Of a stretch of 36,163 nucleotides of DNA, positions 1-36,163 are shown in pieces. The stretch covers positions 1 through 36,163 of the forward strand of contig JACREX010000035.1 of assembly GCA_016212695.1 (NCBI GenBank). Reading direction: 5' to 3'. The translations under genes and the position numbers were made by a program. The stretch is from Bacteroidia bacterium (GTDB lineage Bacteria > Bacteroidota > Bacteroidia > Bacteroidales > GWF2-35-48). Under the pieces are notes generated by a model. The model saw only the letters and a program-made list of their open reading frames with translations, ran no database searches and had not been told where the DNA came from. The first letter of the stretch is position 1. The number at the start of each line of letters is the position of its first letter.

Positions 1-3000
1 AGTTCCTTATCCCACTCGTCCCATTCATACAAGGTTTTTCCCCAGCGGTTCGTGATGATTCCATGGAAACTTTTCAATGTCTTTCCGCTTACCTGGAAGT
101 AATCATTTTTTTCATCTCCATTGGGTGAGAAAATATTCGGCGCTGTCAATTCCGATACTGGATCCAAGCATACCCGGCCTGAGTCGCTCCAGTCTTCGCA
201 CTCCTCTTTGCTCCAGGCTATCAGGTATACATGAAAACACCCTTTATCGCTCTTTTCTAACGAAGTGTATATATGCGACGGGTTCTCAGCCGTTGAGGTA
301 CTTCCATCGCCAAAATGCCATTCATACCGTTTTCCCCCTACTGAAGTATTGGTAAAGAAGAGCTCGCTAAAGCCCGGTATCAGATGTTCCTGATGAAGAA
401 CGGCGGTATTAAAGCTCGCTGTCACCTTTCCCGTGTCCGGTACCATGATTGTTAATGTATCTATACAGAAAATGTTTGGAGACCACGATTCATACCGGAA
501 TCTTACTTGATATGGATAGCCTGAAAGAAGATTGATAATGGAATCACTTTGTCCTGCCGGCGGATTAATCCAATAATACGTTGTGGATAGTGAATCTATG
601 GGAAACACGAATATTTTCCCATTGGTCTGCATACAGGTTGACGGAACGATCGAATCTAACGGATAGATAGCCGCCGGTTCATAAATAGTATCTGTTATAA
701 TATTGCTGTAGCATCCCCATGCATTGGTTGATACTAATGATACAATATGATACATTGTATGCCCCGTGGTGTCCCACGATACCATGAATATGCTGTCATA
801 CTGGTTAGTTGATGGATTGGGCCTTACAGATTCTATAGTGCCATTATTGAAATTCCATGTGAAATGATCCGGTTTTCCGTTTGGGTCGAACCAGGGTGTA
901 ATCAAGGCTGTATCTCCGTAACAATACGGCTTTCTCGATTCAATCTGTCCGGTGGGTATCCTGGCAAATGTAATCCGTAAGGTATCCCTGTCAATGCAGC
1001 CATGTGAATACGGTGGATCCTGTATCACGCTGTTATCAACCTGCCAGATGAATTCATAATAAGGATTTAAAGGATTATCCGAATTATAAATTGTCGAAAA
1101 TGCAGTATCATTAGGTATTCCGCTTGTATTTGAATTGGTGCTTACAAAGCCCCTGTTCGGCCAGCCTGTTGTTTGCCATTGACCAACAGGACTACCTGTA
1201 ATATATGGGTCTAACGCATATTCTAATCCGCAGGCGGTATCTGTTTTAATTTCAGAACCATTCCCCCAGTTATGCGCATTTCCGCCTGCATTGGCAACGG
1301 GTATTTCAATGAACCGGATGGGTACTGCATCTGATGAATCCACGCATACAGAAGTTCCATTCGGACGGATACCGTTTCTTACAACCCAATAAAATATATG
1401 TAATCCGTAGCTTTCAACAACAGCGCTGTCCACATTATAATTATCAGGAGATGGAGGATAGAAATCTGTAGTGCCTAAGTTGTCAACCCAGTAACCATGT
1501 CCTTCCGGGGGTATCTGAGCATTCAGTCCATCATAGTTTCTTCCGCACTGAACCGTGTCCCATTGCGAATCCACATATTCTATCGCAGGATATTTAACAA
1601 AGAAATGAACAATTACCGTATCTACAGAAGCACATTGTGGAGTAGTTGATAATGTTGGTAAATTATATTCCTGCCACACGAAAATTACTGAATCGTTGTT
1701 TGTATGCCAATAATGAGCGCTCGTAACGGGGTCTTTCTGTGCGTTTGTATCAGCCTGATGCGTTAAAATATTTACCCATGTTACCGGAGCTATTAACCAG
1801 GTTTGTCCGTCGCTTGAGCCGCTTGGAAGCGCATGCAGATAAACCGTGTCGCCGCACACCCACTGGTCGTCGCCGCCTGAGATTGTCGGTAATTCAACAA
1901 ATTCAACCGCAACGGTATCGGTAGAAGAACATAAATTATTGTATAAGTTCCTTTCTCTCCATAAGAAATAATATACTCCATATACGCTAACCTGAACAAA
2001 TGTGCCGGGGTTGGTATAATCATCATACGAGGGATTTGTACTGGGGCCTGTTATCAGTGTCCATTGTCCGGTAGAAGCAGCTATACTGAACTGAGCGTGC
2101 ATTTTTTCAGTCAGCCCGCATGTTGCCATATCTTCGTTTGCATTAGCATGAGGTGTTTCCCAGAACGTAATATCCACATAATCGCGGGCAGTACAACCTG
2201 CACCATTGGAAACTGTCCAGCACATGGTAATGGTATATTTTGAAGAATCGCCATAATCCGTAGTAGACGGATTAATGCTGATATTCGTATTTGCATTCAG
2301 ATTATCATCAATAAGAACATCGCTAAAGGTTGTTGACCACTGGCCAGTACCAAGAGTAGGCGGCTGAACAATTCCATGCAACTGGAATACGCTATCGCAG
2401 GTATTACCGTCAAAACCTGCAACAACCGCCCCTGTGCCTGCATATAACAGAAAGGTAATTGTTACCAGATCGGAGTCTTCACACATTTCATTTGACTGAT
2501 GCCAATAGAAAGTAATTATATTCTGCGATGAAGAAAACGGAAGAATCGTAGCGGTGCAGGTTGAAGAAGTATCGCTGGGTTCATACAGTGTTCCGTTTGG
2601 ACCTGTCCAGTGCCCATGGAAAATACTTCCATTCGGGGTTCCGGTTAATGTAACAGAATTACCGCAGATCGTAGCATTTAACCCTGCATCCGGATTCGGC
2701 ACTTCATGATACGTGATGTTTACATAGTCTGTATCCTTACAAATCTGGTTTGTTTCAACCCATATATATTCGAATTCGCCATACATGCCGGTAGTAGCCG
2801 TAGCTGTAGCCGAACCGGCAGGAGAAAATGTAGTTGGACATCCTCCGCAACTCCACTGGCCGGAACCTACGCTGGAAACAGCAGCCATTATAGCAATGTT
2901 GCCGCAGGCAACCTGATCGGGGCCTGCATTTGCATTCGGTATCTGGATAAAATTAATGGTAACATTATCATTGGCAAAACAGGTTGCGCCGCTGCTCTCG

Positions 3001-4514
3001 TGCCATTGGAACACATATTGTCCGGGTTGAGAAACGGTAACAAAGGCATTTTGCAGGGTTGAATCCGGTAAATACATTACTGTACCCGGACCTGATATTT
3101 GTGTCCATATACCGGTGTTTCCGGGGGTCAATATTGCCTGAAACTGATAGGTCAACCCGCAGACATTGGCATCCGGCCCGGCATTAGGCACCGGGGCAAC
3201 ACAACAATTGGGTTGCGTATTTGACGGAAGCACCTGAATCTGGCTTAGGACAGTATCTCCGCAGCCGGTCGGGTTTGTAACTATCAAAGAAATATTATAA
3301 AATGTAATTATTGAAACATCGTTCCACCATACCTGGATTGGACCCGGCCCGGAAAAAGTGGACTGGGGTTGCGGGTTGCCGCCTATCTGCCAGTAATACG
3401 TGGCTCCGCTGGCTGCTGTTCCCGTATATGTAAGGGTTGCCCAGTTTATCTGATCCGGAGGCACAGAACCGCAAACAGGAGGTGATAAAAATGTTGCCGT
3501 GGGATTCGGGTTCACTGTAACCGTTGCAAGGGCTGTATCTACACAGCCATGAACATCCGTACCCGTAACATAATATGTGGTTGTTGCCGAAGGATGCACA
3601 GTAATGGTTGCCGTAGATTCTCCCGTACTCCATTGATAGGTTGCTGCGCCTGTGGGTGTAAGAGTGGTATTATTCCCGTTACAGATCGTTGCCCCGGGCA
3701 GGGTTACTGTTGGATTGGCATTTACAACAACAGTCGTAGTAACTGCAGGACTGGTTTGTGATCCGATGGTAATCACCAGAGAATATGTTCCGGCATTTAC
3801 GGGCTGTGCGTTTGGAATTGTAGGATTCTGTAAAGTTGAAGTAAAACCATTGGGGCCTGTCCAGTGATACGTTGCGTTCGGGTAATTCTGTGTTGCCGTT
3901 AACTGTAATGTCTGGCCTGCGCACAACGGACCATTATTGGTAACCGGAGGGGCAAGAATACCGCAATTGGTAGATCCGGCGCCAGTCTGCCCGGCATTAG
4001 ACTGGTCAAAAATAATGTTGCACGGACTGTTTGAATAATTTGTAATTAATAGAATATACCATTGCCCGGTCTGAGCATTGTTAATATGAACCGTTTCATT
4101 CCAGCTTGTAGAATAGCTGCAGTCTATCATGACGCCTGAGGGATAAAAATTAGGATTTGATGTATTATTCGGGCAAGAAGAACAAGCGGCAGTTAAGCCT
4201 GCTGTGCAGGGTCCTGTAGAGGAAGTAAACGGACCCCAGCATGCAAAGTCAATATCCACCTGAGGCGTGCTGTGCATATAGATAATGATTTGCCCCGGTT
4301 GGTCAACCTGCATATAATACCAGGCAGGATTCGGTTGTGAATAAAGACAACCATAATTAGGGCCGGATTCCCCGGATCCGGCATTTACCCCGGCCGGAAA
4401 ATTATAGGTTGTGCCCGTACAGAAAGGATCTGATGTAAGACATGTGTTATTCTGGGAAAATCCGGTAAAACAATAAGCCCAGAGAACAAGGATGAGAATA
4501 AATCCTCTTTTCAT
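1..4514 (-). CDS. Large secreted gliding-motility-associated/adhesin-like protein with repeated Ig/PKD-like modules and CHU_C-type C-terminus (partial, runs off left edge)
   Basis: ATG at 4514 (minus) gives MKRGFILILVLWAYCFTGFSQ|NNTCLTSDPFCTGTTYNFPAGVNAGSGESGPNYGCLYSQPNPAWYYMQV. The frame was checked at ~3000, ~2040, ~1020 and at the left edge and stays open; it ends ...TAPNIFSPNGDEKNDYFQVSGKTLKSFHGIITNRWGKTLYEWDEWDKE at the boundary. NAGxDxxxCG repeats. The ORF track omits it, presumably because it has no stop inside the window. Confidence 0.9.
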   Translation of the reverse strand, partial: MKRGFILILVLWAYCFTGFSQNNTCLTSDPFCTGTTYNFPAGVNAGSGESGPNYGCLYSQPNPAWYYMQVDQPGQIIIYMHSTPQVDIDFACWGPFTSSTGPCTAGLTAACSSCPNNTSNPNFYPSGVMIDCSYSTSWNETVHINNAQTGQWYILLITNYSNSPCNIIFDQSNAGQTGAGSTNCGILAPPVTNNGPLCAGQTLQLTATQNYPNATYHWTGPNGFTSTLQNPTIPNAQPVNAGTYSLVITIGSQTSPAVTTTVVVNANPTVTLPGATICNGNNTTLTPTGAATYQWSTGESTATITVHPSATTTYYVTGTDVHGCVDTALATVTVNPNPTATFLSPPVCGSVPPDQINWATLTYTGTAASGATYYWQIGGNPQPQSTFSGPGPIQVWWNDVSIITFYNISLIVTNPTGCGDTVLSQIQVLPSNTQPNCCVAPVPNAGPDANVCGLTYQFQAILTPGNTGIWTQISGPGTVMYLPDSTLQNAFVTVSQPGQYVFQWHESSGATCFANDNVTINFIQIPNANAGPDQVACGNIAIMAAVSSVGSGQWSCGGCPTTFSPAGSATATATTGMYGEFEYIWVETNQICKDTDYVNITYHEVPNPDAGLNATICGNSVTLTGTPNGSIFHGHWTGPNGTLYEPSDTSSTCTATILPFSSSQNIITFYWHQSNEMCEDSDLVTITFLLYAGTGAVVAGFDGNTCDSVFQLHGIVQPPTLGTGQWSTTFSDVLIDDNLNANTNISINPSTTDYGDSSKYTITMCWTVSNGAGCTARDYVDITFWETPHANANEDMATCGLTEKMHAQFSIAASTGQWTLITGPSTNPSYDDYTNPGTFVQVSVYGVYYFLWRERNLYNNLCSSTDTVAVEFVELPTISGGDDQWVCGDTVYLHALPSGSSDGQTWLIAPVTWVNILTHQADTNAQKDPVTSAHYWHTNNDSVIFVWQEYNLPTLSTTPQCASVDTVIVHFFVKYPAIEYVDSQWDTVQCGRNYDGLNAQIPPEGHGYWVDNLGTTDFYPPSPDNYNVDSAVVESYGLHIFYWVVRNGIRPNGTSVCVDSSDAVPIRFIEIPVANAGGNAHNWGNGSEIKTDTACGLEYALDPYITGSPVGQWQTTGWPNRGFVSTNSNTSGIPNDTAFSTIYNSDNPLNPYYEFIWQVDNSVIQDPPYSHGCIDRDTLRITFARIPTGQIESRKPYCYGDTALITPWFDPNGKPDHFTWNFNNGTIESVRPNPSTNQYDSIFMVSWDTTGHTMYHIVSLVSTNAWGCYSNIITDTIYEPAAIYPLDSIVPSTCMQTNGKIFVFPIDSLSTTYYWINPPAGQSDSIINLLSGYPYQVRFRYESWSPNIFCIDTLTIMVPDTGKVTASFNTAVLHQEHLIPGFSELFFTNTSVGGKRYEWHFGDGSTSTAENPSHIYTSLEKSDKGCFHVYLIAWSKEECEDWSDSGRVCLDPVSELTAPNIFSPNGDEKNDYFQVSGKTLKSFHGIITNRWGKTLYEWDEWDKE

Positions 4515-4578
4515 AATTTTCAGTTTAATTTAAAATTATATTTATCCTTTAATTTCAATATGAACCGGGGGAAATCAA

Positions 4579-4998
4579 TTATTTTACAACACCGGTAAAT
4601 TTGTCTGTCGTATATCCGGCGCCATTATAAACAACCGTTTCAACATTAAAATCAAATAAAAGTTTCTGCAGGAATCCTTTATCTGCTTCGCTGTCTTTAT
4701 GCGGTTTTGATTTAGTAGTAACGGTATAATTCCCGTCGCTGTCTTTGGTATCAGAAACAATCACTGTTGTAAAATTTGCAAACTTTAAAGCAGTAGCCTT
4801 GATATCGTTTATCTGCTTATCAGTAGCTTTAATTTTAAAGGTCGCCACTGCAAAGTTGGTTTTCTGCTGGTCCTGCTCCATTTTGATTACAGGCGATTTT
4901 GAATCGAATGTTGCAACAATATCGCTTTTAATCTGGCCGAAAACATTAAACGAAAATAATAAAGTAATCACGAATGCTAATAATCCTGTTGTTTTCAT
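4579..4998 (-). CDS. Small secreted hypothetical protein (139 aa)
   Basis: Complete ORF with signal peptide MKTTGLLAFVITLLFSFNVFGQ; no family recognised with confidence. Confidence 0.75.
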   Translation of the reverse strand: MKTTGLLAFVITLLFSFNVFGQIKSDIVATFDSKSPVIKMEQDQQKTNFAVATFKIKATDKQINDIKATALKFANFTTVIVSDTKDSDGNYTVTTKSKPHKDSEADKGFLQKLLFDFNVETVVYNGAGYTTDKFTGVVK

Positions 4999-5117
4999 AT
5001 TAATAAAATTTTAAGTTTGACATTACATTTTAAATAAAGACAATATTTATAGTTTGATAGTTGCCTGAGAAATATATTTTTTTCAAAAATACATAAAAAA
5101 TTTATCAGAGCCAAGTT

Positions 5118-6158
5118 TTACGCGGATGCCAAAATATCTTTTTCACAAGGCCTGATGATTCCTTTTTCAGTAATAATCCCGGAAACATAGCCTGAAGGAG
5201 TAACATCAAAAGCAGGATTGAACGCATGAGAACCGGGAGAGCAAACCAGAATTTTATTAATAGCCCCTTTTTCATCAGTACCTGACTGATATAACACCTC
5301 ATCCTCGCTGCGTTCTTCGATCGGGATATCTTTGCCGGAAAGGCAATTGATATCGAATGTTGACATGGGGGCTGCCACATAAAATGGAACTCCGAATTCT
5401 TTTGCCACAATGGCTTTTTCGAATGTTCCGATCTTGTTTGCGACATCTCCGTTGCGGGCAATGCGGTCGGCGCCGACGATCATCATATCTATTTTCCCCT
5501 GCGACATCAGTAAAGCGCCGGCATTGTCTGGTACAATCACATGAGGAATATTCCCGTTTTTTAATTCCCATGCCGTGAGCCGTGCGCCCTGGCTGCGGGG
5601 ACGGGTTTCGTCCACATAGACAAATATTTTTTTGCCTTTATGGTGTGCATAATATATCGGAGACAAGGCCGTACCGTAATCTACAAAAGCCAGCCACCCG
5701 GCATTGCAATGGGTTTCTATGTTAAAACCGTCTTTAATAAGCTCATTGCCATATTCCCCGATTTTTTGTGATGTCATGGCATCGTCATCGGCAACCTGGC
5801 GGGCTTCTTTCACTGCATTTTCAATAGATTTTTTCCCTGCATTATAAACCCTGCCGACAGCATAAAAAAGGTTCTGCGCCGTAGGTCTTGTTGCCTCAAT
5901 ATCTTTTTTTGCCTTTTCAATATATTCAGAAAAACCTGTTGCCGGAGCCTGCATAAATACCTGCGCCATGGCGTAACCTGCCGCTGCGCCAATTGCCCCG
6001 GCCCCTCTTACAATCATCGTCCTTATCGCAAAACATGTATCTAAGTATGTTTTGGCTTCAAATATTTTAAATTCAAAGGGAAGCAGATTCTGCTCAATCA
6101 GCAATACTGCCGAGCCTTCCATCCATACAGTCCGGTAATTTTTTCCGTTTACTTTCAT
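5118..6158 (-). CDS. mtnA: S-methyl-5-thioribose-1-phosphate isomerase (eIF2B alpha/beta/delta-like)
   Basis: Motifs RGAGAIGAAAG, NIETHCNAGWLAFVDYGTALSPIY, VDETRPRSQGARLTAWEL, VGADRIARNGDVANKIGTFEKA. Confidence 0.92.
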   Translation of the reverse strand: MKVNGKNYRTVWMEGSAVLLIEQNLLPFEFKIFEAKTYLDTCFAIRTMIVRGAGAIGAAAGYAMAQVFMQAPATGFSEYIEKAKKDIEATRPTAQNLFYAVGRVYNAGKKSIENAVKEARQVADDDAMTSQKIGEYGNELIKDGFNIETHCNAGWLAFVDYGTALSPIYYAHHKGKKIFVYVDETRPRSQGARLTAWELKNGNIPHVIVPDNAGALLMSQGKIDMMIVGADRIARNGDVANKIGTFEKAIVAKEFGVPFYVAAPMSTFDINCLSGKDIPIEERSEDEVLYQSGTDEKGAINKILVCSPGSHAFNPAFDVTPSGYVSGIITEKGIIRPCEKDILASA

Positions 6159-6175
6159 TTGTTATATACATTACT

Positions 6176-6206
6176 GTTTCAGGTTTCAGGTTTCAGGTTT
6201 CAGGTT
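6176..6206. repeat. Short tandem repeat (GTTTCAG)x4 + GTT
   Basis: Direct reading: gtttcag gtttcag gtttcag gtttcag gtt. Confidence 0.95.
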
Positions 6207-6214
6207 GTGTGCTA

Positions 6215-7024
6215 CTACTTACAACCAATCAGTTCCTTCAGCCTCTTCATATATTCTTCCTGATAATCGAGTATTCCGTGAATATGCTTCCCTTTTATTT
6301 CCCAGAATTGCTTGGGTTCAACAGCATTTTCAAAAAGTTTCTTTCCCATTTTAAAAGGGATAATCTCATCCTCCGTACTATGAACAATCAATTTGTGGAT
6401 CTTTATTCCTTTAATGTTTTTCTTTGCTTTATATTTTGAAATTACCGCCAGTTTTGCGATGGGCTTTATAAACCAAGGCATACTATATGTGGCAATTTCA
6501 TTATGCGTGGTAAATGCCCCCTCAATAACCATTGCATGGATATTGTCCTGATGCTTGTTTGTCAATGCGCATGCCAGGTGACCGCCGATAGACATCCCCA
6601 TAACTATTAATTTAGTATTTTTTACATCTTCCCTCCCTTTCAGGTAAATCAAGGCCGCTTCGGCATCGGAGAGAAGATTTTTATGCTTCACTACGCCTTC
6701 GGATTTTCCAAAACCCTGGTAATCGAAAATGAATGTCTGAAAACTATTTTTTGCAAGCGCTTCGATCGTTTTCTTCCAACTGCCGATATTCCCGGCATTA
6801 CCGTGTAAAAATAAAATAGTTGCCAGAGGTGATACATTCGGTTTTATGAAAAGACCATTGATTTTTTTTCCGTTCTTTGAGGGGATATTTACCTCTTCGC
6901 TGGAATAATCCTTAATTCTGTTCTCATTATTTTTTATGTCCGGGTGATAGAACAGTTTTTGAAATGTGCATGAATTGCCGCAAAGGGCAAAAACAAATAA
7001 AATATATACTATCCATCTGTCCAC
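6215..7024 (-). CDS. Alpha/beta hydrolase, probable lipoprotein/membrane-anchored (BEM46-like)
   Basis: LFLHGNAGNIGSW, nucleophile elbow GMSIGGH, C-terminal STEDEIIPF and KGKHIHGI; N-terminal hydrophobic segment ending CGNSC. Confidence 0.85.
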   Translation of the reverse strand: MDRWIVYILFVFALCGNSCTFQKLFYHPDIKNNENRIKDYSSEEVNIPSKNGKKINGLFIKPNVSPLATILFLHGNAGNIGSWKKTIEALAKNSFQTFIFDYQGFGKSEGVVKHKNLLSDAEAALIYLKGREDVKNTKLIVMGMSIGGHLACALTNKHQDNIHAMVIEGAFTTHNEIATYSMPWFIKPIAKLAVISKYKAKKNIKGIKIHKLIVHSTEDEIIPFKMGKKLFENAVEPKQFWEIKGKHIHGILDYQEEYMKRLKELIGCK

Positions 7025-7146
7025 TCGGGTATGATTTATCTTTTACAAATTTAAAAATAGCTTCCGATAAACCGGAACAAGTTTTGGACTATTTTATTAA
7101 TACAAGTTGGTATTATACATAAAACGGGGTAAATTTGTACAGGATT

Positions 7147-7219
7147 AGGTATAGGGTATAAAGTAATAAAGGTATAGAGTTTATACGACTTATACCTCTA
7201 TACCCTATTCCTCTATACC
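7147..7219. repeat. AT-rich inverted repeat built from degenerate heptamers (ggtatag/gggtata ... ctctatacc)
   Basis: atagggtata (7151-7160) is the exact reverse complement of tataccctat (7199-7208); ggtatagag at 7171-7179 against ctctatacc at 7197-7205 and 7211-7219. Confidence 0.85.
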
Positions 7220-7289
7220 AAATTATTATTGTATGATTTTAACTCATGCACAGTATAAATATTTAGCTTTACGGGTTAATACAAAAAAT

Positions 7290-8711
7290 ATGAAAAAATT
7301 ATTGATTGTTTTTTTTGCCCTATGCAGTTACCAGGTGATTGCGCAAAATAACATTAAAATCGAAGTTAAATTTAATCGGATTAATTCCCTGATGCGATTT
7401 ATTGATATCATTACCGCCAGTCACAGCGAGGTGTACAATATCGGAAAATTATTTCAGCAAAGTAAATACAATGATCCGAAAAGCAGGCAGTATATTGAAG
7501 ACTATAAATCGTTGCGACTTAATCATTCCTTCGAATACGAAGGGTATCCGGAGAACAGGCATAACGGAGGAAACACGAAAAATCTCCTGCTGATAGCAAG
7601 TTCAAACGCAACAGATATGAATGATCTAAGGATCCGTTGTCTTGGTTTGTTTCCCCAGAAAGACCAGAAAAAATTATTTGAAATCCTTCAGTATTTCACA
7701 CCCATCTATGATTCCCTGATCTGGAAGCCATATGAAAAAGATCTGTTGAACCAGCAACAACTATTGAGTAATTTTATTCAGAAACAGAATATTGAAACCC
7801 GCTTCAGGCAAATCGCAACATTTTATCACAGCGAATGGCAATCAGACCTGCCTTTCTATATCTATCTGAATCCCGTGCCGGGAAAACACAGCACCACCAA
7901 TGCCGCTCCCCTGGGAAATATAATAATGGCCGATATTTGCTTAGAAACACAAGATCATGCCGTCTTACTAAGTATTGTATTACATGAGATGTGCCACCTG
8001 CTTTATTCCGAGCAATCAACGGAGATGCAGACAAATTTTGAAAATTTCTTTTTATCCAATAAATCGGATTTTAAAATACATTCTTACAACTGGATCAACG
8101 AAGCCTTTGCCAGCGCCATCGGAAACGGTTGGATATATAAACAGTTTACGGGAAAACTTGATACTGCGGAATGGTATAATAATTTCTATATAAATTCCTA
8201 TTCCAAAAAAATTTATCCCATTGTTTCAAATTACCTTGAAAGCAACAAATCTATAGACAACTATCTTGTTGAAAATTGTATTTCCATCTTTTCACAGACC
8301 TTTCCGGATGCAACGATAGAATATAATAACCTGCTGACTTTTTTCAGTCTCGTTACTGATACAACACCCGGGCTTATCTACAACAAATTATTCCAGTATT
8401 TCGAACCCAGGAGCATGAATGCATCCACACCAATTGAATTGAGTACGATCAAAGAAATGAAAGAAAGTTTTAATACACAGTTCATGATTGTAACAAAGGA
8501 TCATGATAAAAATTACAAATTATTGGCAAAGGAAATTAACGGCATTCAAAAAACCGAAACATCCAAAGATTTTATCCAGTCATGGACAGACGATAACGGG
8601 ATGGCTTATATTTACATCAATTGCGTGAAACCGGAAAACTTAGAAAAAGCATTCAAAGTATTGTCGGAGAAAAAGAAAATCGATCCCAAAAATAAACTGA
8701 TTTTTTACTAA
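7290..8711 (+). CDS. Secreted gluzincin-like putative metallopeptidase (DUF4932-like)
   Basis: The track ORF begins at 7233, but the internal Met at 7290 gives a clean signal peptide MKKLLIVFFALCSYQVIAQ. HExxH motif in IVLHEMCHLLYSE and downstream NEAFASAIG (putative third-ligand Glu). Confidence 0.75.
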   Translation: MKKLLIVFFALCSYQVIAQNNIKIEVKFNRINSLMRFIDIITASHSEVYNIGKLFQQSKYNDPKSRQYIEDYKSLRLNHSFEYEGYPENRHNGGNTKNLLLIASSNATDMNDLRIRCLGLFPQKDQKKLFEILQYFTPIYDSLIWKPYEKDLLNQQQLLSNFIQKQNIETRFRQIATFYHSEWQSDLPFYIYLNPVPGKHSTTNAAPLGNIIMADICLETQDHAVLLSIVLHEMCHLLYSEQSTEMQTNFENFFLSNKSDFKIHSYNWINEAFASAIGNGWIYKQFTGKLDTAEWYNNFYINSYSKKIYPIVSNYLESNKSIDNYLVENCISIFSQTFPDATIEYNNLLTFFSLVTDTTPGLIYNKLFQYFEPRSMNASTPIELSTIKEMKESFNTQFMIVTKDHDKNYKLLAKEINGIQKTETSKDFIQSWTDDNGMAYIYINCVKPENLEKAFKVLSEKKKIDPKNKLIFY

Positions 8712-8744
8712 AAAAGAGACTCTCTAAAAAGTACAATGTTGTTA

Positions 8745-8793
8745 TTTTCAGCAGCTTTTTTGCCCCCGCCCTGAAGGGTGAAGCTGCTGAAAA
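8745..8793. terminator. Stem-loop between convergent genes, possible bidirectional terminator
   Basis: ttttcagcagctt (8745-8757) is the perfect 13-bp reverse complement of aagctgctgaaaa (8781-8793), with an inner GC-rich segment. Confidence 0.6.
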
Positions 8794-8811
8794 TTAGTCA
8801 TCCATTTTTTC

Positions 8812-10872
8812 TTAATTATAGGTTGGAAGGAATGAGTATTCCTTAGAATAATAAAGCATCTGCTCCATAAAATTATTCGGGTATTCAATTTTTACATCAA
8901 CGATTTTATCACCCTGCATAACGGGTTTGAAAACCGGGTTAATAAAACCACCATACGGTGCAAGTTTAAGTTTCTCGTAGCGGGTTTTAACCTCCTTATG
9001 CAGTTCCGGGTCAACTTTCACAGCATAAGATTCGACCAGATTTTTGCCGGTTTCAAAATCTCCTTCCGATTTGATCCGTTGCGCCTCTTTCAGCAAATCG
9101 CCGAATAATACACGGAGTTTATTATAATCGTTAACTACATAAAACGTCTTTCCTTCTTTAACTTTCTTTTCTATCACTTTTTCTTTTTCGCCTTTTTCGT
9201 AACACCATTTTGCAATCAACTGGCGGTTTCTCATATGAGCCTGCTGAATGTCTTTTCCGGGTTCCACCCTTGTCAACTGCGTCATCATCCCGTTGCGGAC
9301 ATAATTGTTGTATTCCGCTTTGGCAACATTGAGATTTGGCATAACGCCTATTTCTACCATTTTCTGATCCATCATATAATATAATGCAAACAGATCGGCA
9401 CGCGCTTCTTCGAGAACGGAATGATAATTTTTCAACGCATCTGCGCTGACGCCGGGCAACATCTGGCCTGAACCATGCCCGAGGCATTCATGTAAATCCG
9501 TATGAATATTTCCTGCCATAGCGCCGTACTTTTCCTGCAGTTCGCGTTCTTCTTTTGTAAAACAGAACTCTTCCAGAAAACCATTGCCAATGGATGCCTG
9601 ATCATAAGAATAAGTGATATTGTCCATAGTGACTGATTTGGAACCGTGTTCTTTTCTGATCCAGTCGGCATTTGGCAGGTTTATCCCGATCGGCGTCGAA
9701 GGGTCGCAATCGCCTCCTAATTGTGCAACGGTTATTACTTTTGCGGTAACGCCCTTAACTTCTTTTTTCTTAAACCGGGAATCCACCGGGGAATGATCTT
9801 CGAACCACTGCGCATTGCCGCTGATAGTGACAGCACGTTTTGTAGCTTCAATATCCTTGAAATTCACAACCGATTCCCATGTAGCTTTTAATGCCAGCGG
9901 GTCGCCGTACACCTCGATAAAACCGTTCACATAATCAATGTGAGAATCATTGTCTTTTGCCCATTTAATGTTATAATCATCCCATGTTTTAAGATCGCCG
10001 GTCTTGTAATATTCAATAAGTTTTTGCAGGTGCTCTTTTTGTTTTTCATTTTCAGAAACCGCTACCGCTTTTTCGAGCCAGTAAACGATCTTTTCAATAG
10101 CGGCGCCATACATACCGCTAACTTTATAAACCTTTTCAGATATTTTACCTTTTCCCTTTACGAGTTTTGAATTCAAACCATAAGAGATCGGTTCCTTCTC
10201 CTCTTTTTTCATCATTTTTTTATAAAAATTTTCGGCCTCTTTTTGTGTGAGACCCTCATAAAAATTACTTGCCGAAGCAGCGATCATGTCAACACCCTGA
10301 GCCTGATTAACCCGCTTTGCAAACAGGGTTGCATCGAACATCACGGGTGTTAATTTCTTTACCAGATCGTCAACGGTTTCGCCTTTTTCGAGAGGGAACC
10401 TGGCATCTTTGGAATTCTTCACTAATTCTACAAAATATTCTTTTGAAAATTCCGGCACAAATTTATCGTTTGAATAATGGTGATGAATGCCGTTAGAAAA
10501 CCAAACCTGTTTTGTATAAACGATAAACTTTTTCCAATCTTCAGAATTTTTATCGCCTGTGTAACAATCAATGATTGCTTCTAGTGTACGGCGAATGCAC
10601 AGGTTGTGTTTGAAATTCTGGTCCCAGGTAATATCGCGTCCGCAAAGGGCCGCCTGGCTCAGGTAATAAATCAGCTCTTTCTGCTTAACCGAAAGGCTGT
10701 CGAAACCCGGCACCTTATAACGCAATAATTTCATGTCGGCAACCTGTTCGGCAAGATATTTGAAATCATCTTTCGGCGGCTGCGCCTTGTTTTCTGTCTG
10801 CTCCTTATTACCGGAGCAGCACGATAAAATTATGATGCTCATGGCTGCAAGTGTTAAAATTTTCCAATTCAT
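8812..10872 (-). CDS. Dipeptidyl-peptidase III family (M49) metallopeptidase, lipoprotein
   Basis: HEXXGH-type motif HECLGHGSGQ and EEARADLFALYYMMD; lipobox-like N-terminus ...SIIILSCCSG. Confidence 0.92.
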   Translation of the reverse strand: MNWKILTLAAMSIIILSCCSGNKEQTENKAQPPKDDFKYLAEQVADMKLLRYKVPGFDSLSVKQKELIYYLSQAALCGRDITWDQNFKHNLCIRRTLEAIIDCYTGDKNSEDWKKFIVYTKQVWFSNGIHHHYSNDKFVPEFSKEYFVELVKNSKDARFPLEKGETVDDLVKKLTPVMFDATLFAKRVNQAQGVDMIAASASNFYEGLTQKEAENFYKKMMKKEEKEPISYGLNSKLVKGKGKISEKVYKVSGMYGAAIEKIVYWLEKAVAVSENEKQKEHLQKLIEYYKTGDLKTWDDYNIKWAKDNDSHIDYVNGFIEVYGDPLALKATWESVVNFKDIEATKRAVTISGNAQWFEDHSPVDSRFKKKEVKGVTAKVITVAQLGGDCDPSTPIGINLPNADWIRKEHGSKSVTMDNITYSYDQASIGNGFLEEFCFTKEERELQEKYGAMAGNIHTDLHECLGHGSGQMLPGVSADALKNYHSVLEEARADLFALYYMMDQKMVEIGVMPNLNVAKAEYNNYVRNGMMTQLTRVEPGKDIQQAHMRNRQLIAKWCYEKGEKEKVIEKKVKEGKTFYVVNDYNKLRVLFGDLLKEAQRIKSEGDFETGKNLVESYAVKVDPELHKEVKTRYEKLKLAPYGGFINPVFKPVMQGDKIVDVKIEYPNNFMEQMLYYSKEYSFLPTYN

Positions 10873-10899
10873 TTTTTTTGATTTATTTTCAACAATTTA

Positions 10900-12015
10900 T
10901 TAATTCCGACTATTCATCCAATTGATTATTTCAGGGTATAACCCTTCAATATTCTCAGGATTTTTTTCATAAAGTTCCAGCAGTTTTTTATCGAATTCAC
11001 TGAATTTTGTGAACCCGCGATAATTCACCATCATGTCAACGGTTTTATTATTGACTGCATCAAAATCGTCTTTTAAATAATTATCTTTCAGATACAAGCT
11101 GAAAACCGCCCATGTCATATATTCATTAAACGTCATCTGTGTATTGTCATATCCCTGTTTGCCATTATTCCATGCATTCAAATCCCGCATGGCGGTTTTG
11201 ATCTGTTTTTTAAACTTTTCTGAAACAGGATTCACATAGTTATGATCAATTTCTGTAAATACAACCCGCGCATATAGTCCCTGGAAAACTTCAGGTTTAT
11301 ATCTGGAGGTATCGCGTTCCGCATCAGAAACGAACATGATACATTCGATGAAATCTTTGTCCATAACCCGCGAAGTAGAGTGCGATCCATAAATCAGCGG
11401 AGATACAACAATTTTATAACTGTTATATTTATTTGAAAATTTGTTTTCGAGCCATGCCCACATCCGGTTTAACGACAGCAACTTTTTTATATTAGCGATC
11501 ACCTGCTGATAATACTCTTTATGAAATTCATAAAATCTTTTGTATTTACTTTCTTTTGCAAAATCTTCCCATAAATCCAGATCCGCTCCGATGGTATGAA
11601 TACCGTGCAGGTTTTTATAATTGTTTGTTACAATTTTATCATTGCTGAATTCGTAACCATACGCATTATCCCGTTCTTCAAAATAATACTGGTAATCTTT
11701 TTTAACTTTTTTATTCAGTTTCAGAATCAGCGGGTGCGTTGTGTATGCTGCAAAATAATTACGCACTTCATTATAATAATTTTTCTTTTTGTTCACCATC
11801 CATGGGTGTTTCTGTCCATTCTCCGAAAGGGCGTAGGCGACATTCACCAATTCGAAAATTTCAGGCGTTTCAACAGTAAACTGATGATCCTGCGATTTGA
11901 TATACGCATCAGTAAATTTAACTTTCGGATGAAAAAGAAAATAGGCAACCTGGCAGGAGGAAAATAAAAAAATCAAAAGCCCGAATACGGCAACACCCAA
12001 CCTGTTTTTTTTCAT
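10900..12015 (-). CDS. Lipoprotein, DUF4932-like, with degenerate zincin motif (TEIDH)
   Basis: Lipobox LFSSC; VVFTEIDHNYVNPVS and FNEYMTWAVFSLYL. Start overlaps the holA stop (TAATG). Confidence 0.7.
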   Translation of the reverse strand: MKKNRLGVAVFGLLIFLFSSCQVAYFLFHPKVKFTDAYIKSQDHQFTVETPEIFELVNVAYALSENGQKHPWMVNKKKNYYNEVRNYFAAYTTHPLILKLNKKVKKDYQYYFEERDNAYGYEFSNDKIVTNNYKNLHGIHTIGADLDLWEDFAKESKYKRFYEFHKEYYQQVIANIKKLLSLNRMWAWLENKFSNKYNSYKIVVSPLIYGSHSTSRVMDKDFIECIMFVSDAERDTSRYKPEVFQGLYARVVFTEIDHNYVNPVSEKFKKQIKTAMRDLNAWNNGKQGYDNTQMTFNEYMTWAVFSLYLKDNYLKDDFDAVNNKTVDMMVNYRGFTKFSEFDKKLLELYEKNPENIEGLYPEIINWMNSRN

Positions 12016-13040
12016 TAATGTATGATTTTATAAACTAATTCTTTCATCAGCCCGAGGTCGGAAGTTGAAATATTATCAACGCCTTTTGATTTCATATCAT
12101 ATTCACGCAATATAGAAATCACATCAATGGTTTTTGCATAACTGTAATTTTTGGCGGCGGTTTTATATTCGCTCAGAAAAAAAGGATGGATGCCCAACAG
12201 GGATGCAACATTTTTATTATCGGACTTATCAGGCAAAGAGTGATAAATCAAAATCCGGTTGAAGTGCATAAAAACAGCGGTCATTGTTTTTACCAGAGGA
12301 TACTCATTCGGATTTTTACTGAAGTGGTTTATGATCCGGTTTGCTTTCAGTGCATCCTTTACGGATAAAGCGGAATTCAATTCAAAAACATTGTAATCTT
12401 TACTGATCCCGATATTTTTCTCTATATGATCAGGTGTGATTTCTTTAAATCCTGCAGGAAGCGTAATGATCAGCTTCTCTAATTCGTTCACAATCTTTCC
12501 CAGGTCGTTTCCTAAAAAATCTGCGAGCAGTTGGCTGGCCATGGGGGATATTGTATAGCTATCTTTTTTCAGGAACGAAGTTATCCAGCCTGGGACCTGG
12601 TTATCATAGATTTTTTTTGAATCAAAGAGTACCCCGTTTTTTTCGATTGCCTTTCCGATTTTTTTACGCCCGTCAATCTTATCATATTTATAATTAATAA
12701 CTAAGATGGTTGATTTCATCGGGTTTTCAACATAATAAATCAGGTCGTCTTCAAGTTTTTTGATGTTCTGGGCTTCTTTAACCACAACCACCTGATAGTT
12801 CGACATCATCGGATAACGTCTGGCCAGGTTAATGACCGCCGCTGCATTTTCCATGTCTTTCCCATATACGATGGTCTGGTTAAAATCACGTTCGTCTGGC
12901 GACAATACATTATTAATAATATATTCAGTAATTTTATCAATAAAATAAGGTTCTTCACCCATCAGGAAATAAACCGGTTTATAAATCTTTTTTTGAATAT
13001 CGGCTATTATCTGTTCGTATGTGATTTTATCGCTTGCCAT
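12015..13040 (-). CDS. holA: DNA polymerase III subunit delta
   Basis: Delta-family features: KPVYFLMGEEPYFIDKITEYI, ARRYPMMSNYQVVVVKEAQ, ASQLLADFLGNDLGKIVNELEKL. Confidence 0.9.
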   Translation of the reverse strand: MASDKITYEQIIADIQKKIYKPVYFLMGEEPYFIDKITEYIINNVLSPDERDFNQTIVYGKDMENAAAVINLARRYPMMSNYQVVVVKEAQNIKKLEDDLIYYVENPMKSTILVINYKYDKIDGRKKIGKAIEKNGVLFDSKKIYDNQVPGWITSFLKKDSYTISPMASQLLADFLGNDLGKIVNELEKLIITLPAGFKEITPDHIEKNIGISKDYNVFELNSALSVKDALKANRIINHFSKNPNEYPLVKTMTAVFMHFNRILIYHSLPDKSDNKNVASLLGIHPFFLSEYKTAAKNYSYAKTIDVISILREYDMKSKGVDNISTSDLGLMKELVYKIIH

Positions 13041-13069
13041 AGAAAAAACAGCAGTTTAAGTGAATAAAA

Positions 13070-13837
13070 TTAAAATTTCAAGTGTTTGACAGACTGCCCG
13101 TTTTCAATGATTTCACGCAGCGAAACAATACCGATTTTGATATGATCTTCAACATATTGCGCCGTAACTTTTTTATCGCTTTCACTGGTTTTTATTCCTT
13201 CTGCAATCATAGGCTGATCGGATACTAATAAAAGGGCGCCGCTGGGTATCTCGTTATAAAAACCAACGATAAAAATAGTGGCGGTTTCCATATCAATAGC
13301 CATGGCGTGGGTTTTTTCAAGATATTTTTTAAAACGCTCGTCCCATTCCCAAACCCGTTTATTGGTAGTAAAAACCGTACCGGTCCAATAATCGCGGTGA
13401 GAGTCGCGGATTGCGGAAGAGACTGCGCGCTGCAGGTTAAATGCGGGCAATGCCGGAATTTCAGGCGGAAGATAGTCGTTAGAAGTACCTTCGCTCCGGA
13501 TGGCCGCTATGGGTAAAATAAGATCGCCCAGCGCATTTTTCTTTTTCAGACCGCCGCATTTGCCAAGAAATAAAACCGCCTTTGGGTGAATAGCGCTTAA
13601 CAGATCCATCATTAATGCAGCATTCGGGCTGCCAATCCCGAAATTGATCAATGTAATACCATTTGCGGCAACGCTGGGCATCGGGTACCCGGTAATAATC
13701 GGAGCATTATACCATTGTGAAAACAAGTCAAGATAATGATTGAAGTTTGTCAGCAAAATGTGTTGTGTAAAGTCTTTCAATGGCCTTCCGGTATAACGGG
13801 GCAGCCAGTTTTCAACAATTTCTTCTTTAGTTTTCAT
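13070..13837 (-). CDS. amn: AMP nucleosidase
   Basis: Purine nucleoside phosphorylase-type fold: INFGIGSPNAALMMDLLSAIHPKAVLFLGKCGGL, MAIDMETATIF, VSDQPM. Met at 13837 (MKTKEEIVENWL) is preferred over the track start at 13861. Confidence 0.88.
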   Translation of the reverse strand: MKTKEEIVENWLPRYTGRPLKDFTQHILLTNFNHYLDLFSQWYNAPIITGYPMPSVAANGITLINFGIGSPNAALMMDLLSAIHPKAVLFLGKCGGLKKKNALGDLILPIAAIRSEGTSNDYLPPEIPALPAFNLQRAVSSAIRDSHRDYWTGTVFTTNKRVWEWDERFKKYLEKTHAMAIDMETATIFIVGFYNEIPSGALLLVSDQPMIAEGIKTSESDKKVTAQYVEDHIKIGIVSLREIIENGQSVKHLKF

Positions 13838-13946
13838 GAAAATTAAATTATGTTTTGACAAAAATATCTAATTTTATCAAAAATCATTTCACAGGGTTTC
13901 TGATTTATAAAATATCTATTAACAGGGTTATCCGGGCTTTAAATAT

Positions 13947-14399
13947 ATGGAAAAGCTGAATTTGCCGGAGTATTCTTTCAAAATTAAACAGGAAGACAAC
14001 CGATATCTCATTTTTGATGAAATCAGGAAAAAATTTGTTGCACTTACGCCTGAAGAATGGGTGCGGCAGAACATAGTTCAATTTCTTATACAGGGAAAAA
14101 ATTTCCCGCGATCCCTTATCGCAGTTGAAACCTCTATTACTGTTAACCAACTTGAAAAACGCTGCGATGCCGTGCTGTTTAACAATTCTGCAAAACCTGT
14201 AATGATTGTTGAGTGCAAGGCCCCGACTGTAAAATTATCGCAGGAAACTTTTAATCAGATTGCAACATACAATATTAAACTGCGGGTTGATTATTTACTT
14301 GTTACCAACGGAAAGTCGCACTATTGCTGCAGGATGGATTATGAGAATAATTCGTATTCGTTTTTGAAAGAGATTCCCTCGTATGAGGAGGTGGTATAG
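13947..14399 (+). CDS. Stand-alone type I restriction enzyme R N-terminal-like (HSDR_N) domain protein
   Basis: PD-(D/E)xK-like pattern KRCDAVLFNNSAKPVMIVECKAP; 150 aa complete. Confidence 0.8.
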   Translation: MEKLNLPEYSFKIKQEDNRYLIFDEIRKKFVALTPEEWVRQNIVQFLIQGKNFPRSLIAVETSITVNQLEKRCDAVLFNNSAKPVMIVECKAPTVKLSQETFNQIATYNIKLRVDYLLVTNGKSHYCCRMDYENNSYSFLKEIPSYEEVV

Positions 14400-14423
14400 A
14401 TTGGATGCAGGAAGCAGGGTATC

Positions 14424-14443
14424 GGGTGCTGGGTGCTGGGTGC
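14424..14443. repeat. Short tandem repeat (GGGTGCT)~3
   Basis: Direct reading: gggtgct gggtgct gggtgc. Confidence 0.95.
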
Positions 14444-14480
14444 AGTGGGAACAGGGGTTTGTGCTTATGAAAGAAGCTCA

Positions 14481-15005
14481 TTAATTTATAAGTTGCAGGA
14501 AATATTCACTTTTCCATTTATTGCAAACTCTTATCCAGTCTTTCTTTTCACCGGCAATTATAAATCCCTGTTTTGTAAAAAGGTCAAGGCTTGATTTATT
14601 ATCGGTTGTAATATTGCAATACAGTTGATGCAGCATCAGGGTATTAAAACAATAATTAATTATTATATTCAGCGCTTCTGACGCAAAATTTTTCCGGCGA
14701 TCGTTTTTATCATATACAAGGATCCCTATGCCCACCCTGCTGTGAAAGGGTTCGAAATCGAAAAGGTCAATGGCGCCAACGGTTTTATTTTTTTCATTCT
14801 CCACAATCATCAGCCGCAATTGTTTTGCTTCATACAAATCAAGATGTGAATTCTCAAGATATTTTTTGAGTGTGTATTTTGAAAATGGAACCAATGTGTT
14901 GCTAACCTCCCATAAAGATCGGTCATTTTCCCATTCATAAAGCAAATCCATATCTTCAGGCTCAATTGCCCTGAGTTTTATCTTATCGTTTTCCAGAATC
15001 AGCAT
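14481..15005 (-). CDS. GNAT family N-acetyltransferase (RimJ/RimL/SpeG-like)
   Basis: KIKLRAIEPEDMDLLYEWEND, VGIGILVYDKNDRRKNFASEALNIIINYCF. MLILEND start at 15005 is preferred because the 15053 start overlaps fmt. Confidence 0.85.
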   Translation of the reverse strand: MLILENDKIKLRAIEPEDMDLLYEWENDRSLWEVSNTLVPFSKYTLKKYLENSHLDLYEAKQLRLMIVENEKNKTVGAIDLFDFEPFHSRVGIGILVYDKNDRRKNFASEALNIIINYCFNTLMLHQLYCNITTDNKSSLDLFTKQGFIIAGEKKDWIRVCNKWKSEYFLQLIN

Positions 15006-15030
15006 AGTATTAATATAAAAAACCGCTATT

Positions 15031-16002
15031 TTACATATAAATTTTGTATTCACTTATTTTAAACCCGCGCAAAAACTCTTCTATGCTTAATCTTTTTTTA
15101 CTAGCTTGTTGCAGTGATAGAATTTTAATAAAACCGCTGTTAACCGCTATTTTTAAATATTTTTTCCCATCCGTAAGAATCATTCCTGGATGGAAACTAT
15201 GTATTTCAACTATTTTTTCAGCTTCAAAAATTTTCACTGAAACCACAATTCCGTTGTCAGAAATAAAATCAGTCCATGCCGCCGGATATGGGCTTAATCC
15301 TCTTATAAAATTATAAATATCATCAGCGGTTTTTGTCCAGTTTATTTTGCAATCTTCTTTAAAAATCTTAGGAGCGGTTTTCAGCGGTTTTTCTTCATTA
15401 ACCAATGATTTCTGATCCATTAGCGGGTAATTGCCGGAATCAATGGCATCAACGGTTTTCAAAACAAGGGTAACACCTTTTTGCATTAATTTGTCATGCA
15501 GAATTTCTGCATTATCATGATCGTCAATCGTAACGGTTTCGCAGAAAATAATTTTCCCGGTATCAATTTCCTGCTGCAGGAAAAAAGTGGTTACACCCGT
15601 TTCTTTTTCACCGTTTATTATTGCCCAGTTTATCGGGGCGGCGCCTCTGTATTGCGGAAGTAGCGAGGCATGGAGATTAATTGTTCCTTTGGGAGGCATA
15701 TTCCAAACTGCTTCCGGAAGCATTCTGAAAGCTACTACAATCTGAAGATCTGCTTTTAGTTTTTTTAACTGATCTATGAATTCCTGATTTTTTAATTTTT
15801 CCGGTTGAAAAACCGCTAAATTATTTTCGACCGCATATTTTTTTACAGGCGATTGCTCGATTTGCCGACCTCTTCCGGCGGGTTTATCAGGAGCCGTCAC
15901 AACGCCAACCACATTATACCCATTCTCAACCAAAGCTTTCAGCGGGTCTACTGCAAACTCCGGGGTTCCCATGAACACTAATCTTAATTTACGATTCTGC
16001 AT
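15031..16002 (-). CDS. fmt: Methionyl-tRNA formyltransferase
   Basis: LRLVFMGTPEFAVDPLKAL, NLHASLLPQYRGAAPINWAIINGEKETGVTTFFLQQEIDTG. Confidence 0.96.
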   Translation of the reverse strand: MQNRKLRLVFMGTPEFAVDPLKALVENGYNVVGVVTAPDKPAGRGRQIEQSPVKKYAVENNLAVFQPEKLKNQEFIDQLKKLKADLQIVVAFRMLPEAVWNMPPKGTINLHASLLPQYRGAAPINWAIINGEKETGVTTFFLQQEIDTGKIIFCETVTIDDHDNAEILHDKLMQKGVTLVLKTVDAIDSGNYPLMDQKSLVNEEKPLKTAPKIFKEDCKINWTKTADDIYNFIRGLSPYPAAWTDFISDNGIVVSVKIFEAEKIVEIHSFHPGMILTDGKKYLKIAVNSGFIKILSLQQASKKRLSIEEFLRGFKISEYKIYM

Positions 16003-16014
16003 AGATTCATAAGT

Positions 16015-16051
16015 AAAAAAACAGGTTCCGGAATACCGCAGAACCTGTTTT
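16015..16051 (-). terminator. Intrinsic terminator downstream of dnaA
   Basis: Minus-strand AAAACAGGTTC-tgCGGtattCCG-GAACCTGTTTTTTT: 11-bp arms (16018-16028 / 16041-16051), inner CGG/CCG, then a T run. Confidence 0.85.
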
Positions 16052-16074
16052 CATTATTTTGATTTTAAATAAAA

Positions 16075-17514
16075 TTATATTTTCAATTTATTTTCAATTT
16101 CATCAATATAAACCCTGAAGGTTTTATCCGTATCAATCAAATTGTTTACTGTTTTGCAGGCATGAAGCACGGTTGCATGATCTTTCCCTCCAATATTGGA
16201 TCCGATGGTTGCAAGGGATGCTTTGGTAAGGCTCTTTGCAAAGAACATGGCGATCTGGCGGGCTTGAACGATTTCTCGTTTTCTTGTTTTGGATGTAAAA
16301 GTATCCATAGGAAGGTTGAAATAGTCGCACACCACTTTCTGAATATAATCGATAGAAATTTCCCGTTTGGTATTTTTAACAAGTTTGTCAATCATCTGCT
16401 TTGCAAGATCCAGCGTAATCTCTTTTCTATTCAGAGTAGACTGTGCCAGCAGGGATATTAATGCACCTTCGAGTTCCCGGACATTTGTGGAAATATGTGA
16501 AGCAATATATTCGGTGACTTCAAGCGGAAGTTCGATACCGTCGTTATAGGTTTTTTTCCTGAGGATAGAAATCCTGGTTTCATAATCGGGAATCTGAAGG
16601 TCTGCAGCCAGGCCCCATTTGAATCGTGAAAGCAATCTTTGTTCCAGGCCCTGCATTTCTACCGGCGGTTTATCAGATGTGAGTATAAGTTGCTTTCCGG
16701 ATTGATGAAGGTGATTGAATATCTGGAAAAAGATATCCTGTGTTTTTTCTTTTCCGGCAAACTCATGAACATCATCAATGATGAGCACATCAATCATCTG
16801 GTAGAAATGAATGAAATCATTTCTGGTATTGTTGCGTGAAGCTTCTGTATATTGTGTTTGAAAATTATGCGCGGTAACATACAAGACCGTTTTGTCAGGC
16901 ATTTTTTCTTTCACTTCAATACCTATAGCCTGAGCTAAGTGTGTTTTTCCCAGGCCGGATCCGCCATAGATCAGGAGGGGATTAAATGCTGTGCCTCCAG
17001 GATTATTGGCAACCGCATACCCGGCAGATCGTGCAAGACGATTGCATTCGCCCTCAATAAAATTTGCGAATGAATATTCCGGATTCAGTTGGGGATCGAC
17101 TGTGAGCTTTTTCAAGCCGGGAATAATAAACGGATTCTTAATTCCAGGATTATCATCTATGCTAAGCGGAATGGAAACCGGTTTGTTTTTCAGTTCTTTC
17201 TTGATGTTCGCTGAACCCGGCATTTTCACAGTATATGGTTGTTTGCTGAAAAACGGATTGTTTTCCATCACAACATTATATTCAAGTTTAGCATCGGAGC
17301 CAAGTTCTTTGCACAATGTTTTCTTTAAAAGATCTATGTAGTGTTCTTCTAAATATTCATAAAAGAAAAGACTCGGCACCTGGATCGTAAGAATATTGCT
17401 TTCAAGTTTGAGAGGGATAATCGGTTCAAACCATGTTTTAAAAGTTATAGTCTGTACATTATCTTTTATTATCTGGAGACAATTATTCCATACCTCTTCA
17501 TGATTCTTACCCAT
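16075..17514 (-). CDS. dnaA: Chromosomal replication initiator protein DnaA
   Basis: Walker A GGSGLGKTHLAQAIG, Walker B VLIIDDVHEF, domain IV signature GGKDHATVLHACKTV. Confidence 0.98.
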   Translation of the reverse strand: MGKNHEEVWNNCLQIIKDNVQTITFKTWFEPIIPLKLESNILTIQVPSLFFYEYLEEHYIDLLKKTLCKELGSDAKLEYNVVMENNPFFSKQPYTVKMPGSANIKKELKNKPVSIPLSIDDNPGIKNPFIIPGLKKLTVDPQLNPEYSFANFIEGECNRLARSAGYAVANNPGGTAFNPLLIYGGSGLGKTHLAQAIGIEVKEKMPDKTVLYVTAHNFQTQYTEASRNNTRNDFIHFYQMIDVLIIDDVHEFAGKEKTQDIFFQIFNHLHQSGKQLILTSDKPPVEMQGLEQRLLSRFKWGLAADLQIPDYETRISILRKKTYNDGIELPLEVTEYIASHISTNVRELEGALISLLAQSTLNRKEITLDLAKQMIDKLVKNTKREISIDYIQKVVCDYFNLPMDTFTSKTRKREIVQARQIAMFFAKSLTKASLATIGSNIGGKDHATVLHACKTVNNLIDTDKTFRVYIDEIENKLKI

Positions 17515-17736
17515 TTTGTATTAATATTTTTAAAAAGTATCGTTTTTTTCTTAGTTCTTCGGACAATATTGTTATAAAAAAACTGAAAAAAAAATAATTT
17601 TACTCTTGTATATTTCAAAAAAAGTATATTCGTTTTACTGTCAGGCGAATAATTTTTTATAATTCAATATTTTTTATAACTTTTTGAATTTCTGAAAATT
17701 AACAATTCTCTGTTAATTGTCAAGTATTTCTTCAAA

Positions 17737-17948
17737 TTATCAACAATAACCTGTTCAAAAATAGTAAATTGTTAATAACTTTGGATTTCCTGTTTTTTAA
17801 TCAAACTTAGTTTTCACAATGAAAAGAACAAGGTCGTAAATTTAATAATATCTAAATTATAAACAAATTTTATTAACAATTATTTTTATTATTTTTTAAT
17901 ATTTCTTTCAGCCTCTCTCAAATTACTGTTTAAAATCACTTATGAACA
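17737..17948. other. Candidate replication origin: cluster of DnaA-box-like TTATNAACA motifs
   Basis: TTATCAACA 17737-17745(+), TGTTAATAA 17770-17778 (TTATTAACA on -), TTATAAACA 17857-17865(+), TTATTAACA 17870-17878(+), TTATGAACA 17940-17948(+). Flanked by a very AT-rich stretch (17515-17700) upstream of dnaA. Confidence 0.5.
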
Positions 17949-17973
17949 GACACTTACTGCAACTTTTAACAAA

Positions 17974-20373
17974 TTATTTACCCTTACAGGTTTTACAGTA
18001 AAGCTCTTTTACATCTGTGTTTTCAAAAATCTGAAAAGTCATCCGGGTATCGCTGATAATTTTACAGAAACGATCAAAATCCAGTTCTTTAGCTTTTTTC
18101 ATAGCATTTAAAAACAGAGACGTATTAAGCCGTTGCGTGGTTTTAGAGCACAGAGCAATGTATGTAAAAACTAATTCGTCGAAAACATTATCTTCTTCGA
18201 TAAAGGGTTCAACTAATTTAATGGCAAAATCATAATCCTTTTGTGCAATAAACATGTATGCAAGTTTTAATGAACTCTGCCAGTTTCCATCGTTCACATT
18301 CACGATTTTCTTAATCTTCTCTAAGCTGGCAACCATCTTGGGATGCGGAGTGGCAAGAGAATCGTAGGCATGAATAATTTTAAACTGATATTCGATGTTC
18401 AGGTTATCAATCGTTGGTTTGCTTAGTGTTGAAGAATACAGGCCATCTATGAGCTTCTGCCTTTCCTGAACTAATTTTTCATTGCCAAGTTCACCATTCA
18501 CAATTTCGCAATATAAATAATTATACAGTATGTATGGATTGGAAGGATCAAGCTGCGTGTATTTGCCGATCTGATCATAATAATATTTATTCAGATCGCT
18601 GTTTTTTACATACCTTTCAAGCCAGAGTTTGTTCATAAGCAGGCCTGCAAAATCTTTCTCCAACGGAATATCCATATTGGTTACAGTTTGTGAATTGTAT
18701 TTTTTTCTAAGAACTTTCTTAAAAATAAATTTCTGTACCGAAAGCGCCATGGGCAGGTCGCGCCTCTTCACGGCTTTATTAAACATGCTTACGGCAAAGG
18801 GTTGTTCTTTTTCTCCTCCGATATCATAGGTTACTTTCATCACAACTTCAGCATATCGTTCTTTTGCCAATATAGGCTCCAGTTCTTCATGAATTTTATT
18901 CTCCCGGATAAAGTCCTGTGCTTCCTGAAGGGTTTTATCAGCTAAGTCGGCATACTTGGTTTCTTTAATGTCTTTTTGAAACAGCTCCCAGTTATCTTTT
19001 GTAAGGATAGCGGGAATGATCTTGGTTTTCTGGCGCGATTCAAGCACTTTCAGAATACTCTGAGCCCTGTCTTTCTGCAACTGTGCATTTCGTTCCTCGC
19101 TGCCTTCGATAGATGAATACGCCGTAATCTTCACCTCGTTAATGATATAATCCGGTTCCTTCAGTTGCTTTAAAAGCGGCTCAACATCCTGCGATTTATA
19201 ATCTACCTTACTTTTTTCAAAAGGAATTTTAAATGTAATTATCGAAGAGGTAACAGAGGGTTCAAATTTCGTAGTTCCGCTGATTGTAATGGTATCGGCA
19301 AGCAGTTCGACTTTATTGGAATACTCCAGCCCCGCATCAATTACATAGGATCTTGCAATGTTTCTGCATACGCGTTGTTCTTTTATTATCAGAAGATTTA
19401 ATTCATACTCTCCTTTAATGCCCTCGGGAAATTTTCCGATCTTTACTTCCAGTTCATCTCTTTTTTTATCTTTATTCAGGTTTTTCTTGAAAAGTCTCCG
19501 GCTCCACATTCTATTAACAATAATGCCTTTGTTTACAAGATTGTTGTCTACGATATTCTCGCCGGTGCATGGATATTGATCTTTCTGTACCACTTCCACG
19601 GCAATTCCGTCTTTGGGATCGCGAAGCAGACGGGTAAGATTTTTGAGCCGGTTGCATTTAAAATATATGAATCCATCCCTTACGGATAAACCTTTCTGCA
19701 GGTCAACCATATTTCTGAAGTCGTTACATTTTCTGCAAATTTTATCTTCAAAAGGCATCAGGCCCCAAAGCCTTGTAGTATAAGGAACATCCATTTCTCC
19801 CCTCCTGTTGGCGCCTGCATTTAACGACTTATAATTTCCCAGCACTGCCGACACATAAAGTTTCTTTCCTTTTTTATCAATCTTACAACCTATACCGATA
19901 AATATATAGTCGGGATTTAAAAAAACATCCATGTTTTTCTTGTTGCTCTGCCATTTAAAAACAATGTTGTAAGCAAGTTCTTTGTATGATAAATTCATAT
20001 CGCCTTTTTTCAAGGGTTCTTTTGTAACTAATTCCTGGGCATACACAGAGCCTCCATAAAAAATCATCCGGTCTTCGGTGGTTTTCTTTTTTTGGCTGCC
20101 CTGCTCCAATACGGCATCCTCGATTTCTGCCATAAATTCAGCCTGATCTTCGGCTGCCATTTTTAATATTTTATGAACCCTGAGTTCTTCATGGTTATTA
20201 AATGCAAGTTGTTTATTTATCCCCTGAAGGATGAGACCGGCAAGCGAATCGTTATTAAAAAACCTAAGGTCTATCGCTTCCGACTGCTTTGAAGATTGTT
20301 CCTGTGGATATGTCAAAAATGCAGACAGGATCAAGAAAAGCGATACATATATTTTAAGAAGGCTCTTAGCCAT
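17974..20373 (-). CDS. Secreted/envelope protein with N-terminal CAP/SCP-like domain, OmpA-like segment and helical TPR-like C-terminus
   Basis: Met at 20373 gives signal peptide MAKSLLKIYVSLFLILSAFLTYPQ. CAP-like: LRVHKILKMAAEDQAEFM...YKELAYNIVFKWQSNKKNMDVFLNPDYIFIGIGCKIDKKGKKLYVSAVLG. OmpA-like: EVKITAYSSIEGSEERNAQLQKDRAQSILKVLESR. Confidence 0.7.
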   Translation of the reverse strand: MAKSLLKIYVSLFLILSAFLTYPQEQSSKQSEAIDLRFFNNDSLAGLILQGINKQLAFNNHEELRVHKILKMAAEDQAEFMAEIEDAVLEQGSQKKKTTEDRMIFYGGSVYAQELVTKEPLKKGDMNLSYKELAYNIVFKWQSNKKNMDVFLNPDYIFIGIGCKIDKKGKKLYVSAVLGNYKSLNAGANRRGEMDVPYTTRLWGLMPFEDKICRKCNDFRNMVDLQKGLSVRDGFIYFKCNRLKNLTRLLRDPKDGIAVEVVQKDQYPCTGENIVDNNLVNKGIIVNRMWSRRLFKKNLNKDKKRDELEVKIGKFPEGIKGEYELNLLIIKEQRVCRNIARSYVIDAGLEYSNKVELLADTITISGTTKFEPSVTSSIITFKIPFEKSKVDYKSQDVEPLLKQLKEPDYIINEVKITAYSSIEGSEERNAQLQKDRAQSILKVLESRQKTKIIPAILTKDNWELFQKDIKETKYADLADKTLQEAQDFIRENKIHEELEPILAKERYAEVVMKVTYDIGGEKEQPFAVSMFNKAVKRRDLPMALSVQKFIFKKVLRKKYNSQTVTNMDIPLEKDFAGLLMNKLWLERYVKNSDLNKYYYDQIGKYTQLDPSNPYILYNYLYCEIVNGELGNEKLVQERQKLIDGLYSSTLSKPTIDNLNIEYQFKIIHAYDSLATPHPKMVASLEKIKKIVNVNDGNWQSSLKLAYMFIAQKDYDFAIKLVEPFIEEDNVFDELVFTYIALCSKTTQRLNTSLFLNAMKKAKELDFDRFCKIISDTRMTFQIFENTDVKELYCKTCKGK

Positions 20374-20674
20374 ACATTCCAAATTATTCCATTAAAATAA
20401 GTTTACCAAAGTAGTAAATTTTTTATTTCAACAGAAAATATTTTTTATGTAAAATATTTTTTAAATACCGGATTTTTCATTCAGATGTTAACCAAATAAA
20501 CTCATTATAAATTTGATTATACATTATATTATATATGCAACCCGGGTTAACCATTAAAATTTTTTCAATCACACCAAAAAGCAGATATGATTGCTAATTA
20601 TTGTTAAAGTTTTGTTAATCTTTTTTAAATTCGCTTAAATAAAGACTATCTTTGAAACCGATAAGCCGGATACC

Positions 20675-21946
20675 ATGAAGAACAGGACTATTAAGATTAT
20701 TATTTTCCTTACTGCCCTTTCGCTTTTGGGATTAATTATAATGCAGCTTTTCTGGATCCGGAATGCCATTTACCTTACCGAAGAACAATTTGACCACCGG
20801 GTTACCCTTGCTCTAAGAGATGTTCTCGGCGATATTGAAAAGTACAATACGGAAAAACCGGATTCATCAAAAAGCTATTGCTATTTTTCGTGCAGCCGTG
20901 ATAAATCCAAGAGGGAATTCATACAGACCAATGTCCTTGATTCATTGCTGCGCGTTCATTTCTCATATCAGAAACTTGATACGATCTATGAATTTGCCAT
21001 TGTAAAATCAAAAAACGACTCATTGCTCTTTGCAAGAAAAGGGAGCATCCATAATAAAATCTCCGTCTCGTGCCACAAAGCCGGTTTATCCTGTATAAAA
21101 AATGCCGGTTCTTATTACCTGGAAGTATATTTTCCCAAAAAGCGCCATTTTATTATTGTTCAGATGGCGGCCTGGCTCATCCTGTCAATAATTTTTCTGC
21201 TGATCGTGATTTTCAGCTTTGCGTATATAGTAATGACCATTGTACGGCAAAAGAAAATTTCTGAGATGAAAAATGACTTTATAAATAACATGACTCATGA
21301 GTTGAAAACACCTATTTCTACGATATCTATGGCAAGCGAGGTGTTATTAAAATCAGACAACAGCACTTCATCGGAACGCCTTGAAAAATATGCAAAGATA
21401 ATTTATGACGAAAATCAGAGGCTATACATTCTTGTTGACCAGGTTTTACGAATATCCGAACTTGACAAGCAGGCGTATAATCTGCAGAAAACAAATACTG
21501 ATATTCATGAAATAATTCAAAACACCGTATCCTCGCTTTGTCTTGAACAGCGCCAGAAACAAGTTAAGTTGTCATATTCTTTAAATGCCGAAAAACATTT
21601 TGCTGTTATAGACCGGATGCACTTTTCAAACATCATCAGAAACCTTATTGATAATGCTTACAAATATTGCGATAAAGACCCGGAAATTTTCATTTCGACT
21701 TACAACACGGAAAAAAACATCCATATATCTATTAAAGATAACGGCATCGGTATCCGAACTGAAAAACAAAAACACATTTTTGAAAAATTTTATAGGGTTC
21801 ATACAGGCGATATCCACGATGTAAAAGGTTTCGGGCTCGGGCTGTATTATGTAAAAACACTGATAGAACTGCACGGAGGAGCCGTAACTGTGAAAAGCGA
21901 AATTAACAAAGGGAGTGAATTCACTCTGACAATTCCTTTATCTTAA
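20675..21946 (+). CDS. Membrane-bound sensor histidine kinase (RprX-like)
   Basis: Two TM segments; H-box NDFINNMTHELKTPISTISMASEVLL; N-box NIIRNLIDNAYKYC; G-boxes DNGIGI, GFGLGLYYV. Confidence 0.93.
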   Translation: MKNRTIKIIIFLTALSLLGLIIMQLFWIRNAIYLTEEQFDHRVTLALRDVLGDIEKYNTEKPDSSKSYCYFSCSRDKSKREFIQTNVLDSLLRVHFSYQKLDTIYEFAIVKSKNDSLLFARKGSIHNKISVSCHKAGLSCIKNAGSYYLEVYFPKKRHFIIVQMAAWLILSIIFLLIVIFSFAYIVMTIVRQKKISEMKNDFINNMTHELKTPISTISMASEVLLKSDNSTSSERLEKYAKIIYDENQRLYILVDQVLRISELDKQAYNLQKTNTDIHEIIQNTVSSLCLEQRQKQVKLSYSLNAEKHFAVIDRMHFSNIIRNLIDNAYKYCDKDPEIFISTYNTEKNIHISIKDNGIGIRTEKQKHIFEKFYRVHTGDIHDVKGFGLGLYYVKTLIELHGGAVTVKSEINKGSEFTLTIPLS

Positions 21947-21997
21947 ATTAAAGCAATATTTTGCGTCTATAATATAATGTATAACTAATCCAAAATC

Positions 21998-22705
21998 ATG
22001 AGTAATAAAAAAGCCAATATATTATTAGTTGAAGACGACGAAAACATGGGATTTATTCTAAAGGATTACTTGGAAATGCTGCATTATACTGTTGATCTGC
22101 GAAAAAATGGAGTGGACGGTCTGCACTCCTTCAAAGCAAGGGTTTTTGATATTTGCATTTTGGATGTGATGATGCCCCTGAAAGACGGATTCACTCTGGC
22201 TTCCGAAATAAAAGAAATCAATGAAGACATGCCTGTTATTTTTCTCACAGCCAAAGAAATGAAAGAAGACCGGATCAAAGGGTTCCGGATTGGCGCGGAT
22301 GATTATATTACCAAGCCGTTCAGCACAGAAGAGCTCAGCCTCAGAATCGAAGCCATTTTGCGAAGAGTGAAAAAATCGCAGGGCAAAGAACCGCAGGAAC
22401 TGATTTTTGAATTGGGCAACTTAACTTTTAATTATACAAATCAACTTCTGAAAAACAAAACAAACTCATATACCTTAACCAAAAAAGAAGCAGAGCTTTT
22501 AAAAATGCTGTGTGAAAATAAAAACAGCGTTCTGCGCAGGGAAACAGCTCTTAAAAAAATCTGGGGCGACGACGATTATTTCATGGGCCGCAGCATGGAC
22601 GTATATATCACGAAACTCAGAAAATACTTTAAAGACGAGCCTTTGGTAACCATCAGTAATATCCACGGCACAGGATTTAAGCTGGAGATAAAATCTTCTG
22701 AATAA
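21998..22705 (+). CDS. OmpR/PhoB-family response regulator (RprY-like)
   Basis: Receiver NILLVEDDENMG, DICILDVMMPLKDG, FLTAKEMKED, YITKPFS; winged-helix C-terminus MDVYITKLRKYF...ISNIHGTGFKLE. Confidence 0.95.
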   Translation: MSNKKANILLVEDDENMGFILKDYLEMLHYTVDLRKNGVDGLHSFKARVFDICILDVMMPLKDGFTLASEIKEINEDMPVIFLTAKEMKEDRIKGFRIGADDYITKPFSTEELSLRIEAILRRVKKSQGKEPQELIFELGNLTFNYTNQLLKNKTNSYTLTKKEAELLKMLCENKNSVLRRETALKKIWGDDDYFMGRSMDVYITKLRKYFKDEPLVTISNIHGTGFKLEIKSSE

Positions 22706-22756
22706 TTTTTGCCGCGTTTGTAAAAATTCCTATTTTGGCAGCAAACAATTTTTTTT

Positions 22757-23344
22757 ATGGATTTAGGAGTGGATTATTTTAAAATCGAACACAACAATGT
22801 AGCTCCCGCGCAGGGAAAGATACTGATATCAGAACCTTTTGTCCAGGATGCTTATTTTAAAAGGGCCGTAGTGCTCCTTACGTCGGAAGAAAACGGTTTT
22901 TTTATCGGTTTTGCTTTAAATAAATTCACGGACTTCAATATTAACGAGACCATAAAAGACTTTCCAGTATTTAACACGAAAATTTCTATCGGCGGGCCCG
23001 TGAGGTTAGACACGCTGCATTTTATCCATATATTAGGCGACCAGATTCCCGGTTCGGTAAAAATAATGAACAACCTCTGGTGGGGCGGCAACTTTGAAAT
23101 TTTAAAACAACATATCCTTGAAGGAAATGTAAAAAACAACCATGTACGTTTTTTCATTGGTTATTCCGGATGGGAGCCAAAGCAACTTGAACGTGAAATT
23201 TCTGAAAATTCATGGCTTGTTACGGATCTGGATTCAGAAACCATCATGAAATGCGAGGAATCGATATGGAAAAAAACGCTGAAAAATCTTGGCAATAAAT
23301 ATAAACTCTGGACTACTTTCCCTGAAAATCCTGCTATGAATTAA
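22757..23344 (+). CDS. YqgE/AlgH family protein
   Basis: QGKILISEPFVQDAYFKRAVVLLTSEENGFFIGFALNKFTD; GGPVRLDTLHFIH; RFFIGYSGWEPKQLEREI. Confidence 0.92.
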   Translation: MDLGVDYFKIEHNNVAPAQGKILISEPFVQDAYFKRAVVLLTSEENGFFIGFALNKFTDFNINETIKDFPVFNTKISIGGPVRLDTLHFIHILGDQIPGSVKIMNNLWWGGNFEILKQHILEGNVKNNHVRFFIGYSGWEPKQLEREISENSWLVTDLDSETIMKCEESIWKKTLKNLGNKYKLWTTFPENPAMN

Positions 23345-24194
23345 AGGCTGTTTCATTCAGTTTCACGGTGAGATTTGCCGAAACATCATGGAAAAATCTT
23401 CTTTTTTCAAAACCCAGCACCCATGTAATCCCCGCAACCGCATTGGTAAGGAATGCTTCATCGGCTTCAAGCAGGTTCTGCGGTTGCAGTGACACGTCAT
23501 CCAAAACCTCATAATTCAACGACCGGGCAAGGTTGATGATCTGGCAGCGCATGATCCCGTTGATACAACCGTCTGATAATTTTGGTGTGTAAATAATTTT
23601 ATCCCGGATCATAAAAATATTTGAACTCACCGATTCAACTATATTCCCTTCATCATTCAGAATAACACAGTCATCCCAATGGTTATTTTTTGCGTGAAGC
23701 CCTGCCATTACAAACAAAAGCGAGTTCGTGGTCTTTAACCCGGAAAATATATTTACCGGTTTTCTGATCTCGTCAAACAAGCCGATGTGCAACCCTTTTG
23801 GCTGGGAACCATAAAAAATATTTTCAAGTTCCGATACTTCGATCAGATAAGAAATATCATTGCATTCTGGAATATAGAATCCGCCATCATTTCTGAAAAC
23901 GGTAAGGCGCACACGGGCTCCTTTATAAATCCGGTTCTTCTTAAGCAGGCCGGTGATCTCATCATGAATCCTGTTTTGTGTGAAAGCAACAGGTATATTC
24001 ATTTTCAGCATATCCATGCCGCCCGAGAGCCGCTGATAATGTTCAGGGAAAAACTGTACTTTTTCCTGGTAAGCGCGCATGGTTTCAAATAATGCATCGC
24101 TATAACAAAAAGCCCTGTTTTTATGTGATAAAACAGGGTTTCCAGCTAAATAGAAATTTCCGTTAAGACTTATATATTTTGCTTCGTTACTCAT
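23334..24194 (-). CDS. Aminotransferase class IV (aminodeoxychorismate lyase/branched-chain-like)
   Basis: RAFCYSDALFETMRAY, ARVRLTVFRNDGGFY, DCVILNDEGNIVESVSSNIFMI, LEADEAFLTNAVAGITWV. Confidence 0.9.
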   Translation of the reverse strand: MSNEAKYISLNGNFYLAGNPVLSHKNRAFCYSDALFETMRAYQEKVQFFPEHYQRLSGGMDMLKMNIPVAFTQNRIHDEITGLLKKNRIYKGARVRLTVFRNDGGFYIPECNDISYLIEVSELENIFYGSQPKGLHIGLFDEIRKPVNIFSGLKTTNSLLFVMAGLHAKNNHWDDCVILNDEGNIVESVSSNIFMIRDKIIYTPKLSDGCINGIMRCQIINLARSLNYEVLDDVSLQPQNLLEADEAFLTNAVAGITWVLGFEKRRFFHDVSANLTVKLNETAFNS

Positions 24195-24377
24195 AAAATT
24201 TAAGTCAGGTAAATTAAAAAAGCAAATAAAAAAACCACACCGTAAAATTATACTAAAAACGGGATAAATTATCGCATTTTGAAAATAACAAATCCGGGTT
24301 CTGCCATGATGCCGCTCCTATTTGTGAATATCTGAAATTTCTTGTAGGTTTGCTGTGAATAACCAATATGAATAAAT

Positions 24378-26129
24378 ATGTACAGAACACATACCTGCGG
24401 AGAACTGAATATAAAAAATGTAAATGACAGGGTTACGATTAGCGGATGGATACAACGCATACGCGATAAAGGCGGGATGATCTGGATCGACCTGCGTGAC
24501 CGTTATGGAATAACACAGCTTGTATTCGAAGAAGGAAGCACATCCACAGAATTAATTTTAAAAGTCAAGGAACTGGGCCGTGAATTTGTTATCCAGGCCA
24601 CGGGCAACGTTATTGAGCGAATTTCGAAAAATCCCAATATCCCGACCGGAGAAATTGAAATAAAAGTTGATACATTAAATATATTAAACAAATCCGAACT
24701 TCCTCCGTTCACCATCGAAGACAATACCGACGGGGGCGAAGAACTGAGAGCGAAATACAGGTATCTCGATCTTAGAAGGAATGTGGTAAAAAAAGCAATG
24801 GAGCTACGGCACAGGTTAGCTATTGAAACGAGAAATTATCTTGATTCCATTCACTTCATCGAAATCGAAACGCCCTGCCTCATCAGGTCAACACCGGAGG
24901 GCGCAAGAGATTTTGTGGTTCCGTCGCGAATGAATCCGGGAGAATTTTATGCATTGCCGCAGTCTCCGCAAAATTTCAAGCAATTATTGATGATTGCAGG
25001 TTATGATAAATACTACCAGATTGTGCGATGTTTCCGCGATGAAGACCTGCGCGCCGACCGCCAGCCGGAGTTTACGCAGATTGATTGTGAAATGTCTTTC
25101 GTGGAACAGGAAGATATTTTAAATACTTTCGAAGGACTGATAAAGCATTTGTTCAAACGCGTTAAAGACGTTGAAATATCTTCGCTTCCAAGAATCACTT
25201 TTGCGGATGCCATGAAATATTACGGAAGCGACAAGCCGGATATCCGTTTCGGGATGAAGTTTGTTGAACTCAACGAGGTTGTGAAGGGTAAAGGATTCAA
25301 GGTGTTTGACGATGCCGAAACAGTAGTTGGCATCTGCGCTGCAGGCTGTTCGGAATATAGCCGCAAACAGACGGATGAACTCACGGAATTTGTCAAAAAA
25401 CCACAGGTAGGGGCAAGCGGTCTGATTTATGTAAAATACAATACCGATGACACATTAAACTCGTCTGTAGATAAATTCTACAACGAAGAAGAATTAAAAA
25501 AATGGACTACTGCTTTTGAAGCAAAACCCGGCGACCTGATGCTTGTGCTGGCAGGGCCAAAAGAAAAAACACAAAAAGCTCTTTGCGAACTGCGTCTTGA
25601 AATGGGCAACAGGCTCGGGCTGCGAAAACCCGATGTATTCATGCCCGTCTGGGTAGTTGATTTTCCATTGCTCGAATGGGACGAAGAGACAAAACGTTAC
25701 TATGCAAAACACCATCCGTTCACTGCGCCAAAGCCTGAACATATTTTACTGTTGGATAATAATCCGGGCTCTGTTCATGCCAATGCATACGACCTCGTGA
25801 TCAACGGCGTTGAAATCGGCGGCGGCTCCATACGGATTTTTGACAGGGACCTTCAGAAAAAAATGTTTCATGTTTTGGGATTCAGGGACGAAGAGGCAGA
25901 GCATCAATTCGGGTTCCTGATGAATGCATTCAAATTCGGCGCACCTCCGCATGGCGGCATTGCGTTTGGTTTCGACAGGCTTTGTTCCTTATTCGGAGGC
26001 ACGGAATCCATCCGTGATTATATCGCTTTTCCAAAAAATAATTCAGGCAGAGATATGATGAGCGATTCTCCTTCGAAAATTTCGGAAGCGCAGTTGAAAG
26101 AACTAAATATTCAGATCAAACTGCAATAA
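24378..26129 (+). CDS. aspS: Aspartyl-tRNA synthetase (bacterial type)
   Basis: [11 protein letters not shown]...[77 protein letters not shown]. Confidence 0.98.
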
Positions 26130-26195
26130 CATTTAGTGTCAAGTCAAATCTGTAATGACGCTCAGCGTGACCGCATTTTTTTATTAGACATGACA

Positions 26196-27449
26196 TTAGA
26201 AAGTATACCCGATCCCGTATTCCACAAAGTCGGCCTGGCCAAGGTTGGCTTTGATATACGCGCCGATATACAATTTGTGTTTTGTGGATTTTTCAGGAGA
26301 AAAAGGATAATACTGCACTCCTAATTTATTGCCCGACAAAGTTTTCAGGAAAGTTGTAAAATCAACGGAATCACTGTATAGCCTTGTAAATTTTCTGCGA
26401 AAAGGATTGAACACATTTATGCCGGCTTCAGCAACCAGACCAAATTTCCCGATTATAAATTCATGTCCGAGAAATACCGAAACAACCGATGATTTCAGGT
26501 GTTGATACTCTTTAAAAATTTCCTGTGAAACAATAAAATCATAAAAGCTGGTATAATAATTTACAAACAAACCGAGCTTCACATTATTAACTGCCGTGAA
26601 TCGTTTCGAAACATAAAATGTTCCCATGTAAACCGGATATTTCGGCCCGCCTGTGGGAAAAGTTGAATACCCGAATTCATGCCAGCCAAAACCGAACCGT
26701 GCCGTAAAACGAATTTTATCATCATATCCCTCTATTCTTTTATCAAGAAATTTTTCAGGCATTTTATACGGATAATATTTTACGCCGATATTGAAACCCG
26801 GTATATTCATTCCGATATTCGGCAACTGATAATGCCCGTTGGAAAAATGAAAAACCGAAAGACCGGCTTTTAGCGCAACCCTTGATGAAATAAATCGCGC
26901 TATATCATACGATGCAAATGAGACATTGGTGATGGCAGATCCGACATACAGATTTGACGGGTTCTCAACGATATTATATTTTTTATTAAAAAAAGCGAGG
27001 CCGAAACCCAATCGTATCTCGCCAAAAAATTTCGCAGTATTTCCATGGCGGAACGTAAAATTCGGCAACACACAAAAATTCTGTCCAAAAGCCTCCTTAT
27101 TTCCCAGATCATTATAAAAAAGAGATACGCCTACCTGCGGATAATGGTAATGAGAATGCCAGGGTTTATTCCCGTTTGTCTGGTATGCAATGTTAATCTC
27201 AGAAAAAAGCACCTTGTCAGAATTTGGGAGATGCGGATAATTCTTCACGAGATGGCCAATATGACCGTATAAATCAAATACCGGATAAAACTTTTTGTCG
27301 GCAGTGTCAGTTTGAGTGTAGCCTGAAGAAAAAATTAAAAAAAACAGAAATAAAAAAATCCCATATTGTAAATTCCAGGCCGAATGAAATTTGTTGCTAC
27401 TTATTGCAGCCTCTGGAATATTTATTATTTGTGATTTTTTAACCGGCAT
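26196..27449 (-). CDS. PagL-like lipid A deacylase / acyloxyacyl hydrolase family outer-membrane protein
   Basis: Signal peptide; beta-barrel-like protein with LSVFHFSNGHYQLPNIGMNIPGFNIGVKYY (HxSNG motif). Confidence 0.8.
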   Translation of the reverse strand: MPVKKSQIINIPEAAISSNKFHSAWNLQYGIFLFLFFLIFSSGYTQTDTADKKFYPVFDLYGHIGHLVKNYPHLPNSDKVLFSEINIAYQTNGNKPWHSHYHYPQVGVSLFYNDLGNKEAFGQNFCVLPNFTFRHGNTAKFFGEIRLGFGLAFFNKKYNIVENPSNLYVGSAITNVSFASYDIARFISSRVALKAGLSVFHFSNGHYQLPNIGMNIPGFNIGVKYYPYKMPEKFLDKRIEGYDDKIRFTARFGFGWHEFGYSTFPTGGPKYPVYMGTFYVSKRFTAVNNVKLGLFVNYYTSFYDFIVSQEIFKEYQHLKSSVVSVFLGHEFIIGKFGLVAEAGINVFNPFRRKFTRLYSDSVDFTTFLKTLSGNKLGVQYYPFSPEKSTKHKLYIGAYIKANLGQADFVEYGIGYTF

Positions 27450-27452
27450 ATA

Positions 27453-29192
27453 CTATATGATCTTTGGAATAGCCTCAATAAGCCGGCGTGTGTAATCCGT
27501 TTTCGGATCTGCATAGATTATGTCTGCTTCGCCCATTTCTTCGATCTTTCCCATATTCATCACGATCATGCGGTCCGACATATATTTTACGACAGCCAGG
27601 TCATGTGAAATAAAAATATAGGTAAGATCAAATTCATCTTTAAGACTATTCAGCAGGTTCAGCGCCTGCGCCTGAACGGAAACATCAAGAGCCGATACGG
27701 ATTCGTCGCAGATGATAAATTCCGGCTCTACTGCAAGCGCCCGTGCAATGCCAATCCGCTGACGCTGGCCGCCGGAAAATTCATGGGGATAGCGATGGTA
27801 ATGTTCTTCTTCGAGGTTTACTTTTTTTAGGAGTTCAACTGCTATTTGTTTCCTTTCTTTATCTGACTTCCCAATCCCGTGAACTTTCATCGGTTCTGTA
27901 ATAGCATCGCCAATAGTGAGTCTGGGATTCAGCGAAGAATAGGGATCCTGAAAAATGATCTGTACATTTTTTCTCAGTTTGCGAACCTCCGGTTTGCTAA
28001 GAGCCAATAAATTTTTTCCCTTATAAATAATACTGCCTTCCGTAGCTTCGATCAGTTGAATAATGGTTCTGCCCAGCGTTGTTTTTCCGCAGCCTGATTC
28101 TCCCACCAGGCCGACAGTTTCTCCTTTGTAAACATCAAAGCTCACATCATCAACTGCTTTAACAAAATTTTTGGGTTTGCCGAAAAAATTTCTTTTGACA
28201 GGGAAATAATTTTTCAGATTTTTTATTTGAAGGATCGGTTCCCTGCTGTAAATTTCTTTGTGTTTTTCAGCCCTCTCGGAATTTGTAATAAATATTGTAT
28301 AAGGATTTTTTTCAACTTGTATATAATTATTCTCATCCGCATTTTCAAAAAAATCTGAAATAACGGATAAGCGTTTCGGTCTTGCACCCAGGCTGGGCCT
28401 GCATTCTAAGAGTCCTTTTGTATAAGGATGTTTGGGATCGGTCAGCACTTCTTTTACAAAACCCTGTTCCACTATTTTCCCTTTATACATTACAAGAACC
28501 CTGCTGCACAACTCTGCCATAACTCCCAGGTCGTGGGAAATAAAAATTATGCTCATGGAATATTTTTTCTGCAGATCGCGCAGAAGTTCAAGAATTGTTT
28601 TCTGTACCGTTACATCCAGCGCTGTTGTTGGCTCGTCTGCAATAAGAATAACTGGCTTGCACGAGATGGCCATTGCAATCATCACGCGCTGTTTCTGCCC
28701 TCCGGACAACTGAAACGGATAGCTGTCGAAAATCGCTTCAGGCCGGGGAAGCTGAACCTCATTAAATAATTCAATCGTAAGTTTTTTTGCCTCCCTGTTA
28801 TTTTTTTTCTGATGCAGCCTGATGATTTCTGTTACCTGTTCTCCGCATTTGTAAACCGGGTTCAGCGACGTCATGGGTTCCTGGAAAATCATGGAAATTT
28901 TATTCCCGCTATAAGCGCGCATCTGTTTTTCTGCAAGTTTTAAAAAATTTACAGGCGATTTCCCTTCTTCATAAAAAAGTATCTCACCGTTTGTTATTTT
29001 GGCCGGCGGTATTTGTAGAAGGCCCATTATAGCAAGCGAAGTAACAGATTTTCCGGATCCGGATTCGCCGACAATACCCAGGGTCTCGCCTTTGTTCAGG
29101 ACAAAATCAATCGAATCAACAGCTTTAAAAACAACGCCATCCGTCTCAAAAGATATCTCAAGATTTTTTATTTCCAGAACTGAATTGTCCAT
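27453..29192 (-). CDS. Fused dual-ATPase ABC transporter ATP-binding protein (oligopeptide DppD-DppF/YejF-like)
   Basis: Two Walker A (GESGSGKS, GESGCGKT) and two signature motifs (LSGGQKQRV, FSGGQRQRI). Start MDNSVLEIKNLEI at 29192 is preferred; the track start 29225 lies inside a repeat array. Confidence 0.93.
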   Translation of the reverse strand: MDNSVLEIKNLEISFETDGVVFKAVDSIDFVLNKGETLGIVGESGSGKSVTSLAIMGLLQIPPAKITNGEILFYEEGKSPVNFLKLAEKQMRAYSGNKISMIFQEPMTSLNPVYKCGEQVTEIIRLHQKKNNREAKKLTIELFNEVQLPRPEAIFDSYPFQLSGGQKQRVMIAMAISCKPVILIADEPTTALDVTVQKTILELLRDLQKKYSMSIIFISHDLGVMAELCSRVLVMYKGKIVEQGFVKEVLTDPKHPYTKGLLECRPSLGARPKRLSVISDFFENADENNYIQVEKNPYTIFITNSERAEKHKEIYSREPILQIKNLKNYFPVKRNFFGKPKNFVKAVDDVSFDVYKGETVGLVGESGCGKTTLGRTIIQLIEATEGSIIYKGKNLLALSKPEVRKLRKNVQIIFQDPYSSLNPRLTIGDAITEPMKVHGIGKSDKERKQIAVELLKKVNLEEEHYHRYPHEFSGGQRQRIGIARALAVEPEFIICDESVSALDVSVQAQALNLLNSLKDEFDLTYIFISHDLAVVKYMSDRMIVMNMGKIEEMGEADIIYADPKTDYTRRLIEAIPKII

Positions 29193-29201
29193 TTCGCTGT
29201 T

Positions 29202-29296
29202 AACCATTAATCGTTCATTGTTCATTGTTAATTGTTCATTGTTAATTGTTCATTGTTAATTGTTCATTGTTAATTGTTAATCGTTCATTGTTAATT
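29202..29296. repeat. Heptamer array, mainly alternating TTCATTG / TTAATTG (~13 units)
   Basis: Direct reading: ttaacca ttaatcg ttcattg ttcattg ttaattg ttcattg ttaattg ttcattg ttaattg ttcattg ttaattg ttaatcg ttcattg ttaatta. Confidence 0.93.
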
Positions 29297-29346
29297 ACCC
29301 ATCAACCCATCACCCTATCAACTTATAAACTTAGCTACTTATCCAC
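29297..29346. repeat. Degenerate octamer-like repeat (acccatca acccatca ccctatca acttataa acttagct acttatcc)
   Basis: Direct reading, abutting the heptamer array. Confidence 0.6.
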
Positions 29347-29347
29347 T

Positions 29348-30757
29348 TTATTTCTTAATTATATCCATCGTTGTGCGTTTCCATGTATTTCCAAATTCAA
29401 CCTCATCGCTGACAAATGATTTTTTTTGTTTCTCACTGGCGTCATAAAAAATAATCAATCGCAATTCCTTATCCGGATTATCTTTTTCAGCATCAAATTT
29501 TCTTACAATATCCGTAGGGAACATAAAAGCGCTTCCGTTCAAATCGTTCATTAAAAAATGCAGACCTGCTTTATCAGCACATGGAATATATGCTTTATAA
29601 ATAAGTTCGCTGCAAAGAATTTCATCATCCGATTCAAAATCGAAAAGAAAATCATAGGGTTTCTGGTAATATTCAAACGTCTGCAATATGGCTTTAAAAA
29701 TATCTTCATTGGATAGCTGAGGCCTTAATGCGGCAAAATAATCCACCCGGGCAATATGTGAAATTTTGTTGATCTTTACACCGTCGGCAATCGCTTCAAT
29801 AATCCTGAACTTATGCCTTTTCATCTTCTTCCACACAGCGAAATAATGCTTCTTAATATATGCTGAAGGTTTCTCACCCTTCAGTATTTTAGCGCCTGAA
29901 AAATGCCGGTCGAGTTCCTTCAGGCTTCCGATATAAATTCCCGCATGAGTCCAGAATCCGGGGATCCCAAGATTGACTAATTGCCAGTTATCGCGTTTTA
30001 ATAATATGTCTCCGGGTTCAAGGATCCTGCGGATCTTTCTTGCCTGTTGTTTGGTTATTAATTTTTTGCTTCTGAAACTCAGGTCTACCGACGAAGCGAT
30101 TCTGCAGATCACGCTCTGAAAAGGCCGTCGTATGTCGTCAAGATATTCATTAACCTCCATGAACGGTTCTGCATCTTCGTCATATTCATTAACCATAATT
30201 GTATCGCCAGGGTTTGGTATAATGGTTCCGATAGAACCGTTTTTCTTATACTTTTTAAAATACCGGTCTGTTGACACAAACGAAGAAGTTGCTGTTTTAA
30301 TGATCACTTTATTCAAGAGCCTGCTATAATAAATTGCCTGAATACAACTATCCGTAACACCGTGTTTTGAATCAAGTTTTAACACTCTGAACCTGCGGCT
30401 GAAATAAGAATAATCATTTTTTGTGCCGATAAACGCAAGGTTTTTTCTCAGTGATAAAATGCTTGTGAAGACTGATGATGTATGTGTCCTGATCCTGCCG
30501 GTTTTATCAGCCGCCTTCATATTTTTTGTTACCCTGTACACCGAATCTGAATTTGTGCCGGCAATCATCCATGCAACATTTCGCTTGGACACGCTTATCT
30601 TTTTAATTTTTTCCTTAATGAGCGACTGATATTTTGAAGTGTCAACACGGGTTTGCGAAAATAAAAAACCTGTATGTAAATGAATCATGAAAAAAACAAC
30701 AAGGAAGAATTTGCCTGTTTTTTTAAATTCAATATATGAAAAAAAAATACGCATCAT
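29348..30757 (-). CDS. YiiX/YebB-like permuted papain-fold (NlpC/P60-type) putative cysteine hydrolase, secreted
   Basis: LEPGDILLKRDN, PGFWTHAGIYIGS (His), DDEILCSELIYKAY (Cys) in permuted order; hydrophobic N-terminus FFLVVFFMIHLHTGFLFSQ. Confidence 0.8.
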   Translation of the reverse strand: MMRIFFSYIEFKKTGKFFLVVFFMIHLHTGFLFSQTRVDTSKYQSLIKEKIKKISVSKRNVAWMIAGTNSDSVYRVTKNMKAADKTGRIRTHTSSVFTSILSLRKNLAFIGTKNDYSYFSRRFRVLKLDSKHGVTDSCIQAIYYSRLLNKVIIKTATSSFVSTDRYFKKYKKNGSIGTIIPNPGDTIMVNEYDEDAEPFMEVNEYLDDIRRPFQSVICRIASSVDLSFRSKKLITKQQARKIRRILEPGDILLKRDNWQLVNLGIPGFWTHAGIYIGSLKELDRHFSGAKILKGEKPSAYIKKHYFAVWKKMKRHKFRIIEAIADGVKINKISHIARVDYFAALRPQLSNEDIFKAILQTFEYYQKPYDFLFDFESDDEILCSELIYKAYIPCADKAGLHFLMNDLNGSAFMFPTDIVRKFDAEKDNPDKELRLIIFYDASEKQKKSFVSDEVEFGNTWKRTTMDIIKK

Positions 30758-30784
30758 GCAAAGTTAAAATAATTTAAAAATTAT

Positions 30785-30814
30785 TTTGAAAAACTGAATT
30801 TATCCTTACATTTG
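30785..30814 (+). promoter_or_regulatory. Bacteroidota-type promoter (TTTG-N18-TACATTTG) of tRNA-Phe
   Basis: TTTG 30785-30788, 18-nt spacer, TACATTTG (TAnnTTTG) 30807-30814, about 20 nt upstream of the tRNA. Confidence 0.7.
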
Positions 30815-30834
30815 CAACCCTGAAAATAACCGCT

Positions 30835-30907
30835 GGCGTCGTAGCTCAGTTGGTAGAGCAGCGGACTGAAAATCCGTGTGTCACTGGTTCGATTCCAGTC
30901 GATGCCA
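30835..30907 (+). tRNA. tRNA-Phe (GAA anticodon), 3' CCA not encoded
   Basis: Acceptor ggcgtcg/cgatgcc (one G.U pair), D-arm gctcagttggtagagc, anticodon loop ctGAAaa, T-arm ctggttcgattccag. Confidence 0.97.
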
Positions 30908-30910
30908 CAA

Positions 30911-30940
30911 AAGCCTGAAGCAAATGTTTCGGGCTTTTTT
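30911..30940 (+). terminator. Intrinsic terminator downstream of tRNA-Phe
   Basis: aagcctgaa-gcaaatgt-ttcgggctttttt: near-perfect 9-bp stem followed by T run. Confidence 0.88.
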
Positions 30941-30998
30941 AATTTTTATTTAGCTTCAAAGTTTTAATTTTGTAGATAATAAATTAAATACGAGCCTT

Positions 30999-32471
30999 AT
31001 GATTAAAATTTCAGACCATGTCGTAAACCACGATGTCTTAAAAAAAGCAGTTGAACGGTTCCGTGAAAAAGGCGTTATTCTTCCCACATTTGCACAGATG
31101 CAAAACCCTGCATTGATCCCGGATAAAATTAAAGACAAACTGAAGAATATCGGGCTGTGGGAACTTCATCCGCTCAACCTCTTTCGAATTAACTGGCACA
31201 ATGAGCCGAAAGAAAAAGGCGGTCTTTACAGAAAAGTAAATTTTCTTGAACTGCCCAGGGCAGTGACCGGCGTTGATGCGCGTATTATTCTGATGCTTGG
31301 AAAATGGTTCCCTACGGGCGCACACAAAGTAGGCGCTGCATATGGCTGCCTTGCTCCCAGAGTTATCACCGGACAGTTTGATCCTACTTATCATAAAGCA
31401 GTGTGGCCGTCAACAGGCAACTACTGCCGCGGAGGGGCTTTCGACTCATACCTGATGGGCGTTACCGCAGTAGCCATTCTTCCTGAAGAAATGAGCAAAG
31501 AACGTTTCGACTGGCTTAAAGAGATCGGCGCAGAAGTGATCGCTACCCCGGGCTGTGAATCGAATGTAAAGGAAATTTATGACAAATGCTGGGATATCCG
31601 CAGAAACCGGAAAGACTGTATTATCTTCAACCAGTTCGACGAATTCGGAAATTCATGCTGGCATTACGAAGTTACAGGCCATGCCATCGAAGAAGCGTTT
31701 CACGATATAAATGGGAAAAATTTCGCCGGGTTTGTTTCTGCAACCGGCTCTGCCGGCACCATTGCTGCAGGGGATTATTTAAGAACCAAGTTCCCGCATA
31801 TTAAAGTTGCCGCATCCGAAGCGCTGCAATGCCCGACACTGCTGAGAAACGGATTCGGAGGCCACCGCATCGAAGGGATCGGCGACAAGCACGTGCCCTG
31901 GGTTCACAATGTAAAAAACACGAATGTTGTTACGGCTATAGACGATGAGGATTGCATGAGGATTCTACGATTATTCAATGAACCAGACGGGAAAAAATAT
32001 CTTGAATCTGCAGGGTTGGATAATAAATTCATTGATAGTTTAAAACAGCTTGGTATCTCAGGTATTGGCAACACGCTTTCTGCTATCAAGCTTGCCAAAT
32101 ATTTTGAAATGACATCTGACGATGTGATCTTCACGATGGCAACCGACTCTGCAGAAATGTACGGTTCAAGGTTAAAAGAACTGGAAGAGGAACGGGGGAA
32201 ATACTCGCAGTTGCAAGCGGCAAAAGATATGGAAAAATGCCTGTTTGGAACCGCCTGCGATCATATGAAAGAGCTTACATACGACGACCAAAAGATGATC
32301 CATAATCTGAAATATTTTACATGGGTGGAACAGCAGGGCAAAGAAATTGAAGAAATTAATCAGCTTTGGTACGATCGAAACCTGTGGCCAGGCCTGTTCA
32401 GCCAACCGGCCAAATGGGACGAACTGATACATGAGTTTAACGAGAAGACCTGTTTGCTGAAAAATTTATAA
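30999..32471 (+). CDS. PLP-dependent fold-type II enzyme (cysteine synthase/TrpB-like family)
   Basis: PLP-Lys-type motif KWFPTGAHKVGAAYGCL; VWPSTGNYCRGGAFDSYLMG; VSATGSAGTIAAGDYL (phosphate-binding-like). Confidence 0.85.
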   Translation: MIKISDHVVNHDVLKKAVERFREKGVILPTFAQMQNPALIPDKIKDKLKNIGLWELHPLNLFRINWHNEPKEKGGLYRKVNFLELPRAVTGVDARIILMLGKWFPTGAHKVGAAYGCLAPRVITGQFDPTYHKAVWPSTGNYCRGGAFDSYLMGVTAVAILPEEMSKERFDWLKEIGAEVIATPGCESNVKEIYDKCWDIRRNRKDCIIFNQFDEFGNSCWHYEVTGHAIEEAFHDINGKNFAGFVSATGSAGTIAAGDYLRTKFPHIKVAASEALQCPTLLRNGFGGHRIEGIGDKHVPWVHNVKNTNVVTAIDDEDCMRILRLFNEPDGKKYLESAGLDNKFIDSLKQLGISGIGNTLSAIKLAKYFEMTSDDVIFTMATDSAEMYGSRLKELEEERGKYSQLQAAKDMEKCLFGTACDHMKELTYDDQKMIHNLKYFTWVEQQGKEIEEINQLWYDRNLWPGLFSQPAKWDELIHEFNEKTCLLKNL

Positions 32472-32508
32472 AACCCGAATCTTTTTCTCATTATAACATG
32501 AACAACGC

Positions 32509-33020
32509 TTATTCAATCACTACTCTTCCCCGGAAAATTTTTTCTCCATTAACCTCAACCATATAAACCCCGGGTTTCAGATTTCCTTTTTCTAAAACGA
32601 TTTTGCTGCCTGTAATGCCGGTGATGGTTTTAACATTTTCACCCAATAAATTATAAATTATAAGTTTATAATTTGAAGAATAGGGATTGGAAAAATAAAT
32701 ATTGGTCTGAGAAGTCATTGGGTTTGGAGAAATACAGAGAGTGAATATTTCTGCTCCGGGTAAAGGAGTAACACCATCTATAATTCCGTTGGTCATGGGT
32801 TAATTCCGTTGATATTTATTAAAACATATTGTAAATCAGATGTCTACAAGTTATCACCAACGGATTTCACCCAACACCCGGTTTTTCCTTGATATATACC
32901 AGGTAAAGAAGTAGAAACTTCAGTAAAATCATGGGCTTTTAAAATTGAGATATTCAAAATACAAAATACAAATTGCAAAAAGCAAAATTTAATTGCCGGG
33001 GTAAAAATTTTTGAGTTCAT
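32509..33020 (-). pseudogene. Remnant of a T9SS-secreted protein gene: signal peptide + FG-GAP/VCBS-type N-terminus (32844-33020) and orphan type A sorting domain (32509-32796)
   Basis: 58-aa ORF from ATG at 33020: MNSKIFTPAIKFCFLQFVFCILNISILKAHDFTEVSTSLPGIYQGKTGCWVKSVGDNL*. It is followed in another frame by ...ISPNPMTSQTNIYFSNPYSSNYKLIIYNLLGENVKTITGITGSKIVLEKGNLKPGVYMVEVNGEKIFRGRVVIE (T9SS CTD without a passenger). Confidence 0.7.
32952..32986. repeat. Heptamer array NNNCAAA x5 (attcaaa atacaaa atacaaa ttgcaaa aagcaaa) inside a signal-peptide coding region
   Basis: Direct reading of the plus strand. Confidence 0.85.
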
Positions 33021-33235
33021 AATTTAATAGTTTTGGTTTAAAAATACGTCAATTAGAAAAAATCGGGTTGATATCAACTCCGCTACTTTATTAATGTAAA
33101 ATTAGTAAATTTTAAAAAATAACAAGCCTTAGATAAAATTATCATAAACAAAGGCATGTAAAATCCTTAACATTAACAAACATTCCTTAAGGGAAATTTG
33201 TCGTACACCCAAAACTCGGGAGGAATAGGTGAATT

Positions 33236-33258
33236 TTAATCTTATCTGATAAGATTAA
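33236..33258. repeat. 23-bp palindrome across the stop codon of the T9SS cargo gene
   Basis: ttaatcttatc (33236-33246) - t - gataagattaa (33248-33258): 11-bp perfect arms, 1-nt centre. Confidence 0.9.
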
Positions 33259-36002
33259 TCTTCTTAGTTACCACATTGTTTTCTGTCTGTACTTTCAGAA
33301 TATACATGCCGTCTGATAATCCGTTCATATCAACTGAAATAAGTGTCGCGTTATTGGTAACAGCAGTTATGGCATCACCAAGGTTGTTGTAAATAGTAAT
33401 TGTAGAATTTGCAGGTTTAGATACATAGAATACCCCGGTTGACGGATTCGGATATACATTGATATTATTTTCTACAACTTCGTTTGTAATGATTTTATCA
33501 GCAAAATCAATGTTTATATCATCAACAAACAGATTATACATATCGGCATCGCTATAGCAATGGAACCCTATATAATAAGAACCAGTAGTAGGAACTGTAA
33601 ACTGGGATGATGATAATGTATAGGTTGTAGCGGTAATCTCACCGACATCAACAATAGAAGTTGTTAATGCAGTTGAAATATTGTCGGTACCTAAAAATAC
33701 ATTTAATTTTTCAGGCCATGTAGCGCTCTGGGCTTTATAATAAAAGTCGAGCTGGTAAGTTGTTCCTGCGATGAAATCAAGACAGGTGGTAATCAGCCAG
33801 TCATTGGCAGCAGAAGCGGAGTTGTACGGATATTCAGCCGCATAAGGCCCGTTGTTCCCGCCTGTGGCTACGATAATCCAGGTCTTTGCATCTCCGTTTG
33901 TGTTTTCAATAACCCAGTTTGAATAATTTTCTGTGGTTTCAAAACCCATTGTATACGGGGTTGCCTGGGGTGTAAAATTTGTAACGACTTTAGTTGCCGT
34001 ATCATTTCCAAGAACAGCATCTCCTGCCAAAGCGGTATATGCTTTAATATTATAAACCCCTGTAGCGGACATATCAACCGGTGTGGAAAATGTGTAACTG
34101 GCAGAACCGTCAACAGGGATTGATGTGATTGTTCCTGAAACAGGAGCGCCGCCATTGACTTTATAGTAAACCGGCACATTGTTTGCTACGCTGGTGCCGA
34201 AATTCTGCACAACAATGGTTACTGTTTCACTGCCAAGTCCACAAGCGCTGCCGGGACTGGTGATACCTGTAGCGGCAACATCATTGGCCGGAAGAACCGG
34301 ATAGTATGGAATTGCGAAACCGGTAATTTCTGCCCCACCGGCAAAGTCTCCGATCAGCGTTGTGGTTCCGGTAGTTGTATTCACGGTTCTTAACTCGCCT
34401 TTTGATGCATCGGCATTATAGGCTGCCATATATAAGGTGTTTGTATTGCGGTCGAATTCCATATCCTGCGCATAGCTGGCATTGAATCCTATTAATCCGA
34501 TAACAGCGCCAACGCCGGTGGTTGCATTTATCTGAACTAAGTTGTCTGTGCTGATATCAACTGCATAAAGGTTTCCGGAAGCATCGCAGGCAAGATTAAT
34601 ATACAAGCCTGCCCCGCAAACGCCGATTTGTGTTGCAGCGCCGGTTGCAGTATTTATAATGTGTAATGCGGAATTTGTACCGTCATAACTTACGCCATAG
34701 AGTTTACTTGTCGTATAATCATAAGATATTCCGTTGATGGCTATACCCAGATTGCCGATTACTGTTCTTGCTCCGGTGGTTGTATCAAGCGTAATCAGGG
34801 TATTGTCTGTGGTAACAACACCATACCATTTTTTGTTTCCACCCCAGGTGCCGGCTTTTACAAAATTTGAAGAGGATTGGTCTGCAATAGAAATAATACT
34901 TCCGGGATTCTGTAAGGATGTCCATGCTGGTCCTTTAGGTATTGCACTTGAAGGATCATAAGCTATATAACAGTACACTTTTGTGAGGTTCTGAACAGAA
35001 ACCGAATCGGTAATCGTATCATTAGACGTATTCACATCGCCGCCAAGTTGTGTGTAAACAGTAACGCCGTAATTTCCAAGTGTAGCATTCCACGGATCAC
35101 AATGTAACCTGCTGGGATGCCATGGATGCAAGGGCTATTACCGATTTGGTAGAAGTATATCCTCCGGTAATATTCATAGTTACATTAAATGTTTGTGCCG
35201 CACTGCCCATATTCATAACGGTTGCAGTTGGGTTTACCGAGCCGGGCGTCATGATAGAGTTCATATCAATTGACACGGAAGATACATCATTTGCCGGTTG
35301 AGTACCCAGCGATACCATATCCAATGCCAAATAAGCTCCCATGTTTTGATTATCAGAAATTATTTCTCGGAATGCAATATATATGTTTTGTCCTGCATAT
35401 GTGTTCAGGCTTAATGCATAACGTTTCCATGTAGACATTGGCATAAGGTCGAGCGTGTCCACATCCATTAATAATGTTGTGAAAGCGGAAGTCTGATTTG
35501 TTGTTGTTGAAATAAGCACATGGAGAGAGTCTTCGTATGCGCCGAACCACCACAGGTTAAAAATTATACTGTCGCCACTGCTAACGGTAAACTGAGGAGT
35601 AATAAGCCATTGGTCATTTGACGCTGTTCCGCCCGTAGTGTAAGTGCAATAAGCTACAAAGTTGCCACCGCCCGAGGGGACATCCTGGGTTCCGCCATTC
35701 CACCCGTTAAGAGGAGTTGTACCGTTTGCACACTGTGCCCAGCCTGTTCCACCGTCAGGGTTTTGTTTTGTCCATCCTGTTGGAGGGAACGATGATTCAA
35801 AACTTTCAAAAAGATAAGATTCTACTTGTCTTGATTGATGGTCGTTGGCAATAACATTTTTACTTTTTACCGTGTGGGCAGGATTTTTCATATACGGGAT
35901 CATCTTGGGGGCGGTGCCCGAAAAATCGCTCATGCTTTTTTGAGCAAAACTGCCGGAAAACAGCAGAAAAACCAAGTAACAGAAGATAGTAACTTTTTTC
36001 AT
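33242..36002 (-). pseudogene. T9SS type A cargo protein (choice-of-anchor J domains, propeller-like middle, CTD) split by an apparent 1-nt frameshift at ~35100
   Basis: ORFs 35097-36002 (signal peptide, ESFESSFPPTGWTKQNPDGG...) and 33242-35131 (...NATLGNYGVTVYTQLGGD ... INVYPNPSTGVFYVSKPANSTITIYNNLGD...YILKVQTENNVVTKKINLIR) overlap in different frames. Deleting one base makes 2760 nt = 920 codons and restores VTFDPWNATLGNYG. Confidence 0.8.
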
Positions 36003-36062
36003 TTTTTTTGTTTTAGGGTTAATATTAAAATTAATGGCTCTTATCTAAATATTGGTTGATTT

Positions 36063-36161
36063 TTATATATACTGTAATTTTGCTACCATATCAGGGTCAA
36101 GTTCACATGTAAAATGCCGCTTGACTGGACATCTATATGTCCTCTTTGAAAAATTCTCAAT
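36063..36161 (-). CDS. Possible 3' end of a coding sequence running off the right edge
   Basis: Open minus frame IENFSKRTYRCPVKRHFTCELDPDMVAKLQYI*; short and unrecognised. Confidence 0.25.
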   Translation of the reverse strand: MENFSKRTYRCPVKRHFTCELDPDMVAKLQYI

Positions 36162-36163
36162 AA

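Follow-up and report, generated by a model that had tools for sequence, protein, structure and literature searches.

The intergenic region upstream of dnaA in a Bacteroidales MAG was found to hold five TTATNAACA sites. This five-site cluster is real, and it is conserved in a sister species while the surrounding DNA has diverged, with four of the five predicted boxes kept. The five sites are probably DnaA boxes in the dnaA control region, by which DnaA would control the expression of its own gene. The window, namely the whole 36,163-bp stretch of DNA that was analysed, is the entire contig C200 of a 4.03-Mb, 259-contig, 90.5% complete MAG (G000), and, judged by DnaA, its closest named relatives are Bacteroidales MAGs. 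The features of the locus are listed in Table 1.

Table 1. Features of the dnaA locus in the window and of the nadA/rpiB gap in the sister species (G001)
Feature	Position	Strand	Remarks
dnaA, chromosomal replication initiator	16075..17514	-	TIGR00362 DnaA, 505 bits
dnaA upstream gap	17515-17973		459 bp, 80% AT; separates the dnaA start codon from the next gene
Double T-tract promoter-like element of dnaA (predicted)	17561..17609	-	ends in a TTTG-like motif; stretch read earlier as a DUE
Predicted DnaA box TTATCAACA	17737..17745	+	TTATNAACA match; TTATTAACA in the sister species
Degenerate box TTTTGAACA	17752..17760	-	counterpart in the sister species is TTATAAACA
Predicted DnaA box TTATTAACA	17770..17778	-	same in the sister species, inside an unbroken conserved run
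Predicted DnaA box TTATAAACA	17857..17865	+	same in the sister species
Predicted DnaA box TTATTAACA	17870..17878	+	same in the sister species; spaced 13 bp from the 17857 box in both
Box TTATGAACA	17940..17948	+	TTATNAACA match; without box conservation in the sister species
Next gene beyond the gap	17974-20382	-	
Sister-species nadA/rpiB gap	C39:76042-76761		skew -0.032 to the left, +0.099 to the right (8 kb)

The TTATNAACA cluster upstream of dnaA

A sequence-only reading of the window had reported five motifs upstream of dnaA, four of them in one orientation, beside an AT-rich stretch. All of this was borne out: five TTATNAACA sites lie at 17737-17948, four face one way and one the other, and an AT-rich stretch adjoins them. 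The difference from the canonical box was likewise as described, since A, not C, stands at position 6 in 5/5 sites, and none of them fits the E. coli-type box TTATnCACA, which has C at that position. The same reading expected well under one such motif by chance. Dinucleotide shuffles of the gap itself gave an expectation of 0.14 compared to the 5 seen, and 0/20,000 shuffles of the 459-bp gap reached five. Only two further TTATNAACA sites occur elsewhere in the 36-kb window, of which the dnaA gap holds the sole cluster. Across the MAG, the total number of TTATNAACA sites was 545, compared to 549 for the reversed control, and there is no genome-wide excess; the unusual feature is the local clustering, not the total number of TTATNAACA. 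As a separate observation, TTATNCACA was counted 230 times across the MAG and its reversed control 110 times, an approximately twofold difference unlike the result for TTATNAACA.

The sister species belongs to the same genus, and its DnaA is 93% identical to that of the window. Its dnaA gap contains six TTATNAACA sites, the sole cluster of three or more within 230 kb, and the two dnaA gaps, with 5 and 6 boxes, are the densest box clusters seen in the genus. Conservation in relatives had been proposed as a check, and 4/5 window boxes are indeed boxes at the matching places in the sister species, one of them with TTATTAACA for TTATCAACA. In the alignment upstream of the promoter block, 43/45 box columns were identical, compared to 158/300 of the other columns; the aligner may favour the pairing of repeats, so that the box-column identity is possibly somewhat inflated. 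When the boxes were placed at random, conservation as high was reached in 0/20,000 placements (p about 5e-5). An Rfam search at the dnaA locus returned no match.

A probable group-specific DnaA box

We regard it as very probable that TTATNAACA is the DnaA box of the Bacteroidales, with C6 changed to A; TTATTAACA is its commonest form. In 105 dnaA upstream regions outside the genus, TTATNAACA was found 44 times compared to 8.6 expected, TTTTNCACA 20 times compared to 7.9, and TTATNCACA 7 times compared to 2.8. Most single changes at other motif positions weakened or abolished the excess upstream of dnaA. Furthermore, 29 TTATNAACA sites were present in the 4 kb upstream of ruvB, where 7.2 were expected. 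Clusters were also sought in 4.37 Mb, roughly half of which is distant from dnaA and ruvB, and 16 TTATNAACA clusters (some duplicates) were obtained, compared to 0-4 for each of 11 control motifs. All of them lay upstream of dnaA or around ruvB/nadA. Similar motif density in other AT-rich intergenic regions had been named as evidence that would speak against the reading, and no TTATNAACA cluster was seen in these 4.4 Mb beyond the dnaA upstream regions and the origin surroundings. Since TTATNAACA is concentrated at skew-defined origins and upstream of dnaA, as expected of a DnaA box, it is taken to be one.

These observations also bear on whether an AT-rich gap may simply happen to hold the motif. 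The motif is common and shows no genome-wide excess, which would agree with chance; nevertheless, the local shuffles, the control motifs, the footprint between species and the co-location with origins make this explanation highly improbable.

In E. coli DnaA, Arg399 reads TTA and the helix 434-451 reads TnCACA, and the T435M protein is defective (PMC5742627). The window DnaA keeps Arg399 and has Ala in place of Thr435 (E. coli numbering), and Ala was found at position 435 in 97/99 DnaA proteins readable there. Arg399 kept together with Ala435 fits a box shift confined to the TnCACA half, and the change of T435 to A in the recognition helix is perhaps linked to the A at box position 6.

GC skew and the position of dnaA

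The cluster had been read as a candidate oriC. A DnaA-box cluster is there, and its spelling is common to skew-defined origins, but the locus lies neither at a GC-skew minimum nor at a strand-polarity switch. The skew step across dnaA was +0.009 in the window (8 kb each side) and +0.038 in the sister species, and at 21 other dnaA loci it had a mean of -0.006 (sd 0.054). Moreover, the cumulative skew continues to fall past dnaA in both the window and the sister species, and in G025 the skew is positive over 100 kb either side of dnaA. The fourfold-site, strand-corrected skew showed no switch at dnaA either, with a per-20-kb noise too high to locate the origin. Strand bias had been put forward as weakly compatible with an origin here; the genes to the left are mostly on the minus strand as described, but those to the right lie on both strands, and the GC skew shows no change from one side of the locus to the other.

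The closed relatives gave the same answer. In G189 (3.196 Mb), the skew, sampled in 20-kb stretches, was positive over the first 1.65 Mb or so and negative beyond, suggesting that the origin is near 0 and that dnaA (1.339 Mb) is within one replichore. In G245 (5.269 Mb), the skew minimum was near 2.395 Mb and dnaA was at 0.346 Mb. The distance from dnaA to the skew minimum in these two closed Bacteroidales chromosomes is about 1.3 and 2.0 Mb, which is the outcome that the sequence-only reading itself had named as counting against an origin at dnaA. An oriC at dnaA was rejected on the skew of the window, the sister species, the 21 loci and the closed relatives. A Prevotella paper describes oriC as commonly far from dnaA in Bacteroidetes (PMC4755523).

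The probable origin neighbourhood beside nadA, rpiB and ruvB

The Bacteroidales chromosomal origin most likely lies in the intergenic region beside rpiB, nadA and ruvB; for the window species this is drawn from its relatives. At the G245 skew minimum, a box cluster (TTATTCACA, TTATCCACA and two TTATTAACA) adjoins ruvB, and near the G189 minimum five TTATNMACA sites lie within 740 bp, at nadA and ruvB. When the ruvB surroundings of 18 further genomes were inspected, several had rpiB on one side of a gap and nadA or a response regulator on the other, followed by ruvB, and a skew flip at the gap. In G017 six TTATTAACA occupy this gap at its skew switch. Among ten nadA/rpiB/ruvB loci, including that of the sister species, a skew step of +0.07 to +0.30 was seen in 9/10; it was absent in G025. 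The nadA/rpiB region of the sister species is on a different contig from dnaA, with one exact TTATNAACA inside the gap and one at the rpiB start, fewer than in its dnaA gap. The skew of this species is noisy, and a larger step (25 kb each side) occurs at C105:148 kb, where no box cluster is present.

In the window MAG (90.5% complete), nadA gave no match with the query that finds nadA in the sister species. No rpiB ortholog was found there either, only a 41% paralog, with the sister-species RpiB protein as a query that finds its own gene. With no nadA or rpiB ortholog in the MAG, its origin region would be missing from the assembly, lost or rearranged. The MAG ruvB contig is rearranged and no TTATNAACA adjoins ruvB; ruvB alone was therefore rejected as an origin marker for the MAG. 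Clusters of TTATCCACA were also discarded as origin markers, none being among the matches listed for the window genome, the sister species and Labilibaculum.

An origin that has moved beside dnaA in the window genus, where DnaA would oligomerise on the boxes and the AT-rich stretch would be the DUE, would agree with the densest box clusters of the genus being at dnaA, with the rearranged, boxless state of the ancestral ruvB neighbourhood in the MAG, and with the MAG being without nadA and an rpiB ortholog. However, we consider it quite unlikely. Neither the window nor the sister species has a skew switch at dnaA, and in both the cumulative skew keeps falling past it. The sister species retains nadA/rpiB with a skew flip on another contig. 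The closed relatives have dnaA far from the origin, and the AT-rich stretch is common to relatives in which dnaA lies away from the origin.

Two side observations were made at these loci. At five skew-defined origins beside nadA/ruvB (L252, L246, L250, L243 and L151), AACAGC or a near form precedes an (ATC/ATT)n run that adjoins the last box, and this run may be the unwinding element of Bacteroidales origins. The B. subtilis DnaA-trio was rejected as a match, since the (ATC)n repeat order differs from the TA(A/G) trio. In the sister species, a purH-like/ruvB divergent gap (L242 9600-10153, C39) holds three TTATNAACA about 61 kb from the inferred nadA/rpiB origin; these boxes are possibly a relic or another DnaA-bound site.

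The T-tract promoter-like element

The supposed DUE most likely represents a conserved promoter-like element of dnaA. The AT-richness on which the DUE claim drew is indeed present, but the T-tract part of it is a promoter-like element kept at dnaA loci that are not origins. In this element, a CAA(G/T)AG-like motif is separated by a spacer from a long T-tract; a second T-tract follows after a short spacer, and a further spacer leads to a TTTG-like end. The first tract is T8-10 and, after 2-6 bases, the second is T5-9, then comes the TTTG-like end; CAA(G/T)AG usually precedes. The T-tract part was found in 55/107 dnaA upstream regions of Bacteroidota from several families, compared to 2.0 in shuffles. 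In the window it lies 47-95 bp upstream of the dnaA start codon, between the boxes and the gene. Since it ends in a sequence similar to TAnnTTTG, the Bacteroides -7 element (PMC7366714), it is read as the predicted dnaA promoter. A sigma-70 scan of the locus gave 8 sites compared to 4.0 expected, the sigma-70 model being uninformative for Bacteroidales.

Discussion

We favour the five sites as DnaA boxes of a dnaA control region. Conserved boxes upstream of dnaA, as an autoregulated region would have, are present. DnaA would bind these boxes, which lie 223-434 bp ahead of the dnaA start codon, probably cooperatively in view of their closeness. Bound DnaA would then set the output of the T-tract promoter-like element, most likely by repression, as a negative feedback on DnaA supply. 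Chromosome replication would start at the rpiB/nadA/ruvB intergenic region, from boxes spelled in the same way. At dnaA, however, the boxes are placed ahead of the promoter-like element and do not cover it, which counts against this reading of the cluster as a control region. The binding of DnaA and the sign of its effect on dnaA are deductions. Several bacteria are known to autoregulate dnaA through DnaA (PMC8203912).

The cluster may instead be mainly a DnaA-titrating site, a datA-like sink that lowers free DnaA and stands beside dnaA by chance. Titration by box clusters has reportedly been discussed for E. coli, and the boxes here are tightly packed and conserved. We regard this as unlikely, since the box enrichment follows the dnaA upstream region from family to family, which a free-standing sink would not need, and the cluster holds only a few of the several hundred boxes that the genome has.

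Finding DnaA boxes at dnaA is nothing unusual; the possible new part is the spelling of the box in this order, together with its origin neighbourhood. An exact-word literature search, covering few subscription journals, found no description of either for Bacteroidales. We are modestly inclined to a wider reading, in which Bacteroidales, perhaps all Bacteroidota, would have a shifted box, TTATNAACA, coupled to the change of T435 to A, and would use it in two places: a conserved nadA/rpiB/ruvB origin far from dnaA, and a dnaA promoter under DnaA control.

The Bacteroidales are a major group in the gut and in sediments, and most predictions of their origins rely on E. coli boxes. If the shifted box is true, origin finders tuned to TTATCCACA would miss or misplace these origins, and the habit of putting oriC next to dnaA in Bacteroidales genomes is corrected. 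The group-specific box, the origin neighbourhood and the promoter-like element offer concrete targets that can be tested in work on replication control, in estimating growth rates from read depth and in building origin-based plasmids.

Lineage-specific DnaA boxes, whose consensus is shifted from TTATCCACA lineage-wide, occur for example in Epsilonproteobacteria and Thermotoga. Compared with these, the shift here affects position 6 (C to A) and goes with a DnaA that keeps Arg399 and has Ala435. The oriC beside dnaA of the E. coli type, with its DUE, likewise has clustered boxes adjoining an AT-rich stretch (PMC5742627). However, the window locus is without a skew switch and the minimum of its relatives is beside nadA/rpiB/ruvB, and the AT-rich part of the window is a promoter-like element common to relatives with dnaA off the origin. 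The DnaA-autoregulated dnaA promoters (E. coli dnaAp1/p2, B. subtilis, Streptomyces and mycobacteria; PMC8203912) likewise have boxes upstream of dnaA, near a conserved promoter-like element. The window differs from them in that its boxes are TTATNAACA and not TTATCCACA, that they lie 130-385 bp upstream of the promoter-like element, and that its dnaA locus is not at the origin.
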